A stretch of 64,000 nucleotides of DNA from Acetohalobium arabaticum DSM 5501 (GTDB lineage: Bacteria > Bacillota > Halanaerobiia > Halobacteroidales > Acetohalobiaceae). Below the pieces are notes generated by a model. The model saw nothing but the letters and a program-made list of their open reading frames with translations. It ran no database searches and was not told where the DNA came from. Location of the stretch: positions 1,429,833 through 1,493,832 of the forward strand of contig NC_014378.1 in assembly GCF_000144695.1 (NCBI RefSeq). Direction: 5' to 3'. The number at the start of each line of letters is the position of its first letter. Position 1 is the stretch's first letter. Position numbers and translations under genes: made by a program. Shown here in pieces: positions 1 to 64,000 of this stretch.

Positions 1-677
1 TTTTTACAGACTTCAGAACTAAAAGTATTATAGTACTTGTCGGTATTTTCAATCGGTACTACTTCATCTTCACTACCATGAACTAAAAAGACTGAATTAT
101 TATCACCCTCAACCTCTGCTAATGGATCTATCTCTCCGATTTCAGCAATAAATCTACTTCCTAATCTATATCCATCTAAATCTATATAACCCTGTTTATT
201 TACCTTCTCTTCATCATAATTCTCAGGCCGCTGGGCCAAAAAAACCTTTTGAATATCAGCTACTGCTGACCAAAGAACTAAAGCCTTAATTTTATCTGTC
301 CGTGCTGTAGCCAAAGCAGCAACAGCACCGCCTAAACTAAGTCCTAACAGCCCCAATTGTGATTCATTTACCCTATCTAACTGCCTGACATAATCAATTG
401 CTGTTAAAGTATCCTCTATCTGTCCAGAAATGGTAGTATCAATAAAATCACCACTACTGTCTCCAGAACCACGATAGTCAAATCTAAAAACTGTAATTCC
501 ATTAGCTGCTAACTTTCTAGCCATTTTAACAAAAATACGGTGTGGACCTATTTTATTCCCTTGAAAACCATGACAAAAAATAACTGCTGGCTTAGGATAA
601 TCAGTTTTACATTCCGGAGTATGGAGAATTCCTAACATTTCAGACTTCGATTCACCGAATAGAATCGGTTTTTCCAA
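1..677 (-). CDS. alpha/beta hydrolase, serine esterase/peptidase-like (3' end outside window)
   Basis: Translating the minus strand from a TTG at 677 gives a continuous reading frame to the window edge. An AGGAG ribosome site lies about 8 bases upstream of that TTG. The protein shows the alpha/beta-hydrolase marks in order: an oxyanion-region CHGFQG, then FDYRGSGDSSGD, the nucleophile elbow GLSLGG, and HGSEDEVVP carrying the acid-loop aspartate. No signal peptide is visible, so it is probably cytosolic. The layout fits small serine hydrolases of the dienelactone hydrolase/BAAT-like group; the substrate cannot be told. It is transcribed divergently from the MFS gene. The catalytic histidine would lie past the window edge. 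Confidence 0.85.
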   Translation of the reverse strand, partial: MEKPILFGESKSEMLGILHTPECKTDYPKPAVIFCHGFQGNKIGPHRIFVKMARKLAANGITVFRFDYRGSGDSSGDFIDTTISGQIEDTLTAIDYVRQLDRVNESQLGLLGLSLGGAVAALATARTDKIKALVLWSAVADIQKVFLAQRPENYDEEKVNKQGYIDLDGYRLGSRFIAEIGEIDPLAEVEGDNNSVFLVHGSEDEVVPIENTDKYYNTFSSEVCK

Positions 678-921
678 AGTAATCACTCCTTTAATGATGA
701 ATTATACCATCTATACTAACTTAATTCAAAAATAATCCACTATATTTATTCCAGATAATTAACTATTATTTATTATTAATTATATAATATCAGTTTCAAT
801 TTTTAAAGAGCATAATCTGCCCTCTTAATATCAATTTCTTTATTCTACTCTCAGAATAAAATTTAAAAAATCGTTAAAAATAAAGAAAGAATCAGAATAT
901 TAAGCAGGAGGATTCAGATTA

Positions 922-2163
922 ATGGATAAAAAATATAAGATAATGTTAACTACTTTCTCTTCTGTTCCATTTTTGATGGTGCTGGGTAATTCAATGTTAA
1001 TTCCTGAATTTCCTAAACTCAAAGCTGCCCTGGATATTAACCAGTTCCAAGTAGGATTATTTATTACTCTCTTCTCTGCTTCAGCTGGAATTTCAATTCC
1101 ATTTTTAGGTTATCTATCAGATCGAATAGGTAGAAAAAAGATAATTATTCCTTCCTTATTTCTCTACGGATTAGGAGGTTTAATCGCAGGAATAGCATCT
1201 GTTATACTAAAAGAAAATGCCTATCCAGTAATTCTGGGCAGCCGGATCATCCAGGGAATCGGCGGAGCTGGTACCTATCCAATTGTTATAGCTTTAGTAG
1301 GAGATATCTTCACTTCTAACCAGCGGAGTGAGGCATTAGGAATTATCGAATCAGCCAATGGATTGGGAAAGATATTAAGTCCCATCTTAGGAGCAGCTAT
1401 TGCTTTAATCAGCTGGTATGCTCTCTTCTTTTCTTATGCTATTTTGGCTATCCCGATTATTATTGCTATGTGGCTTCTAACAGAAGAACCTGACGATAAT
1501 ACCAAAGAACAGACACTAAAAGAATATCTTAATAATATCAAAGAAATCTTTAAAGCACGAGGAATTCCTTTAGTCTTTAGTTTATTAGGCGGAATGGTTG
1601 TCTTATTTTTACTCTTCGGACTATTATCCTATTTATCTGATATTTTAGAGACTAAATATAATATCGAAGGCTTAATTAAAGGATTAGTAATTGCTATTCC
1701 AATCTTTTTTATGTCAACTGTATCTTACTTTACAGGTGTTTTCTTGAAAAAAGAAGAGAAGTATTTTCGACATGTCTTATCACTAGGATTAATAGTTAAT
1801 GCTATTATTCTATCATCTCTATCATTTGTTGATAATCTCTATCTTTATATGGGATTGATCTCCATTCTAGGACTCGGTAGCGGTTTGGTTCTGCCTACAG
1901 TTAATACTTTAATTACTAGCTCATCTTCTAGCGAACAGCGCGGAGGCATCTCCTCACTCTACGGCAGTGTCCGCTTTATTGGAGTTGCCTTAGGCCCCCC
2001 TACCTTCAGTCTGTTACACAGGATAAGCCAAAAAGCAATGTTCTTTGGAGCAGCAGGTATTGGGCTTATAAGCTCTATTCTAATCTTCCTTTTCTTAGAT
2101 GAAGATAAAATAATGTCAGTTGACGAAGATAATCAAGAAGACGCATCTGATACAGAAGATTAA
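922..2163 (+). CDS. MFS transporter, drug-efflux type
   Basis: This 413-residue membrane protein shows about 12 hydrophobic segments, as expected of a major facilitator superfamily carrier. The loop between segments 2 and 3 has motif A (GYLSDRIGRKK, residues 63-73), and segment 5 has the glycine/proline-rich pattern typical of drug:H+ antiporters. The tail is strongly acidic (residues 395-413). An AGGAGG site precedes the ATG. It is the only gene of its transcript. Its stop overlaps by four bases the end of a small convergent gene. Export of a drug-like compound driven by protons is inferred from the family; the substrate is unknown. Confidence 0.85.
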   Translation: MDKKYKIMLTTFSSVPFLMVLGNSMLIPEFPKLKAALDINQFQVGLFITLFSASAGISIPFLGYLSDRIGRKKIIIPSLFLYGLGGLIAGIASVILKENAYPVILGSRIIQGIGGAGTYPIVIALVGDIFTSNQRSEALGIIESANGLGKILSPILGAAIALISWYALFFSYAILAIPIIIAMWLLTEEPDDNTKEQTLKEYLNNIKEIFKARGIPLVFSLLGGMVVLFLLFGLLSYLSDILETKYNIEGLIKGLVIAIPIFFMSTVSYFTGVFLKKEEKYFRHVLSLGLIVNAIILSSLSFVDNLYLYMGLISILGLGSGLVLPTVNTLITSSSSSEQRGGISSLYGSVRFIGVALGPPTFSLLHRISQKAMFFGAAGIGLISSILIFLFLDEDKIMSVDEDNQEDASDTED

Positions 2164-2309
2164 TCATGCTCACGATCCCGATTTTTAAGTTTGAAGAAAT
2201 AGCCATAATTATTCTTACCCTGCGCTTCATCCTCAACCGGATGATTCAGTACCAGCCAAGCTAACAAACCAATAATTACTATAAAAGAACTTATAACCTT
2301 TATACTCAC
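2160..2309 (-). CDS. small membrane-anchored protein, 49 residues
   Basis: A GTG start at 2309 is preceded by a strong TAGGAGG site and opens a 49-codon frame. Residues 4-21 are one hydrophobic helix (VISSFIVIIGLLAWLVLN), followed by a charged tail rich in Lys, Asn, Asp and Arg. It lies 10 bases after the UPF0756 gene on the same strand, so it is probably the last gene of the comA-comB operon. I do not recognise a family. The gene is supported by its ribosome site, its position and the amphipathic layout, not by homology. Confidence 0.6.
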   Translation of the reverse strand: MSIKVISSFIVIIGLLAWLVLNHPVEDEAQGKNNYGYFFKLKNRDREHD

Positions 2310-2319
2310 TAACTACCTC

Positions 2320-2778
2320 CTAACTAATAAAGAACCGGAATAACTGAAAAAAGAGTGCTGTAAGCCCACCAGCCATTAGAGGACCAACAGGAATTCCATC
2401 CAAAAAGATAATCCCAATCAATGAACCCAATACCATCTGAACAATCAAATGCGGTTCAGTCTCCAGTAATTCAAGCCCCATTCCATTCAATTTAGTAGCC
2501 AGCAATCCTCCTAGCAGAGCTAAAATACCAACCGGTGATTTAAAGGCAGTTACCAGCTCAGATAAGCCATTATCATCAGTAATTAATGGGGTCAAGACTG
2601 CTAAAATCAAAAATAATAATCCTAAATCCAATCCTTTATCTTCTAAAATAGGAAAGATAGAATGCAAGTGTAGTGCTTTTAATATAAATAAAATTACTGC
2701 TGCTAAAGAAAGAAGATCTGATTTAGCCAGGACACCTAAAGAAAAGACTATTAAAATCAAGATATATTCTTTGCCCAA
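2320..2778 (-). CDS. UPF0756 (DUF441) membrane protein
   Basis: The protein matches the UPF0756/YtwI family: four or five hydrophobic helices, with the conserved middle LLETEPH and the late motif GIPVGPLMAGG. The family is about 150 residues long and has no established function. I chose the TTG at 2778 (152 residues) because a GAGGTGG site sits about 5 bases before it and the length then matches the family. An ATG at 2829 would add 17 polar residues and overlap the end of comB. The gene follows comB by 26 bases, consistent with co-transcription. Confidence 0.8.
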   Translation of the reverse strand: MGKEYILILIVFSLGVLAKSDLLSLAAVILFILKALHLHSIFPILEDKGLDLGLLFLILAVLTPLITDDNGLSELVTAFKSPVGILALLGGLLATKLNGMGLELLETEPHLIVQMVLGSLIGIIFLDGIPVGPLMAGGLTALFFQLFRFFIS

Positions 2779-2804
2779 AATCTCCACCTCTTCAAATTCA
2801 AATC

Positions 2805-3518
2805 CTAACTCTGAATAATCCCTTGACAATAAATAGGCGTTATCGAATATAGATCTTTCTGTAAAGCATAATTTACATCACTCTGTTTTCCTAAAGAGAT
2901 TAATCTATCCCCATTTTCGCTCTGACTTAAAGTCGCCAATAATTTATTGCTATTTATTAAATAACTCTGGTAAGCTACTAAACTAAGATCTGATAATTCC
3001 AACTTTATACCTTTATCTTTTAACCTATAGATCAGTCCTCCAGCTGTTATAAAGTCCTCTAAAGAGAATCTACCCTGGCTTCCAGCACAGCAAAGAATTA
3101 ATTCATCTGCTGACTCTACTTCTTTTGCTACTGCTCCTAAATTTATTAACGCAGCAATAACTACTTTCTTAGCCTGATTTAGATTAGCCAACATCTCTGT
3201 TCCATTAGTAGTAGTTAAGACTACCTGTTTATTCTTAACTATGGATTCAGTAAAGCTTAAAGGCGAGTTACCTAAATCTAGCTCAGCTACCTTCTGCCCT
3301 TCTCTTTCACCAGCTGTAATAATATCATCATTTATATTCTGGCTTTGATATTCAACTGCTTTGGGAATACTTACCACTGGAATCACTTCTCTGGCTCCAT
3401 TTTCTAAGGCTGTAACAATAGTAGTAGTAGCCCGAAAAGTATCAATAGCTGCTACTACTCTATTCTTTATCTTCTTTTCTTCTATCTCTTCTGCTGTTAG
3501 AATTAGCTCTATTTTCAT
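2805..3518 (-). CDS. comB: 2-phosphosulfolactate phosphatase
   Basis: This 237-residue protein fits the ComB family, which hydrolyses phosphosulfolactate to (R)-sulfolactate. Conserved stretches are VAAIDTFRATTTIVTAL near residue 22, the GEREG patch near residue 70, LGNSPLSF and TTTNGT. It lies downstream of comA, which makes its substrate. In methanogens these steps start coenzyme M synthesis; in Bacillus the same pair makes the sulfolactate stored in spores. No comC, comD or comE is seen here, so sulfolactate is the likelier product. The ATG has a TAGGAGTG site about 10 bases upstream. Confidence 0.88.
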   Translation of the reverse strand: MKIELILTAEEIEEKKIKNRVVAAIDTFRATTTIVTALENGAREVIPVVSIPKAVEYQSQNINDDIITAGEREGQKVAELDLGNSPLSFTESIVKNKQVVLTTTNGTEMLANLNQAKKVVIAALINLGAVAKEVESADELILCCAGSQGRFSLEDFITAGGLIYRLKDKGIKLELSDLSLVAYQSYLINSNKLLATLSQSENGDRLISLGKQSDVNYALQKDLYSITPIYCQGIIQS

Positions 3519-3604
3519 CTTCGTTTATTCACTCCTATAGCTAAAATCAATTATTCATCAATTCTCTATTTATAAACGTCAGTTAAAGGTAAATAGATAA
3601 TTAT

Positions 3605-4444
3605 TTATTCTAACGAAAATACTTTTTCATAATCATCCTGCTGTAAAAGAGCTGTCTTGAAAGTATCTCCTCTGACTCCTACCCGCAGCGACTCTAAAGC
3701 CAGTATCTCTGTTGGAGCTATATTACCCAGATTAACATTCGGCCCTAAAGTATTGATAAATTTAACCTGCTGTTTTTTCAGCGGTGCTTCCCAGATAATA
3801 TCTTCTTTATTCTCTGCTCCCAACAGAAGCTGTTCCATCTTAAATTCATCTAGATTTCCTTCCTTATCATAGATTGAAATATTTCTTCCTGATTCTCTAG
3901 CTTCTACTATCACTTTATAGGCGCCGTCGGCTATGTCCTGCTTAAGCTGTTTTATCATCTTGGATAATTCAAATTTACTGTTTTTATCCTTCTTTCCTAT
4001 CTCTGTTAATACTTTAAAATCTCTATTAACTGCTTCTTTAATAATTGATGACCGCAGTCGGGCTGTCAGATCAATAGTTCCATCGGAAACTTCTATAGCA
4101 GTAAAACCTAATTCTTTAGCTTTAGTTAAGTAATCATCCAGCATTCCCTGCGTAACTGCTACTTCCAGAAAAGTTCCTCCAGGATAGATATCTACTCCAT
4201 AGGAAGTTATTAAATCAATCTTTTGTTCTAAAATCTCTGGATGATAGAGGGCTGATGTTCCAAAACTTAATTTATGGAAATCAATATAATCGGCTGCCAT
4301 CTCCATTAAATCCTCAGTCTGATTCAGCCCTAATCCTTTATCCAGAACCATAGTCAAACCGGTCTGACGCGGTTTTTCTTTTCGCCCCGAAAGCGGAAAA
4401 TCAATATCAAGTTTCCAGCCATTCTTACTTTGCTCTTTTGTCAT
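3605..4444 (-). CDS. comA: phosphosulfolactate synthase
   Basis: The product (279 residues from the chosen start) matches ComA, the TIM-barrel enzyme that adds sulfite to phosphoenolpyruvate. Visible family stretches are GLTMVLDKGLG near the N-terminus, DFHKLSFGTS, GGTFLEVA, GFTAIEVSDGTI and the late VRGDTFKTALL. I prefer the ATG at 4444, which has GAGGAG about 7 bases upstream; an in-frame ATG at 4468 would add eight residues and places that site inside the gene. It is followed by comB after 86 bases and preceded by a DUF2619 gene. Together comA and comB would make sulfolactate. Confidence 0.88.
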   Translation of the reverse strand: MTKEQSKNGWKLDIDFPLSGRKEKPRQTGLTMVLDKGLGLNQTEDLMEMAADYIDFHKLSFGTSALYHPEILEQKIDLITSYGVDIYPGGTFLEVAVTQGMLDDYLTKAKELGFTAIEVSDGTIDLTARLRSSIIKEAVNRDFKVLTEIGKKDKNSKFELSKMIKQLKQDIADGAYKVIVEARESGRNISIYDKEGNLDEFKMEQLLLGAENKEDIIWEAPLKKQQVKFINTLGPNVNLGNIAPTEILALESLRVGVRGDTFKTALLQQDDYEKVFSLE

Positions 4445-4480
4445 CACTGACCACTCCTCATTAATCATTAAACCAATTTT

Positions 4481-4756
4481 TTATAATTTAATCCCCAATA
4501 ATATCAAACCTACACCTGAAGCTATAACCACAAAATTCAATAGTGAAATCTTTTCAGCAATCTCTACTAAACCTAACGCAGTTACCAAAACTAGAACTGT
4601 AGGTCCTACTAAAGCAAGGATTGAATTTAACTGGAGTGCCTTTTCAACCGAATTAAACTTTAACATTAATAAAGCAGCACTGAACTCTATAATTCCGGAA
4701 ATAACCCGCAGCAATGCCATGCTTAGAAGTATTTTATTTTTTATATAGATCATCAA
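4481..4756 (-). CDS. YqhV-like DUF2619 membrane protein
   Basis: A 91-residue protein with three hydrophobic helices resembles Bacillus YqhV (DUF2619). Shared elements are LRVISGIIEFSAALLM, the central NSILALVGP and the C-terminal LILLGI. In Bacillus the family is sporulation-associated and otherwise uncharacterised. It is the first gene of the comA-comB-UPF0756 set, 36 bases before comA, which strengthens a link to spores but does not prove one. Two ATG codons in tandem (4756 and 4753) could start it; a GGGGG site lies just upstream. Confidence 0.75.
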   Translation of the reverse strand: MMIYIKNKILLSMALLRVISGIIEFSAALLMLKFNSVEKALQLNSILALVGPTVLVLVTALGLVEIAEKISLLNFVVIASGVGLILLGIKL

Positions 4757-4810
4757 TATGCCCCCGTGATTTATTACAATCTATATATATTTATACTAAC
4801 TAGAAATAAA

Positions 4811-4838
4811 AAAAAGAACCCAAAATCAGGTTCTTTTT
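4811..4838 (-). terminator. intrinsic terminator of the ADP-ribosylglycohydrolase gene
   Basis: A 10-base perfect stem (AAAAAGAACC / GGTTCTTTTT) with an 8-base loop is followed on the minus strand by a long T-run. It lies just after the stop of the 4849-5808 gene and before the DUF2619 promoter region. Confidence 0.8.
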
Positions 4839-4848
4839 ACTAAATCTA

Positions 4849-5808
4849 TTATTTATGCTTCAGGCAGAATAACTTTTTACCTAATTCTATAACATAATCA
4901 AGCCCTCTCTCCCTATTTTCCAGCTGGTCTAACCAGTCTGAGGGAATATCATTATAGCCGTGATAGGCTCCAGCAATAGCTCCTGTCATAGCTCCTAAAG
5001 TATCTGTATCTCCCCCTAAATTAATAGCATAGGTAACTGCTTTTTTAAAATTATCGGTATTTATTAAACAGGAATAGATAGATGTAGGTACTGAATTAAA
5101 GGCTCTAGCATCATTACCTAACTTATTACGCACTACTTTGGGCTCAGGAACATTCTTTAAAAAATCCTGAATAGAGGATAAAGCCTGACTGTATTCTACT
5201 GATTCAAAGTCTATATATTCAGTTAAAACATCCAAATAATCAGTAACAGAAAAATCAGCTTCCGGCTTTTGATTTACAGCATAGCCGACAGTTAAAGCCT
5301 GTATAGCAGCACCGGTCTTTCCTAAAGGATGGGCATGAGTGATCTGGCTTGATTTCTTTGCCTTTATTCTCAATTCCTCGTAGTCAGTATGATAAAATAC
5401 ACCTACCGGAGCTATCCTCATAGCTGAACCGTTGCCAAAAGAACCGCCATCAAAGATATTCTCTCCTGCTTCCTGCCAGCTACTGCCGGCTTTGATATTA
5501 TTCAATGCTTCAATAGTACCAGCACCATAGCCGCGGTCTAAATTACAGTTAGTTACAAACTTCTCTGCCATATCAGCTCCATCAAAGCCTGAAGCTGAAA
5601 TCAATGATTCAGCTACTCCAATCATCATTTCTGTATCATCAGTATAGGTACCGGCTCCCAATCTGGCTTCTAACATATAATCAAGCTGACCATACTTCTT
5701 TTCAATTTCTTCTATAGTATAGCCTTCAACTGCCATTCCTAAAGCATCACCAACAAAGGTCCCTACTAAGGATCCAATGAATTTATCCTGCAGTAATCTC
5801 TTTTTCAT
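4849..5808 (-). CDS. ADP-ribosylglycohydrolase family protein
   Basis: The 319-residue protein has the DraG/ARH fold signature: GDALGMAVEG near residue 20, the metal-binding TDDTE at 56-60, GNGSAMRIAPVG, the THAHPLGKTGA histidines, and a second acidic metal site GGDTDTLGA near residue 265. Family members remove ADP-ribose from proteins or small molecules using two Mg2+ ions. Substrate unknown. No ADP-ribosyltransferase is encoded beside it. An AAGGGGGG site precedes the ATG. It is a single-gene transcript with its own terminator. Confidence 0.88.
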   Translation of the reverse strand: MKKRLLQDKFIGSLVGTFVGDALGMAVEGYTIEEIEKKYGQLDYMLEARLGAGTYTDDTEMMIGVAESLISASGFDGADMAEKFVTNCNLDRGYGAGTIEALNNIKAGSSWQEAGENIFDGGSFGNGSAMRIAPVGVFYHTDYEELRIKAKKSSQITHAHPLGKTGAAIQALTVGYAVNQKPEADFSVTDYLDVLTEYIDFESVEYSQALSSIQDFLKNVPEPKVVRNKLGNDARAFNSVPTSIYSCLINTDNFKKAVTYAINLGGDTDTLGAMTGAIAGAYHGYNDIPSDWLDQLENRERGLDYVIELGKKLFCLKHK

Positions 5809-5858
5809 AAAACAGCCCCCCTTTCTTAGGTTATTATTATCTGTGGCAATTTACTACA

Positions 5859-6285
5859 TAATTGATATATTGTCTCACTTTCCATTTACAGCTAATATGG
5901 TCTCTTTAATGATATTACAGATTATAGTCAACAAATCTCTTACGCTTGCCATTCGTTCGACGTCCTGTCTCACTCACTCTCAAAAAAGAACTTTCCGCCG
6001 TCCATGGCTCCAAGTTCTTTTTAAGAGTCGCTCCAGAGAAATGTTGACTATTTATAGCACAGAATTTTCATTAATCTGATTTTAAACGCTTCCTTAGATA
6101 ATTTTGCACAATTAGTTGATATATTTCAAAAAGCAACTTAAAGCAGCCCCACAAGAGAAAATAATTAATATATAAAGTAGGCTCTTTAAATCGTATCTCT
6201 AAAATTAGTTTATTGCTGATTGACTAGGGCTGATTTTGGCAGCGTTTGAAATATATCAACTCTAAACTGCAACATTATATCAATT
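5859..6285. repeat. palindrome-rich interspersed repeat, full copy 1
   Basis: This stretch matches the copy at 19754-20148 along its length and shares its right half with the inverted copy at 24635-24845. Three nested or successive stems are visible: AGTCAACA (5926-5933) with TGTTGACT (6042-6049); inside it AAAAAGAACTT (5983-5993) with AAGTTCTTTTT (6012-6022); and a 16-base perfect stem 6115-6130 with 6245-6260, which encloses CAGCCC/GGGCTG. The outer ends are a degenerate inverted repeat starting ATTGATATA. The right end abuts the mnmH stop codon. No plausible gene is seen inside. Confidence 0.85.
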
Positions 6286-7337
6286 TAACCTAAAAAGTCA
6301 ATTATCTCTTCAGTTATCTCTGGTATATCATCAGATTCTGTTCTTAAAGCGAAGCTATCATGTTGGCGCTGAGAATATTCATATAGAGGATCATAATATT
6401 CAGTTAAAAGAGTTCTAATTACTTTCTTTAGTTCTCCAGCCTTAGATAGCTTAACTAGTCTCTTATATTCATCTTTACCGGCTTTTTTGATAATATGTTT
6501 TTTAATTGCTGTTAATGATTCTAACCAGCGGTCAATAAAGGCATCAGGATCTTCTTCGTAACTAACAGCATACTCTTTATAGATTCTATTAACTCTTGCT
6601 TCTAAAGTACTTTCAATTAAGATATGGATTCCTTCCTCCATTGCCTGTAGGAAAAACTCAGGCAGTACTGACATTCCAATCCGCTTACTCTCTGCTTCAA
6701 CAGCAATTAATTCAGCTCCATTTAATTCCTCTAATCTTTCCCACAATAATGAATCAAAATGTTTCTGATTCGTCGGCTTCCCCAATCCAATCCCGCCAAA
6801 GGCCGAACCGCGGTGGTTGGCTAAACCTTCTAAATCAATAATAGGCACTTCCTTTTCTTGTAGAGAATAGAGCAGCTCTGTCTTTCCTACTCCAGTATTA
6901 CCGTGAATCACTAACAGATCACTCTCTAATTCATAATCTTCTAATTGATCTAAAATAAAGTGGCGATAGGATTTATAGCCGCCTTCCAGCTTATAGAGCT
7001 TAACTCCAATTAATTCAGTAATCACCCCTATGCTTTCGCTTCTGAGTCCTCCCCGAGCACAGAAGAGTACTACATAAGAATATTCATCAGTTAAAGCTTT
7101 GATTTCTTTAACCAACCGGGGTAGTTTAGGAGATAACAAATCTATCCCCAACATTCGGGCCTTCATTGGGCTCTCCTGAACATAAGTAGTTCCAATCTCA
7201 TCCCGTTCTTCATTATTAAAAACCGGAATATTAACTGCTTCTGGAATAGTAGATTCAGCAAATTCTTTTGGTGATCTAACATCTACATAAACTAATGAAT
7301 CTTTAGCCAAAGTCTCTTGATAAGTTATTAATTCCAT
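6285..7337 (-). CDS. mnmH: tRNA 2-selenouridine synthase
   Basis: The 350-residue protein is MnmH (SelU, YbbB): an N-terminal rhodanese domain with the catalytic cysteine in FCARGGLRS (Cys93), followed by a P-loop domain with HGNTGVGKT at 145-153. It replaces the sulfur of 2-thiouridine at the tRNA wobble position with selenium from selenophosphate, through a geranylated intermediate. It therefore implies selenophosphate synthase elsewhere in the genome. The family motif NHRGSAFGGIG is present at about 173-183. An AGGAG site precedes the ATG. It stands alone between a repeat element and the wtp operon terminator. Confidence 0.92.
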   Translation of the reverse strand: MELITYQETLAKDSLVYVDVRSPKEFAESTIPEAVNIPVFNNEERDEIGTTYVQESPMKARMLGIDLLSPKLPRLVKEIKALTDEYSYVVLFCARGGLRSESIGVITELIGVKLYKLEGGYKSYRHFILDQLEDYELESDLLVIHGNTGVGKTELLYSLQEKEVPIIDLEGLANHRGSAFGGIGLGKPTNQKHFDSLLWERLEELNGAELIAVEAESKRIGMSVLPEFFLQAMEEGIHILIESTLEARVNRIYKEYAVSYEEDPDAFIDRWLESLTAIKKHIIKKAGKDEYKRLVKLSKAGELKKVIRTLLTEYYDPLYEYSQRQHDSFALRTESDDIPEITEEIIDFLG

Positions 7338-7395
7338 ATTAATTCTCCTATTATATGTAGTTTAGTTACTGTACTATTTTTTCAGTAAAATTAAA

Positions 7396-7421
7396 AAAAT
7401 CCCTTCTTTAAAAGGGATTTT
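7396..7421 (-). terminator. intrinsic terminator of the wtpABC operon
   Basis: AAAATCCCTT pairs with AAGGGATTTT across a short loop. On the minus strand the stem is followed by seven T and then AATTTT. It lies about 50 bases after the wtpC stop codon. Confidence 0.8.
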
Positions 7422-7472
7422 GGAGATTATTTTTAGTTTAGTAGAAGAATATCTTGATTATGCACCTCTTTA

Positions 7473-8528
7473 TTAAGCATTTTTTATAACATGACAAGCT
7501 GTAGCCTTAAAAGTTAAATAGACTTCTTTTCCAGGCTCTATTCCCATTTCTTCTAATGACCGATAAGTAATATAGGCTATCATTTCAATACCAATATCAA
7601 CTTTAACTTCTACTATTGATAGACGCTCTTTAACTTCTTTTACTACTCCCTGATAAGAATTACGGGCACTAGAATTAAAAAATTGATGGGAAATAATTAT
7701 GTCTTCGGGGCGAATTATTAAACTAATATCCCCTTCTTTTTCAGTATTAATTTCCAGCTCTATGTCTTCATTGATTTTAATTACTGTTCGATCATCCTTA
7801 TGAACTACTTGACCTACAAAAATGTTTTTACTGCCTACAAACTCTGCTATAAAATTTGATTCCGGCTGCTTAAAAACCTGCTGGGGAGAACCAACCTGAA
7901 CTATCTCCCCTTCCTGCATAATAGCAATTCTATCGGCTAAAGATAAAGCTTCATTAAAATCATGGGTTACATGTAAGGTAGTTGTTCCTAACTCAGTATG
8001 AACCCGCTTTAAATCCTGCTGTATCTTATTTTTAGTGCTGGGGTCAAGGGCACTTAATGGTTCATCCAATAATAGAATTTTAGGAGAAATAATTAAGGCC
8101 CGGGCTAGCGCAACCCGCTGCTTTTCCCCACCGCTTAGTGTTTTAACTGAACGATCTAACAGATCATTAATTCCTAACAGTGAGACTATCTGCTGTAGTT
8201 TCTGTTTCTTTTCAGCGGCCGATTCTTTTCTAAGTTTCAATCCAAATAATATATTCTCTTTAACATCTAAGTGCGGAAATAACATATAATCTTGATAGAC
8301 CATTCCTATCTGTCTATCTTCAGGCGGTAGATTACTGACTAGTTCATCTTCAAACCAGATATCACCTTCTTCAGGCTGCTGTAAGCCAGCAATCACCTCA
8401 AGTAAGATAGATTTTCCTGTACCCGTCGGCCCTAAAATTGTAAAGTATTCTTCTTCTTTTAATTCCAGATCTATATTTTTAAGTTTGAAATCTCCTAAAT
8501 CCTTGCTTATATTCTCTAGCTTAATCAT
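7473..8528 (-). CDS. wtpC: tungstate/molybdate ABC transporter ATP-binding protein
   Basis: This is an ABC ATPase of 351 residues with Walker A GPTGTGKS (33-40), a Q-loop in MVYQDYMLFPH, signature LSGGEKQR near 128, Walker B ILLLDEPLSALD and a switch histidine in LHVTHD. A C-terminal TOBE-type domain follows residue 230, as in ModC/WtpC. I chose the ATG at 8528, which has GAGGAA upstream; the frame is open to 8573 but that part overlaps the permease gene. It overlaps the wtpB stop by eight bases, indicating translational coupling. It energises oxyanion import together with WtpA and WtpB. Confidence 0.88.
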   Translation of the reverse strand: MIKLENISKDLGDFKLKNIDLELKEEEYFTILGPTGTGKSILLEVIAGLQQPEEGDIWFEDELVSNLPPEDRQIGMVYQDYMLFPHLDVKENILFGLKLRKESAAEKKQKLQQIVSLLGINDLLDRSVKTLSGGEKQRVALARALIISPKILLLDEPLSALDPSTKNKIQQDLKRVHTELGTTTLHVTHDFNEALSLADRIAIMQEGEIVQVGSPQQVFKQPESNFIAEFVGSKNIFVGQVVHKDDRTVIKINEDIELEINTEKEGDISLIIRPEDIIISHQFFNSSARNSYQGVVKEVKERLSIVEVKVDIGIEMIAYITYRSLEEMGIEPGKEVYLTFKATACHVIKNA

Positions 8529-9309
8529 TAATTCCTCTTCCCCCTCGATTATGCAGTAACCGCAGCCCAACAAAGATAGAGAGAGTAACTAACACCATTA
8601 CAATTGCTATCGGTTTAGAATACTTCAAACCGTAGGAAGTAAATCGCTCATAAATTAAAATCGGTGCTGTCATAGGATGATAAGCTAAAATCACTACTGC
8701 TCCAAACTCTGATAAGCCTCTTCCCCACATCATTACCGAACCAGAAATAATATGGTTTAGATTCAGTGGTAATGCTACTTTAAAGAAAGTCTGAGCCGGA
8801 GTTGCTCCTAAAGTCCGAGATACTTTCTCTAATCTTTCATCAATTGATCTAAAGCCTTCTTTGGCTTCATTAATTAAAAAAGGCAAACTTACAAACATCA
8901 TACCTATTACAACTCCAGGAAATTCACTTACAAATTCTATTCCCAACTTACTAAAAAACTTACCTCCAAAGAATTGACTGCCGAAAACAGTAAGTAGAGC
9001 AATACCAGCAGCAGTATGAGGAATAATTACCGGTAGATTAATTATTCCTTCTACTAAGGCTTTACCAGGAAAATCACCTCTGGCTAACAGATAAGCCAGA
9101 GGGATCCCTAAAATCAAAGTAATTACAGTAGCAACTAATGAAGCCTTAAATGTAATAAGTAATGAATTATAAACCTTCTGCTCCTGTAAAGTAGTTAATA
9201 CTAATTCAGCACTTGATCCTGTTAGTAATTTAGTCAAAGGTGCTAAAATAAAGAACAGAAGTAAGATTGAAAATAAACTTAAAATTAATTTAAAACCAGA
9301 CCGATTCAT
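8521..9309 (-). CDS. wtpB: tungstate/molybdate ABC transporter permease
   Basis: A 262-residue membrane protein with six hydrophobic helices carries the permease loop that docks the ATPase (EKVSRTLGATPAQTFFKVALPL, seen around residues 157-178, with the EAA-type glycine). This is the ModB/WtpB class of molybdate-type permeases. It starts five bases after wtpA and its end overlaps wtpC, so the three form one operon. It would form the homodimeric membrane channel. Confidence 0.87.
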   Translation of the reverse strand: MNRSGFKLILSLFSILLLFFILAPLTKLLTGSSAELVLTTLQEQKVYNSLLITFKASLVATVITLILGIPLAYLLARGDFPGKALVEGIINLPVIIPHTAAGIALLTVFGSQFFGGKFFSKLGIEFVSEFPGVVIGMMFVSLPFLINEAKEGFRSIDERLEKVSRTLGATPAQTFFKVALPLNLNHIISGSVMMWGRGLSEFGAVVILAYHPMTAPILIYERFTSYGLKYSKPIAIVMVLVTLSIFVGLRLLHNRGGRGIND

Positions 9310-9313
9310 ACTT

Positions 9314-10285
9314 TTACTCCTCTTTAATTAATCGTAAATCTGTCGGAACTTCATCTAGATTATTAACCTTGGCCGGAGCAATAGGCGGCTGACCATTTTT
9401 ACGCATAATCTCTTGGCCTTCTTCGCTCAATAAAAACTTCATAAAGGCAACAGCTCCAGTCTTGTTAGGAGCATTCTTAGGAATCGTTACTCCATAAACC
9501 ATTGGTCGTCCAGTTTTAGTAATCTTTTCTCCTGGTGCTTTACCACTAATATCATAACTTACTGTACTATAGAAATCAGAATATTTATTTGTCTTAAGAC
9601 TAATCTTTTCTGGTAAAATCACAAACGGCATATCATGTTGTTTCGCTACAGAACGATAGATAAAGAGATAATCTATTTCTCCTGATTCTAACATAGCAAT
9701 TAAATCTGTCTCTTTAGGCCTCACATTTTTAGCAGGACAACCAACATCTAACTCATCATATAAGCCAGGCTCATTATAATATTTCTCAGCTAATTTCCAA
9801 ACTAACTGACTACGATAGCCACATGGGTCAGCATTAGGATTGGAATGAGCATAGGATACATCATCTTTCAATAGAATTTTATACCAATTATCAGCATTAA
9901 TCTTATCAGCATACTTAGAATGAGGAGTATACATAATAGCCATTTCATTAGTTGCAAAGTTAGCTCTCCAGTTAGCAAACTCAGGCATCATCAATTTTTC
10001 AATTACTGTATAGTCGGCTGAACCTACAACATCTGCTTTTCTACCTAAATCAGTTACTTTACGGACAGTAGTTCTACTTCCAGCTGCCTCTCTAACCACA
10101 TCAGCCTGCGGATACTTTGCTTCAAAAGCTTCTTCTACCTGCTTAAAAGGAATCGCTAAAGATCCAGCATGAAAAACAGTTATTTCACCTTTAACTTCTT
10201 CTGGATTAATTGCAGCTCCTACTTGACTAACAGCCATCAAAGCTACTAACATTATCAGTACTATCGACAATCTTTTCTTTAACAT
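9314..10285 (-). CDS. wtpA: tungstate/molybdate-binding protein
   Basis: The 323-residue protein begins with a signal peptide (about residues 1-24) and then shows the WtpA oxyanion-binding landmarks: FHAGSLAIPF near residue 38, GSRTTVRK, GSADYTVIEKLM and SNPNADPCGYRSQ. WtpA proteins were defined in Pyrococcus and bind tungstate and molybdate tightly. The signal peptide lacks an evident lipobox cysteine, so surface attachment is unclear. It is the first gene of the operon. Two matching inverted repeats in its 197-base leader suggest repression by the ModE-like protein encoded just upstream. Confidence 0.9.
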   Translation of the reverse strand: MLKKRLSIVLIMLVALMAVSQVGAAINPEEVKGEITVFHAGSLAIPFKQVEEAFEAKYPQADVVREAAGSRTTVRKVTDLGRKADVVGSADYTVIEKLMMPEFANWRANFATNEMAIMYTPHSKYADKINADNWYKILLKDDVSYAHSNPNADPCGYRSQLVWKLAEKYYNEPGLYDELDVGCPAKNVRPKETDLIAMLESGEIDYLFIYRSVAKQHDMPFVILPEKISLKTNKYSDFYSTVSYDISGKAPGEKITKTGRPMVYGVTIPKNAPNKTGAVAFMKFLLSEEGQEIMRKNGQPPIAPAKVNNLDEVPTDLRLIKEE

Positions 10286-10306
10286 TAATTTCAGCTCCCT
10301 CTTTTT

Positions 10307-10326
10307 GTTATGTTTGGTAAAGCATA
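10307..10326. promoter_or_regulatory. putative oxyanion-regulator operator, proximal copy
   Basis: TTATG-N10-CATAA, 20 bases in all, lies 22 bases before the wtpA start codon. An equally spaced copy occurs at 10447-10466. ModE-type regulators bind inverted TAT-rich half sites of comparable size, so the neighbouring ModE-like protein is the natural candidate. This is an inference from repetition and context. Confidence 0.5.
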
Positions 10327-10446
10327 ATGAATTTAAAAATAAATTTCCCCTTCCCCTACTTAACTCTTCAAGACCTACTTTTTCCTTCCGACCATTATCA
10401 CCTCCAAGATAATTTATGTCTCAAATTCTAATATTCATCACCACCT

Positions 10447-10466
10447 TTATGCTTATTTTAACATAA
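10447..10466. promoter_or_regulatory. putative oxyanion-regulator operator, distal copy
   Basis: TTATG-N10-CATAA with the same outer bases and the same spacing as the copy at 10307-10326, here with extra inner symmetry (TTA/TAA). It lies between the end of the ModE-like gene and the wtpA leader, where the wtp promoter should be. Confidence 0.5.
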
Positions 10467-10482
10467 CGATGATAAATAAACA

Positions 10483-10821
10483 CTAAAAAAGATCAGCTAA
10501 TATATCTTCATATATCTTTTGAGCTTGCTTGTTTACTTCACTTTCATATCTCTGGTATTTAATCAGCATTTCCTTAGCCTTAGGAGTTAATTGAGTTCCT
10601 CCTCCCTTAGCCCCCCCAACCTGAGTTTCTATTAATTTAATACCTAATCTTTCTTCACTGGCTTTAATCTTACCCCAAGCAGCCCGATAAGACATATTTA
10701 ATTTATTAGCTGCTTTATTGATAGAACCTAGAGAATCAATATATTTTAATAGCTTCAATCTTCCTGTTCCAAATACTGCTTCTCCATCTACTTCAAGCCA
10801 CAGCTTTACTTTGGGTTCCAA
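10483..10821 (-). CDS. ModE-like winged-helix regulator (no molbindin domain)
   Basis: At 112 residues this is the N-terminal DNA-binding domain of ModE alone: a LysR-like winged helix with GTGRLKLLKYIDSLGSINKAA, the recognition helix SYRAAWGKIKASEERLG, and the glycine-rich wing GGAKGGGTQLT. Full ModE has two C-terminal Mop domains; here a separate Mop protein is encoded divergently at 11017-11220. A TTG start at 10821 is preceded by GGTGGA. It lies upstream of wtpA on the same strand and probably represses the transporter when molybdate or tungstate is plentiful. Confidence 0.85.
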   Translation of the reverse strand: MEPKVKLWLEVDGEAVFGTGRLKLLKYIDSLGSINKAANKLNMSYRAAWGKIKASEERLGIKLIETQVGGAKGGGTQLTPKAKEMLIKYQRYESEVNKQAQKIYEDILADLF

Positions 10822-11016
10822 TCTTCCACCATCTCCTTAATTAACTTAACGCGTATAATATCCTTTCCAGACTAATTAGATTATTTCCTGCTTAAAATTA
10901 AAAATAAAACCAAAAGTTTTAAATTAATCTTCTTTTAGTTTTATTTAGTTTAATTCATTAATGTATAAGAATACTACTATTTACTTATTATAAGCAATAG
11001 AAGGGGGAAATATAAT

Positions 11017-11220
11017 ATGAGTTTAAGTGCGCGAAATCGATTAACAGGCAGCATTAAAGATATCAAGTCAGATGATGTTTCTTCAGAAATTATTCTGAAT
11101 ATAGGAGGACAAGAAGTCTGTTCTACAATTACTACTAATTCTGTAGAAAGATTGAACTTAGAAGTAGGTGATGAAGTTACAGCAGCTATCAAAGCCAGTA
11201 ATGTAATTATTCAAAAATAA
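11017..11220 (+). CDS. molbindin (Mop-domain molybdate/tungstate-binding protein)
   Basis: This 67-residue protein is a single Mop (TOBE-like) domain: it opens SLSARNRLTGSIKDI, has the central strand SEIILNIGGQEVCSTITT, and ends VGDEVTAAIKASNVIIQ. Molbindins assemble into hexamers that store molybdate or tungstate in the cytoplasm. It is transcribed away from the ModE-like gene, from a well placed AAGGGGG site. Together the DNA-binding protein and the molbindin correspond to the two halves of a typical ModE. Confidence 0.88.
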   Translation: MSLSARNRLTGSIKDIKSDDVSSEIILNIGGQEVCSTITTNSVERLNLEVGDEVTAAIKASNVIIQK

Positions 11221-11232
11221 TTTAAGTATAAA

Positions 11233-11268
11233 TTAACTGACTAACTAAATATTTAGTTAGTCAGTTAA
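11233..11268. terminator. 36-base perfect palindrome after the molbindin gene
   Basis: An 18-base arm (11233-11250) is followed immediately by its exact reverse complement (11251-11268). Transcribed, it would form a long hairpin. There is no T-run in the plus direction, so it may be a Rho-independent terminator of poor quality, an RNA-stabilising end, or a protein-binding site. Confidence 0.5.
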
Positions 11269-11332
11269 AATTCAGAAGTCAAATAAGTAATGGATTCCCT
11301 TCAATATTAAAAAGAAAAATCCTGCTTAAAAA

Positions 11333-12082
11333 CTAAATATTAAGGGCAAACATTCCAGATAATCGTTTGTTAAATCGTTCATCAGAACTTAAAATCTCAG
11401 ATAAAGACATCAAGGGACCTAAATTAAATTCACCTTCTATACCTTCAGTCTTTAGAATTTTAATAAGAATATGTTTTAATATTCTAGTAGTACTCATAAT
11501 TCCTCGTTTTTCTTTTAAAACTTCAAAAGCCAAATCGGCAATACGCTGATTTAGACCATCTAATTCCAATTCTTCATCTTTCCGCTTTAAATCTACTATT
11601 TTATAATCAAAATCATTAACATCCAAAATCTTAATAATCAGTTTGTTTTTAGGATATACCTGTTCCTTATTATAAAATTCTTCCAGAGCAAAAGTCTGTT
11701 TATCCTTACGTATTCCCCTATATTTACGGTTTCTAAACTCAATATTAATTTCATCATGCTGAATGTAATAAGGAAAATATAATTCATGATCAAAATCAAT
11801 GTTGAGAGTTTGGCGCTGATACTCAAGCGGTTTTATAGAATATACAAAACTTAAACCGTTCAATAACCATTCTGTCAAGCCCCAGTAGCCATCTCCCATT
11901 CTAATGAATTTATCTTCCGAATAGATACAGGACTGAACAGAACTAGGATTTTCAATCTTCTTTACTTCACTAATTTCTTTAAAGAGTTCTTTATAATGCA
12001 TAGACCCCTCTCGATCTTTTAAAATTTTATAAGCCATATCAGAAATTGTCATTAACCTTGTTAAATTATAAGCCTCTGACAT
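11333..12082 (-). CDS. HARE-HTH domain protein
   Basis: The N-terminal 75 residues (ISDMAYKILKDREGSMHYKELFKEI, then SCIYSEDKFIRMGDGYWGLTEW) match the HARE-HTH winged-helix domain, known from the RNA polymerase delta subunit and from restriction-linked proteins. The C-terminal part (about 180-249) repeats the pattern, with LAFEVLKEKRGIMSTTRILKHI and a closing SSDERFNKRLSGMFAL, so two HARE-like modules seem to flank a middle beta-rich region. No nuclease motif is visible. A GGAGG site precedes the ATG. A role in transcription or DNA contact is inferred from the domain only. Confidence 0.7.
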   Translation of the reverse strand: MSEAYNLTRLMTISDMAYKILKDREGSMHYKELFKEISEVKKIENPSSVQSCIYSEDKFIRMGDGYWGLTEWLLNGLSFVYSIKPLEYQRQTLNIDFDHELYFPYYIQHDEINIEFRNRKYRGIRKDKQTFALEEFYNKEQVYPKNKLIIKILDVNDFDYKIVDLKRKDEELELDGLNQRIADLAFEVLKEKRGIMSTTRILKHILIKILKTEGIEGEFNLGPLMSLSEILSSDERFNKRLSGMFALNI

Positions 12083-12186
12083 TCTTGCACCTCCAAAAAA
12101 TATTACTTTTCTATTATATTATTTTCTTCACTTACCATAAATCACCTGCATATTTCTGCAGTTTTCCCACTTTTTGTAATACAAAA

Positions 12187-12208
12187 TGGATAGACTACTG
12201 TCTATCCA
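12187..12208 (-). terminator. intrinsic terminator overlapping the pgsA stop
   Basis: TGGATAGAC and GTCTATCCA form a nine-base stem with a four-base loop. On the minus strand TTTTGTATT follows. The stem includes the last codons of pgsA. Confidence 0.75.
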
Positions 12209-12720
12209 TTAATAAAAGTACTATAAGCTTTTATGCAGTAATCAATCCCGGAAACTATAGTCAAAGGAATAGCTAAAAGCACAAAGTATTGGAAAAACTC
12301 CCATTTAACTATATAAGAAAAAGCAGTTATGTAGAGAAATAAAGTAGCATACTTGCCAACTTTACTAGGGTTAATAATATCAACCCCATTTAAATAGACT
12401 AAAACAGCCCCTGATAAAATAATTACTTCCCGACAAATTACTACTAATAGAATCCAAATGGGAATTAATTGATTAACAGCTAGAGCTATAAAAACAGTAA
12501 TCATAGTCAATTTATCAGCCAATGGATCCAGCAATCTACCTAAATTTGAAACTTGGTCATATGTTCTAGCTATATATCCATCAAGCAGATCAGTTAATCC
12601 TGACAAAAAAAATATAACCCCAGCAAGCAATAAATGGTATTTAAATTGAACAAAAAAGATATATAAAAAGACCGGAATTATCAATATTCTGCTTAGAGTT
12701 AATCTATTGGCGATATTCAT
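12202..12720 (-). CDS. pgsA: CDP-diacylglycerol--glycerol-3-phosphate 3-phosphatidyltransferase
   Basis: The 172-residue membrane enzyme carries the CDP-alcohol phosphotransferase signature D-G-x2-A-R-x8-G-x3-D-x3-D (Asp47 to Asp69 from the chosen start). It transfers a phosphatidyl group from CDP-diacylglycerol to glycerol-3-phosphate, the first committed step to phosphatidylglycerol. Length and hydrophobic segments fit PgsA. I use the ATG at 12720, which has AGGAGG about 8 bases upstream; the frame stays open six codons more. It follows the acylphosphatase gene by 29 bases. Confidence 0.88.
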   Translation of the reverse strand: MNIANRLTLSRILIIPVFLYIFFVQFKYHLLLAGVIFFLSGLTDLLDGYIARTYDQVSNLGRLLDPLADKLTMITVFIALAVNQLIPIWILLVVICREVIILSGAVLVYLNGVDIINPSKVGKYATLFLYITAFSYIVKWEFFQYFVLLAIPLTIVSGIDYCIKAYSTFING

Positions 12721-12749
12721 TTGTAACTCCTCCTGCACCCTTACCTACA

Positions 12750-13031
12750 TTAATACTTAATAGCAAATCTAATATAATCATCAGTAGCATCAATCCATTC
12801 CCACTTAACTTCATTTATTTCTGCCCGGGTAGGACCGGTCTCTAATAAATCCACTAATTCCTCTAGCGATTCCTTCTCTCCTTCAGCAATTACTTCAACT
12901 TCATTTCCATCAGAACTTCTAACATAACCTCTAAGACCTAACTTTGTTGCCTTTTGATGTGTAAAAGCCCTATACCCTACACCTTGCACTCTTCCCTTTA
13001 CTACCGCCTTAATTGCACTTGTTGTAGACAT
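12750..13031 (-). CDS. acyP: acylphosphatase
   Basis: The 93-residue protein has the acylphosphatase signature GRVQGVGYRAF with the catalytic arginine at position 21, and the second motif GLRGYVRSSDGNEVEVIAEG. It would hydrolyse small acyl phosphates. One oddity: the asparagine that normally follows VR in the second motif (VRN) and helps position the nucleophilic water is serine here, so activity may be low or changed. It is co-directional with pgsA. Confidence 0.85.
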   Translation of the reverse strand: MSTTSAIKAVVKGRVQGVGYRAFTHQKATKLGLRGYVRSSDGNEVEVIAEGEKESLEELVDLLETGPTRAEINEVKWEWIDATDDYIRFAIKY

Positions 13032-13230
13032 ATTTGATTATCACCCTTCAACTAGATATTTTTATAATTACAGTACTGATAAGTATTATTCCCAATGAAG
13101 CTACTTTTAACACTTATTTATTAGATTATTCATCTAAAACATAAACTAACTTACATTAAATAAAATTCTATAGCCCTAAACTTTTTCCTTCTTAACATTT
13201 AAAAAAATTACTAATTTAAACTAAGATTAA

Positions 13231-13255
13231 GAAAAACCTACTTTAATCAGTAGGC
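13231..13255 (-). terminator. intrinsic terminator of the trkA-trkH transcript
   Basis: CCTACT and AGTAGG pair around TTAATC, and TTTTTCTT follows on the minus strand. It sits about 90 bases after the trkH stop. The rest of the 13032-13345 gap is AT-rich, and I see no gene in it. Confidence 0.7.
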
Positions 13256-13345
13256 CTGCAGAGCTAACTTGATTGCTAAGTTACTTCTTCATTATAACAT
13301 TATTTTCACTAGATGTAAAATTAGAATATATTTCGACTTAATACT

Positions 13346-14785
13346 TTATCTACGCCAAAAACCGGCTAGCATAAATACTAATACCGTATAAATTTCCAAT
13401 CTTCCTAATAACATACAGAAAGATAATAATAATTTTCCTACAATCGGCAGCGGCACGTAGGTATTTAAAGGACCAATTAATCCCAATCCCGGCCCAATAT
13501 TGCCTAGAGTTGCAGCTACAGCTGAAATTGAACTGATTAAATCAATACCAAAGGAAGTTAAAGTAATTGCTGCTACTACAAAAACTATAATATATAGAAA
13601 GAAGAAACCAAGAATACTGGTTGAAACTTCTTCTGATACAGCACGATTTCCTATTTTTAAAGAAGTTACCGCCCGGGGATGGATTAATTTATATAATTCC
13701 TGGAATCCTTTCTTCATTAGAGCATAAATTCTAATAATCTTAATTCCACCAGCTGTTGAACCGGCACAGCCGCCGATAAACATTAAAACAAGTAAGATTC
13801 CACGGGCAAACGGAGGCCAGATATCATAATCAACAGTAGCAAATCCGGCTGTACTGATAATCGATAATGTCTGAAAGGCAGCATACCTAATAGATTGAAG
13901 CCAGCCTTTATAAACCTGTAGACGCAGATTAACAGTAATTAACAGAATAGCTGTAGTTACTAAAAATAGATAAAACCGAAATTCTTTATTGTTAAATAAA
14001 GCCTTAATATTTCCTCGCAAAGCCTGATAATGCAAAGTAAAATTCGTGCCGGCTAAAAACATAAAAAAAACCATAATCCCTTCAATAATTAAACTATCAT
14101 AGGCTTTAACACTTAAAGTACGGGATGAAAATCCTCCAGTAGACATTGTTCCAAAGGAATGAAGAACTGCATCAAAAAATGACATATCATTGAAAAATAG
14201 AAGAATCATCTGCAGAATAGTTAATAGAATATAGATAACCCATAATGTCTTAGCTGTCTCTTTAATTCTCGGTCTCAATCTATCATTAACAGGTCCTGGG
14301 GCTTCTGCTTTAAATAACTGCATCGAACCAGCTAATTCAGGTAGAATAGCAATTGACATTACAATAATTCCCATACCGCCTAGCCAGTGGCTTAAGCTTC
14401 TCCAAAAGAGAATACTGTGGGATAAACTCTCTAGAGAAAGAATAACTGTTGCTCCGGTAGTAGTAAACCCGCTAACACTTTCAAAAAAAGCATTTACAAA
14501 ATTATCAAAAACTCCTGATAACATAAAAGGAATTGCTCCAAAAAGCGAAATTAAAATCCAACCTAGAGTTACTATAGCAAAGCCTTCCCGATGTCTGATT
14601 TCCTGTTGTGAATAGGAAAATTTTTGCATTATCTTCCCTACACTTATTGTAAGCCCCATAGATACTAAAAAAGAAAGTCCATCGACTTCTTTATAAAATA
14701 ATGCTACTGCCAGAGGCAGCAACATAGCTAAACCAACAAAAATCAATAACTTACCTAAAATATTAAAGATTATCTTTAATCTCAT
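13346..14785 (-). CDS. trkH: Trk-type K+ uptake membrane subunit
   Basis: A 479-residue membrane protein with the four M1-P-M2 repeats of TrkH/KtrB. The pore loops are visible as SGFTTTGATV, MSTGGFSSR, ISTAGFATV and LGNIGPGLG, each with the filter glycine. STAGGIKIIRIY after the third repeat is typical. It conducts K+ (with Na+ or H+) into the cell under control of its TrkA partner, encoded 12 bases upstream. A second TrkH lies at 25574-27052. Confidence 0.92.
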   Translation of the reverse strand: MRLKIIFNILGKLLIFVGLAMLLPLAVALFYKEVDGLSFLVSMGLTISVGKIMQKFSYSQQEIRHREGFAIVTLGWILISLFGAIPFMLSGVFDNFVNAFFESVSGFTTTGATVILSLESLSHSILFWRSLSHWLGGMGIIVMSIAILPELAGSMQLFKAEAPGPVNDRLRPRIKETAKTLWVIYILLTILQMILLFFNDMSFFDAVLHSFGTMSTGGFSSRTLSVKAYDSLIIEGIMVFFMFLAGTNFTLHYQALRGNIKALFNNKEFRFYLFLVTTAILLITVNLRLQVYKGWLQSIRYAAFQTLSIISTAGFATVDYDIWPPFARGILLVLMFIGGCAGSTAGGIKIIRIYALMKKGFQELYKLIHPRAVTSLKIGNRAVSEEVSTSILGFFFLYIIVFVVAAITLTSFGIDLISSISAVAATLGNIGPGLGLIGPLNTYVPLPIVGKLLLSFCMLLGRLEIYTVLVFMLAGFWRR

Positions 14786-14797
14786 ACTAACCGCTCC

Positions 14798-16189
14798 TTA
14801 AAAACTACTAAAGAGTTCCTGCTTTATATTACTCTTGGCTGCCAGCGTAAAGACCAACAGTTGATCATTCTGTTTTAATTCCAATCCTCCATCTGGAATA
14901 ATCAACTTTTCCTCTCTATTAACTATACCAACTATTAAATCTGAAGACTTATTTAAATCCTTTACTTTAACCTGCTTATTGGCTATCCGTTTGGGAACAT
15001 CAGTCTTTAATAAATGCATCTGTCCATCAAGAATTGTTTCTGTATCCACCTGACCTTGATGTAAAAAATCCAGCATCTTCTCTAATACTAGAATCTGGGG
15101 AGTAAGAATTGTATCAACATTTACAATCTCACTGAAATAACTATACTCCAAGCTATTTACAATGGTAATTACTTTCTTGGCCCCTAATTTTTTAGCCACT
15201 AATCCAGTCAACAGATTCTTCTCATCCTCATTTCCAGCAGCAACAAAGATATCTGCCTGATCTATCCCTTCTTCTTTTAAGAGATCAATATTTGTCGGTC
15301 TACCATTTAAAACTAAAATATCAGATATTTCCTCAGCCAATTCTTCACAACAGGTTCTATTCTCTTCAATTAAAGTTAATACAGTTCTTTTCTGATTCAG
15401 AATTTTAGTCAACTGATAACTTATATTACTACCGCCGGCCAGAACTACCTTTTCTTTTTTACGCTGGGACTTATTTAAGAACTGACCTAATCTTGTCCGT
15501 AAACCTTTCTTCCCTAAAATATAGACAGTATCACCAGGATAAATTTTGTGGTCTCCATCAGGAATAAATAGGCGATTGCGGCGTAGAATACAGATCACTA
15601 GCGAATTTGTAGGTAAATCTATTTCACTGAGGCGGTTGAAGGCTAAAGGACTGCGGTGAGTAACTGTCATTTCTGACAGTTTGATTTTTCCGCTAATAAA
15701 ACTTTCAATTCCTGTCTTCATTGTAGGCCTAATCAAATTAGTAATCTGGTCTACTACAATCCGACACGGATTAACTATTAAATCAATTCCTAACTCATCA
15801 TTAAGTAGTGAATTATTATCTGTCAAATAATCATAATCATCAACTTTAGTTATAATCTGTTCTACTCCTAATCGGTTAGCATAAATGGAGGTTAATACAT
15901 TCTTTTCATCATTATCAGATACAGCTAACATCAATTCAGTTCGATTAATACCAACCTGTTTTAATCTTTCAATATCCACCCCACTGCCGGCCAAAGTCAT
16001 TACATCTATCTTTTCTTGAATCTGTTTTAATTGCTGAGGGTCCTCATCGATAATTACTACATCACGCTCTAATTTAGTCAATTGCTCAGCCAGCTGAACC
16101 CCCAGTTCATTACCGCCATAAATAATCGCCAATTTTGAAGTTGATGATGTCAGTTTATTCTTGAGCTTTTTTAATTTAGCTACTGCCAT
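14798..16189 (-). CDS. trkA: Trk K+ uptake regulatory subunit
   Basis: The 463-residue protein is a full-length TrkA: two NAD-binding RCK-N domains (the first beginning LAIIYGGNELGVQLAEQL, the second VVLAGGSNISYQLTKIL near residue 235), each followed by a TrkA-C domain (LVICILRRNRLFIPDGDHKIYPGDTVYIL in the first, LIVGIVNREEKLIIPDGGLELKQND in the second). It forms the cytoplasmic gating ring of the K+ channel. The first glycine motif is GGNELG rather than GxGxxG. An AAGGGGAAG site precedes the ATG. An IS605-group element lies directly upstream. Confidence 0.9.
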   Translation of the reverse strand: MAVAKLKKLKNKLTSSTSKLAIIYGGNELGVQLAEQLTKLERDVVIIDEDPQQLKQIQEKIDVMTLAGSGVDIERLKQVGINRTELMLAVSDNDEKNVLTSIYANRLGVEQIITKVDDYDYLTDNNSLLNDELGIDLIVNPCRIVVDQITNLIRPTMKTGIESFISGKIKLSEMTVTHRSPLAFNRLSEIDLPTNSLVICILRRNRLFIPDGDHKIYPGDTVYILGKKGLRTRLGQFLNKSQRKKEKVVLAGGSNISYQLTKILNQKRTVLTLIEENRTCCEELAEEISDILVLNGRPTNIDLLKEEGIDQADIFVAAGNEDEKNLLTGLVAKKLGAKKVITIVNSLEYSYFSEIVNVDTILTPQILVLEKMLDFLHQGQVDTETILDGQMHLLKTDVPKRIANKQVKVKDLNKSSDLIVGIVNREEKLIIPDGGLELKQNDQLLVFTLAAKSNIKQELFSSF

Positions 16190-16247
16190 ACTATCTTCCC
16201 CTTTAGTTGCTCCTACTAACAGTCTATGCCAATAAGAATTAAATCAT

Positions 16248-16400
16248 GACGCACCTGGGGGCAAGCCCGCCAGGTTTCCCCATTCTTCGAGGTTTGCCAA
16301 GTTAAATTTGGTCTTATGACCTCTCCAGGGGCTTGAATTTCCGTTAGCCCGAACGGTAACAAAATTAATCAGCTAATTGTTTTTTGGCTTGTTTTAATAT
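16248..16400 (-). ncRNA. putative TnpB omega-RNA (right-end RNA)
   Basis: TnpB nucleases use an RNA made from the right end of their element, overlapping the 3' end of tnpB. Here the 110 bases after the stop contain several hairpins: GTTACCGTTCGGGCTAACGG as a small stem (minus strand), the AAACCTCGAAGAATGGGG segment, and the terminal CCTGG...CCAGG hairpin, followed by TGCGTCATGAT. The guide would be read from the sequence just beyond, in the trkA leader. Existence inferred from family and position. Confidence 0.6.
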
Positions 16401-17480
16401 ATTTAAACTTGCATTTAAGTCTCGATCATGAGTTGCTCCACATTTACATACCCAATTGCGAACACTTAAATCTTTAACCTTTGGATTCTTTTTACCACAT
16501 TCTGAACAAGTTTGACTACTAGGAAAGAAATTGTTTACTTTTTCAACTATACAATTGTACCATTTACCTTTATACTCTAACATATTTACAAATTTTGACC
16601 AGGAAACATCTTGAATATGTTTAGCCAATTTTGAATTTTTAAGCATTCCTTTAATGTTTAAGTTCTCGATTGCGATAAGTTGGTTCTCCTTAACTAACCG
16701 AGTGCTTAATTTATGAAGGAAATCTTTACGAACATTTTTAATTTTTCTATGAAGTTTGACTATTTTTTGTTTAACCTTTTGCCAGTTATTAGAACCTTCT
16801 TCTTTACGAGCTAGTTTTTTCTGTAACCTAACTAATTTATCTTGATATTTCTGTAAGTGGCGTGGATTTTCTATTTTTTCACTATCAGAGGTAATAGCAA
16901 AGTCCTTAATTCCTAAATCAATGCCAATTTCTCCTTGATTATAGTTAACTTCAGTTACTATTACATCTTTTAAATTTATGGATATGTAGTATTTATCAAT
17001 TTCTTTAGATACAGTTACATTAAGTATATTTCCTTTAACTTCTTGGTGTTTATTAAATTCAATCCAACTCAATTTAGGTAGTTTGATTTTATTATTTTGG
17101 ATTTCAATACTTTCAGTACCACTACTTCGTTTAAAATATTGAGTACGGTATGATAATCTAGAATGTTTTTTACTTTTAAATTGAGGATAGTTTTGTTTAC
17201 CATCAAAAAAGTTTTGAAATGCTTGGTCTAAATCCCGAACTGCCTGTTGTAAAGCAATACTATCTACTTCTTTAAGCCAGACGTGTTCATTTTTTAATTG
17301 AGGTAGTTGTTTTATATATTTAGTTTTCGATTCATACCCATTAATTTTAGCCTTTTCTAGAAAATAATTATATACCCATCTACAAGAGCCTATTGTTTTA
17401 TTAATTAACTCTTTTTGCTCTTGGTTAGGATAAATTCTAGTTTTATATCCTTTTTTAGTAGGAACAAATCTCTTAATCAT
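16365..17480 (-). CDS. tnpB: RNA-guided endonuclease TnpB (IS605 OrfB family)
   Basis: The 371-residue protein has the N-terminal helix-turn-helix/WED region typical of OrfB (GYKTRIYPNQEQKELINKTIG), then a split RuvC nuclease with all three acidic residues: Asp in EIGIDLGIKDFA, Glu in LIAIENLNIKGM and Asp in THDRDLNASLNI. Between the last two lies the zinc finger CSECG...CKCG. All motifs are intact, so it should be an active RNA-guided nuclease. It runs toward trkA and diverges from the small HTH gene. Confidence 0.92.
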   Translation of the reverse strand: MIKRFVPTKKGYKTRIYPNQEQKELINKTIGSCRWVYNYFLEKAKINGYESKTKYIKQLPQLKNEHVWLKEVDSIALQQAVRDLDQAFQNFFDGKQNYPQFKSKKHSRLSYRTQYFKRSSGTESIEIQNNKIKLPKLSWIEFNKHQEVKGNILNVTVSKEIDKYYISINLKDVIVTEVNYNQGEIGIDLGIKDFAITSDSEKIENPRHLQKYQDKLVRLQKKLARKEEGSNNWQKVKQKIVKLHRKIKNVRKDFLHKLSTRLVKENQLIAIENLNIKGMLKNSKLAKHIQDVSWSKFVNMLEYKGKWYNCIVEKVNNFFPSSQTCSECGKKNPKVKDLSVRNWVCKCGATHDRDLNASLNILKQAKKQLAD

Positions 17481-17557
17481 AATCTCACCTCTTTTATACT
17501 TTTTAGTTTAATTATATACTATTTATATTAAAAATTAAAGTATATTTTTAAATTAAT

Positions 17558-17586
17558 TTGACAACTTTTAAATTTTATAGTATAAT
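17558..17586 (+). promoter_or_regulatory. sigma-A promoter of the small HTH gene
   Basis: A perfect TTGACA (17558-17563) and TATAAT (17581-17586) are separated by 17 bases. The start codon follows 26 bases after the -10 box, with AAAGGAG at 17601-17607. Confidence 0.85.
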
Positions 17587-17612
17587 ATATTTGAAAAACA
17601 AAAGGAGTGATG

Positions 17613-17819
17613 ATGTTGACTATTAAACAAGAAATTAAATCCTATCTTGCTAGAACAGGTTGGACTATGACAGATTTAATTAAGGCTTTAAATGAAAAAT
17701 ATAATCGTAATGATAGTGTTCAAAATTTAAGTAACAAACTAACAAGAGGAACTATTAAGTATAAAGAAGTTAAGGAAATAGCTGATATTATAGGAGCTGA
17801 AATTATTTGGGAATTTTAA
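17613..17819 (+). CDS. small HTH protein carried by the IS605-group element
   Basis: A protein of 68 residues from this ATG reads as a compact Cro/C1-like helix-turn-helix: IKSYLARTGWTMTDLIKAL, then SVQNLSNKLTRGTIKYKEVKEIADIIG. Similar short proteins are common in Firmicutes and I recall them as DUF6471-like; the name is tentative. The TTG at 17616 gives a better spacing (8 bases) to the AAAGGAG site and the family-like start MTIKQEI. It is the only gene in the window with a perfect consensus promoter of its own inside a mobile element. It may regulate tnpB, whose gene diverges from it. Confidence 0.75.
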   Translation: MLTIKQEIKSYLARTGWTMTDLIKALNEKYNRNDSVQNLSNKLTRGTIKYKEVKEIADIIGAEIIWEF

Positions 17820-17902
17820 AGTAATATTGAATCACTTTAAAATTGGGCACTATTCATCCAGAGAGCAAGCCCATCTGGTTTTCTAGTACTTAACTTCTAT
17901 AA

Positions 17903-18337
17903 CTAGGCCTCTACTTCTTCTTTAATTGCCTCCAACATAGCCTGAGAATTAGACATAACTTTCTTCTTCAAAATTGGGTTAACTACCGAAGAAAGCATAG
18001 AAATACCGAATTCAAAATCAACAGTTAACCGCAGTTGTGTTCCTCTATTCTTCTCTTCAAACTTCCATTCGCCACTAAACTTTTTAAGATCTCCTTCAAC
18101 TAATTCATAAAAAATATGTTTATTCTCTGGATCAAAGATATCTCTTTCCTTCCAGGCCAGTCTCTTGCCATCCACTTCAGCTACCCAGGAGGTGATTGTA
18201 GTATTTTCTCCTTCTTTAACTACTTTAACCTCAACTACATTTTCCATAAATCGAGGATAACTCTCCATATCTTTAGCAACTTCATAAACTTCACCTATCT
18301 CACCATCAATTAAAATTGAATTCTCTACATCAGGCAT
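17903..18337 (-). CDS. SRPBCC (START-like) family protein
   Basis: The 144-residue protein matches the SRPBCC/polyketide-cyclase fold: EVYEVAKDMESYPRFMENVVEVKVV near the start, a central beta-sheet with ITSWVAEVDGKRLAWKERDIFD, and a long C-terminal helix. This fold makes a deep pocket for a hydrophobic ligand; COQ10-like and RatA proteins belong here. The ligand is unknown. It lies 10 bases after the aminotransferase gene on the same strand, so both are likely one transcript. Confidence 0.78.
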   Translation of the reverse strand: MPDVENSILIDGEIGEVYEVAKDMESYPRFMENVVEVKVVKEGENTTITSWVAEVDGKRLAWKERDIFDPENKHIFYELVEGDLKKFSGEWKFEEKNRGTQLRLTVDFEFGISMLSSVVNPILKKKVMSNSQAMLEAIKEEVEA

Positions 18338-18347
18338 ATTTATCCTC

Positions 18348-19604
18348 CTAACCTATACTTTTCTCTTGAGAATTCATCGCAGCCACTTCTTTAAAAGCAG
18401 CAGAAAAAACTTCTACTACTTTGGTTACTTCTTTTTCAGTAATAATTAACGGTGGTTCCACTCTAATCACCTGCGGAGAATTAAGAGTATAAGCAGCTAA
18501 CAGATTCCGTTTAGTCAACTCAGAAATCAACATTCCGCCGATACCTTCTGTTGTAAGTTCAATTCCAATCATTAAGCCCCTGCCCCGTACTTCTTTGATT
18601 AGGTCTGGATACTCAATCTGTAACTTATTTAATTCAGTTAATAAGCTGTTCCCCCTCTGTCTTGCTCTCAAGGCTAACTCATCCTGCTCAAGAATCTCTA
18701 AAGCCTTCTTACCTGCAGCTGCTGCTAAAGGATTGCCGCCGAAAGTAGAAGTATGTAACATAGGTGCTTCACATAAAGGTTCCCACAGCTTTGGTTTAGC
18801 AATCAAGGCTCCTAGCGGCATTACTCCACCGCCTAAAGACTTAGCTAAAGTCATAATATCAGGCACTACCTCTTCAAACTCAACCGCAAAGTTAGTACCG
18901 GTTCTACCTAAACCTGTCTGAATCTCATCCACAATCATCACTACTTCTTTTTCGTTGCAGAGCCTTCGCACCTCAGTTAAGTAACCTTTGGGAGGGAGTA
19001 CAATCCCGCCTTCGCCCTGAATTGGTTCTACAATTACTGCTGCTGTCTCAGAAGTAACGGCTTCAGTTAATGCTTCTATATCTCCAAACGGCACATGCTT
19101 AAATCCCGGTACTAGAGGCTGAAAAGGAGCCTTATATTCTTTCTTTCCTGTAGCACTCAAAGCTCCCATACTTTTACCATGAAAAGAGTTAATAGTAGAA
19201 ATAATCTCTGATCTACCGGTATATAATCGGGCCAGTTTTAGAGCACCTTCTACTGCTTCAGTCCCGCTATTACAGATAAAGGAATACTTAAGATTACCAG
19301 GAGTTACTTCAGCCAGCTTGGCTGCAAATTCTGCCTGCTGGCGGTTAAACAAGAGCTTACTTGACAGCGGCATCTTCTCTAACTGCTGCTGTAGTGCAGT
19401 AATTATCTCTGACGGACGATGCCCAAAATTTAAGCTGCCGTATCCTCCTATGCAGTCAAGATATTCTTCACCACTGCTGTTTTTTACTTTTACTCCTTCT
19501 GCTTCAACTTCAATACTATTCAAACCCATAAACTTAAATATTCGAGCTAAACCAGGATTAAGATGTTCTTCATAAAGTTCGATAATCTCTTCTTTAGACT
19601 TCAT
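18348..19604 (-). CDS. class III PLP-dependent aminotransferase (putrescine/acetylornithine type)
   Basis: At 418 residues the protein has the class III aminotransferase landmarks: SFICNSGTEAVEGALKLAR, the SFHGKSMGALS motif, VIVEPIQGEGG, the PLP-binding aspartate in VMIVDEIQTGLGRTG, and the Schiff-base lysine in TLAKSLGGG. The sequence resembles putrescine aminotransferases and acetylornithine aminotransferases; no arginine operon genes are nearby, so a diamine or omega-amino acid substrate is more likely. I use the ATG at 19604, preceded by GGAAGGAG; the frame is open a further 17 codons. Confidence 0.85.
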   Translation of the reverse strand: MKSKEEIIELYEEHLNPGLARIFKFMGLNSIEVEAEGVKVKNSSGEEYLDCIGGYGSLNFGHRPSEIITALQQQLEKMPLSSKLLFNRQQAEFAAKLAEVTPGNLKYSFICNSGTEAVEGALKLARLYTGRSEIISTINSFHGKSMGALSATGKKEYKAPFQPLVPGFKHVPFGDIEALTEAVTSETAAVIVEPIQGEGGIVLPPKGYLTEVRRLCNEKEVVMIVDEIQTGLGRTGTNFAVEFEEVVPDIMTLAKSLGGGVMPLGALIAKPKLWEPLCEAPMLHTSTFGGNPLAAAAGKKALEILEQDELALRARQRGNSLLTELNKLQIEYPDLIKEVRGRGLMIGIELTTEGIGGMLISELTKRNLLAAYTLNSPQVIRVEPPLIITEKEVTKVVEVFSAAFKEVAAMNSQEKSIG

Positions 19605-19753
19605 AATTATCTCCTTCCTTCTTACAACCTGCTGTCCCAAACTCATTATTATCAAGACTAGTTCTAAAAATATATTATTTTTATAAAATCAGATTATTCA
19701 TTAATCAGCTTAATCTTAGCAAAAATATTTTTAGATAATTTCTTCAAAGCATA

Positions 19754-20148
19754 ATTGATATAATGTTGCACTTTCAAGATATTGCAGTGATAGTCAATAT
19801 GTATCCGCCGCTTGCCGTTCGCTCAACGTCCTGTTTTGCTCACTGTCAAAAACTGCCCCTCCGTCGTCCATGACTCCGGGTCAGTTTTAAGAGTCGCTCT
19901 GGACACATATTGACTATTTGTAGCACAGAAATTTCATTAATCTGGTTTTAAACGCTTCCTCAGATAATTTTGCACAATTAGTTGATATCTTGCAACAAGC
20001 GACTTTAAAGCAGCCCCAAAATAGAGAATAATCACCATATAAGCTATAATTTTAAATGTAGCTATAAAATTAATTTATTACTAATTGATTGGGCTGATTT
20101 TTGGAGCGTTTGCAAGATATCAACTCTAAACTGCAACATTATATCAAT
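19754..20148. repeat. palindrome-rich interspersed repeat, full copy 2
   Basis: This is the best preserved copy. Its ends are a perfect 17-base inverted repeat (19754-19770 and 20132-20148). Inside, AGTCAATATGT (19792-19802) pairs with ACATATTGACT (19905-19915); within that stem a hairpin pairs AAAACTG with CAGTTTT; and 19981-19995 pairs exactly with 20110-20124 around CAGCCC/GGGCTG. Compared with copy 1 the stems carry compensatory changes. It occupies most of the gap between the aminotransferase and ThrE genes. No convincing gene inside. Confidence 0.88.
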
Positions 20149-20231
20149 ATAATTTTACTTTACCGAAAATTAAATTAAAACTTAAGGATAAATAAAAGAA
20201 AGTATCTAGGAAAGAAGCCAAGAAGGAAGGA

Positions 20232-20672
20232 TTACTGAAGATTAGATTCATCAGTCTGCAGTCTAGCCAAAACTCCAACAAAGATAATCCCGGCTGAAAT
20301 GGCTCCAGCAATTAAAAATGTCTCTACTCCTGTTGCAAAACCTGCCTGATAATCTTTTTCGATTAGATTCAACATAGTAAAGTAAGCCTGACTTCCCGGC
20401 ACTAAGGGAATAATTCCTGAGACTATAAATAAAGTTGCTGGTTCCTTAAGTAATCTAGCACTTATCTCTGCTATAATTGTAATTACAACTACCCCTAAGA
20501 AGCTGGCAAAGATCTGATTATGAGTAAACTCAAAGGCTAAATTATAGCCTCCCCAGCCTAATACTCCAGCCAATCCACTATTAAATAAAGCCCTTTTTGG
20601 CAGTTTGAAGATAATTCCAAAAGCAATCGTAGCTAAAAAAACAGCTAAAATATCTAATACCATGCTATCCAC
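20232..20672 (-). CDS. threonine/serine exporter, small subunit (DUF3815, YjjB-like)
   Basis: The 146-residue protein has four hydrophobic helices and the DUF3815 landmarks AFGIIFKLPKRALFNSGLAGVLGW, the central FLGVVVITIIAEISARLLK, and SGIIPLVPGSQAYFTMLN. It corresponds to the C-terminal half of ThrE-type exporters. It begins five bases after the large-subunit gene, so the two form a split ThrE. The pair would export threonine, serine or a related small acid (YjjPB exports succinate in Escherichia coli). Confidence 0.85.
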   Translation of the reverse strand: MDSMVLDILAVFLATIAFGIIFKLPKRALFNSGLAGVLGWGGYNLAFEFTHNQIFASFLGVVVITIIAEISARLLKEPATLFIVSGIIPLVPGSQAYFTMLNLIEKDYQAGFATGVETFLIAGAISAGIIFVGVLARLQTDESNLQ

Positions 20673-20677
20673 CTCAT

Positions 20678-21430
20678 CTATATTAATATTATCTTAATTC
20701 CTAAAATTGATGCTACCCCTAAAGCTATAGCTAATGCTGTCAGTAAAGCATTCATACCCCGAACAACTCCCGATAAAGAATCTCCTGCAATAATATCGCG
20801 AGCTGCATTTGTAACTGATACGCCAGGAACAAGAATGATTATAATTCCTAAAATAATCAAATTATGGTCTAAAACAGGATAAAAATAATTACTAACTATT
20901 CCTACTGTAGCAGCTATTAATCCGCTTACTACTTCAGCTACAAAGTTATTGATATTATTCCTGCGCATCCAAGTTTCTAATACTAAAGCTCCAATAAAGG
21001 CTGGAATTAATTCCAATCTCAAACCATAAACTAGATAGGAAAAGGTTAAACTCCCAACTCCAGCAGATAAATAGGAAATAACAGCTGAATAACTATCTTG
21101 ATGATTGCTAATCTTTTTCATTTCCATTAAGGCTTGATTTGTTTCAATTTGACCGGTTGTAATCTGGCGGGAAAGATCATTAACCATAGATACCTTCTGT
21201 AGGTCAGTAGTCTGGTGTTTAATTCTCTTTATCCGCGTCCAGCTTTGGCCATCTTTATCTTCTAAAGATATAAATAAGCCGGTCGGCAGAGCAAATACCT
21301 CTGTTTTTACAAAATCATAGACAGCGCCTATCTTTCTTACTGTTTCTTCAACTCGATAGGTTTCAGCACCATTTTTTAGTAAAATTTCTCCGACTAAACT
21401 GACTAGAAGCAGTACATTCTGCTGAGCCAC
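20678..21430 (-). CDS. threonine/serine exporter, large subunit (DUF1212, YjjP-like)
   Basis: At 250 residues this is the DUF1212 half of ThrE. The cytoplasmic N-terminus has the family pattern LLLVSLVGEILLKNGAETYRVEETV and FALPTGLFISLEDKDG, and five hydrophobic helices follow, including ILVPGVSVTNAARDIIAGDSLSG. The N-terminal domain resembles a hydrolase-like fold in the family. It is the first gene of the pair, downstream of an AAGGAGG site. Confidence 0.87.
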   Translation of the reverse strand: MAQQNVLLLVSLVGEILLKNGAETYRVEETVRKIGAVYDFVKTEVFALPTGLFISLEDKDGQSWTRIKRIKHQTTDLQKVSMVNDLSRQITTGQIETNQALMEMKKISNHQDSYSAVISYLSAGVGSLTFSYLVYGLRLELIPAFIGALVLETWMRRNNINNFVAEVVSGLIAATVGIVSNYFYPVLDHNLIILGIIIILVPGVSVTNAARDIIAGDSLSGVVRGMNALLTALAIALGVASILGIKIILI

Positions 21431-21548
21431 CTATAATCTTCCTCCTTTATTAAAAATTTTATTTACCATTATTAATTATATCACTCTAGACTAGAATTAC
21501 AAAGAAGATATCAGGTTATACTATAAAAAAATATAAGGAGGATTTTAA

Positions 21549-21722
21549 ATGGTTGATAAAGATATTAATCATGACCCTGAACATGAAAAAGGAGCACCGC
21601 CTCCACAGAGCATGCCGGCTTTATTCGGATGGATGACAATCGATCATCAGCGTGAAAAGGCTAAAGAATTAATAGAAATCAGCCAAGAATTAACTGACAT
21701 TGGAGACTTAGATCGAAACTAA
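21549..21722 (+). CDS. small hypothetical protein, 57 residues
   Basis: An ATG with AAGGAGG upstream opens a 57-codon frame beginning MVDKDINHDPEHEKGAPPP, followed by MPALFGWMTIDHQREKAKE. The first third is acidic, His/Pro-rich and probably disordered; the rest looks helical. No membrane segment. I do not recognise a family. A hairpin terminator follows after 8 bases, which supports it as a transcribed gene. Confidence 0.6.
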   Translation: MVDKDINHDPEHEKGAPPPQSMPALFGWMTIDHQREKAKELIEISQELTDIGDLDRN

Positions 21723-21730
21723 GTAATAAT

Positions 21731-21762
21731 AATACTAAGGATCATTCTGGATCCTTAGTATT
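21731..21762. terminator. bidirectional terminator between convergent genes
   Basis: A 13-base stem (21731-21743 with 21750-21762, core CTAAGGATC/GATCCTTAG) lies between the 57-residue gene and the DUF421 gene. The DUF421 stop codon is inside the stem. AT-rich flanks on both sides allow use in both directions. Confidence 0.7.
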
Positions 21763-22491
21763 ATACTCTTCACTCATATCAACTGTATTTTTGCCTAAAT
21801 TATCTTCATAGAGATCAATATATAATTCTTCTTTGACTGGGTCATAGGCAGCCATGAATACCTCTTCAATCTTCTCAATTCCATAAGCTTTCAACTGTTC
21901 TTTTATCCAAGTCTTACTTAGACCATGCTGTTTAAGATTAGGAAGTAAGAGTTTCCCATCAGTAATCACTGCTGTTGGAACTGCTTCTGGCGAAACGCTT
22001 AATCCCATATCTTTAACTGTAACTGATTTATGTTCTGGCTTAGGCATTACACTGATATTTCCATTAGGCTCTAAAATAGCATATTCCACCTGTTTTAGAT
22101 CAAAAATATCCTTTTGCCGCAGATGAGAAGTCAATTCCTGTAAATTAAAGCGGGCTGTTTTCATATTTTTCTCTAAAATCTTACCATTATGAATCAAGAC
22201 TATTGGTTCACCTTCAATAACCTTTCGAGCTTTACGGCTTCTAACAACAATTAACTGCATCAAAAAAGTCAAAGCAGCAAATAGAGTTAATCCTAATAAA
22301 TAATGCCAGGTACGTTGATTAAAATCCGTAGTCATAGTAGCAGCAATAGAACCAAAGGTGATTCCATTAACATAATCATGAAAGCTTAATTCACCAATCT
22401 GCTGCTTACCTAAAATACGAGTATAAAATAAAATAGCAAAGAATGCTAAGAAGGTCTGAATTATTATCTCAAATATAATTGCTCCAGACAT
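21742..22491 (-). CDS. DUF421 (YetF-like) membrane protein
   Basis: This protein of about 249 residues has three N-terminal membrane helices and the DUF421 stretch YTRILGKQQIGELSFHDYVNGITFGSIAA, followed by a soluble domain with GEPIVLIHNGKILEKNMKTARFNLQELTSHLRQK. YetF-family proteins are conserved in spore formers; some are linked to spore germination-membrane stability in the literature. Function here is not established. The ATG at 22491 follows a GGGGGAAAA site; a GTG three bases earlier is possible. Confidence 0.82.
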   Translation of the reverse strand: MSGAIIFEIIIQTFLAFFAILFYTRILGKQQIGELSFHDYVNGITFGSIAATMTTDFNQRTWHYLLGLTLFAALTFLMQLIVVRSRKARKVIEGEPIVLIHNGKILEKNMKTARFNLQELTSHLRQKDIFDLKQVEYAILEPNGNISVMPKPEHKSVTVKDMGLSVSPEAVPTAVITDGKLLLPNLKQHGLSKTWIKEQLKAYGIEKIEEVFMAAYDPVKEELYIDLYEDNLGKNTVDMSEEYNTKDPE

Positions 22492-22556
22492 CACTTTTCC
22501 CCCTTTATCAAATATTAGTGTACACTATAACAAAAAAATTATCAGGAGGTAAAAGA

Positions 22557-22649
22557 ATGAGTCTTACACTGCAGACAGTTCTGACTATTTTATTTATAGT
22601 AGTCGGTTTTGTAATTCTATATATTCTCTCAAAAAAAGAATTAATTTAA
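22557..22649 (+). CDS. 30-residue single-helix membrane peptide
   Basis: A CAGGAGGT site six bases before an ATG opens a 30-codon frame: a short polar start, one hydrophobic helix (VLTILFIVVGFVILYIL) and a SKKEL tail. It diverges from the DUF421 gene. Peptides of this form are often real but rarely annotated. The 312 bases after it (22650-22961) hold only AT-rich DNA and the leader of the ABC genes; an open stretch there on the minus strand has no start codon. Confidence 0.5.
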   Translation: MSLTLQTVLTILFIVVGFVILYILSKKELI

Positions 22650-22961
22650 ATTATTATCTTCTTCCACATCATTTTCCTGCTCGAATTTCTTTACTGAAAT
22701 TAAATGTAAAATTGAATAAAGAATTCTTGAAGATATTACTATTTGGAATATTAACTAACCATCCTGTACTCTTCCCTGAATATCCCCCACTCTATCCGAG
22801 CTCCTAATCCAAAAGTCAGTATTTATCTTAATTAAACTTATATTATTCTCATTATCTATTTTAATATAACAAAAAAAACTTTAATAGATTAAAATTTGAT
22901 TATTAATAACGAAAGTACTATAATAATTCCTGTATTGAAAAAAATTAGAAAGGAGTCTACT

Positions 22962-23882
22962 ATGTCTGCAGCTATTAAAATTCAAGACCTCAACAAAAGT
23001 TATGGTGATCTACAAGCACTAACTGACATTAATTTAAAAATTGAAAAAGGAGAATTCTTTGGACTCTTAGGTCCAAACGGCGCTGGTAAAAGTACGTTAA
23101 TTAAGATTTTAGGCGGTTTAGCAGATAAGGATTCTGGTCAGGTAAGTATTTTAGGGACTGATATTGATAAAAATCATTGCCAGGCAAAGCGTTCATTAGG
23201 AATTGTACCTCAAGAGCTTATTATTGACCCTTACTTTAATCCCAAGGAAACTTTAAAGTTACAGTCAGGATACTTCGGTATTCAGGATAATGATGAAAAA
23301 ATAAATGAAATATTAACTGCTATGGACTTACATGATAAGGCAAATGCTTATGCCCGCAATCTATCCGGTGGAATGAAACGCAGATTACTTATTGCCAAGG
23401 CTTTAATCCATGATCCAGATATAATTGTACTGGATGAACCTACTGCTGGCGTCGATGTTGAACTCAGAAATAACCTCTGGAATTATATTCGACAGTTAAA
23501 TAATGAAGGAAAGACTATTATTCTAACTACTCATTATCTTAAAGAAGCAGAAGCACTCTGTGATAGAATAGCCATTATGGATCAAGGACATATAGTGGCC
23601 GTAGATACTAAGGAAAAGCTAATTAACTCTATAGATAAAAAATTAGTCGAAATCAAACTGAAAGAAGAGATAAATCAGCTCCCTAAAGCCTTTTCTAACT
23701 ATAAAGTTGAAATTAATGAAGAGGTAGGAAAGATAACCTTTGAATTAAGCAAAAAAGAAATAGAAGATTTCATACGCCAGCTTTATAAATCTGAGATACA
23801 AATTAAGGATATAGATATTTCCAGTGCCAAACTAGAAGATGTATTCTTGAAATTAACGAATTTAGGAGGGAAGGACAATTAA
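22962..23882 (+). CDS. ABC-2 exporter ATP-binding protein
   Basis: A 306-residue ABC ATPase of the DrrA/CcmA class: Walker A LGPNGAGKSTL near residue 38, Q-loop IVPQELIID, signature NLSGGMKRRLLIAKAL, Walker B DIIVLDEPTAGVD and switch histidine LTTHYLKEAE. The C-terminal 80 residues form the usual accessory domain. I start at the ATG 22962, which has AAAGGAG upstream; the open frame runs 22 codons further back without a ribosome site. It pairs with the permease gene that overlaps its stop. Confidence 0.87.
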   Translation: MSAAIKIQDLNKSYGDLQALTDINLKIEKGEFFGLLGPNGAGKSTLIKILGGLADKDSGQVSILGTDIDKNHCQAKRSLGIVPQELIIDPYFNPKETLKLQSGYFGIQDNDEKINEILTAMDLHDKANAYARNLSGGMKRRLLIAKALIHDPDIIVLDEPTAGVDVELRNNLWNYIRQLNNEGKTIILTTHYLKEAEALCDRIAIMDQGHIVAVDTKEKLINSIDKKLVEIKLKEEINQLPKAFSNYKVEINEEVGKITFELSKKEIEDFIRQLYKSEIQIKDIDISSAKLEDVFLKLTNLGGKDN

Positions 23883-24639
23883 TTACATATCATTCTATAC
23901 TTTAGTTAAAAAAGAAGTAATGCGGTTTATCAAAGTCTCAATCCAGACTATTTTTGCACCTTTAATTTCTACTACTCTTTACTTAATAATATTCTCTTAC
24001 TCCTTTAAAAGTAAAGAAGTAGCTAATTATTCTGTACCCTATATTAAATTCATTATTCCGGGATTAATAATTATGGGAATTATTCAAAACTCTTTTGCTA
24101 ATACCTCATCTTCATTAGTAATCTCTAAATATCAGGGAACAATTATTGAATTATTACTGGCTCCTTTTTCACATATAGAGTTAAGTTTAGGCTTAATGAT
24201 CGGTGGAATTGCTAGAGGTCTAGCTGTGGGAATAGCTATCTATCTAGTTTCAATCCTATTTTACGGTGGAACAGTTGCTCATCCATTACTTCTATTATTG
24301 GCAGGTACAATAGTTGCTGGCGTCTTTTCTCTATTAGGAATCGTAGCTGGACTCTGGGCAGAAAAATTCGACCATGTTTCAATTTTTTCTAATTTCTTTA
24401 TTACACCTTTAACCTTCTTAAGCGGTGTTTTCTATTCTGTTGAGTCACTACCGGGAATCTGGAGTAAGATTTCTCTCTTTAATCCTGTTGTCTATATGGT
24501 TGATTTAGTCCGTTATTCATTCATCGGCCAATCAGATGTTAATTATCTATTTTCTCTGACAATTATCAGTGGAGCATTTGTAGTTCTTTTAACGTTGGTT
24601 ACATATCTATTTAAGATTGGCTATAAGATTAAGGATTGA
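23878..24639 (+). CDS. ABC-2 exporter permease, start codon uncertain (ATT?)
   Basis: The permease has six hydrophobic helices and the ABC-2 pattern (FIIPGLIIMGIIQNSF, then FFITPLTFLSGVFYSVESLP). Members normally start about 14 residues before the first available ATG (23920) with a segment like FYTLVKKEVMRF; exactly that segment is encoded in frame upstream, but the only initiator-like codons are ATT 23878 and ATA 23887. GGAGGG AAGG just upstream fits ATT 23878, which overlaps the ATPase stop. If only ATG is used, the protein begins at 23920 with 239 residues. The last codons lie inside the repeat that follows. Confidence 0.78.
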   Translation: MNYISFYTLVKKEVMRFIKVSIQTIFAPLISTTLYLIIFSYSFKSKEVANYSVPYIKFIIPGLIIMGIIQNSFANTSSSLVISKYQGTIIELLLAPFSHIELSLGLMIGGIARGLAVGIAIYLVSILFYGGTVAHPLLLLLAGTIVAGVFSLLGIVAGLWAEKFDHVSIFSNFFITPLTFLSGVFYSVESLPGIWSKISLFNPVVYMVDLVRYSFIGQSDVNYLFSLTIISGAFVVLLTLVTYLFKIGYKIKD

Positions 24640-24845
24640 TATATTTGTTGCAGTGTATAGTTGATATCTTGCAAACGCTCCAAAAATCAGCCCTATCAAT
24701 TAGCAATAAATTAATCTTATGACTACATTTTAAAATGTTAGCTTATATAATGATCATTCTCTTTTTTGGGGCTGCTTTAAAGTCGCTTGTTGCAAGATAT
24801 CAACAATAATTATGCAAAATTATCTGATTGACGTGTTTAAAACCA
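24635..24845. repeat. palindrome-rich interspersed repeat, inverted partial copy 3
   Basis: Read on the minus strand this matches the right half of copies 1 and 2: the TTTTAAAC...CAGATAATTTTGCA lead, the GTTGATATCTTGCAA stem with its exact partner, GCAGCCCC and GGGCTG inside, and the terminal TGCAAC...ATATCAAT. The left half with the AGTCAA stem is missing. The stop codon of the ABC permease lies in its outer end. Confidence 0.85.
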
Positions 24846-24864
24846 AATTTTTGATAATCTTTAT

Positions 24865-25248
24865 TTACAATTCTACCCTCTCAACCTTCCATTCTTTATC
24901 AACCCAGAGGCCGATAACTTCAGCATCTAAATCCCAGTCTTTCACTTTATCTACAGCAGACTTGATATCTTCTAACTGCTTCTCTTTACCAGCTGGATTG
25001 CCGGCACAGTCATAGTGACCAACTACTGCTACTAAATCAGAACCATGCTTATTAACTGAAATTTCAACTCTGCTCTTGATTGATTCTACATTGGATTTCG
25101 GCTGGCCTTCAGCTAAAATAAGATTTGGACCGGGCTCGGTAATCATATCAACATATTCTTTGCGATACTCTTCTTGGAGCCATTGAATTACTGGTTCTTG
25201 AACTCTACCGTCCATACAATTAATTGCTGTTAAAAATTCTTTCTTCAT
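24865..25248 (-). CDS. small beta-carbonic-anhydrase-like protein
   Basis: At 127 residues the protein keeps the zinc-site residues of beta-carbonic anhydrases: Cys11, Asp13 and Arg15 in NCMDGRV, then His78 and Cys81 in GHYDCAGNP. Classical enzymes have about 190-220 residues, so this is a trimmed form lacking the N-terminal arm and part of the C-terminus. Similar short proteins occur in anaerobes. CO2 hydration is plausible but not certain. Single-gene transcript with a GGAG site. Confidence 0.75.
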   Translation of the reverse strand: MKKEFLTAINCMDGRVQEPVIQWLQEEYRKEYVDMITEPGPNLILAEGQPKSNVESIKSRVEISVNKHGSDLVAVVGHYDCAGNPAGKEKQLEDIKSAVDKVKDWDLDAEVIGLWVDKEWKVERVEL

Positions 25249-25320
25249 TAGTCTTCTCCTTTCTACTATAGATTAATCCCAGATTGTATATTTCTAGATT
25301 AATTACTTTATCCCTGCAAC

Positions 25321-25542
25321 TTGTCAGCAAAAGTATATCTTTCAGGTCAGAGTAGTATCATAATTACAAATAATAGAATGTATATTGGAATATATAGTTT
25401 TCTTTATAATATCGGAGCTCAATTAACTCCTCATGATCTTACAAGTAATCTAGTGCTTTTTATAGATAATCTACTGTTTGCACTAACAACATCTTATTTA
25501 ATTACTAGATGGGGAGAAGAAATGTTTAATAGAGTGCATTAA
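25321..25542 (+). CDS. possible small membrane protein, doubtful
   Basis: A 73-codon frame (TTG start; an ATG at 25378 would give 54 residues) encodes one hydrophobic helix, LVLFIDNLLFALTTSYLI, and ends in a charged tail. Neither start has a clear ribosome site. The frame stops just before a strong hairpin. I do not recognise it; it may be a non-coding open frame. Confidence 0.25.
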   Translation: MSAKVYLSGQSSIIITNNRMYIGIYSFLYNIGAQLTPHDLTSNLVLFIDNLLFALTTSYLITRWGEEMFNRVH

Positions 25543-25544
25543 AT

Positions 25545-25566
25545 CCTGTATCTTTTAAGATACAGG
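25545..25566. terminator. hairpin at the end of the second trk operon
   Basis: A ten-base stem CCTGTATCTT/AAGATACAGG with a two-base loop sits 8 bases beyond the trkH stop codon. The minus-strand tail is ATTTAAT, a weak T-run. Confidence 0.6.
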
Positions 25567-25573
25567 ACTAATA

Positions 25574-27052
25574 TTATTTATTCTCTAAATTAAATTTAAG
25601 GTCCTTAATTATCTTTGCTACTGCAAAGAAGATAACTAAAAACTCTAGTCTACCTAAAAACATTCCAACTGTCTCTAGCCATAAAATTCCTGTCGGTGCA
25701 TCAGCAGCTGTAATTCCAATTGACAATCCAACTGTTCCTAAAGCAGAAGCAAATTCAAACATGGAATTAGTCAAATCATAACCGTAAGCTAAATATATAA
25801 ATACTCCAATAAAGTATGTCCCCATATATAGATAAATATAGTTAGCAGTTTCGCGAATGTACTCCAATTTTATATACAATTTTGTTTCTCCACGCCAAAT
25901 ATAATTTTCTCTTACAGCATTCTGGGGCAAAAAATACCCCTCAAACTGCCAAATTAATGACTTGAACATAAGATATATCCTATAAAGTTTGATTCCTCCG
26001 GCTGTAGAACCGGTTCCGCCACCAATTAACATTAATAAAATCATACTTAACATTCCGAAGGAATTCCAATTGTTGAAAGTATCAAGTGAAAATCCAGTTG
26101 TTGAAATAGCAGTTATAGTTTCAAAGATCCCTCTTCTTAATAAATCAGGTAGATAATTATACAGCTCTGTTAAAGTAAAGTAACTAATAAGTGGAGTGAA
26201 GACAGCAATTAATACTCCTAACAGCCTCACTTCACCATTCTTAAAGAAGATCTTAAACTTTCCTTTTAACAAAGCAAAATGAGTCGCAAAATTAGTAGTT
26301 CCCAATAACATTAAAACCCAGGTTACTATTTCTACAGAAATACTATTCCAGTAACCAATACTAGCCTGTCTAGTAGAAAATCCACCTGTAGATAAAGCTG
26401 CTATTGAATGGTTAACTGCATCAAATACTCCCATTCCAGCTAAGATATACAGAATAATACCGCCAATGGTATAACCAGAATAAATCAACATAATTGCTTT
26501 GGCAGACTGTTTTACATGGGGCAACAATTGATCACTTCTCCCCTCAGCATTATATAACCCAAACCCATAAGGGTGAAGAATGGAGGATAACATAACAACT
26601 ATCAAACCAGCTCCGCCAAAGAACTGCATAATACTCCGCCATAAGAGAAAAATATTAGGAGTCTTAGCTTCATTAACTACAGATAAGCCGGTTGTAGTCC
26701 AACCGCTAGTAGCCTCAAAAACAGCCTGAGTAAAGTTTAATTTACCTGCTATAATAAAAGGCAAAGCAGAAGCTATAATTGCTAATATCCAGGAAGCTAA
26801 AACAATAATTCCTCCCTCTTTTAACGATAGAGTAAAATTATTTTCAGATTGAATCAGTTTCCAGATTACACCTCCCAGAATCATATATAAGAAACTGGGA
26901 ATCAAAAATGAAGTACTATACATTATATTCTGAGGATAGAACGGCAGCACTAGAAGAGGTAATAATAAAATAACTCCAATACCTATAGTCAAAATCCCTA
27001 TATATTTTAAAAGTAATTTATATCTCTGAATAATCATCTCTTTATATCTCAT
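25574..27052 (-). CDS. trkH: Trk-type K+ uptake membrane subunit, second copy
   Basis: The 492-residue protein has the four pore repeats of TrkH: SGWTTTGLSV, LSTGGFSTR, ISTTGFSLD and LGTVGLSIG, with STAGGIKLYRIY after the third. It is clearly diverged from the TrkH at 13346-14785. It is the last gene of a six-gene operon and follows its TrkA subunit by 12 bases. K+ uptake through it should respond both to the two-component system upstream and to the c-di-AMP riboswitch leading the operon. Confidence 0.9.
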   Translation of the reverse strand: MRYKEMIIQRYKLLLKYIGILTIGIGVILLLPLLVLPFYPQNIMYSTSFLIPSFLYMILGGVIWKLIQSENNFTLSLKEGGIIVLASWILAIIASALPFIIAGKLNFTQAVFEATSGWTTTGLSVVNEAKTPNIFLLWRSIMQFFGGAGLIVVMLSSILHPYGFGLYNAEGRSDQLLPHVKQSAKAIMLIYSGYTIGGIILYILAGMGVFDAVNHSIAALSTGGFSTRQASIGYWNSISVEIVTWVLMLLGTTNFATHFALLKGKFKIFFKNGEVRLLGVLIAVFTPLISYFTLTELYNYLPDLLRRGIFETITAISTTGFSLDTFNNWNSFGMLSMILLMLIGGGTGSTAGGIKLYRIYLMFKSLIWQFEGYFLPQNAVRENYIWRGETKLYIKLEYIRETANYIYLYMGTYFIGVFIYLAYGYDLTNSMFEFASALGTVGLSIGITAADAPTGILWLETVGMFLGRLEFLVIFFAVAKIIKDLKFNLENK

Positions 27053-27064
27053 TTATCACCCCTC

Positions 27065-27724
27065 CTATTCACCCGACAGAACTGAAAACGCCTGTCCTTG
27101 TTTTTCAGGTAAAGTAATAATTAAAACTTTATCCCCTTCCAGTAATTTAGTATCTCCATGAGGAATCAATACATTCTCTTCTCTAATTACACAGCCAAAT
27201 ACAATATCATGCGGTAGATCTAACTCCCGTACTGTCTTCCCCAATACAGGTGAAGTAGATTTTAAAACAACCTGGGAAATACTAATTCTACCCTCTTCAA
27301 TAGATAATAAATTATTTACATCTGATATCTCTACCCGCTGTTCGATCAACAAAGAGATCAATTTTGTCGTATTAAAGATCGTTTCTACCCCTAAACTCTT
27401 AAATATCTCTTCATTATCAGGATTATTGACTACAGAAAAGGTCTGCGGAATTCCAAATTCTTTCTGAGCTAATTGACAAATAAAGAGATTATCCGGGTCG
27501 CTACCGGTCAAAGCTAAAACAGCATCTGTTTTTCTAGCTTCTGCCTGGGCTAGATACTCAGGCTTAGAACCATCACCACAGATTGCAAGACTATTAGTCT
27601 CACGAGCCAACATCTTACAGTAATCTTTATCTTTGTTGATAATAGCTACTTCATAGCCTTTAGCAGTAAAATTTTTAGTTAAATGGTAAACAACCTTTCC
27701 TCCTCCAACTATGATAATTCTCAT
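27065..27724 (-). CDS. TrkA-family K+ regulatory subunit (one RCK-N plus one RCK-C)
   Basis: 219 residues: an NAD/nucleotide-binding RCK-N domain with MRIIIVGGGKVVYHLTKNF, then a TrkA-C domain with GKTVRELDLPHDIVFGCVIREENVLIPHGDTKLLEGDKVLII. This is the KtrA/half-TrkA arrangement. In some bacteria the RCK-C domain binds c-di-AMP, which would add post-translational control to the riboswitch; binding residues cannot be judged by eye. It lies between the 132-residue RCK-N gene and trkH. Confidence 0.88.
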   Translation of the reverse strand: MRIIIVGGGKVVYHLTKNFTAKGYEVAIINKDKDYCKMLARETNSLAICGDGSKPEYLAQAEARKTDAVLALTGSDPDNLFICQLAQKEFGIPQTFSVVNNPDNEEIFKSLGVETIFNTTKLISLLIEQRVEISDVNNLLSIEEGRISISQVVLKSTSPVLGKTVRELDLPHDIVFGCVIREENVLIPHGDTKLLEGDKVLIITLPEKQGQAFSVLSGE

Positions 27725-27740
27725 GCCTAACCTCTCCTTA

Positions 27741-28139
27741 TCAACTAATAATTTTATCCTTGAATTCAGTCACCAGTAGATTGGTTGGACTCATTTCAAT
27801 TATATCTGTATCTTCATAAATAACTTCTTTACTAGGATCTATTACTCTAACAAACACTTTAGGAACATCATATAACTCACTAGCTATCTGGGCTATCATT
27901 GCATTCACATTATCATCATTAGTAGTAATTACAGCTGCATCAGTCTTATCCAGTTTAGCCTCTGTTAAAACTTCAATCTCAGTCGCATCACCTACAATTG
28001 TAAAACCAGTAAACTCAGCTGATAATCTATCAAAAGCTTCACTATCCTTATCCACTACAACTACATTTTGTCCTTCTTTAGAAAGTAAATTAGCTATGGA
28101 AGAACCGGTTCTCCCACAGCCAATCACTAAAATATACAT
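27741..28139 (-). CDS. stand-alone RCK-N (TrkA-N) protein
   Basis: 132 residues make up a single RCK-N domain: MYILVIGCGRTGSSIANLL gives a perfect GxGxxG/S nucleotide motif, VVVVDKD ends the second strand, and GDATEIEVL marks the conserved acidic turn. There is no RCK-C domain. With the next gene (RCK-N plus RCK-C), the operon encodes what a full-length TrkA would hold in one chain, minus one RCK-C. The two probably form a mixed ring on TrkH. Confidence 0.88.
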   Translation of the reverse strand: MYILVIGCGRTGSSIANLLSKEGQNVVVVDKDSEAFDRLSAEFTGFTIVGDATEIEVLTEAKLDKTDAAVITTNDDNVNAMIAQIASELYDVPKVFVRVIDPSKEVIYEDTDIIEMSPTNLLVTEFKDKIIS

Positions 28140-28141
28140 TA

Positions 28142-28849
28142 TTATGCCTCCTCTGTCTCATCTTCCTCTTCATCTACCTCACCTAAATTAATATCTCTTT
28201 TCTGATACTCAAACTGGGTAGTCCTATCCAAATTATCCCGGGCCGGTTTATAGGATGGATCTAAAGCCAGAGCTGCTCGATACTCTTTCTGTGCTTCCTT
28301 TAATTTATCCTGCATTTCAAAAATCACTCCTAATAGATTAAAAGCTTCTGGTTTAGAAGTATCCAGGCTTACTGCTTTCTGTAAATATTCTCGAGCTTTT
28401 TCAAACTTCCGGTCATTAATACATGACTTAGCATACTGAACATAATCCTCATAACTATCCAACTCTTCCTCAACAATTTCTATTCGATCCCGGTCAATTA
28501 CTTCCTGAACAATCTTTCTGATTTCATCAGGAGTAAATGGCTTCCGTAAATAATCTACTGCTCCTAATTTCATTGTCTTAACTGCAGTCTTTACAGAACC
28601 AAAGCCGGTAATCATTATTACATTAGCTCCATTATCCTCTTTTTTAATCTCTTCTAATACCTTAATTCCATCTATACCGGGTAATTTCATATCCAATAAT
28701 ATAACAGCAAAATCATCTTCAGCGAATTTATCTATTCCATCCTCTCCATTAACAGCAGTTACTACCTCATAATCTGTCTGCAAACACTGTTTTAGAGTCT
28801 TTCTAATATTCTTTTCATCATCAACTATTAAAATTTTCTCTTGAGTCAT
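28142..28849 (-). CDS. response regulator with TPR output domain
   Basis: The N-terminal 120 residues are a receiver domain with the acidic pocket at ILIVDDEKN, the phosphorylated Asp53 in LLDMKLPG, the Thr in MITGFGS and the Lys in LRKPF. Instead of a DNA-binding domain, residues 130-215 form about two tetratricopeptide repeats (YVQYAKSCINDRKFEKAREYL, then AFNLLGVIFEMQDKLKEAQKEY), followed by a very acidic tail. It ends two bases before the RCK-N gene. The output is therefore probably protein contact, perhaps with the Trk subunits. Confidence 0.85.
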   Translation of the reverse strand: MTQEKILIVDDEKNIRKTLKQCLQTDYEVVTAVNGEDGIDKFAEDDFAVILLDMKLPGIDGIKVLEEIKKEDNGANVIMITGFGSVKTAVKTMKLGAVDYLRKPFTPDEIRKIVQEVIDRDRIEIVEEELDSYEDYVQYAKSCINDRKFEKAREYLQKAVSLDTSKPEAFNLLGVIFEMQDKLKEAQKEYRAALALDPSYKPARDNLDRTTQFEYQKRDINLGEVDEEEDETEEA

Positions 28850-28879
28850 AATCACTCTCCCCTTTCTTATTCTTGATTT

Positions 28880-29251
28880 TTATAAGTATTTATCAATTTC
28901 AGCCAGTAATCTTTTAGGTTCAATAGGTTTAGTTATATAGCCTTCTGCTCCTAAATTATAAGCTTTTTTGATATTCTCCTCTTCTGCTTTAGCACTTAAC
29001 ATTATAATAGGAGTATTAGCTGTAACTTCTTCATCTTTCAATGTTTCGCAGACTAAAAAACCATTCATTTTAGGAATCTTAATATCTAGCAAAATCAAAT
29101 CTGGTTTCCATTCAAAGGCAGTCTCTACTGCCTTAACTCCATTAGAAACAGTCTTAACTTCATAACCTGCATTTTGTAAACAGATACGTAAAACAGTAAT
29201 AATATTCTTATTGTCCTCAACTACTAATATCTTATTCAATCTTATCACCAA
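28880..29251 (-). CDS. CheY-like response regulator
   Basis: A 123-residue single receiver domain: ILVVEDNKN, phospho-acceptor Asp in DLILLDIKIPKMNG, IIMLSAKAEEEN and ITKPIEPKRLL. It has no output domain, so it acts by protein contact. It follows the histidine kinase by two bases. Several starts are possible (TTG 29251, GTG 29248, TTG 29239); the last gives the family-like beginning MNKILVVEDN. Confidence 0.88.
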   Translation of the reverse strand: MVIRLNKILVVEDNKNIITVLRICLQNAGYEVKTVSNGVKAVETAFEWKPDLILLDIKIPKMNGFLVCETLKDEEVTANTPIIMLSAKAEEENIKKAYNLGAEGYITKPIEPKRLLAEIDKYL

Positions 29252-29253
29252 CC

Positions 29254-31107
29254 TTATTTCGGTAGTTTAAGAGTAAAAGTGAAGATACTTCCTTCTCCTA
29301 CCTCACTTTCAACCCAGATTCGCCCGCCATGAGCTTCAATAATCTCTTTCGAAATAGCCAATCCCAGTCCAGTTCCGGTTTCTTCATCCTTATCATCACC
29401 TACCCGCACAAATTTTTTGAATATCTTATGACGGTATTCTTTAGGAATTCCTTCACCGGTATCAGCAACTGAAATATGCATCTTATGTCCTTTCTTATCA
29501 GCTAAAAGTTTTATTTTATCTCCTTTTCCGGTATAACGTAAAGCATTACCAATTAAATTAGTAATCACCCAAGTAATTTTATTAAAGTCGGCATAAACTT
29601 CTAAACCATTAGTTTCTTCAGTTATTAAATCTACTCCCTGCTCCTCAGCCTGAGTCATAAATGGCTGAATAGAGGCTTCAAATATTTTTTTCACTGCAAC
29701 TGCATCAAATTCTAAGTCTATTTCTCCAGATTCTATCTTAGAAAGATCCAACAGATCATCAACTAAATTATTTAAATGCTCACAGTCCTCTTTGGCTACT
29801 TCCAATAACTCTTTTTGTTCCTCATTTATCTCACCAATATTCTCCTCTAATAACATATTAATCCCCATATTCATTGAAGTCAACGGCGTCCTGAACTCAT
29901 GGGACACCATAGATACAAATTCAGATTTCATCTGATCTACTTCTTTAAGATGAGTAATGTCTTCTAATAAAGTTACTACCAAATTAGTATTTCCTTCTCT
30001 ATCACTAACAGGAGTTGTATTAATTCTAAAGTAATGTCCTTTACTATCATTATTATCGGGCTTAAACGTTATAACTTCGTTATTCTTACCGACCTGTTCT
30101 TCACCTGAATCTAATGTTTCAGTAATTAAATCAAAGATCCTATCCTCATCAATTGATTCTAAGAAATGGGTTTCTACTATATTGTCTTCATTTAAATCAA
30201 ATAACTCTTCTGCTTTAGGATTCATCAGCTGAACTTTATTCTCTTCATCAGTTACTAAAAGTGGATTGGAGATACTCTTAACGATTGCTTCTGATTTATT
30301 CTTCTCTTCAATCACCTTACCTACATTCATCTCCTCAAATTCTTTTAACCGCTCAGTCATACTATTAAACTCATGAGCTAATTGTCCAATTTCATCTTTA
30401 GTATCCATTTTAATTTCATGATCCAAATTGCCTGCTGCTATTTCTTTTACTGTTGCTGTCAATTCCTTAACTGGCTTTATAATTAAATTAGAAATATAGA
30501 TTCCAAACAGAATCGCGAAAATAGTAGCAATCACTGAAAAAATAGCTGTTGAATAAACTGCTTTAACAGCACTATCATTAGCCTTTTCCTGAGCAGTCTT
30601 CATATGATTCTGATTAACAAGTAATAGATCCCTAGTTTCTGTCTTTATCTTTTCAAATTGAGGCATTACCTCTTCTAAATAAAAGTTTTGGGCTTCTTTA
30701 AGTTTGGACTGATCAGCCTTTCTCTGTAAGGTTGAAAACATTTCTAGATAATTTTGATACTCCTGATTGAGATTAGCAATTATCTTTTTTTCCTTATCTA
30801 TTGTAATATTATCTTCAGCCCGCGATAGATGCTTCATAAACTGCATCTGATTCTTTTTAAAGATGTCCAGGGCTTTCTTCTGCTGACCGAAGACAAAGAT
30901 CAGTTCAGCACTATCCTGTCTTTCTAAAGCCTCCATCATCCCTTCGGCGGCAATCACACTGCGGTAATTCTCTACCATAATATCATTAATGGATTCATTT
31001 AACGATACAAAGTTATAGATTGCCCAACTGGCTACTCCAATTATGATCATAACTGTTATCAGATATCCCACTAAAATTTTTGTTCTTAAGTTCAAATTTT
31101 TAGCCAT
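29254..31107 (-). CDS. sensor histidine kinase (4HB sensor, HAMP, PAS)
   Basis: The 617-residue membrane kinase has a helix at about 10-32, an extracellular helical sensor region rich in Glu, Lys and Gln (33-175, four-helix-bundle type), a second membrane helix (180-205), HAMP (about 203-258), PAS (about 270-390), a HisKA domain with the phosphorylated histidine in MVSHEFRTPLTSM (near residue 404), and a HATPase domain with N, G1 (DTGEGIPKEY) and G2 (GTGLGLAISKEI) boxes. It heads the operon that ends in TrkH, so it probably senses osmotic or ionic state. GAGGTGAT precedes the ATG. Confidence 0.9.
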   Translation of the reverse strand: MAKNLNLRTKILVGYLITVMIIIGVASWAIYNFVSLNESINDIMVENYRSVIAAEGMMEALERQDSAELIFVFGQQKKALDIFKKNQMQFMKHLSRAEDNITIDKEKKIIANLNQEYQNYLEMFSTLQRKADQSKLKEAQNFYLEEVMPQFEKIKTETRDLLLVNQNHMKTAQEKANDSAVKAVYSTAIFSVIATIFAILFGIYISNLIIKPVKELTATVKEIAAGNLDHEIKMDTKDEIGQLAHEFNSMTERLKEFEEMNVGKVIEEKNKSEAIVKSISNPLLVTDEENKVQLMNPKAEELFDLNEDNIVETHFLESIDEDRIFDLITETLDSGEEQVGKNNEVITFKPDNNDSKGHYFRINTTPVSDREGNTNLVVTLLEDITHLKEVDQMKSEFVSMVSHEFRTPLTSMNMGINMLLEENIGEINEEQKELLEVAKEDCEHLNNLVDDLLDLSKIESGEIDLEFDAVAVKKIFEASIQPFMTQAEEQGVDLITEETNGLEVYADFNKITWVITNLIGNALRYTGKGDKIKLLADKKGHKMHISVADTGEGIPKEYRHKIFKKFVRVGDDKDEETGTGLGLAISKEIIEAHGGRIWVESEVGEGSIFTFTLKLPK

Positions 31108-31133
31108 TATATCACCTCATTCTTAATTTAAAA

Positions 31134-31168
31134 TAAAAAAAGCCGCTGGGAAACCTATCCCTACGGCT
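31134..31168 (-). terminator. distal terminator of the riboswitch leader
   Basis: AGCCG and CGGCT arms enclose a GGGA/TCCC inner stem (31141-31168), followed on the minus strand by seven T. It lies between the riboswitch and the histidine kinase. Confidence 0.85.
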
Positions 31169-31175
31169 TAATTAA

Positions 31176-31204
31176 CTAAAAACCACAGAGAAATCCCTGC
31201 GGTT
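31176..31204 (-). terminator. proximal terminator of the riboswitch leader
   Basis: On the minus strand AACCGCAG pairs with CTGTGGTT (one G-T pair) and is followed by TTTTAG. It is the first of two tandem terminators after the c-di-AMP aptamer, as expected for an OFF switch. Confidence 0.8.
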
Positions 31205-31212
31205 TAACGGCT

Positions 31213-31348
31213 TTCCCTCTTTCTAAAATGCCTACGAGGTTAGCTGTCGGATTCGGGTTGAAAGAGTAACCCTACCAGTCTCCAATGTAGATTGAAGACC
31301 GGATTCACCCCAAAAATGGGTCCCCCGTTTCTATATATCCATCTATTA
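31213..31348 (-). promoter_or_regulatory. cyclic di-AMP riboswitch (ydaO/yuaA type)
   Basis: Read on the minus strand the leader contains the conserved blocks of the ydaO/yuaA aptamer in order: CGGGGGACCCA, a GGGGTGAATCC block, CTGGTAGGG, then CCGAATCCGACAGCTAACC, and CTCGTAGGC. This class binds two c-di-AMP molecules and usually turns genes off by termination; many targets are K+ transporters and osmolyte or cell-wall genes. Two terminators follow. Here it controls the kinase-regulator-Trk operon. Confidence 0.93.
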
Positions 31349-31404
31349 AAATGGATAATATAGAACTCGGCAATTAAGTATTTTATTTTATGCCTAACAA
31401 TGTT

Positions 31405-31433
31405 ATTATACTTCGAATTTCATATATTGTCAA
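31405..31433 (-). promoter_or_regulatory. sigma-A promoter of the kinase-trk operon
   Basis: On the minus strand TTGACA (31433-31428) and TATAAT (31410-31405) are separated by 17 bases. The IS3-family element ends only eight bases upstream of the -35 box, so any upstream activator site has been displaced. Confidence 0.85.
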
Positions 31434-31471
31434 ATAAAATATGAGGTTCCCCCATTAAATTAGACACTATA

Positions 31472-32293
31472 TTAAGCCATTTTTCTCTCTTTCTCGTAGT
31501 CTTTCGGACTCATGTAATCTAAATATGAATGTAGCCTAACTTTATTATAGTAACCAGCAATATATTCAAATATATCTAACCTAGCTTGATTTCTGGTTAA
31601 ATACTTTTTATGATAAACTAACTCAATCTTCAAAGTACCAAAGAAACTTTCAGCAACTGCATTATCCCAACAGTCACCTTTACGACTCATTGAGGATCTA
31701 ATACTATGCTGTTTAAATAAATTCTGTACTTTGTGGCTTGCATACTGGCTACCTCTATCAGAGTGGAATATAAGTCCTGCTTCAGGGTTGCGGCGACTTA
31801 TAGCCATCTTAGTTGCTGACATTATTAAATCTGTATTTATTCTTTTACTCATAGAATAGCCAACTACTTTTCTTGAATAGAGATCAATTACAACTGCCAG
31901 GTAAAGCCAACCCTTTTTAGTTGATATATAAGTAATATCAGAGACCCAGACTTTATCTGGTTTATCTATATCAAAATCCCTTTTTAGGAGATTTTCTTTT
32001 AAAGGTAAGTCATGATTTGAATTGGTAGTTCTTTTAAACTTTCTTTTTTGAATTGCTTTTAAACCCATTATCCGCATTAACCTAGCAACTCTTTTAATGT
32101 TCACTGTATAACCCTCTTTTCGCAGCACTCTATGAATTCTAGGGCTACCATATGTTCCATTATGCTGCCAGTAAATTTCAGCTATTTTAAGTTTTAATTT
32201 TTTATTTATTTTTTCTCTTTGAGATGGTTTTCTATTTAACCATTTATAATATCCAGAGCGGGACACCTCTAAAACCTGACACATCTTCACCAC
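31472..32293 (-). CDS. IS3-family transposase OrfB (DDE integrase)
   Basis: 273 residues from the first ATG-type start; an HTH-like N-terminus precedes the rve integrase core with the catalytic triad Asp (VWVSDITYI), Asp (FHSDRGSQY) and Glu ([12 protein letters not shown]). The frame is open upstream to the A6G stretch near 32370, and a -1 shift there would join OrfA to OrfB as OrfAB, the usual IS3 strategy. All catalytic residues are present. Confidence 0.9.
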
Positions 32294-32331
32294 AGTAAAT
32301 TGATCACTGTGGTCCCTGATAAAACCGTAAA

Positions 32332-32635
32332 TTACTTCGCTTCGTTCGAGAAGATGCTTACGGCCTTTTTTAAAATATCACGCTCTGTTTTAGCATCTTT
32401 TAATTCTTTTTTTAGTCTTTGAATTTCTTTTTGTTCAGGAGTTAGTTTCTGTTTGCCATGGCCTGGAAAAGCAAGATCACCTTTATCTTTGTACTCTCTA
32501 CGCCATCTAATTAAAGTACCATAAGGTATGTCAAGATTTTCAGATACATTTTTTAACTGTTTTATCTGATCTATTTGATAGTTCAACAGCATCTTTTTTG
32601 AATTCTTCTGTATATGTTCTTCGTTTTTCTCCCAA
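32332..32635 (-). pseudogene. IS3-family OrfA, frameshifted near its N-terminus
   Basis: A good start (TTG 32635 with GGAGGTG seven bases upstream) begins [19 protein letters not shown], typical of OrfA, but this frame hits a stop after VKKC. The rest ([19 protein letters not shown] onward, with a leucine zipper-like C-terminus) continues in another frame. The switch lies in a run of six A (near 32552), where five A would restore one OrfA of about 100 residues. Either a one-base insertion inactivated the copy or the run was misread. The A6G slippery site for OrfAB is intact near 32370. Confidence 0.75.
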
Positions 32636-32783
32636 TTGTAGCACCTCCGTTACTTCTATTATATCGCTTAACTGGGTGTCTAACAAATTGGGGGAGGGTC
32701 AATTTAAAATCCTCAAGGATATAAATATCATCTCCAATTATTTCATAATCAATAATAGAATTAATTATAATTAACCAAAAAAT

Positions 32784-32812
32784 AACCTGTATCCGCAGGA
32801 AGGATACAGGTT
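32784..32812 (-). terminator. intrinsic terminator after the two small peptide genes
   Basis: AACCTGTATCC pairs with GGATACAGGTT across seven bases; ATTTTTT follows on the minus strand. It lies downstream of the 39-residue peptide gene. Confidence 0.75.
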
Positions 32813-32964
32813 TATTAATTACCGCTGTTAAATATTAAAACAACAATCTATTCTTTCTCTACTAGCTTTATCTTCTATTTTATTATGTAATACCTTATAT
32901 AATCAATTCATTAATTATAAATATATTATATCAAATAATACAGAATTGATAGAAATATCATTAA

Positions 32965-33084
32965 TTATTCACTACAGAAACCAAATACTCCCCCTTCACA
33001 GAGACAGCTAAGGAGCCAAACCACCAAAATCAATTCAAGATAACAACTGCAGCCACAAGAATCCTTTTCATGGTAACCAGACAT
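32965..33084 (-). CDS. cysteine-rich 39-residue peptide
   Basis: An ATG with AAAGGGGG upstream opens 39 codons: MSGYHEKDSCGCSCYLELI, a hydrophobic helix (LELILVVWLLSCL), and a glycine/cysteine-rich end. Seven cysteines include a CxCxC cluster near residue 10. The layout recalls tiny spore-associated or membrane peptides (YjcZ-like in form), but I cannot name a family. It follows another small gene by 27 bases, and a terminator lies 150 bases downstream. Confidence 0.6.
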   Translation of the reverse strand: MSGYHEKDSCGCSCYLELILVVWLLSCLCEGGVFGFCSE

Positions 33085-33111
33085 CCATTATCCCCCTTTC
33101 TTTGCTTTTAT

Positions 33112-33213
33112 TTAATAATCAAAACCGCTGAGAACTCCGCCACCAATCTGTTGTAAGATTAAAATAACAATTAAAATTGTAATAGGATCTGCTTTAAAGT
33201 AATCTTGTGCCAC
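33112..33213 (-). CDS. 33-residue hydrophobic peptide
   Basis: A GTG start preceded by GGAGGGGG opens 33 codons: a polar start (AQDYFKADP), a strongly hydrophobic helix (ITILIVILILQQI) and a glycine-rich tail GGGVLSGFDY. Its ribosome site is among the strongest in the window. It lies just before the cysteine-rich peptide gene on the same strand, so both probably share a transcript. Function unknown. Confidence 0.6.
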   Translation of the reverse strand: MAQDYFKADPITILIVILILQQIGGGVLSGFDY

Positions 33214-33360
33214 TTAAACCCCCTCCTTTCTTTTATAATATAATATGTATTCACAATATAATTGTGCAGAATTATTAAAAATCGTAACAGACCAACAAAC
33301 AAAATCTTTAAAAGAATTAACCAATAGTATAAATAAAGTTTAAGAAATAATGGACATAAA

Positions 33361-33386
33361 GTAAAAATATTAATGAATATTTTTAC
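33361..33386. promoter_or_regulatory. palindrome upstream of the ene-reductase pseudogene
   Basis: An 11-base arm GTAAAAATATT and its exact reverse complement AATATTTTTAC are separated by four bases, 36 bases before the start codon. Its place suggests an operator or an attenuator-like hairpin. A second short palindrome, CACAATATAATTGTG, lies at 33252-33266. Confidence 0.4.
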
Positions 33387-33421
33387 TTACAATTTATCAT
33401 TATATTAACAGATTAAGGGGG

Positions 33422-34575
33422 ATGAATATGCAGAATTCAAAATTATTTGAGCCTCTTGAAATTAATTCAGTGGAAATAGAAAATAGAATAGCTATGGCTC
33501 CCATGGCCATAGGGGGCTTAGTTACTCAAGATGGCTGTTTTACTAAACGAGCTAGAGATTATTATGTAGAACGAGCTAAAGGCGGAACAGGTTTAATAAT
33601 CACCAGTGTTACAAAAGTAGAGAATGAAATAGAAAGAATCAAACCGGGAATCTTCCCTGTTATTTCTGCCAATCCTACTCGTTTTATTAAGACAGCTTCT
33701 GAAATGAATGAACAGATCCATGCTCACGGTACAAAAATATTTTTACAATTAACACTTGGTTTAGGAAGAGTTGCTGACCCTCATGTTTTAGAGACAGAAC
33801 CGGTAGCTCCTTCTGCAGTTCCTAATTACTGGAAACCTGATGTAACCTGTAGAGAACTTACTACTAAAGAAGTAGAAAGACTAGTTGAAAAAACAGTTCA
33901 AGGTTAGGTTAAGATTTCCTACTGAAGTTGTACAGAATATCAAGCATAATTTAGGTAATGAATTTCCTGTTCAACTCAGATACAGTATCAAAAATTATAT
34001 AAAGGATTGGAATCAAGGCGGATTACCGGACGAAGAATTTGAAGAGCAGGGCCGGGATACAGATGAAGGACTTCAAGCAGCACAGCTGCTTGAGGAAGCC
34101 GGCTATGATGCTTTTACTGCTGATGCCGGCTCCTATGATGCTTGGTACTGGGCTCATCCACCAATTTATCAAGACTACGGCTGTTATCTACATTTGACTG
34201 AACAGCTTAAGGACAAAGTAGATGTACCGCTTATAATTGCCGGTAGAATGGATGATCCTAAGTTAGCAACAGAGGTTATTGCAGAAAATGAAGCTTTGGA
34301 CATGGTTGCTATTGGTCGAGGGTTGCTTGCTGATCCAGAGTGGCCTACTAAGGTAAAACATAATCAACTCAAAGATATACATCCCTGCATTGCCTGTCAT
34401 GATGAATGCTTAGGCAGAATTTTTGCTGGTAAACCGCTATCCTGTGCTGTAAATCCTGCTTGTGGTCGAGAAAGAGAATATGATATTCCGCAGACAAACG
34501 ATCCTAAAAATATAGCTATTATTGGCGGCGGACTAGCAGGACTGGAAGCAGCTCGGGTCTGTGCACTTAAAGGCC
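33422..34575 (+). pseudogene. NADH:flavin oxidoreductase (ene-reductase/BaiCD type), deleted and truncated
   Basis: The first frame (33422-33904) encodes the start of an old-yellow-enzyme barrel: LFEPLEINSVEIENRIAMAPMA, then GLIITSVTKVE and LQLTLGLGRVA. It stops after VEKTVQG. A second frame resumes at RLRFPTEVVQNIK and continues through TADAGSYDAWYWAHPP, the 4Fe-4S cysteines of CIACHDECLGRIF...CAVNP, and the FAD domain start IAIIGGGLAGLEAAR. Roughly 50 residues, including the conserved loop before RLRFP, are deleted. At 34576 the second IS605-group element replaces the rest of the FAD/NAD domains. A good GGGG site precedes the ATG. Confidence 0.85.
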
Positions 34576-36020
34576 GTGAACCACCTCCGAGACAAGCAAC
34601 GGAGGCTTCTCTTACTTCACACATCCTAAAAAAGCAATGCGTTACTAGAGAGATTTGAAAGATGTTTGGTATCTAAGCCACCCTTAATCTTTTTGGAGGG
34701 TTCACGACTCCATTATCCCTAGCTCGGTTAATAAGTTCGGGAATACATTTATCTAGAAATTTACGCATTATATTCAGACTACCATTTACATCAGCATTTA
34801 TAGTTAATCCAAAATTAGATTGAAAAAGCCCTCTTTCAACTCTGCGAGACTTATTGTAATTATCTTTATTTAACTTCTCTAAATCAATTGCCGAGCATCC
34901 ACTAGTATAGGCTTCATTAATGATATTAACCTCTATACCTTCTAGTTTAGCCTTATATTCTATTAAATCTTTTAATCGTTGAATTGGCACTTGCACGAAA
35001 GATTTATTATAATCCATACCTTGCTTGATTTCTTTTAAATCACCGATTACTATTTTAGACACATTATGCTTTTTAGCCAAATTAACTATTTTTCTACTTG
35101 CTTTATGAAGGTAATCAAATACATAATTTCTACGTTTAGTACGAAGTTTCTTAATTTGTTTGGTATCTTTAAATTTTTTGCTACCAGTTTGCTTCATTCT
35201 AATAGATTGCAATCTATTTATTTCCTGGTTAAAATACTTATTCTTACTTTTGAGCGGTTTACCATTAATAATGTAGTTTTCAGTATTATCTTTAAAGGTT
35301 AAAGTAGCTAAATTATCTAATCCTAAATCTATTGACATTATATTATCACCTGGAGAATTTTCTTTCGGCTGTTGTTTATATATTATTAATAGATACCATT
35401 GGTTAGTTAGGTTATCTTGTTTTATCCTAACTTGTTGGAGGGAGTTTTCCACGGAATGTCCTTTGGACATGGAGAGATTATCCTCGTCTATAAGGCTTTC
35501 AATTACTGTAGGTAATCGAAATTTAAGACTGTCCACCTGATATCGGTTTTTAATCTCTTTGGATAAGGATAATAACAAGTTGCCCTCCCTAATTCTAGTA
35601 GCTAAATTAGTGAATATCACTTCACTTGGATTATTGTCTAAATACTTAAATTTAGGTGGTCTTGGTTGACCTTGATACTTGCTAGGATTGTTATTGTAAT
35701 CTTCAATGCTATTAAAGTAACTTTTCCAATCTTGAACTAATTGTTTAAAAAGTTGTTGCCTATTGTGACTATGTAGATAGTCGGTATGCCAATTATCCTT
35801 AAAGTTATTTTCTAACCTAGTATAGACTGGTTTAATATCTTTGTTATTTTTGATTGCATAATTAGTAATATTATACAGCTTAGAACAGTGCCAACTTAAC
35901 TCTTTAACTATTTCTAGTTGCTTATGACTAAAATCGGGCTTAAATTTAAAAGATAGTTTCATTTTCTCACCTCCTCTCGCACCTTGTTATCTAGGTATAT
36001 TATAACATAAAAATTAATAT
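34576..36020 (-). mobile_element. second IS605-group element (tnpB only)
   Basis: The right end is GAAGC, a CCTCCG/CGGAGG hairpin (34600-34605 with 34584-34589) and GTTCAC at 34576-34581, read on the minus strand. The same GAAGC-hairpin-GTTCAC ending occurs in the element at 39862-40269. The left end is less certain; it includes CAAATATTAATTT near 35990-36025, a 13-mer also found in that other element. Only tnpB is inside. The left tip is placed approximately. Confidence 0.75.
34673..35962 (-). CDS. tnpB: TnpB-family RNA-guided nuclease, EAYTS subtype
   Basis: 429 residues with an OrfB-type N-terminus and a RuvC core: Asp in IMSIDLGLDNLA and Asp in TINADVNGSLNIM. The middle motif is IVIGDLKEIKQ, where the usual glutamate (IEDL) is glycine, and the zinc-finger cysteines are absent; instead there is NEAYTSGCS and RRVERGLFQSNFG. 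This is a known TnpB branch in which a different acidic residue (perhaps the Glu of EAYTS) may complete the site. The gene looks intact. It is unlike the TnpB at 16365-17480. Confidence 0.88.
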   Translation of the reverse strand: MKLSFKFKPDFSHKQLEIVKELSWHCSKLYNITNYAIKNNKDIKPVYTRLENNFKDNWHTDYLHSHNRQQLFKQLVQDWKSYFNSIEDYNNNPSKYQGQPRPPKFKYLDNNPSEVIFTNLATRIREGNLLLSLSKEIKNRYQVDSLKFRLPTVIESLIDEDNLSMSKGHSVENSLQQVRIKQDNLTNQWYLLIIYKQQPKENSPGDNIMSIDLGLDNLATLTFKDNTENYIINGKPLKSKNKYFNQEINRLQSIRMKQTGSKKFKDTKQIKKLRTKRRNYVFDYLHKASRKIVNLAKKHNVSKIVIGDLKEIKQGMDYNKSFVQVPIQRLKDLIEYKAKLEGIEVNIINEAYTSGCSAIDLEKLNKDNYNKSRRVERGLFQSNFGLTINADVNGSLNIMRKFLDKCIPELINRARDNGVVNPPKRLRVA

Positions 36021-36045
36021 TTGTTATTTGTAGACTTAAGTTTAG

Positions 36046-37986
36046 TTAAACTTTAAATTTATTAACCATTTGTTGTAATCTTTGGGAGTTATCTGCTAAA
36101 TCAGTAGATGATTCAGTAACTTCTTCAATAACCTGATTAACTTCATCTGTAGCATTACTAATCTCATCACTTCCAGCTGCTAATTGTTCTATAGCAGCAC
36201 TAGCCTGTTGCATCTGCTCTATAGTATCTCCTAATCTACTCATAATATCTTCAAAAGCCTCTCCGGCTTCACTAACCCGCTTATCCCCTTTAGTTATTTG
36301 CTCTTCATTTTCTTTAGTTGCTTCTAGAGTTTCATCTGCCTTAATAGTAGTTTTTTCAATTAAATTAGCAATATTATCAGTTGCGTCGTTAGTTTCCTCA
36401 GCTAATTCTCTAATTTCTTCGGCAACGACTGCAAAACCTTCACCATGCTCTCCAGCTCTAGCTGCTTCAATTGAAGCATTTAAAGCTAATAAATTAGTCT
36501 GTTCTGCTATATTGGTAATTAAATCATTAATCTCTTCTATTTCCTGAATTAATTCATTTAATTTCTCTACGTTATCTGTAGAAATTTCAACAGATGATTT
36601 TATATTTTCAAATTGCTCCATCACTTGTTCAAGTTTCTCTCCGCCATCTTCTGCAATTTCGCCAGTTTCTTCAGAAAAAGAAGTTACTTGCTGGCTACTA
36701 GCTGATGCTTCTTCAACACCTGCAGTCATCTGTTCAATGTTATTCATGGTTGTTTCAATTACTGCATTACCTTCCTCAGCACTTGCTGATAACTGCTGAC
36801 TAGCAGAAGCAACTTCCTCTGTCTCTTCGGTAATATTTTTCATAATTTCTTGTAAGCTAGCCAATAGATCATTAAAGGCATCTGCTAGTTTACCTACTTC
36901 ATTTTCTTCTTCTACATCCAGTCTTTGAGTTAAATCTCCTCCTTTATTGGCAATCTCTTCTACTTTTCCCTGTAGAGTATTTAATGGACTTAATGAACTC
37001 TTAATTAACCAATAAAGCAGACCACATAAAATTAAGACTCCAACAACTCCTAAAATAATCATTTTAAAAGTTGCTTCATTTACAGCAGACATAATTTCAC
37101 TCTGCTCCACTGTCATTAAAATCTTCCAACCGCCAATTTCAATAGGAGCATAAGCAATAACTCTATCAAGCTCTTTATTATGTACTATCTTTTCTTGATC
37201 AGAATTTATCAGTGGATTGAAAGCATCTTTATACTGATCAATTTCATTCAAATATTTAGTCAGTAATTTATCTTCATCAGAAGTACCTACAACTTTATTT
37301 TCACTGCTTAAAAGATAAAATCTAGCTGTTTTAAAGGGATTTAAATTTCTTAACATATTTTGAAATTCCGTTAAACTACGATCTATTCCGGCAATCCCCA
37401 TAAATTCACCATCAACTTCAATAGGATGGGTTGTTTCGGTGATCATTTCACCCTGATAATCATAGGGCTCTGTAAGTGTTGTCTGACCGGTCTTTTTAGG
37501 TGTTTGATAATATGTGCTGGTTGATATATCTAACAGTGGCTCCATTTCAATTCCACTTTCTGTTCTGTGAACATAAGGAATAAATCTTCCTGCAACATTA
37601 TGAGCATTCTCTAATGTCCCAATATATTCATTATCCGCTCCATCAGCATTAGATTCATAAGCAAAATAAGCTGCTGAAAAATTAGAATGATTATCTAAAA
37701 AGCTGCGTAAATAACTTATACTTTCTTCTCTTTCACCTAGGTTTCCTACTTCCTGATATTGAGCCAGTGTTTCAACTAAATCTACTGTTCGCTTATTTTC
37801 AGCATTAATTTGATTAGATATATTGAGAATAATCTTTTCTATTTCTTTATTGATTTCTTCCGTTTGAGCCTGTCTAAAATCAAGTATTACCAAGGTGAAA
37901 ATAACTGTTAACACAACAATTATTGCTACACCTACTTTAAGTGTTATAGATTTCTTTAGAGAATCATTAAGTTCAATACCTAGCAT
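36046..37986 (-). CDS. methyl-accepting chemotaxis protein with dCache-type sensor
   Basis: 646 residues: a membrane helix at about 14-36, an extracellular sensor of roughly 240 residues of dCache type ([36 protein letters not shown], and GIAGIDRSL in the distal part), a second helix near 305-325, HAMP, and the signalling tip with [35 protein letters not shown] shown in two halves around residues 495-530. It would report a small extracellular ligand to CheA. A GAGGAGG site precedes the ATG. It is flanked by an IS605 element and an HD-GYP remnant. Confidence 0.9.
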
Positions 37987-38022
37987 TATTTAATTCCTCC
38001 TCACTATAATTTTTCTGTTTAA

Positions 38023-38325
38023 TTATCCCTGTTCAATATTATCTTCTAGCTCAAATGAATTCATCAGTTTTAGGCAGTTTAGTAATAATTCTAAACATAC
38101 TTCTACTATTTGAGAATCATATAACCTCCCTTTATTATATTTAATTTCATTCCTGGCTTGTTTAATTCCTAAATCTGGACGATACGGTCGATGGGAACTC
38201 ATCGCTTCGACAACATCAGCCACAGCTATAATTTTGGCTTCTACCAGAATCTCATCTTCTGTAAGTCCCTGCGGATAACCAGAGCCATCCAATCTTTCGT
38301 GATGTTGAAGTATTATCTCTTCAAT
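38023..38325 (-). pseudogene. HD-GYP domain remnant (5' truncated)
   Basis: The frame reads IEEIILQHHERLDGSGYPQGL, then AKIIAVADVVEAMSSHRPYRP, the second half of an HD-GYP cyclic-di-GMP phosphodiesterase. The first HD motif and everything before it are missing, and a stop lies just upstream of the homology. The GYP motif itself is intact. A TTG at 38292 could start an 89-residue fragment, but without the HD pair it cannot be a working enzyme. It lies 36 bases upstream of the chemoreceptor. Confidence 0.8.
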
Positions 38326-38425
38326 CGGCTACGGAAAGTTTAATTTATTTAACTAAAAAATAATTTTATTAACATTTATATACAATTTAAAATAAATTAC
38401 ATAAATTATGTAATTTAACGAAATA

Positions 38426-38460
38426 ATTTTATGATCTTTTTACCATCTTGATCATAAAAT
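38426..38460. other. isolated palindrome in a gene-free stretch
   Basis: ATTTTATGATC and its exact reverse complement GATCATAAAAT are separated by 13 bases. It is the only structure I see in the 38326-38753 gap, which is otherwise very AT-rich and has no gene. Confidence 0.4.
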
Positions 38461-38753
38461 TCCTGGACACTCATTACTCTTTTCGATATTTTAAACAATA
38501 TTCCTTGTTATTTCCATTAAAAACTTACTTTTAAATATAGTTTTATAATTTTTTACAAAAATAACAACAAACTAACTACAAATTAATTAATCTATATTAA
38601 AATTATCATATAAATATTAATAATTTAATCAGTATAAAATTCGAATAATTAAAAGGTATGTCTGTTAAACTTTTCTATTTTACTAATTTTTTTAGCTTTA
38701 AGCAGGCAAAGTTCTAGAAATGAGAAAACCTTATATACTTGCCTCGAGATAAT

Positions 38754-39452
38754 TCATTCCTCTGCTAAGTTATAGAATCCGCTTTCTAACTCATCTACCT
38801 GAGACTTAACTTCCGAATAAGAAGACTCCACCTTAGAAGCAGCTTTTATCTCCTCTAATCCGTAATCAAGATACTCCTGCTGATGTTCTTTCTGTTTAAC
38901 CTTATTAAGCTCCGATTCTTTACTATTCTGCAGCTGATAATTATCCATAAAGTCATCTAAACGCTGCTGCTCCTGCTCTAATTTAACTATTTTTTCCTGT
39001 AAAGTTTGCCGCTTGGTTTCCTTATCCTCTTTAACCTCTTTAAGTTTCTGCTGTTCCTGTTTCGTTTTCTGTAGCTGATTCTTTAAATCAGCTCGGCGAG
39101 CCGTTAATTCCTCCTTAGCTACTCTCCAGTCCTCAATCTCCTCTGCCTGATAATAACGATAGAATCTCTTTAGCTCCTGATTCAACTCTATAAAGAATCC
39201 TTCTCGGTCCTGATACTCTCTTAACTCTTCTTCCTGAGCCTTGATCTCATCTTCGAGATTGGCCTTAAAGTCCGCAATGGATGACGGAGAAGTAAAGACC
39301 CGGTTCGATTCCGGCTGATAGATGGCTAAATTATCATTCAATAGAGTACTAAAGCCTTCTCTAATCTCCTGTTGGGCCAGATTCTCAGTATTCCTGATCA
39401 GAAAGAGCAGCGGAAAGTCCTGGTCTAACTCCTTTCTCTGTAATGCCTTCTT
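38754..39452 (-). pseudogene. fragment of a large coiled-coil protein
   Basis: The frame is open from 39452 down to the stop at 38754 and starts inside a domain (LDQDFPLLFLIRNTENLAQ, before any plausible start codon). From about residue 60 it becomes an uninterrupted coiled coil rich in Glu, Gln and Lys, with heptads such as LKNQLQKTKQEQQKLKEVKE. It resembles the coiled-coil arm of SMC/SbcC-like ATPases, but neither the ATPase head nor a clear start is present. A decayed defence or DNA-repair gene is likely; the family is not certain. Confidence 0.65.
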
Positions 39453-39456
39453 TTAT

Positions 39457-39858
39457 TTATTCTATATATTCTTTAAACCAGTAAAATAATCTCTCAATTT
39501 GCTCCAGATTTTTAGTTAAAATATTAAAGATCACTTCATCCTCTAAAGTCGTATAATCATGAACGATTACATTCCTGAATTTGGCCATCTTAATATAATC
39601 ATCAATTTCCTCTTTAATAATTCCATTTTCAGCCAAGATATTCATGATATCAGCATTTGTATCTGCCACACCTAATCTTTCATCACTAATTATATGGCTC
39701 CCAATATCCAAACAAGACTCGATAGCTAAATGTAATGTTCTTTCAATGAAGCGCCGAAGTAATTTATCATTTTGATATTCAACCCAGTTGAGATCTTCAT
39801 ATTCTCTTAAATCATTAATATATTCCTCTAACTTTAAGAGCCTATTAGGAAATAATCC
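39457..39858 (-). pseudogene. hepT: HepT-type toxin (DUF86 RNase) with disrupted 5' end
   Basis: The frame reads NRLLKLEEYINDL, then LRRFIERTLHLAIESCLDIGSHII and the catalytic motif FRNVIVHDYT (R-x4-H-x-Y), the HEPN toxin HepT. Homology begins at about 39850, but no ATG, GTG or TTG precedes it in frame; the first usable codon is TTG 39711, which would omit 45 residues. A hairpin-rich mobile element starts right there (39862) and separates it from its antitoxin gene mntA. It is probably not translated in full. Confidence 0.75.
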
Positions 39859-39916
39859 GTAACCCTCCCTTTTTCAAATGGGAGATATAAGGATTAGCAA
39901 ATATTAATTTAAACAA

Positions 39917-39945
39917 TTGATATTTGCTCCATAATTTATTATAAT
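39917..39945 (+). promoter_or_regulatory. sigma-A promoter inside the tnpB-less element
   Basis: TTGATA (39917-39922) and TATAAT (39940-39945) are 17 bases apart. It points into the hairpin-rich region, with no gene downstream in the element. Confidence 0.65.
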
Positions 39946-39952
39946 ATAGATG

Positions 39953-40269
39953 TAAATTACAAGTGAATATTGGAGGTTGCAGTAGCTAAACCTCTACTGT
40001 GTAAAATATTCAGGGTGCTCGTTGTAGATAGAAGACACTAAATCTTCTAGTAAGCACTTATAGAGATGCTTACACTTCTATCTTGAGCAATAAAAGTATC
40101 TCTGAGTCTAGCACCTATGCTAGATAGGAGTAGTGACGCTTTTTGTATAACCAGTCTTTGACTGGGTAGGCGTTGGACACGCCGATTGGGTAACTTGCTT
40201 GATATTACGGGTAATTCCCATAAAAGCAAGCGACCATGAAGCTCGGTAATTCATTGCCGAGTAGTTCAC
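39953..40269 (+). ncRNA. putative stand-alone omega-like structured RNA
   Basis: Downstream of the internal promoter the plus strand holds a chain of hairpins: AGATAGAAG/CTTCTATCT enclosing TAAGCA/TGCTTA, TCTAGCA/TGCTAGA, CCAGTC/GACTGG, GGCG/CGCC, and CTTGCTT/AAGCAAG, then ACCATGAAGC and the terminal CTCGG/CCGAG hairpin. The 3' part resembles, from memory, the right-end RNA of Firmicutes IS605 tnpB elements. No protein frame fits this strand. A function as a guide RNA without its own nuclease gene is an inference. Confidence 0.55.
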
Positions 40270-40280
40270 TAACTATTTCT

Positions 40281-40694
40281 TTATTTACCATCTGTGAATT
40301 TCCTCCCTAGTTCACTTTCATACATATTATAGAAATACTTCATATCAAGATAATTACTCAAAGCTTCACTTTCTTTTCTAACCCGTAATTTATTATCTTT
40401 ACCAATAATCAATTGCCCTTTTAAGATCTGATGCTTTAATCGCAAATCTGCATTAGAAAAAATTACAACATCAACTTCTCTATCCAGCAGTTCTTCTAAA
40501 CCAACTGCTATCTGCAGCTTGAAATCAAAAACAGATAATTTATCCAACTTATCATCCAGCATCAGAGCTATATCTATATCACTTTGATTATTGAATTTAT
40601 CTTTAGCCACCGAACCGAATAGATAAACTCCAATTATCTCCTTATACTCTTCGCAATACTCTCTAACGGTAGTAATGATACTCTCTTTATCCAT
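40281..40694 (-). CDS. mntA: MntA-type nucleotidyltransferase antitoxin
   Basis: The protein of 137 residues is a minimal nucleotidyltransferase with GVYLFGSVAKDKFNNQSDIDIAL (residues about 22-44), giving the GS-x10-DxD active site, and a third acidic residue in REVDVVIF. MntA antitoxins inactivate HepT by adding AMP groups to its RNVxxHxY motif. The ATG at 40694 has GAGAGGTG just upstream; ATG 40697 and GTG 40700 are alternatives. Its partner hepT is now 400 bases away, beyond a mobile element. Confidence 0.85.
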   Translation of the reverse strand: MDKESIITTVREYCEEYKEIIGVYLFGSVAKDKFNNQSDIDIALMLDDKLDKLSVFDFKLQIAVGLEELLDREVDVVIFSNADLRLKHQILKGQLIIGKDNKLRVRKESEALSNYLDMKYFYNMYESELGRKFTDGK

Positions 40695-40798
40695 CATCAC
40701 CTCTCACCTCTACATTATGAAATTTACTTAATATGTAAAAATAACTTCGGATTTTCCCTGATAAATTTTTTCTACTTTCATTCTAACCACCTAATCCC

Positions 40799-41146
40799 TT
40801 ATTCTTCAGCAACAGGTATTAGACAGATAAATTCAAAAGATTCATCGTAAGGATTCTTAAATTGGTGCATCTTATTTGCTTCCACATAGCCAGACATTCC
40901 AGGCTGGACTTCTATCTCTTCTTCTTTGGTTACCAAGATTCCTTTCCCTCGGACAAAGTAATTTTCATGTTCCCAGTCATGCTTATGCCAAGGAGTGTGG
41001 CCCCCAGGCTCGACAGTAAAGTAACGCATGCGAATGTTGGAAATCCCTTCATCTTCTGTAGTCAAGACCTGTTTCACAGTCCCCTTAATCTTCTCCCCAT
41101 CACTAACATTTTCCTTTTTAATCTCTTCTATTTTGTTCGTAGACAT
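40799..41146 (-). CDS. cupin-domain protein
   Basis: 115 residues form a single cupin barrel. Motif 1 is GGHTPWHKHDWEHENYFVRGKG with the metal-binding His-x-His and Glu, and motif 2 is PGMSGYVEANKMHQFKN with the last histidine. It probably binds Mn, Fe or Zn. Many such proteins are small isomerases or sensors; nothing specific can be said. A GAGGAGG site precedes the ATG. It follows the sirtuin gene on the same strand with about 50 bases between. Confidence 0.82.
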   Translation of the reverse strand: MSTNKIEEIKKENVSDGEKIKGTVKQVLTTEDEGISNIRMRYFTVEPGGHTPWHKHDWEHENYFVRGKGILVTKEEEIEVQPGMSGYVEANKMHQFKNPYDESFEFICLIPVAEE

Positions 41147-41194
41147 TGTAGTTCCTCCTCTTATTATTAATCATACATTTATTCTTTCTTTTTA

Positions 41195-41929
41195 TCAATA
41201 TGAAGTTCTATTTATGAAATCTACAACTTCAGACAACACCTCACCTGCTTTTTGATTAATTACAACCTCGGCCTGTTGGTCCAGAGTAGTCTGCTGTAAA
41301 TTAATCACAGCCTGTTTGTCTGCCAGCTTAGGCAGCATATTGGCCGGTGCCACTTCGAGACTAGAGCCTATAACCAATGCCAAGTCAGCTTCTGATACTA
41401 CTTTTCGGCTCTGAACAAAGTCTTCGGGCAGAGGATCGCCAAAAAGAACTATATCGGGCTTAATTAAGCCACTGCACCGGTCACAATCAGGAACATCATT
41501 CCGCTTGAGCTTACTAAATATCTCCTCTATATCATACTTCCGTTCACAGCTTAGACAGGTCCCGCTGCGTAGATGGCCGTGGATTTCTAATACGTTCTGT
41601 GAGCCGGCCTTCTGATGAAGGCTGTCTACATTCTGAGTGATAACTGCTTCTAACTCTCCAGTCTCCTCTAATTCAGCCAGGGCATAATGGGCCGGATTAG
41701 GCTCAGCTGCTCTGATCTTCTCGAAGATATTCTGGCCGAAGCTGTAGAAACACTTAGGATTCCTTTCGAGCGTATCATTAGAAAGTACGATGGAGTTCTC
41801 CTGCTGCCAGAGGCCGCCGCTGCTGCGGAAGTCGGGAATTCCGCTTTCGGTAGAAATGCCTGCGCCGGTAATTGCTACAGTTCTCTCGCTTTCGTGGATG
41901 AGCCGGGCTAGTTTTTTGAGTTTGGTCAT
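41195..41929 (-). CDS. cobB: NAD-dependent protein deacylase (sirtuin)
   Basis: 244 residues with the Sir2 signature: GAGISTESGIPDFRSSGGLW (NAD binding), TQNVDSLHQKAGS, catalytic histidine in EIHGH, four zinc cysteines (CLSC...CDRC), and VIGSSLEVAPA. It removes acyl groups from lysines using NAD+. The usual Tyr/Arg pair of desuccinylases is not evident in the loop after GLW, so a general deacetylase is likelier. AAAGGAGG precedes the ATG. It lies directly downstream of the BREX operon. Confidence 0.9.
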   Translation of the reverse strand: MTKLKKLARLIHESERTVAITGAGISTESGIPDFRSSGGLWQQENSIVLSNDTLERNPKCFYSFGQNIFEKIRAAEPNPAHYALAELEETGELEAVITQNVDSLHQKAGSQNVLEIHGHLRSGTCLSCERKYDIEEIFSKLKRNDVPDCDRCSGLIKPDIVLFGDPLPEDFVQSRKVVSEADLALVIGSSLEVAPANMLPKLADKQAVINLQQTTLDQQAEVVINQKAGEVLSEVVDFINRTSY

Positions 41930-41976
41930 GTTGGGCCTCCTTTACTCAGTTTCAGTTAGAAACTTCTCGTTTACTT

Positions 41977-42687
41977 TCAATACAAAGTAACAATCGCTGC
42001 CTGTAATCTTCTAGTATAATCCCAGTGAACATTATTATATTTTTGGGCTATTTCCCTAACATTCGGTAAATCAAAATAAAATAATAAATATTCAGGTAAA
42101 TCATTTAAGGATATTTGAGGAGACTTTAGATAAAATTTGCTATATAACTTCAAAAAGTTAATAAAGTTCTCTTCATTAACTATTAATCTTTTATTCCAGA
42201 TAAAAATCTTTCTATCTTGCTGCTGTAAAATACCAAAATCAGTTAAAGTACTGAGAAAATTCCTCAATGATCGCCGTGCAATATCTCTTTCTCCAATTCG
42301 TTGATATGCTTTTTTACGTAAAAAAGCAGCATTTATTTCTTGCTGTCTTTCATATAAGTTAAATAATTGTTCAGAAAAATACTGCAAGATAGGGGCTTTA
42401 ACTAATAAATTAAAAAGCATGACAGGCTTTACTTCATCCAATTGCTGCTCTTTAATTAATCTAAAAATCAAACTATCCTGCACAGAACGTTGTCGCGGCT
42501 TATCCAAATCCTTTAAAAAATAACGTCCAATTACGGTTCTGACTTTACGTTTCCCTGTCTTCCCAGTCAATTCTTTTAATACTTCGTCCAATTCTTCTTT
42601 ATGCTCTGAAAGCTTATCACCAACTTCTAACCTTTGAATCATTTCGTATACCCATTCTGGCTTTAAAGGTCTATCGAATCCTTTCAT
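41977..42687 (-). CDS. brxA: BREX BrxA-like protein
   Basis: The 236-residue protein starts one base inside the pglZ stop (TAATG overlap). It is rich in helices and basic/aromatic residues and has a winged-helix-like part around residues 125-165 (RKKAYQRIGERDIARRSLRNFLSTLTDFGIL). In type 3 BREX loci the last gene after pglZ is brxA, a DUF1819-like DNA-binding protein, and size and position fit. I assign it mostly on context; the sequence match is from memory. Confidence 0.72.
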   Translation of the reverse strand: MKGFDRPLKPEWVYEMIQRLEVGDKLSEHKEELDEVLKELTGKTGKRKVRTVIGRYFLKDLDKPRQRSVQDSLIFRLIKEQQLDEVKPVMLFNLLVKAPILQYFSEQLFNLYERQQEINAAFLRKKAYQRIGERDIARRSLRNFLSTLTDFGILQQQDRKIFIWNKRLIVNEENFINFLKLYSKFYLKSPQISLNDLPEYLLFYFDLPNVREIAQKYNNVHWDYTRRLQAAIVTLY

Positions 42688-44528
42688 TATTTACTCACCT
42701 CTATAAGTGGAATAATTACTTCTTCAATATTTGGTCCTCCATGGGTTAAGGCCGGTCTTTTATTACCGAATTTTTTTCTATCCCGCATAGTAACGATATA
42801 GTCATCTCCAATAATATTAGGAAAGTTTAATATTAATTTATTAGAAACTTCAATTTCTTTAGCTAAATTTTCATGCTGATAAACTGCTGCTCTATTGGCT
42901 CTATCATCTACAAGATGTCTCGAGGGATGAACACCATTTCCTTTACAAAAGAGATTACCATGGTCTGAAGTAAAATAGATTTTAAAATTATTTGTTATTA
43001 ATTTCATTATAACTTTAGCTAATTCACTACTCTCTAGAATATCAGTTAAGCTTTTGTAATGCAACTTTGGGTTTAAAGAATTATGTGCTGACTTATCGAT
43101 AAATCTATAAATAAGTCCTACTGCTTTATAGCCTAAAAGATTAATTTCTGTAGGAACCTCACAATTATCAAAATAAATTTCTTCTTTATTAATATCTAAC
43201 TCATTCATTAAATACTGTGTAAGTCCCTTTTCCTCCTGATATTTATCATCATTATTTCGAGGTAACTCCCCAGAAAAGATAGCTTGCCTAGAATAAGAAG
43301 TTACTGTTGGAATCATAGCTAGACTGAATTTCTCTTTTAGACTAACTGAATCTAAGTTTGTAGTTAAATATTGCTTAACTACCCGCCAATCCTTAAAACT
43401 CATACCATCAAAACAGATTAAAGCAAACTTATCCGGCTCTTCTTCAACAATATGAGGTAAAATTCTATTATTTAATGGAGCATATTGAAATCGGTGATCA
43501 AAAACTAATCTATCATACTCCTCTTCAACAAAATTTATGAATTTTTCATCTAATCTCTTTTGTAAGGAAATGAAGGATTCATACATTTCCTCTGTATAGG
43601 CTAAATAAGAGATCTTACCCCAAATTTTAGCTGCTATCCCCCACTCCCTAATCGATAAATTACCAGTTAACAATTCTTCTAATTTTTCTCTTTCTATCTT
43701 AAGCTCCTGCTTTACCGATAGCCGATTGAGATTTTGAATTCCACTCCTGACCCAGTAATTTGCTCTTCCTTCATTAATTACTGTCTCTAAATCAATATCT
43801 TCATTACTTAAATCAACAGGCTGCATTAATCCCTGCTCGAAGCAATCATCTATTAAATATCTCAGCTTTGGATCAGAGAAATCAATCTCTGCTCTTTCAT
43901 TGATTAAAAATTCTTTCCATTTTCCCTCTAACCAGATAAAGAAATCATCTCGTTCTCGAATCTGATTGATATTGACTGTATAATTGCTAGAAACTAATTT
44001 TTCCCCTACTAATTCATTAATTGCTCCTGTAATCTCTGATTTTACAAAAAAGTACTTAATTAGAAAAGCAACAATGTTCTCTATTTGATTCCCATTAAGA
44101 GCAACTTCATACAATGTTTTAATAACAAATTCCAATGTCTCTCGACTATCCAATTGAGTAAAGAAATCATTAGTTTGATAATAAAGATAAAGTTCTTCAA
44201 TCTCCTTCTCTTCTAACCAATCTAGCACTTCCTCTGCTAATTGAGGAAAAATATCTCTATAACTAACCTCTACTTCGGGATATTTATCGAGCAAAAAATA
44301 CGGAATATCATTACCACTTTCAAATATAATAATTGCTTCTTGCTCTTGCTTCAAATTGCGCCTTAATAGTAATTCTGACTGGTAAAGTTCAACAGTGGAA
44401 TAAAGATCCTTTAATTTTTCTTGCAAGCCTTGAGATTTCAATAATTCTTCGCTATCAATAACCAATATAATATCTGCTTCTATACTCTTAATCTTATCTA
44501 AGATAGCATTATACCAACTATATTCCAT
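42687..44528 (-). CDS. pglZ: BREX alkaline-phosphatase-like protein PglZ
   Basis: 613 residues from the ATG at 44528, which has TTGGAGG upstream (the frame extends eight codons further). The C-terminal half is an alkaline-phosphatase-superfamily domain: FALICFDGMSFKDWRV holds the metal-binding aspartate, TVTSYSRQAIFSGELP the nucleophile region, YFTSDHGN the second metal site and ALTHGGPNIEEVIIPLI the last histidine. PglZ is the hallmark of BREX anti-phage systems. The N-terminal 350 residues are helical and unassigned. It is coupled to brxA by overlap. Confidence 0.92.
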   Translation of the reverse strand: MEYSWYNAILDKIKSIEADIILVIDSEELLKSQGLQEKLKDLYSTVELYQSELLLRRNLKQEQEAIIIFESGNDIPYFLLDKYPEVEVSYRDIFPQLAEEVLDWLEEKEIEELYLYYQTNDFFTQLDSRETLEFVIKTLYEVALNGNQIENIVAFLIKYFFVKSEITGAINELVGEKLVSSNYTVNINQIRERDDFFIWLEGKWKEFLINERAEIDFSDPKLRYLIDDCFEQGLMQPVDLSNEDIDLETVINEGRANYWVRSGIQNLNRLSVKQELKIEREKLEELLTGNLSIREWGIAAKIWGKISYLAYTEEMYESFISLQKRLDEKFINFVEEEYDRLVFDHRFQYAPLNNRILPHIVEEEPDKFALICFDGMSFKDWRVVKQYLTTNLDSVSLKEKFSLAMIPTVTSYSRQAIFSGELPRNNDDKYQEEKGLTQYLMNELDINKEEIYFDNCEVPTEINLLGYKAVGLIYRFIDKSAHNSLNPKLHYKSLTDILESSELAKVIMKLITNNFKIYFTSDHGNLFCKGNGVHPSRHLVDDRANRAAVYQHENLAKEIEVSNKLILNFPNIIGDDYIVTMRDRKKFGNKRPALTHGGPNIEEVIIPLIEVSK

Positions 44529-44630
44529 AACTTTAGCCTCCAAATTTAACATAAGCTAATTGCTTACAGCTTAAATTAGGAAAGAGTTTGCTCTTTTAAC
44601 TTCTTCTTTTTCTTTTGCTAATAAAACCTT

Positions 44631-44654
44631 AGCATAGGCCAAAAGGCCTATGCT
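44631..44654 (-). terminator. strong hairpin between pglX and pglZ
   Basis: AGCATAGGCC and GGCCTATGCT form a perfect ten-base stem with a four-base loop, 12 bases after the pglX stop. On the minus strand AAGGTTTTATT follows. It may separate pglZ-brxA from the first three BREX genes, at the place where type 3 loci carry a helicase gene. Confidence 0.7.
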
Positions 44655-44665
44655 GACTTTATACT

Positions 44666-47272
44666 CTATTGGTCTAACTTCATCCGTGCAATATCTACAA
44701 AATCTAGAATATCACCACTAGACCTTAATGTAGACTTATATAGTCTATCGGCTACAGTAATGATATCTTCGTAGTTTTCCTTCTGATAACATTTAGTAAA
44801 GCCGTGAATTAACGCTTCTTTCCGCACATTCTTAATCTTACGCCGTCCATTCTTGGCTTTATCCAGTAGATCCTTCCATGCCCGCTCTAACTCTCGTTCT
44901 CGATTCTCTTCTATCTTCTGTCGTTCTTCTTTTGTCTGCGGTCGACGGTACTTACCATCTTCCATGACAAAGTTATTATCGAGCATATCTCTAAGTTCAG
45001 GAATTAAATCTTTAGTTTTAGTTACTACCTGTTCATAACCAGTATAAATTTCGCTATACTCTTTAGGTTCATCTAAGAAATTATGTAACCAAGTTAAAGC
45101 AGATTTCTCATCAGTTACAAACATAACCTGATTACCTTCTTTAATATCCTCTATTTCATCTAACTTTAGCGATGCTTTCCAACGATCATATTCATCAGCC
45201 TGCTCCTCTAAAAACCAGTAACCATCTCGTTCAATAAAGCTATCGTGTAACAATTGATAGAAATTATTAGCGTTATACTGAATCTTAAAACCATTTTCCA
45301 CATAATGGGCTAACATTTTAGAGTAAAGCATCTGCTCCGTTCGCTCTATATTAGCTTCTACTGGTAGATGTTCCAACTGTTGACGTATAAAATCTGCTTC
45401 AAGACCTTCACCAGCTGTCTTTAAGAATTTATCTTCAAATTCTTTCTTAGGCTTATAAGCATTAATTATTAAATCATTCTTTACTGCTCCTGGAGATACA
45501 TTACTTACAAAACTGCCAGAATCTTTATCTAAAACCGCAACCTGTGCAATAATAAATCCAGCTCTAGTTAACGATTCTTGTATCTTATTCCAAATGGTTG
45601 CTTTTGAATTATTAAATTCTATAGTAATCCATCTATTTGGCTTTAAAATACGATAAAACTCTTTAAAAGATTGCTCCATTAAATTATTGTAGTCTACTAA
45701 ATCTTTATTTTGAACACTATTTATAATTGCTTCTGAGTTATTATTTTCAATCACTTGTAACCATGAATCAGTCAAAAAATTCAGCTCTGAATACATTAAA
45801 TTAGAGCCAAATGGGGGATCTATATACATATAGTCAAAACTATTTTCTGGTATCATTGATAAATCCGTCGCTGACCCCAAATTAACTCTAGCATTATCTT
45901 TTTTAAGTTGTTTATACTTGTTAAGCTTATTAGTCTTATTTACTCTTCGTTTAAAGTTTTCTATAACAGAAGTTTCTACTCTAAAAGAAGGAATATAAAG
46001 ATTACCACTTATTGTAGTCACATAACCCCCTCCGCCATGAAAGAAATTACTAACATGAACTATACATTTTTTACTAGATCTTAAAAGTAAACTAGTAAAA
46101 ATAAACATTAATTTGTCCTTTATTCTCTTATTATCTATTTTTTTAATTTCATTATAAAATTTAGCAAGTACATAAAGATTCCTTTTAGTATAAAAATGAT
46201 GAATATGAGTCATTCCAAATTTATCATTTCTCCTTGACTCTTTACCTTCTGGCATTCTATAATTAGGCGTGAAATAAGGAATTGTAATATCATCTATTTT
46301 TTTAATTAATTCTAAATCATCTTTATCAGGTTTTTTTTCAAATCTTTTGCTTCCAACTGAATAATCAATAAGCACAGGAGATTTCTTGACCCTAATAGAT
46401 TTCTCTCCTATTAAATTATCGTAATACTCTTCTTTAGCTTTATCACACTCTTTCTTTGTAATTTCAGCATTACAACTAGAACACTTAAATTCATCTTGCA
46501 TTTCACCTTTTTCATGGTCTATTGCTTCTTCCCATAAAACAAATTCAGATTCACAATATGGGCAAATAAACATATCGCTCCAAATAATATGATTTATTTT
46601 CCCCTTATTCTTTTCAATATCAAATAAAGTCGCTTGTTTTCCAGTACGAGTATCTGTCGCTTCTTTCACATGATTAGTTTCATATACCCATCCACACTCT
46701 TCTTCTACTTTTGCAATAATTTCTTCTGCTTTCTGTTTTAACTCTTCTTCATTACAGGCAAAATTATAATTAGAAGTAATAAATGAAGCTGCTGGTGATA
46801 ATTCATTTAATACTGCTTTTCTAGCCCCATATTCTACACTATCTAAACGATCTTCTATCTTTTTCTGCATTTCTTCAGATGGATTCTCACACATTTGCGC
46901 TGCAATTCCTGTCATTCCACTGCCAGCAAAACCATCAAACACTATATCCCCTGGCTTAGTATAATGCATAATAAAATACATGATAGCTTTATAAGGAACC
47001 TTCGTTACATATTTATGAGCTAAACTTATTGAATCCCTTTTAGACTCTTTTATATCTCCAACAAAAGGCTTCCGTTCATAATCATCACTCTCTGGATCAT
47101 ACTCTGTACCATACTCTCCAATAAAGTCATCCAGATACGGATTAGGACAGGCAGTATAATAAGGCGGATCAGACAATTCTAAGATATCTTCATCTTCACC
47201 TTTGGGAAAGCCTTCAATCTCTCTCATTTCATCCAGTAAATCTTCTAGCGGTTCTAATTTATCTTCATCCAC
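44666..47272 (-). CDS. pglX: BREX adenine-specific DNA methyltransferase (PglX-like, type 3)
   Basis: 868 residues. The N-terminus has SDPPYY (34-39) and the AdoMet loop FDGFAGSGMTG (112-122); a treble-clef-like zinc region CPYC...CSSC lies near residues 237-265; and the second motif YIDPPFGSNLMYSEL near 485 is the catalytic D/NPPY type. Such amino-methyltransferases mark host DNA in BREX. The start is a GTG at 47272 with GAGGAGG upstream, two bases after the brxC stop. In type 3 systems this enzyme (PglXI) replaces the classical PglX. Confidence 0.85.
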   Translation of the reverse strand: MDEDKLEPLEDLLDEMREIEGFPKGEDEDILELSDPPYYTACPNPYLDDFIGEYGTEYDPESDDYERKPFVGDIKESKRDSISLAHKYVTKVPYKAIMYFIMHYTKPGDIVFDGFAGSGMTGIAAQMCENPSEEMQKKIEDRLDSVEYGARKAVLNELSPAASFITSNYNFACNEEELKQKAEEIIAKVEEECGWVYETNHVKEATDTRTGKQATLFDIEKNKGKINHIIWSDMFICPYCESEFVLWEEAIDHEKGEMQDEFKCSSCNAEITKKECDKAKEEYYDNLIGEKSIRVKKSPVLIDYSVGSKRFEKKPDKDDLELIKKIDDITIPYFTPNYRMPEGKESRRNDKFGMTHIHHFYTKRNLYVLAKFYNEIKKIDNKRIKDKLMFIFTSLLLRSSKKCIVHVSNFFHGGGGYVTTISGNLYIPSFRVETSVIENFKRRVNKTNKLNKYKQLKKDNARVNLGSATDLSMIPENSFDYMYIDPPFGSNLMYSELNFLTDSWLQVIENNNSEAIINSVQNKDLVDYNNLMEQSFKEFYRILKPNRWITIEFNNSKATIWNKIQESLTRAGFIIAQVAVLDKDSGSFVSNVSPGAVKNDLIINAYKPKKEFEDKFLKTAGEGLEADFIRQQLEHLPVEANIERTEQMLYSKMLAHYVENGFKIQYNANNFYQLLHDSFIERDGYWFLEEQADEYDRWKASLKLDEIEDIKEGNQVMFVTDEKSALTWLHNFLDEPKEYSEIYTGYEQVVTKTKDLIPELRDMLDNNFVMEDGKYRRPQTKEERQKIEENRERELERAWKDLLDKAKNGRRKIKNVRKEALIHGFTKCYQKENYEDIITVADRLYKSTLRSSGDILDFVDIARMKLDQ

Positions 47273-47274
47273 AA

Positions 47275-50200
47275 TTATTCCTCCTCTTCTCTATCATCAG
47301 CTGGTCTCTTAATTCTGAGATTAGTTCTATCACCCTGAGTTAAAATCTTCTCCTTCACTTCTTCTAATTTATTTGCAAAATCATCATAGTCCAATACTCC
47401 ACCATTGGCAAAGATAATCTCTTCAATTTCTGCTCCTGATACCTCAATCTCTTCTAGCTCGGAGAAGAGATTATTAAGCGCTTTAACTAATTCTCTATCT
47501 ATCTTATCCGGTAAAGTCTTCGCAGACTGAATCTCCTCAATTACTTCCTTTTCTGCCTGATCCAATAACCTGATATTATCTTCATAATTCTTAATCTCCT
47601 CTAAAATCTGTGCTTCCCATTCATCCTTAATATCATAAATTTCATCCCACATCTCATCCAGTGTATCATCGATATCTTTTAAACTTGAAGCATCAAACTC
47701 CGGAAATTGACAATAAGGACACTTATAATTCCCGCTTAAATACTCCTCTTCTAAACTATCGCACTTAGCCCGCGATAACTTATTGATCTTCATCTGTAAC
47801 CGCTTAAAGTCAGCAGTATCTAAACCTCTGACATCCTTTAGAACCTTCAACTGCTGCAGCTCCTGATTATTCTTAATTTTTTCTAGCTTACTCCATTCAA
47901 CTCCAGCACCTACCTTCTGCTCATGGGTCTGATAATAAATTTCCCGATACTTTCTCTGATACTGCTGGAGCTTACCTTTTAAAATCCGCCGTTCATCATG
48001 TTCTAATAACGTAGATAGATCATCAACAATCTCATCACACTTATCGGCAATCTCTTCTAAAGCAGCAATATCTTCATCAGCAAAGAAGTTTCTATACTCT
48101 TTAATAAAATCCATTGACTCTTTTAGATGAATATAAGGATCATAGATCTTCTCTTCAAAGTCAGCCAAAAATTCAATAAAGTTATCCAGAAACTTCAAAC
48201 CGATTTCTAACTCTTCAAGTTCAAAATCATCAAGTACTATCTTCTTCAATCCCGGTACTGTCTTAACCTTACTAAACTTCTCAATCGGAATATTATCTAT
48301 TCCACTACGTTTGGCCAATAAAGCATCAAGGTCGATATGTTCATTCGGCTTAGCCTTTATCTTTAAGTTACTTAACTGTTGATCAACTTCATTAATCTTA
48401 TTCTCAATATCTCCTACTTCATTTTTAAACTGCTTTAAAGCATCCTTTCTATTCTTCTTCTGCTTAATTAGACCTGGGTTTATATCTAATACTCTCAATA
48501 CTTTAGCTACTTCATTAACTGGAAAGTCCGTTTCCAAAGTAATATATGATATTTCATCAAAAGCATCCAGACCTGATGATAGAACATCCTTTAAGTCTGC
48601 TGCTGTAACAGTCTTCCCACCATGCTTCTTTAAATTCGTCTCTCCATTATAGGTCAAGACTACTAAAATTAAATAGACCAATTCTCTATTCAACCCGTAA
48701 GGCTTCCCGGCTAACTCTTCTACAATCTCCTCAATCTTAACATTCTTACCCTTATTGTTATTCAATTTCTTCAATATTAGCTTAGCATAAGGAGAGTTAT
48801 TACTATCAGGATAATTATCACTATCTAACAGCTGCAAGGCCTTAAGCAGATTCTGTGAATTACTAACAGTAACCTGTTCCCCACTACCAAGAATATCCTT
48901 AATAGTCCGCTCCACTTCACCTCGAATATTCTCCGGCGTCAATTGATTGGCTAACTTAGGATACTTATCATATTTTTCACTGAAATAAGCACCAAACAAA
49001 GCCGGTTTAATCTCATAGTAATACTCCATTAACGTATCAGGCTGCTGACTTAGTAGCCCACCGGCCCCAGCATAACTGGTTCCATTCTCAATCTCCGTGT
49101 TAATCACCTTATCCAATAACTTTTCTTTCAACTCTCCTTTACAAGTTTTCAATCTAGAACGCATTATATTCTTCGGATAAGGCGAATTCTTGATCAATGA
49201 AGTTAAGGCTGCGGCTTTTTTAAGTAGAGTATCCAACTCATCATCATACTCTAAATTCAAAACCGCCGTACTTCCATCCTGTTTGATAGTAGTCCTATCT
49301 CGATAAGGAGATACAAAGACAAAATTGAAATCACCATCTCCCTTTTCTACTTCCGAAGAGCCATCATCATAGATAAACGAACCATATCTAAAGGACTTCT
49401 TATCCGGCCAGTAACTATAATCATCATAGACTCGATCATAGTCACTGTCACTATCCAATTCAAAAACACTCTTTAGAACTTTAACTAGCTCTTCATCCGT
49501 CGCTCCATCATATAAATCTTCAGTCTTACGCTTAATTATTACATCATAATCTCTCGTATGCTCTAGATCAATATAATAGTAGTTATTCTCACTCTTAGCA
49601 ATAAACTGACCATCCGTTACTTCCCGCAGTTTATTGAGCACCATCTCAATTCGATCAGCTCCAGAGAACTTATCAGAGATAATTAATAGCTCATTAGCCA
49701 ACTCCTCTGGAGTCGCTCCGTTATTGGCCGTCTGCCCATATAGCTTCAATACAGCCAGAGCTTTAACAATCCGACGAGCATCCTCCTGTAAATTATCTCT
49801 TAAAAGTGGTATCTTACTATTTAAAGTATCGATTGCTTTAACTACCTCTGCTACTTCATCCAGGCTCTTAACAGTATGCTTGGAAGCAATTAGATCGAAG
49901 ATCCGGTCATAGGTAATAAAAGCAGGAAACTCTTCATCGAGTATCTTCTTAACTTCATCAACAGTAAACTGAATTACGCCCCGCTTCTCAAAGTAGGGCA
50001 GTTGATTAAATACTTCAATTACATAAGGATGGACAGGATAGAGATCTATAAATTCATCTATCTTGCTGTGCACTTCTTCAATCTGTTGTCCATAATCAGT
50101 AAGTAATTCCTCTAACTCCTCTCGCTGTTCTAAACTCTTATTTAAAGCCCGCTGTGAAACAACCTTTTTGATATCTTCCTTCGAAATAGTCACTATCCGA

Positions 50201-50922
50201 TACCGTTCCGAAGTCCGACCAAAACTATCAGCTTCATCATTAAACTCCGGATCAGTTAAGATATCTTCCTGCATCGATCCAATTAACATAAAATCCATCG
50301 TCTGACTGGCCTGGGCCAATACCCGCATAAATTGAGTATCACGGTGCTTCTTCTCTTTCTTAACCTTCTGTTTAAGAAAGTCAGAAATCTCATCAATAAT
50401 GACAACCAAACCCATCTGGGGATCTACTTCTTTAACCTTACCTAAAATCTCTCTTACTTTCTCTTTATGATCAAATACCTGATCGGGATCAACCGATGGA
50501 ATCTCAATTCCGTACTTATCTCTTAACTTCATCTCTACTCGATCATAAAAATAATGGCTTAAATCAGTCCTGCCTGCTTGCAATTCAAATTGGACTACTG
50601 CAAACCTCCGATTAAGATTACTCTCAAAAGCTTCTCTTACTTTTTCATCCTGAATATAGGATGAAAAATCAGGATTGTCCAGTAGTGCAGATAAAAAAGC
50701 AAGCAAATGTGATTTACCGGAACCATAACTACCGATAATCTGACAGGATTTATGTTTAGGCTGAGCTAAGTCTTCAGCTATCTCTTGTAAGTATCCCCGT
50801 AATCTTTCAGAAATAATATATTTGTCTACAAGGGCCTTACAACTTTCTTCATTCTCTAAATCACTATCAATATCGATTACATCTTTAATTTCATCAAAAT
50901 TAATCAAGTCTTTAACCTGCAT
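47275..50922 (-). CDS. brxC: BREX large ATPase BrxC (DUF6079)
   Basis: A 1,215-residue ATPase: Walker A GSYGSGKSH at 64-72, Walker B GLVVIIDEISDF at about 171-182, and a sensor-like LIGSMQED. Long coiled-coil stretches lie at 800-1,050, and a single CPYC pair near residue 1,093 may bind metal. The layout fits DUF6079, the BrxC form found in type 3 BREX (related to PglY). It overlaps the brxF stop by one base and is followed by pglX after two, so the three are tightly co-translated. Confidence 0.87.
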   Translation of the reverse strand: MQVKDLINFDEIKDVIDIDSDLENEESCKALVDKYIISERLRGYLQEIAEDLAQPKHKSCQIIGSYGSGKSHLLAFLSALLDNPDFSSYIQDEKVREAFESNLNRRFAVVQFELQAGRTDLSHYFYDRVEMKLRDKYGIEIPSVDPDQVFDHKEKVREILGKVKEVDPQMGLVVIIDEISDFLKQKVKKEKKHRDTQFMRVLAQASQTMDFMLIGSMQEDILTDPEFNDEADSFGRTSERYRIVTISKEDIKKVVSQRALNKSLEQREELEELLTDYGQQIEEVHSKIDEFIDLYPVHPYVIEVFNQLPYFEKRGVIQFTVDEVKKILDEEFPAFITYDRIFDLIASKHTVKSLDEVAEVVKAIDTLNSKIPLLRDNLQEDARRIVKALAVLKLYGQTANNGATPEELANELLIISDKFSGADRIEMVLNKLREVTDGQFIAKSENNYYYIDLEHTRDYDVIIKRKTEDLYDGATDEELVKVLKSVFELDSDSDYDRVYDDYSYWPDKKSFRYGSFIYDDGSSEVEKGDGDFNFVFVSPYRDRTTIKQDGSTAVLNLEYDDELDTLLKKAAALTSLIKNSPYPKNIMRSRLKTCKGELKEKLLDKVINTEIENGTSYAGAGGLLSQQPDTLMEYYYEIKPALFGAYFSEKYDKYPKLANQLTPENIRGEVERTIKDILGSGEQVTVSNSQNLLKALQLLDSDNYPDSNNSPYAKLILKKLNNNKGKNVKIEEIVEELAGKPYGLNRELVYLILVVLTYNGETNLKKHGGKTVTAADLKDVLSSGLDAFDEISYITLETDFPVNEVAKVLRVLDINPGLIKQKKNRKDALKQFKNEVGDIENKINEVDQQLSNLKIKAKPNEHIDLDALLAKRSGIDNIPIEKFSKVKTVPGLKKIVLDDFELEELEIGLKFLDNFIEFLADFEEKIYDPYIHLKESMDFIKEYRNFFADEDIAALEEIADKCDEIVDDLSTLLEHDERRILKGKLQQYQRKYREIYYQTHEQKVGAGVEWSKLEKIKNNQELQQLKVLKDVRGLDTADFKRLQMKINKLSRAKCDSLEEEYLSGNYKCPYCQFPEFDASSLKDIDDTLDEMWDEIYDIKDEWEAQILEEIKNYEDNIRLLDQAEKEVIEEIQSAKTLPDKIDRELVKALNNLFSELEEIEVSGAEIEEIIFANGGVLDYDDFANKLEEVKEKILTQGDRTNLRIKRPADDREEEE

Positions 50923-51398
50923 TAATCATCGCCTCCAATAATTACATTATCTATCTGCTCACTAATAACCTCCGATAAATCCATTTCACAGTAATCATCA
51001 CGTCCCGGACGGGAATAAATAGCTTTATTATCCCTTATTCTAGCATCTAAGAATAATACCGCTTCTCTACTACCTCTCATCAGATATTTAAATGCTCCAA
51101 GCGGAGTAATCTTATCCAGTTCCGGAGAACATAGTATACTGGTATTAGTTAAAACTATTCTATCACCTAAAGTATTTACCCACTTTTTTATCTTATCTCC
51201 AATCCTTAAATATATCTTACCTTCTGGAATATCTTCGATTAAATCCAATACATTCTCTTCAACATCATAGACTTCCCAATCTTTATCTTCCAAATAAGCA
51301 GTAATCTCATCAACTTTAGCCGGATTATCACCAACTAAAGTCAATAACTTATAGTGATTATCTCTGCTTACTCTTATGAGATCATCAAGATTGACCAT
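50922..51398 (-). CDS. brxF: BREX BrxF-like protein
   Basis: The 158-residue protein is the first gene of the BREX operon and overlaps brxC. It begins with an ATPase-like first strand (YKLLTLVGDNPAKVDEI) where a P-loop would be, but the GKT/S is absent. Later it has LTNTSILCSPELDKITPLGAFKYLMRG and YSRPGRDDY near the end, which I recall from BrxF of type 3 systems (ending in a PGHxEY-like motif). The degraded P-loop suggests a structural role. Context is stronger than sequence here. Confidence 0.7.
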   Translation of the reverse strand: MVNLDDLIRVSRDNHYKLLTLVGDNPAKVDEITAYLEDKDWEVYDVEENVLDLIEDIPEGKIYLRIGDKIKKWVNTLGDRIVLTNTSILCSPELDKITPLGAFKYLMRGSREAVLFLDARIRDNKAIYSRPGRDDYCEMDLSEVISEQIDNVIIGGDD

Positions 51399-51461
51399 TC
51401 TATCATCCTCACTTTCTTAATATATAATTGTTAATTGATAATAAACTCCATTACTTATAAT

Positions 51462-51490
51462 TCTATACAATATCATTAGTCTCCTGTCAA
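51462..51490 (-). promoter_or_regulatory. sigma-A promoter of the BREX operon
   Basis: On the minus strand TTGACA (51490-51485) and TATAGA (51467-51462) are separated by 17 bases, about 65 bases before the brxF start. Confidence 0.7.
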
Positions 51491-51532
51491 AAACTAAAGT
51501 GAATTAATGAAAAATAGGGAATAATATCTTAT

Positions 51533-51560
51533 AAAAGGTTAGGAATTACCCTAACCTTTT
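51533..51560 (-). terminator. terminator of the ietA-ietS transcript
   Basis: AAAAGGTTAGG pairs perfectly with CCTAACCTTTT across six bases, just after the ietS stop. It separates the IetAS pair from the BREX promoter. Confidence 0.75.
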
Positions 51561-51574
51561 AATTTCTCTACATA

Positions 51575-54226
51575 TTATGATTTTAATTTAATATGTTCTC
51601 TTACCCCTTGTTCAATCTGTTCTTCTACTTTTTCTTCCACTCGCTGTCTAACCTCTTCATAAATTTTTACTTCTTCGTTTTCATGCTCTAAAGTTACTAC
51701 CACTGAATAGTCCTCCATAAAATCATCCCTAAAAGTAGCACTATCTCCAATCCAATTATCTTTGAATTCAACCACTAGATAATAAGTATCTCCATAATCT
51801 TCACTACTCCTTTGTTTCCTTTCAAAAATTACTCTTTGCAGGGTACTACTACTCCTCAAATTCTTCTTTGGCAATAACTCACACCTTGTCGCTGTTCTCA
51901 ATTCACTATACTTTTCATCCTTATCATCATTACTAGCTATTTCTAATACTTCCTCTAAGCTCTTCCCTCTTATAAGTTCAAGATTCATAGAGTAGCCACA
52001 ATAGTCCTTTCGAGTATTTTTTGTTGGTGGTGAGTAAGCCAAAGATACAACAATTCTTCTAATTCCTTTACTATCAGTAAATTCATCCGGAATAGGCACT
52101 TCATAAACATTAAATTTATCTACTCCAATTTTTCCTTCCGCATACATTGTTACTCTCTTCTCTGAAGAATAAATAGCCTTATCTAAATTTGGAACTCCAT
52201 AACCACTAACTCGCAAAAGATACTCATCAAATTCAGCTGGATAACCAGGAGTAACTCTGAGTAAATCTTTTAATTGTGATGGAAGAGAATCACTCTTTAA
52301 AAAATCTTCCTTATCACTTTTAGTGATATAACCTTTATTTGAACAGTCTTCTACTTTTTCTTTCAAATCCTCACTTAACTCATCTTTTATCTCATTTAAA
52401 AATGCAATAATATCTACGTGACTTTCTTGCATATGCTCTTCAATAGTATCATCTACTCGTGAAGGTCTAATAGCTGAATTAGCCAATAAAGCCCTAACTG
52501 TATTACTGGTAAACTCAGAATTATAGTTGAGAACTCTAGCAGCTAAGTTAGCTATTACCGGCGCAGCATAGCTTGTCCCAGTAGCACAAGAAAATAATCG
52601 ATTATCATTAATAAAATCATAATTTAGAGAAAAAGTTCCTGTCTCCATACTCTCTTCACCCATCAACATTTCATGTTCACCATGAAAATATATATTCCCT
52701 CCTGAAGCAATAAATTCAGGTTTTATCGTATCATTTATTCCCAATCCACTCCTAGTAAAGGGAGCCGGCTGTTTAGCTTTTGCTACAGGAATCTTTTTGA
52801 TATTTAGCTTTTTTTCATTATGTTTTATAAATCTTCCCGAAGTTCTCAACTCATTAGCAACCGCTCCTACTGTTATGCAGTTAGTAGCCGTTGCTGGATC
52901 TAGTAATCCAGATTTTCTCCTGAATAAATATCCAGGATACTCTGTTACAACTTTTTCTCCCTCAAGATTTAAATCTTTATCAAAATGCATCTTACTTATA
53001 TTCCCTGTTGGAACAACTATAATCAAATCTCTTTCTCTAGCCAAATCATCCAATATCTGAGCCCAATGACTCTGATATTGATTCCCCATAAATACTTTCT
53101 CAGGATCTCCCAAAGAAATATTAAACACACGACAATTAAATTCATCATTATAATATTCAATAGCTACCTTTATCTGTTTAATATATAATTTATCTGACGG
53201 ACCAAGACAGTTATTTTCATCAGTCACCCGAGCACTAAATAATTTAACCTCAGGTATAAATTCTTTCTTTTCAATACACTCTTCAACATCTCCATATAAA
53301 GCAATACCAGCTACAAATGTTCCGTGTCCACTTTCATCTATACCATCATTTAAATCATCCCGAAAAACATCATAATGAACAAGAGCATCTTCCAATAAAT
53401 CATGATTAGGCATAATACCACTATCTATAATACAGACACCATTTGCGTCTTCATCAGGCTCACCAAAACTAATATCATCCAAATCAAGACTAACTTTCTC
53501 TCTAGCCTCAGACCTTAATTTAGGAGGAAAATCTATCTGACAAACCATCTCTTGTTCAAGTAATTCCTTTAATGTAAAACCATCTGTTTTTATCCGTAAC
53601 AAATGTAAGTTATCACTAGTATAATAATCTGTTATTTTTCCATTTTGATCCATGACCTCTTCTAAATCTTTTCTATCTTTTTCAAGTTCTGAATCCCTAT
53701 GCCACAATTCAATATCTAACCAATATTTTTTATCATCAATTATCTCTTCATTTTTAAGTTTAGGACCCTTTCTATCCTCAGCATCTAGGGGTTTTATACT
53801 TATTATATTATCAAAAATATTTCTATATTGAGGATATTCTTTATCTGTTAACTCACCTTCAGAATATTCTTGCCATTTTTCTAAAAAAATCTCCATTCCC
53901 TCTTGATCTGAAAAAACAACCTGTTCCTTATTACCTGGTAAATTACCCAAAAAAATAAATCCTGCTCTTCTTAGCTGATCTTTAGAAAAAGAATTTTCAT
54001 ATTCAATTTTAAATATTAATCGCGGATTAATCCCTGTATCTTTTGCTTTTATATTAATTGTTTCTTGTACTTCATCTATATCTTCTTTTATTTTTCTAGA
54101 ATGTTCTTTTCTATCTTTTTCAGAAGGGCCTATACCTCCCCCATATTTATATCTTTCATCTTTATTATAAGGTGCGGCATTTACAAGCTCTAAATGAGGA
54201 TATACAAATTCATTATCCCCTGACAT
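51575..54226 (-). CDS. ietS: subtilisin-like serine protease of an IetAS defence pair
   Basis: 883 residues with a complete S8 triad: Asp268 (VCIIDSGI), His301 (ESGHGTFVAG) and Ser552 (ATGTSYAAPV), plus the oxyanion asparagine Asn409 in VPTGN. No signal peptide is present, so it acts in the cytoplasm. About 250 residues precede the catalytic domain and 300 follow. It starts seven bases after an AAA ATPase gene; this pairing is the IetAS system, first described as plasmid incompatibility factors in Agrobacterium and later as anti-phage defence. Confidence 0.85.
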   Translation of the reverse strand: MSGDNEFVYPHLELVNAAPYNKDERYKYGGGIGPSEKDRKEHSRKIKEDIDEVQETINIKAKDTGINPRLIFKIEYENSFSKDQLRRAGFIFLGNLPGNKEQVVFSDQEGMEIFLEKWQEYSEGELTDKEYPQYRNIFDNIISIKPLDAEDRKGPKLKNEEIIDDKKYWLDIELWHRDSELEKDRKDLEEVMDQNGKITDYYTSDNLHLLRIKTDGFTLKELLEQEMVCQIDFPPKLRSEAREKVSLDLDDISFGEPDEDANGVCIIDSGIMPNHDLLEDALVHYDVFRDDLNDGIDESGHGTFVAGIALYGDVEECIEKKEFIPEVKLFSARVTDENNCLGPSDKLYIKQIKVAIEYYNDEFNCRVFNISLGDPEKVFMGNQYQSHWAQILDDLARERDLIIVVPTGNISKMHFDKDLNLEGEKVVTEYPGYLFRRKSGLLDPATATNCITVGAVANELRTSGRFIKHNEKKLNIKKIPVAKAKQPAPFTRSGLGINDTIKPEFIASGGNIYFHGEHEMLMGEESMETGTFSLNYDFINDNRLFSCATGTSYAAPVIANLAARVLNYNSEFTSNTVRALLANSAIRPSRVDDTIEEHMQESHVDIIAFLNEIKDELSEDLKEKVEDCSNKGYITKSDKEDFLKSDSLPSQLKDLLRVTPGYPAEFDEYLLRVSGYGVPNLDKAIYSSEKRVTMYAEGKIGVDKFNVYEVPIPDEFTDSKGIRRIVVSLAYSPPTKNTRKDYCGYSMNLELIRGKSLEEVLEIASNDDKDEKYSELRTATRCELLPKKNLRSSSTLQRVIFERKQRSSEDYGDTYYLVVEFKDNWIGDSATFRDDFMEDYSVVVTLEHENEEVKIYEEVRQRVEEKVEEQIEQGVREHIKLKS

Positions 54227-54233
54227 AAAATTA

Positions 54234-55262
54234 TCACTCCTTATCTACGCCAGTATAAATTTTCTTCCGTCTATTCTCTTCTTCAATACATTCTTTTAAC
54301 ACCTCTCCATTAACTATTTCAATGTCATATAAGATTGAATACTTAATCGCATCTTTACAAATCCGTTCAATCTGAGCATGTGACATACCTACTAATTCTT
54401 CACTTGCTTTTTTAAAATCAATTTCACTTTTAAAAGTTCTTAACTTCTTCTTTAATAACTTTTGTATCTGTTCAATATCAGGTTTATCAAAATATACAAT
54501 TTCATCAAACCTTCTCCAGATAGCATTATCCAATAAATGCTGATGATTAGTAGCTGCTATTAACAAAGTCTCTGTTTTGAAATTATCCAACATCTGCAAA
54601 AAAGTATTAACAGCTCTCTTTAGTTCACCATGTTCATTCTCATCATCTCGACTCTTACCTATGGTATCAAATTCATCAAAAAAGATAACCCAACGACCTT
54701 GCTCAGCATACTGAAAAATCTTTCTTAAATTCGAAGCAGTATCTCCTAAATATGAAGAAATTAAAGAATCCATATGAATATAAAGCAAAGGTAAATTAAT
54801 TTCATTAGCTAGTGATTGTGCTGTCATAGTCTTACCACATCCGGGAGGGCCACAAAAAAGAATTCTTCTTTTAGCATTAAGATTATATCCTCTTAATTGA
54901 TTAGCACCATAGTATTCAGCCATAATTCTATTAATAACTCTCTTGTTTTCATTAGAAAGAACTACATCCTCTAAATAATACTTAGGCTTAATAATAGATA
55001 CTAAATCTGCACCATCCTGATCATCTCTGGGCATTTTATTAAAATAACTATCATTTATAGAGCTAGAATTATTCTGTTGATACTCTTGATTATCAGAAAA
55101 AGAATCTATTATTTCTTGTAAAGAATTAGCTAGCCTATGATGGTTTTTATCTTTTTCATCTTCAATAATTTTTTCAGCAATTTCTTTAAATAATTCATAA
55201 TCATTATCCCTATATGCTTTTAATAGTTCTTCCACAAACTTACCCTTAGGCATAAATGACAC
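54234..55262 (-). CDS. ietA: AAA+ ATPase of an IetAS defence pair
   Basis: 342 residues of the FtsH/spastin-like AAA class: Walker A GPPGCGKT (138-145), Walker B VIFFDEFD (192-199), sensor LLIAATNHQHLLD and the arginine finger region IWRRFDEIVYF. The N-terminal 90 residues are helical, with a low-complexity Asn/Ser/Asp stretch, and may recruit the protease. GGAGGT precedes the ATG. It leads the two-gene transcript with ietS. Confidence 0.87.
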   Translation of the reverse strand: MSFMPKGKFVEELLKAYRDNDYELFKEIAEKIIEDEKDKNHHRLANSLQEIIDSFSDNQEYQQNNSSSINDSYFNKMPRDDQDGADLVSIIKPKYYLEDVVLSNENKRVINRIMAEYYGANQLRGYNLNAKRRILFCGPPGCGKTMTAQSLANEINLPLLYIHMDSLISSYLGDTASNLRKIFQYAEQGRWVIFFDEFDTIGKSRDDENEHGELKRAVNTFLQMLDNFKTETLLIAATNHQHLLDNAIWRRFDEIVYFDKPDIEQIQKLLKKKLRTFKSEIDFKKASEELVGMSHAQIERICKDAIKYSILYDIEIVNGEVLKECIEEENRRKKIYTGVDKE

Positions 55263-55544
55263 CTCCTTTTATCCTGTTATAAAATCGCTTTTGCTAGATA
55301 TAGTATTCAATAACCCTTAAAAAGATTATTGCCAATTAAAACTATATTTAAACAGAAATCCTTGTATCCACACATTTATTATAATTATATATCAGTTAAT
55401 TAATTACCTCCGAGAACCAAAAAAAGTTTTCCTTGTTTTGCCTTATTGATCACAAACAAGAATACTATAACACTTTATAAAATATGTAATAAAATTAACC
55501 CCCAAATAATGAAATATAACATCCAATAATCAAGGAGGCAAATT

Positions 55545-55994
55545 ATGCTTGCTAAACTCAGCTACCCAATGAAAAAGAAAGCAAAAAGATTAATCGAATT
55601 AAAAAATAAATTAGACAATACAAAGCTAAATAAATGGTTAATAGGATTAATGATAATCTCAGCTATCTACACTCTAGCTTTCAGTGAAAGATATTTAACT
55701 TACCTACCAATTGATGCTATTCTCCAGTCTTTATTAGATACTGAAGTTAGTACTACTAATTCTTTCATTAAGATTATAGACTTTACATTCCTCGGAACTC
55801 TCATTATTACAACATCGGCAACATATCTCCGAATAAAATCAATTAATAAGATAAAGGATAAATTCCAAACTTTAAGAGAAGATATCATAAGTGAATTGGA
55901 CACTGATTTATGTCTCTGCAATGCCCAATGCACCTGTAAAGATGACTTCATTAAATATATGGAAGAAAAAGATATTAACTTAATCTTTAAATAG
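55545..55994 (+). CDS. uncharacterised two-helix membrane protein with a cysteine cluster
   Basis: 149 residues. A basic N-terminus (MKKKAKRLIELKNKLDNTKLN) is followed by a membrane helix (about 29-48), an extracellular or lumenal loop of 30 residues, a second helix (about 78-96) and a cytoplasmic tail containing CLCNAQCTCK near residue 122. AAGGAGG precedes the ATG. I do not recognise a family. It sits divergently from ietA at the edge of the defence island. The four clustered cysteines could bind metal. Confidence 0.65.
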   Translation: MLAKLSYPMKKKAKRLIELKNKLDNTKLNKWLIGLMIISAIYTLAFSERYLTYLPIDAILQSLLDTEVSTTNSFIKIIDFTFLGTLIITTSATYLRIKSINKIKDKFQTLREDIISELDTDLCLCNAQCTCKDDFIKYMEEKDINLIFK

Positions 55995-56081
55995 CACTTT
56001 TCATCTATTAGCAAACCAGACTACATAATCATTCAGATATTCATAGTTAGCACTATCATTCCTCTTATATTCAGCTCCGAA

Positions 56082-57797
56082 TTAAGCTTCTAAATTAAAT
56101 GAAAAGTCAAACTTGCTTGCTCTCTGCTGTTTAATCTTCTCCAACTTCTCTCGATATAGTTCCAAATTATCTTCCCGCTGATTAAGGATTGATAAGATAA
56201 TTAGAGTTTTAAAAAAGTAACCAGATTTACCTTTAAAACTCATACGTTCCAGATAATCCAAACCCCTTTCGCTGCCTACTCTCTTCAGAGTATAAACAAA
56301 TAATTCTTCCTCTAGTTCTCCCTCTTGATGGAGTTCAATCAAAAAAGAGGCCACAGAATCATAAGGCTGCCATTCCAAGACACTAGTCAAATAAATAATT
56401 CTTGTAAAATCACCCTGCGAGATAGCTCTCATCAATCTATCTATAGAGATATCAGCTATCCTTCGCAAAGCTTCGACCGCTGCTTCACAGACCATATCTT
56501 CCTGTTCATTATCAATAACCTCGATTATATAGGGTACTGCTGCTTTTGAATTGGCCTTGCCTAGCACCTCTATAGCCCTACTCACTCTACTGCTATAATC
56601 ATCGCTGTCAATTAAAGAAATCAGCCTTTCTTCAAAAATATCTACCTTTTCTAAAACCAATTCAGTAATCTCTGCTGGTATGAACTCCCGATCAAGAATA
56701 AAGACTTCCCATAGATAGTCATCATCCTGGCGGGCTCTAGCAATATCACTCTCAAAATCGAGTTCTTCTAATAGAACTATCCAGAGCGATAACAGATAAA
56801 GTAAGAATAATTCAATCTCTTCCTCTAAGATATAATCTCTTTCCTTCTCAATTATGCCTAGGATAAATCCAATCCAGAAGTCTGTCTCTGACATCTCATC
56901 CTGTTTAGAATTAAGCAGCTCCAGATCTAGACTCTCTTCCTTCACTCCAAATGAATATCTTGAATCAAATTCCGCTCTGATATTATTTATTAAGTAGTTA
57001 AAACTAGTCTCATATGGCTCTTCAGTAAGAGTCTCCACTTCAGATTCATCAATTAATGCTTGCAAACGTTTAACTCCCGAATTTCCAGGCCAGTACTCTT
57101 CTAGAAAATCCAAAATTCTTTCAATATCACCCATCCAGCTAAAGAAGTTACATAAATAGTAGGAAAACTCATGCCCGCAAAATAATTTACTCAACTCCTG
57201 GAAGAAATGATTATAACTGCATCTATCCAAATTCCTCAATACTTTCTGAGTAACCTCTTTTACAGACTCAGGTCTTTTAAACTTAAGTAGACTGGCCAGA
57301 TAAGATCTTGCATCCATCATTTCTAATTTAAGATCAGGATTCATCGACCTTAAATAGTTATAGGCCTCTTCCGTCCCTAAATTCCCCAGCGCTTTCTGCA
57401 GCCGTAAGAATCCATTAATATTAAATTCATCCTTCTCTAATAGCTGCTTAATCTCAGCCAATACCTTTTCAGGCTGATATCCCTGCCGGGCTAAAATATT
57501 AAGTAGAAAGGCCTTGGTATCTATATCTAACTCCTTCTTTAAACAGCCATAAATTAGACCTCCACTTAGATGCTTATAGTTCTCTTTCAAATAAGTAAAG
57601 ATTATATATTGTAATTCATTATCTTCCTCTTTATCGGCCGCGGCTAAAAATTCAGGCAGATACTGAGATATTTCCTCAGTCTGTGGATATAGCGTAGTTA
57701 GATATTCAAAGGCCCAGTTTCTAACTAATGGCTCCGGATGTTTACAGTAATTTATAAAGTCTTCCTTAGTATATAGTCGTTCTGCTTCTTCAGTCAT
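56082..57797 (-). CDS. HEAT-repeat protein
   Basis: 571 residues from the ATG at 57797, which has AAGAGGTG upstream (the frame is open ten codons more). Helical pairs such as HPEPLVRNWAFEYLTTLYP near the N-terminus and SRVSRAIEVLGKANSKAAVPYIIEVI near residue 410 are HEAT/armadillo-like repeats, with an acidic middle. No catalytic motif. Such scaffolds bind proteins or nucleic acids. A single-gene transcript next to the defence island; function unknown. Confidence 0.7.
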   Translation of the reverse strand: MTEEAERLYTKEDFINYCKHPEPLVRNWAFEYLTTLYPQTEEISQYLPEFLAAADKEEDNELQYIIFTYLKENYKHLSGGLIYGCLKKELDIDTKAFLLNILARQGYQPEKVLAEIKQLLEKDEFNINGFLRLQKALGNLGTEEAYNYLRSMNPDLKLEMMDARSYLASLLKFKRPESVKEVTQKVLRNLDRCSYNHFFQELSKLFCGHEFSYYLCNFFSWMGDIERILDFLEEYWPGNSGVKRLQALIDESEVETLTEEPYETSFNYLINNIRAEFDSRYSFGVKEESLDLELLNSKQDEMSETDFWIGFILGIIEKERDYILEEEIELFLLYLLSLWIVLLEELDFESDIARARQDDDYLWEVFILDREFIPAEITELVLEKVDIFEERLISLIDSDDYSSRVSRAIEVLGKANSKAAVPYIIEVIDNEQEDMVCEAAVEALRRIADISIDRLMRAISQGDFTRIIYLTSVLEWQPYDSVASFLIELHQEGELEEELFVYTLKRVGSERGLDYLERMSFKGKSGYFFKTLIILSILNQREDNLELYREKLEKIKQQRASKFDFSFNLEA

Positions 57798-58046
57798 TTC
57801 TTTCACCTCTTTTTTATATTCTGGCACTCCATATTCTAGCTTATCTATTATAATACCATATTTTGATATCTTTTAACAACTTATCAGTTCTAACTTCATC
57901 CTCCATCCAGCCTTGCTTCCACATTATTAGAAAATTTATTAAATTAATTATTCAATAATCCCTTTATTCAATGCAGGATTTTAATACTTTAAAGTGAAAG
58001 ATAATAATATATGTCGGATAATACTCTAGTTCTAGGAGGTGAAAGA

Positions 58047-59228
58047 ATGAAGCTAGAGAACCAACTCAAGAAGGAAGTACAGAAAGTTAGCAATAGAGTC
58101 GTCGAATGGCGCCGAGACTTCCACCGCCATCCGGAGCTAGCCTTTCAAGAAGAGAGAACTTCCCGCAAAGTCCGAGAACTACTGACATCCTGGGGAATTA
58201 AGACAGAAACTGTAGCCCAAACCGGCATCATCGGTCTATTAGAAGGTAGTAATCGCGGTAAGACTGTCGCTATCAGAGCCGATATAGATGCACTCCCGAT
58301 TACTGAAGAGACTAATCTACCTTACCGCTCACAGGAAGAAGGAAAGATGCATGCCTGCGGCCATGATGCTCATACCGCTATAGCCCTGGGAGTAGCAAAG
58401 GTGTTGACAAAGTTCAAGGACTCCCTTGACGGTAACATCAAATTCATCTTCCAGCCGGCCGAAGAAGGAGCCGGTGGGGCTAAACCAATGATTGAAGCCG
58501 GTGCCTTAGATAAACCGCCGGTAGAAGCGATATTCGGCTTCCATGTCTGGCCGGATCTCCCTTCAGGCAAGATAGGACTAAAGAAGGGGCCGATAATGGC
58601 CAGCGCCGATGACTTGAAGCTAACAATCAAGGGTCAGGGAGCCCATGGAGCTAGACCCCATCAAGGAAGAGATCCCATCACCATCGGGGCTGATACGATC
58701 GTAGCACTCCAGCAGTTAGTCAGCCGGGAAGTAGAGGCACGCCAGCCTACTGTCCTGAGCATAGGATCATTTCAGGCCGGCAGCACCTACAATGTAATTC
58801 CCGACAAAGCAGTTATTAAAGGTACTCTCCGTACTCTCAATCCCGAAGTCCGGAGTTATATCAAGGAGAGAATGACCGAGGTGATCGATTCTCTAACTCA
58901 GGCCCTGCAGGCTGACTACGAACTGGAATATAACTGTCAGCTGCCGCCTACAGTCAATACCCCCGGCTATATCGAAGTACTTAAAGAAGTGGCCGAGGAA
59001 GTATCCCCCGGCAGCAGTATAGTACTAAACGAAGCCTCAATGGGCAGCGAAGACTTCGGATACTTCCTCCAGGAGGTTCCCGGCGCCTACTTTATGTTAG
59101 GTACCCGTAATCCAGACCAGGGAGTAGTCCACCCGATCCATAGTTCAAAGTTTGATTTAGATGAAGCAGTACTACCGCTGGGAGTAGAAATACTCTGTCA
59201 CAGCGTCCTCAAGTCCTTAATCAATTAG
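58047..59228 (+). CDS. M20 family amidohydrolase (N-acyl amino acid or IAA-amino acid type)
   Basis: 393 residues from the ATG at 58047 (TAGGAGGTG upstream; the frame opens 12 codons earlier). Metal ligands appear as HACGHDAHT, PAEEGAGGA, and GFHVWP; the lid domain and the last histidine (VVHPIHSSKFDLDE) are present. Enzymes of this group cleave N-acyl amino acids or amino-acid conjugates. It is followed after 24 bases by a sodium:solute symporter, which may import its substrate or product. The DNA is clearly richer in G+C than the island to the left. Confidence 0.88.
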   Translation: MKLENQLKKEVQKVSNRVVEWRRDFHRHPELAFQEERTSRKVRELLTSWGIKTETVAQTGIIGLLEGSNRGKTVAIRADIDALPITEETNLPYRSQEEGKMHACGHDAHTAIALGVAKVLTKFKDSLDGNIKFIFQPAEEGAGGAKPMIEAGALDKPPVEAIFGFHVWPDLPSGKIGLKKGPIMASADDLKLTIKGQGAHGARPHQGRDPITIGADTIVALQQLVSREVEARQPTVLSIGSFQAGSTYNVIPDKAVIKGTLRTLNPEVRSYIKERMTEVIDSLTQALQADYELEYNCQLPPTVNTPGYIEVLKEVAEEVSPGSSIVLNEASMGSEDFGYFLQEVPGAYFMLGTRNPDQGVVHPIHSSKFDLDEAVLPLGVEILCHSVLKSLIN

Positions 59229-59252
59229 TTAAACTAAATTAGGAGGTCTAAA

Positions 59253-60665
59253 ATGAATATTGACTGGAATTCAACTCTGGTAATGACAGCTTACTTAGCA
59301 ATTACTCTAAGCGTAGCAAGTTACTACGGCGGAAAGAATACCGACTCAAGCGAAGACTTCTCCGTCGGCGGCAGAAAATTTGGAATTGTAATCTTATTCT
59401 TTACTATGTTGGCTACAGCAGTGGGAGCAGCCTCAGTAGTTGGCTACACAGGCTGGTACTACATTAGAGGGCTCTCACAGATCTGGTTTGTCATCGGTAT
59501 CTCCGTTTCATATCTCATCTATCTCTTTTATCTAGCACCGAAGATTAGTGACTTCGGCTTCGAACATAATGCCTCTACCGTCGGTGACTGGTTAGAGTAT
59601 CGCTACGACCGGATTACTAAAAATATCAGCTCGGTTTTGCTGATTATCGCCTACTTAGCAATCACCGCCTTCCAGTATATGGCCATGGCAGAGATATTTA
59701 CTCAGGTGACTAATATTTCTTATAATTACTCCTTAATCATCACCGCTGCTATAGTAATTATCTATACTTCTATCGGGGGACTATGGTCGATAGCCGCCAC
59801 CGATGTTCTCCAGGGAGCAATGACGATAATCGGTCTTTTGGTCTTAACACCGATTATCATCTCTAAAGCCGGCGGCATCAGCCAGATTCTAGCCGAAGTT
59901 CCGGACCAACATCTCCAGCTCTTCGGACACGTCGACCCCGTCGGAGCCCTCTCCTTTACTCTCGTCTTTATGCTAGGAATTATCTCCTGGCCGGATATCT
60001 GGCAGCGCTGCTACTCAGCCGAGAGTAAACAGTCGCTTAAAAGGTCCTTGGGACTATTTGTCGTCGCCTCAATCATTATTACCGGCGGCCTGGTCTTATT
60101 CATCGGCCTGGGAGCAAAAGTGCTCTACCCCGGCTACAGCAGCCCGGAGAAGATACTACCCTTTATGATCATGAAGCAGATGCCTAATCTATTAGGCTCT
60201 ATCTTCCTGGCAGCTTTAGTAGCCGTCATCATGGGCACCGCCGACTCAACACTACTGATCAGTGCCGTTATGTTCGAAAAAGACATCTTTAGCCAGATTA
60301 AGCCCGATGCCTCCGATGCAACTAAGCTAAAAGTAAACCGCTATGCTACCATCATCGGCGGCGTCATCGTCTTAATTCTAGCAATTACCGCTCCTTCGAT
60401 GTTCTCCATCTGGGTCTGGAGTGCCGATATCACTGGAGCCACTCTAGCAGTTCCCATCCTGTTAGGTATGGCCTGGCAGCGGCCGTCGCACTATGCTGCT
60501 TTAACTTCGATTATAACTGGATTTGGAGGTTGGGCTATCGCCCGCGCCGGCTGGATCGACTGGAAACCGATTCTGCTGGGATCGCTGCTATCTCTTCTCG
60601 GTTATCTAGCCGCTACTCTATTGACGACCAAAGAAACCCCTACCAAGCAAGAACAGCTTAACTAA
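59253..60665 (+). CDS. sodium:solute symporter family protein
   Basis: 470 residues with about 13 membrane helices of the SSS/LeuT fold. Visible marks are VGAASVVGYTGWYYIRGLSQIW early, YTSIGGLWSIAATDVLQG in helix 5-6 and MGTADSTLLISAVMFEKDIF around the second sodium site. It should import a solute with Na+, which suits a halophile. The substrate is likely related to the M20 enzyme encoded just before it. AGGAGG precedes the ATG. Confidence 0.88.
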   Translation: MNIDWNSTLVMTAYLAITLSVASYYGGKNTDSSEDFSVGGRKFGIVILFFTMLATAVGAASVVGYTGWYYIRGLSQIWFVIGISVSYLIYLFYLAPKISDFGFEHNASTVGDWLEYRYDRITKNISSVLLIIAYLAITAFQYMAMAEIFTQVTNISYNYSLIITAAIVIIYTSIGGLWSIAATDVLQGAMTIIGLLVLTPIIISKAGGISQILAEVPDQHLQLFGHVDPVGALSFTLVFMLGIISWPDIWQRCYSAESKQSLKRSLGLFVVASIIITGGLVLFIGLGAKVLYPGYSSPEKILPFMIMKQMPNLLGSIFLAALVAVIMGTADSTLLISAVMFEKDIFSQIKPDASDATKLKVNRYATIIGGVIVLILAITAPSMFSIWVWSADITGATLAVPILLGMAWQRPSHYAALTSIITGFGGWAIARAGWIDWKPILLGSLLSLLGYLAATLLTTKETPTKQEQLN

Positions 60666-60687
60666 TCTTTTCGAAAGTAAAAGTTGG

Positions 60688-60717
60688 CCCCGAGTTCAGA
60701 GCTATCTAAACTCGGGG
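60688..60717 (+). terminator. terminator of the M20-symporter transcript
   Basis: CCCCGAGTT pairs with AACTCGGGG around a 12-base loop, 23 bases beyond the symporter stop. The tail on the plus strand is GTAACCTTTCTCT, so the T-run is imperfect. Confidence 0.7.
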
Positions 60718-60771
60718 GTAACCTTTCTCTGTGATCAATCTGTGCTAATATGTATCTAATTTTTATCTTAT

Positions 60772-63700
60772 TTACACCTCCAAAAATTCAGTCCTAATCT
60801 CATACTCATCCTCCAACCTTGCTTCGACTATTTCCGCATACCTATCCAACTGCTCCTCTTCCTGTGTCTTGCCGCTCTTATAATCGATGATTACCACTTC
60901 CTGCTGCTCATCATCCACTATCAAGCGATCGATTCGGTACTGCTTATCACCGCTGACTAATTCATACTCAGTATAGACATCCCATCTATCACTGAAGTAA
61001 TCCTGGTGTCTATCAAGCAGATCCTCTACTTTAACAAAGGCCTCCTCTATTCTCTCAGGCCCTAGTAGATTCCCGTACTTGGCTAATACCATACTTCGGG
61101 CATACTCCCGCTTCTGAGGCGTATCATATTTAATATGCTCCAGATAATAATGAATTGCTAAACCCTCGTTCCGCTTAATCTCCTTCTGTATATTCATCTG
61201 TAAATCTTTATCATCATTTATTTCAGCTAGCCTATTCTCCGAAATCTCTTCAGCTTGGAAATACTTCTGCAGATCCGGCAGTTCAACCTGACTACCTTCC
61301 TCTTCACTCTCACTAACTACTAACTTACCAAAGCTCTTCCTCTCAGCCAAGTCCTTCAAAGAAGCTGCCTTAGCTCCTCCCAAGATCGCCTCCTCATAGA
61401 TTCCATAATCCTTCCCGGCCCATTCCTGCTTATCCAGCAGCCGCTTATAGCTACAGGGCGCCTCGATATATAAAAATAGATTCCTTACCGGCCGAGTCAT
61501 AGCTACATAGACATTATTGATCTCTTCGACAAAGGCCTTCTCTTCCTCCTGCTTATGGAAGTCTAAGTTCAAATATTCAAAGAGCTGGCTGTACTTCGAA
61601 TTAGTCAACATATAGTCCTCGATATTCTCAAACCGCTCATCAAAATCCAGATAGAGCTCCAAACTATTTCCACGATTGCTCTGATTAGCACTGGGCTTCC
61701 AGTAAAAGAACTCCGTCTCAAAGGATAAGCCTTTGGATTTATGGATCGTCATCAACTGTACCGCATCAGCCTGCTTAACGCCTACCTGCTTTAACTCTTC
61801 CCTATCCTTATTCTCCTCTAAGTAAGCCATGAACTTCGGTAGCGATTCAAACTTTTTCATCTTACTAAAAAAGTAGTAGATATTCTTGAGAGCACCGGCA
61901 TTATCCTGATATAGTTCCAACAGGCCCAGCTCTTCCACTAGATAACTGGTCAAAAGATTAAAGTCCAGCTTCTTTAAGTCTCTAATGGTAGTTAAGATCT
62001 CACTTAAAGCAGCTGCCTCTAACTCTATCTCTCCATTAGCCATATATTCTTCTACTCTAGCCTTATTTTGCAGCAGATACTTTAAGGCTCCATCATTAAT
62101 CCCAACTAACTCGCTGCGCAGGAACTTAATTAATTCGAAGTAATCACTATAAGCTAGATAATTCAACAGAAAGTAGAGCGGCTTAACTGCTCTGTGGTCC
62201 ACTAGACTATCATTACTCTCTAGAATATAGGGAATCCCTTCCTTATCCAGTTGGGCAGCAATCTCTGCTAACTCATTATTGGATCTAGCCAGAATCCCTA
62301 CATTATTATAATTGGGCAGTTTCTCCTTTATCCTTTGGGCTATTTCTGCCTTTAAATCTTCGGTTACTCTCTGATTCAGATTATGTAGTTTCTCTTGATG
62401 ATCCTCACCTAGCTTCCCAAAGGCCTTAGTATCAGTATTAATCTTGGCCCGTTCATCGCCATATAAGACTTCCACATAACCGCCGTCTTTTTCAGGTAGA
62501 TGTTCTACCCCATCATAATCCCAGTTTTCATAGATCCCTGTAAAGAAGCGGTTCACAAACTCGATAATCTCTCTTTCACTGCGGTAAGAAGTCCCCAGCG
62601 ACTCACTATCACCGCCTAATATCTCCTCTAAGTTGGCAAATAGCTCCTTCTCGCCGCCGCGCCAGCCGTAGATCGACTGTTTCTCATCACCGACGGCTAC
62701 TATAGTCTCGCACTCAGCCAACAGCGGCTGTAGGATGCTCCACTGTAGGATACTGGTATCTTGGAATTCATCGATTAGGAGGCTGCTTACTTCACTGCCC
62801 AGCAGCTCAAAGAAATAATCACTGACACTCTGTCCCTCCAGTAGGTTCAATTCATCGCGGTAAAAATAGTAATAAGTGTAGTTACTGACATCGGCATGAG
62901 TAAATATCTTCTCTTTAAACTTGAGCCTATCATAGATCTCGAATATCCGCTGAGAGAAGTTAAAGACCTCTTCTTCATAGGGAATCATCTCTTGGTTATA
63001 GATATAATTAGCCAGCTTCCTTCGAAATTCATCATAAGCAGCCTCTAGCTCCTCCTTCAAAGCCTTCACCTTCTTACCCCGAGTCTTATTTCCATTCCAG
63101 AACTTATTCTTGATAAACTGCTTATAATTCTTAGTGATATACTCCTCTTTGTTGGTTAAGCCCTCCAGTTCCAGATAGCGGCGGAAGTCCTTCTTAAAGT
63201 AGGCCTGGGAAAACTCCTTTCCCTTTGCCTGAGCAATGCTCTTTAAGATATCCACCGCCTGTTCAAACTCTGCAACTAGATTGCCCACCTCTCGTTTGGG
63301 CCGTTCCTCTCTTTCGATCAATAAAAACTTCCATCTATCCTTGATTAACCGATCTATCAAAGTTAAGTAATTATCTATATCCCGTTCCACATTCTCCAAC
63401 AGAAAGTCTTCCATTAACTTAAAGTCCGCCGGATTATTGAGCAGTTCTTTAAAGACCCTTTCTACTATTTCCCGGTTCTGGTCATCATCGACGATCTCAT
63501 AGGAGTAGATACCGAGATAAGGAGCTATGGCTTCTCTAAAGATATGATTAATAAAGCTGTCTATGGTATAGACCTTAATCTGATCCTTATTACAGAGCAT
63601 CTTCTCATAAACCTCTTCTAGCTGGCTGAGATCTACTTCTAAATCGTTATAGATCTCTTCTAAATTCTTAACTACTTCACTCTCAGCACCTTCAGCCAGG

Positions 63701-63879
63701 ATATCCTCTAGATGTTCAAAGATCCGCTCCCTTATCTCCGCTGTTGCCTTTCTGGTAAAGGTCATCACCACTATCTTTCCAAAGTCCTCTCCTCTCAGCA
63801 AGGCCGCTACATACTCCAAGGATAGCCGATAGGTCTTACCCGTTCCTGCGCTGGCCTTTAAGACATTTATCATCTCCAT
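60772..63879 (-). CDS. AddA/RecB-like helicase-nuclease
   Basis: 1,035 residues of a UvrD-type helicase with C-terminal nuclease: Walker A KASAGTGKTYRL (9-17), motif Ia VVMTFTRKATAEIRERI, motif II LLIDEFQDTS, motif III VGDEKQSIYGWRGGE, motif IV SYRSEREI, motif V QLMTIHKSKGLSFE, motif VI YVAMTRPVRNLFL, and the PD-(D/E)XK nuclease RLIVDDEQQEVVIIDYKSGK near residue 1,000. It would process DNA ends for recombination. An ATG at 63873 has better spacing from AAGGTGGG than the one at 63879. It overlaps the upstream gene by ten bases. Confidence 0.88.
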   Translation of the reverse strand: MEMINVLKASAGTGKTYRLSLEYVAALLRGEDFGKIVVMTFTRKATAEIRERIFEHLEDILAEGAESEVVKNLEEIYNDLEVDLSQLEEVYEKMLCNKDQIKVYTIDSFINHIFREAIAPYLGIYSYEIVDDDQNREIVERVFKELLNNPADFKLMEDFLLENVERDIDNYLTLIDRLIKDRWKFLLIEREERPKREVGNLVAEFEQAVDILKSIAQAKGKEFSQAYFKKDFRRYLELEGLTNKEEYITKNYKQFIKNKFWNGNKTRGKKVKALKEELEAAYDEFRRKLANYIYNQEMIPYEEEVFNFSQRIFEIYDRLKFKEKIFTHADVSNYTYYYFYRDELNLLEGQSVSDYFFELLGSEVSSLLIDEFQDTSILQWSILQPLLAECETIVAVGDEKQSIYGWRGGEKELFANLEEILGGDSESLGTSYRSEREIIEFVNRFFTGIYENWDYDGVEHLPEKDGGYVEVLYGDERAKINTDTKAFGKLGEDHQEKLHNLNQRVTEDLKAEIAQRIKEKLPNYNNVGILARSNNELAEIAAQLDKEGIPYILESNDSLVDHRAVKPLYFLLNYLAYSDYFELIKFLRSELVGINDGALKYLLQNKARVEEYMANGEIELEAAALSEILTTIRDLKKLDFNLLTSYLVEELGLLELYQDNAGALKNIYYFFSKMKKFESLPKFMAYLEENKDREELKQVGVKQADAVQLMTIHKSKGLSFETEFFYWKPSANQSNRGNSLELYLDFDERFENIEDYMLTNSKYSQLFEYLNLDFHKQEEEKAFVEEINNVYVAMTRPVRNLFLYIEAPCSYKRLLDKQEWAGKDYGIYEEAILGGAKAASLKDLAERKSFGKLVVSESEEEGSQVELPDLQKYFQAEEISENRLAEINDDKDLQMNIQKEIKRNEGLAIHYYLEHIKYDTPQKREYARSMVLAKYGNLLGPERIEEAFVKVEDLLDRHQDYFSDRWDVYTEYELVSGDKQYRIDRLIVDDEQQEVVIIDYKSGKTQEEEQLDRYAEIVEARLEDEYEIRTEFLEV

Positions 63880-64000
63880 CCCACCTTACATATATCAATG
63901 TAGTCACACCGCTTACACCGCGACTTAAACTGCCCCTGATACTCCTTACTATCGATAATCGCTTCCTCTAGCAGATTCCTTAATTTATCCCTGAATCTCT
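63870..64000 (-). CDS. PD-(D/E)XK nuclease-family partner, C-terminal end only
   Basis: The last 42 codons of a gene entering from the right edge read LEEAIIDSKEYQGQF, then SRCKRCDYIDICKVGWR. The CxxCxxxxxC pattern is the C-terminal iron-sulfur cysteine cluster of AddB/Cas4-type nucleases. Its stop overlaps the start of the AddA-like gene, so the two are translationally coupled as in addBA operons. Everything else lies outside the window. Confidence 0.75.
   Translation of the reverse strand, partial: RFRDKLRNLLEEAIIDSKEYQGQFKSRCKRCDYIDICKVGWR

Follow-up and report, generated by a model that had tools for sequence, protein, structure and literature searches.

What do a sensor kinase and two response regulators control when they share an operon with a Trk K+ importer, behind a c-di-AMP riboswitch? 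The question is raised by a locus of Acetohalobium arabaticum DSM 5501, in which six genes on the reverse strand encode, in order, a histidine kinase (HK), a CheY-like regulator, a regulator joining a receiver to tetratricopeptide repeats (receiver-TPR), a lone RCK_N protein (TrkA_N), an RCK_N/RCK_C protein (TrkA_N plus TrkA_C; RCK_NC) and TrkH (Table 1). The intergenic gaps are 2, 24, 2, 16 and 12 bases, and the open reading frames and Pfam domains bear out the genes and spacing that a preliminary description of the window (the whole stretch of 64,000 nucleotides analyzed) had given. Related genomes, checked for kinase and trk genes lying apart, keep them linked: the six genes stand in the same order in 29 of 30 relatives of the class, the thirtieth being interrupted by a contig end. 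Conservation of this order across the class and across phyla rules out a plain artefact or chance arrangement, and the six genes are confirmed as a real operon.

Table 1. Features of the operon and its leader, in window positions
Feature	Position	Strand	Evidence
Sigma-70-type promoter, TTGACA-17-TATAAT	31405..31433	-	12/12 consensus positions; only such site within 24600-33500
c-di-AMP riboswitch aptamer, ydaO/yuaA, RF00379	31214..31382	-	cmscan score 101.1 bits (E 7.6e-23), spanning the whole model, 1-134
Intrinsic terminator 1, expression platform	31178..31206 (approximate, read from sequence)	-	AACCGCAGGGATTTCTCTGTGGTTTTT, -13.6 kcal/mol, z -6.1
Intrinsic terminator 2, missing from sister species	31130..31169 (approximate, read from sequence)	-	AAGCCGTAGGGATAGGTTTCCCAGCGGCTTTTTTT, about -17 kcal/mol
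Membrane histidine kinase: 2 TM, extracytoplasmic 4-helix sensor, HAMP, PAS, HisKA (H403), HATPase	29254..31107	-	Pfam, hydropathy
CheY-like single-domain response regulator	28880..29251	-	Response_reg E 1.8e-30
Receiver-TPR response regulator with phosphorylation site D55, two TPRs and a capping helix	28142..28855	-	Pfam
Lone RCK_N subunit of split TrkA, TM1088A-like	27741..28139	-	TrkA_N E 1.3e-27; best solved relative 3L4B_A TM1088A, E 2.2e-32
RCK_N+RCK_C subunit of split TrkA, TM1088B-like	27065..27724	-	TrkA_N, TrkA_C; best solved relative 3L4B_C TM1088B, E 1.2e-46
TrkH, K+-translocating subunit	25574..27052	-	PF02386 E 1.4e-49

The leader had been read as a ydaO/yuaA element preceded by a promoter and followed by two terminators, and each of these was found. 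In a covariance search the aptamer scored above the RF00379 gathering threshold of 38 bits and was the sole Rfam match in the window; only its extent needed revision, since it had been placed at 31213-31348 and reaches 31382. Both terminators, hairpins followed by a T-run, lie between the aptamer and the kinase gene, and no shuffled sequence folds equally well. The full aptamer and the expression platform between it and the gene place the leader in the ydaO/yuaA riboswitch class by sequence, and at least one terminator is present in 20 of the 21 homologous leaders compared. Of the 27 class relatives whose leader could be assessed, 26 carry the riboswitch, and it stands directly ahead of the kinase gene in other Clostridia as well (L076, L082, L084, L093, L100, L105 and L155). 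The A. arabaticum genome encodes a DAC-domain diadenylate cyclase once. Control of one single operon by a c-di-AMP riboswitch is supported.

The active sites of the kinase and of receiver-TPR are intact. H403 of the kinase (AlphaFold model, mean pLDDT 82) is invariant in an alignment of 46 homologues. Its sensor resembles 4HB_MCP, with a weak match to that Pfam family, and carries motifs of its own that are conserved across phyla (NYxS, ERQDS and RAxDN); structure searches were dominated by the kinase core and returned no match informative on the sensor. In receiver-TPR (pLDDT 90), D13, D55 and K105 are invariant, and D12 and T83 occur in at least 90% of a 65-sequence alignment across phyla, giving the acidic pocket, phospho-Asp, Thr and Lys of a phosphorylation-dependent response regulator. 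The TPR core (168-212) is conserved across phyla as strongly as the receiver. No solved protein with the receiver-TPR layout is among the best 50 Foldseek matches, and the wider matches (PorX, NtrX and RssB) are made via the receiver. The CheY-like gene is confined to Bacillota members and L096, unclassified MAGs aside. Pfam finds no DNA-binding domain in either regulator, as the preliminary description had held, which supports the view that Trk is tied here to a two-component system whose output is not DNA binding.

The transporter, with TrkH, a lone RCK_N and an RCK_N/RCK_C subunit, is of the split-TrkA (TM1088) type. Lone RCK_N proteins occur in 31 genomes of the class, and receiver-TPR adjoins every one; none of the 61 class and phylum genomes has a lone RCK_N without it. 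The three closest lone RCK_N proteins among 245 Clostridia likewise have receiver-TPR 53-63 bp upstream. The preliminary description also invoked c-di-AMP binding by RCK_C domains, a point that is weakened for this operon. The RCK_C of Staphylococcus aureus KtrA (4xtt) has been named as nucleotide binding (PMC12453120). Against 4xtt the operon RCK_C gives no match up to E 10, whereas the genome's own KtrA gives one at 9e-18. By sequence, the operon RCK_C is of the TrkA/TM1088B type; c-di-AMP binding is not supported by sequence and cannot be assumed for it, although it may still occur.

A search of genomes for receiver-TPR beside lone RCK_N and TrkH showed that this linkage recurs far from A. 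arabaticum. The arrangement HK-(CheY)-receiver-TPR-RCK_N-RCK_NC-TrkH, without the riboswitch, is found in 11 named phyla; it is in Bacillota that the riboswitch was added to this broader module. All three trk genes lie downstream of receiver-TPR in 58 of 78 assessable loci and a split TrkA lies beside it in 65, other K+ importers adjoining it in 9 more. RCK_N is the next gene 3' of receiver-TPR in 63 loci, and at L127, where the kinase is displaced, receiver-TPR still adjoins RCK_N. Other partners are KtrAB (L110, L113, L123, L148-L150), KimA-like permeases (L104, L115, L119, L126) and probably Kdp (L092, L124), and four loci have no K+ gene nearby (L097, L098, L103, L109). One locus encodes a full-length TrkA (L151) and some have RCK_C on both subunits, which indicates that the lone RCK_N is dispensable. 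The absent RCK_C of the lone RCK_N was considered as a docking site for receiver-TPR and not adopted, because receiver-TPR also accompanies full-length or double-RCK_C TrkA. Across 80 loci no receiver or TPR is fused to an RCK domain; the only fusion seen there joins RCK_NC to TrkH (L118).

In four clostridial genomes the TPR module stands as a protein of its own, lacking the receiver, within a trk operon or close to one. At L146 and L147 the receiver-less protein (38% identity to the TPR half over 92 aa, E 6e-22) immediately precedes RCK_N-RCK_NC-TrkH, and at L165 and L166 trk genes lie no more than about 4 kb away. This is the strongest hint at mechanism: the linkage to trk belongs to the TPR, with the receiver added on for phosphorylation-dependent control, which makes it likely that receiver-TPR acts directly on the TrkA gating ring.

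On balance we favor a K+ (turgor) uptake operon under two-level control, in which receiver-TPR would act on Trk. From the riboswitch class and leader anatomy, c-di-AMP from the genome's one diadenylate cyclase would bind the leader and promote termination, such that kinase, regulators and Trk would all be produced only at low c-di-AMP, hence low K+. The intact active sites and gene linkage suggest that the membrane kinase responds to a cue from outside the cytoplasm by phosphorylating receiver-TPR on its receiver; the CheY-like protein would probably adjust the signal or draw it off. The TPR half would serve as a Trk accessory module docking either on TrkH or on the gating ring of split TrkA subunits (lone RCK_N plus RCK_NC), and phosphorylation of the receiver would switch this contact, setting channel activity fast and without transcription. 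This docking and gating is the new, and unproven, step of the scheme, suggested by the receiver-less homologues and the strict pairing with lone RCK_N. Direct action on Trk gating had been proposed in the preliminary description; those same two observations speak for it, whereas the occurrence of kinase and receiver-TPR with KtrAB, KimA-like and Kdp systems shows a Trk-only target to be too narrow, and a DNA-binding regulator often adjoins in Thermodesulfobacteriota.

The genes might instead share an operon because all parts are needed at low K+, the kinase and regulators forming a K+ or osmotic stress circuit whose output, an unlinked transcription factor or enzyme, lies elsewhere. The changing transporter partner (Trk, Ktr, KimA-like, Kdp or none) fits such co-expression, as do, without deciding the matter, tree-distance partial correlations among five proteins at 50 loci, in which receiver-TPR is most strongly correlated with HK (0.61; 0.10 with RCK_N), the pattern expected from shared signalling alone. 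An NtrC-type sigma-54 DNA-binding regulator, moreover, often adjoins in Thermodesulfobacteriota (L137 by Pfam, with similar matches at L114 and L122), so a transcriptional arm is possible there. However, no DNA-binding regulator is linked to the operon in the class, and co-expression only, which we consider somewhat unlikely, sits poorly with TPR homologues that remain by trk genes without a receiver and with the unbroken pairing in the 61 genomes.

That pairing, and the receiver-less versions, would also suit a chaperone-like factor for assembly or stability of the split TrkA ring, or for its membrane docking, with phosphorylation setting amount and not gating; TPR folds are commonly scaffolds. 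The phosphorylation site intact in nearly all members and the dedicated kinase suggest dynamic control, however, and receiver-TPR also accompanies full-length TrkA and Ktr, making an assembly role quite unlikely. Coupling could even run in reverse, with Trk as the sensor and the TPR informing the kinase of the conformation or nucleotide state of the gating ring. Some kinases use transporters as co-sensors, such coupling would produce identical linkage, the TPR occurs separately from the receiver, and the extracytoplasmic sensor could be secondary. Such a scheme would nonetheless leave phosphorylated receivers without an output in the class, and the kinase sensor carries motifs of its own conserved across phyla; we regard it as very improbable.

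Trk and Ktr gating has been studied as the action of ATP/ADP, Na+ and c-di-AMP on RCK subunits. The same gene order in at least 11 phyla looks like an undescribed mode of controlling K+ entry by protein phosphorylation. We see a roughly even chance that the favored scheme is widespread, receiver phosphorylation gating TrkA/TrkH via a fused Trk-associated TPR, with c-di-AMP setting expression through RNA in Bacillota. If so, phosphorylation would be a further means by which many bacteria gate K+ entry, as fast as osmotic shock demands. The TPR module would then count as a third cytoplasmic part of bacterial Trk systems, so far unrecognized, and an orphan regulator family would gain a role. Salt-loving anaerobes are thought to offset high salt with internal K+, and the operon shows a c-di-AMP riboswitch over signalling and transport genes together in such organisms.

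The preliminary description knew of no K+ system of this make-up, and our literature search found no published description of the kinase/receiver-TPR/split Trk arrangement. Its parts have precedents. Thermotoga maritima TM1088A/TM1088B-TM1089 likewise combines a lone RCK_N, an RCK_N/RCK_C protein and TrkH (PMC4380455; 3L4B), and TM1088A and TM1088B are the closest solved relatives of the two RCK proteins; the paper on this split Trk makes no mention of a kinase or receiver-TPR (PMC4380455). In KdpD/KdpE-KdpFABC, too, a sensor kinase is tied to a K+ importer and the pump is under post-translational control, KdpD inhibiting it through its own serine-kinase domain and KdpE binding DNA (PMC11018627). 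In A. arabaticum the candidate effector is instead the receiver-TPR protein, and Pfam finds neither the KdpD sensor/Usp domains nor the KdpE DNA-binding domain in the operon, which is not of the KdpDE type.

Nor is it of the NtrYX-TrkAH type: its regulators are without AAA+ and HTH domains by Pfam, whereas those of the NtrX type have both an AAA+ and a DNA-binding domain. In the proteobacterial NtrYX/PlrSR-trkAH loci, too, genes for a kinase and a response regulator immediately precede trkA and trkH, but only about one in four of the 198 closest homologues of PlrS has trkAH downstream, and the Bordetella PlrSR-trkAH cluster is not one operon (PMC13001219). For the leader, the nearest parallel is kdpFABC of Bacillus thuringiensis, where the same RF00379 aptamer class lies upstream of a K+ importer operon (PMC6488665). 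The two also share a transcription-termination platform, judged in A. arabaticum by leader anatomy. They differ in that the first gene of the A. arabaticum operon encodes a sensor kinase, which places signalling genes and transporter under one switch.

In the window genome, a single contig of 2,469,596 bases, a promoter and a c-di-AMP aptamer on the minus strand are followed by two transcription terminators and then by genes for a kinase, a CheY-like regulator, a receiver-TPR regulator (a receiver domain and a TPR half, with no DNA-binding domain), a lone RCK_N subunit, an RCK_N/RCK_C subunit (RCK_NC) and TrkH, separated by gaps of 2 to 24 bases. All of these elements had been named in the preliminary description, correctly wherever checking was possible. 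An IS3-family element, with six near-identical copies in the genome, has its end 9 bases 5' of the -35 box of the operon.

The genome's relatives, found by a TPR-half profile search, are Halanaerobiales. We compared homologous regions from 32 genomes, each with a full-length receiver-TPR gene. All six genes keep the same order and strand in 29 of the 30 genomes with a split TrkA (the lone RCK_N and RCK_NC subunits), the remaining one being interrupted by a contig end, which upholds the earlier proposal of a single operon over a chance neighborhood. A c-di-AMP riboswitch lies upstream in 26 of 27 assessable loci, either immediately 5' of the kinase or 5' of a KtrB-KtrA pair inserted between leader and kinase (in one case alongside a KimA-like gene); at L032, the only locus without it, the expected leader position matches a group II intron instead. 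In 20/21 leaders immediately 5' of the kinase, the aptamer is followed by one or more terminator hairpins with a T-run. Control by transcription termination thus looks like an old trait of the operon; the window's second terminator is lacking in the sister species. In several relatives (L038, L052, L053 and L056), KdpA-KdpB-KdpC-Usp genes lie immediately 3' of the Trk operon, and those of L056 have their own c-di-AMP riboswitch.

In the reciprocal direction, the lone RCK_N was used as query against 61 genomes of the class and phylum; a true lone RCK_N was detected in 31, with receiver-TPR adjoining it in every case (31/31). Only two genomes with a full-length receiver-TPR (G031 and G036) are without a lone RCK_N; there receiver-TPR sits under the c-di-AMP riboswitch with a KimA-like permease, plus a KtrA-like gene in G031, and no kinase was seen at either locus. 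Among 245 sampled Clostridia, receiver-TPR is located 53-63 bases upstream of the three closest lone RCK_N genes.

For a wider survey, the TPR-half profile was searched against one genome per species and the 80 best loci were taken. These span Bacillota, Thermodesulfobacteriota, Planctomycetota, Chloroflexota, Fidelibacterota, Riflebacteriota, Cyanobacteriota, Mcinerneyibacteriota, Actinomycetota, Synergistota and Myxococcota, among others. With the window included, split TrkA adjoins 65 of 78 assessable receiver-TPR genes, and RCK_N, RCK_NC and TrkH are all downstream on the same strand in 58 loci, in a sample that favors close relatives because the query was made from Trk-linked members. The CheY-like gene occurs only in Bacillota, L096 and one unclassified metagenome-assembled genome (MAG). 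The riboswitch is immediately 5' of the kinase in seven more clostridial loci (L076, L082, L084, L093, L100, L105 and L155) and precedes KtrB-KtrA-kinase in L148; none was seen in the non-Bacillota and unclassified loci scanned. The kinase/receiver-TPR/Trk module is therefore broader in distribution than the riboswitch.

Features of the window and of other loci (coordinates after an L handle are within that locus)
Feature	Location	Strand	Remarks
Sigma-70-type promoter	31433-31405	-	perfect
c-di-AMP aptamer	31382-31214	-	full; RF00379, 101.1 bits
IS3-family element	31442-32700		ORFs 31472-32293 and 32332-32592
Two overlapping ORFs, different frames	33422-34658	+	by eye, resemble a frameshifted old-yellow-enzyme-type reductase
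Second c-di-AMP riboswitch	L144 5435-5586		genome 423434-423585
Stand-alone TPR	L146 4686-5153		no receiver; beside/near trk
Stand-alone TPR	L147 3827-4261		no receiver; beside/near trk
Stand-alone TPR	L165 9814-10197		no receiver; beside/near trk
Stand-alone TPR	L166 6548-6835		no receiver; beside/near trk
Receiver-TPR with C-terminal Usp domain	L113 532-2217		near KtrB-KtrA; Bacteroidota/Rhodothermota-type genome
c-di-AMP riboswitch, ~110-aa gene of unknown kind without Pfam hit, receiver-TPR, KimA-like permease	L061 6890-9301; L062 7838-9313		no kinase
RCK_NC-TrkH fusion	L118 2402-4564		one reading frame; Desulfobacula genome
Fluoride riboswitch	L121 4674-4733		5' of kinase-Trk locus, Bacillota MAG; probably unrelated
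KdpA-KdpB-KdpC-Usp	L038 7898-13066		

The acidic pocket expected of a receiver is present across 65 sequences, as are phospho-Asp D55, T83 and K105. Conservation in the TPR core (168-212) is on a par with that in the receiver (top-residue frequency 0.68 versus 0.66). In a confident AlphaFold model (pLDDT 90), the receiver is joined by two TPRs and a capping helix. The extracytoplasmic sensor of the kinase is a four-helix domain whose motifs are conserved across phyla, with no PDB sequence relative at the threshold used. The two RCK proteins most closely resemble Thermotoga TM1088A and TM1088B, which assemble into an octameric gating ring (PMC4380455).

Most revealing are two clostridial genomes (loci L146 and L147) that contain lone RCK_N-RCK_NC-TrkH and lack receiver-TPR; instead, a 145-156-residue reading frame comprising the TPR half only lies immediately 5' of RCK_N, preceded by genes for a kinase and for a regulator of two-domain size. 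The L146 frame is 38% identical to the window protein over 92 residues (E 6e-22). Two further stand-alone homologs (L165 and L166) have trk genes within ~4 kb, and three of the four proteins share a C-terminal YDE/YDQ-xxxG motif. Receiver and TPR are thus separable in nature, with the TPR remaining with trk, which suggests that it is the TPR that works with the transporter and the receiver that serves as its switch.

Split Trk is the usual but not the exclusive partner of receiver-TPR. KtrAB accompanies it in L110, L113, L123 and L148-L150, KimA-like APC permeases (including fusions to Usp domains) in L104, L115, L119 and L126, and probably Kdp in L092 and L124; in L151 it is 5' of a full-length TrkA of 474 residues, and no K+ gene was found beside it within loci L097, L098, L103 and L109.

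The genome encodes one diadenylate cyclase domain protein and has a second c-di-AMP riboswitch, 5' of two KtrB-KtrA pairs (KtrB-KtrA-KtrB-KtrA-sized genes); in related genera, Ktr and Trk operons are fused behind a single riboswitch, after infC and rplT. The window RCK_C had been assumed to bind c-di-AMP. Its sequence places it in the TrkA type and shows no match to the RCK_C of S. aureus KtrA (4xtt), whereas KtrA of the second riboswitch locus does. In this genome, c-di-AMP may therefore act on KtrA as a protein but on the Trk operon mainly via RNA.

Most likely, low c-di-AMP would permit transcription of the operon, the kinase would phosphorylate receiver-TPR, and the TPR would contact the TrkA ring or TrkH and so adjust K+ flux, a contact suggested by gene linkage. 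Rival explanations are that the kinase and regulators are merely co-expressed with Trk, without contact; that signaling runs in reverse, from Trk to the kinase; or that receiver-TPR has a role in ring assembly. What speaks most against a mechanism directed purely at TrkA is how diverse the partner transporters are.

We found no published description of this arrangement, weak evidence given that the literature searched was short on subscription papers. The nearest known systems are NtrYX with trkAH (PMC13001219), KdpD acting post-translationally on Kdp (PMC11018627), the ydaO switch on kdp (PMC6488665) and the TM1088A/TM1088B gating ring (PMC4380455).
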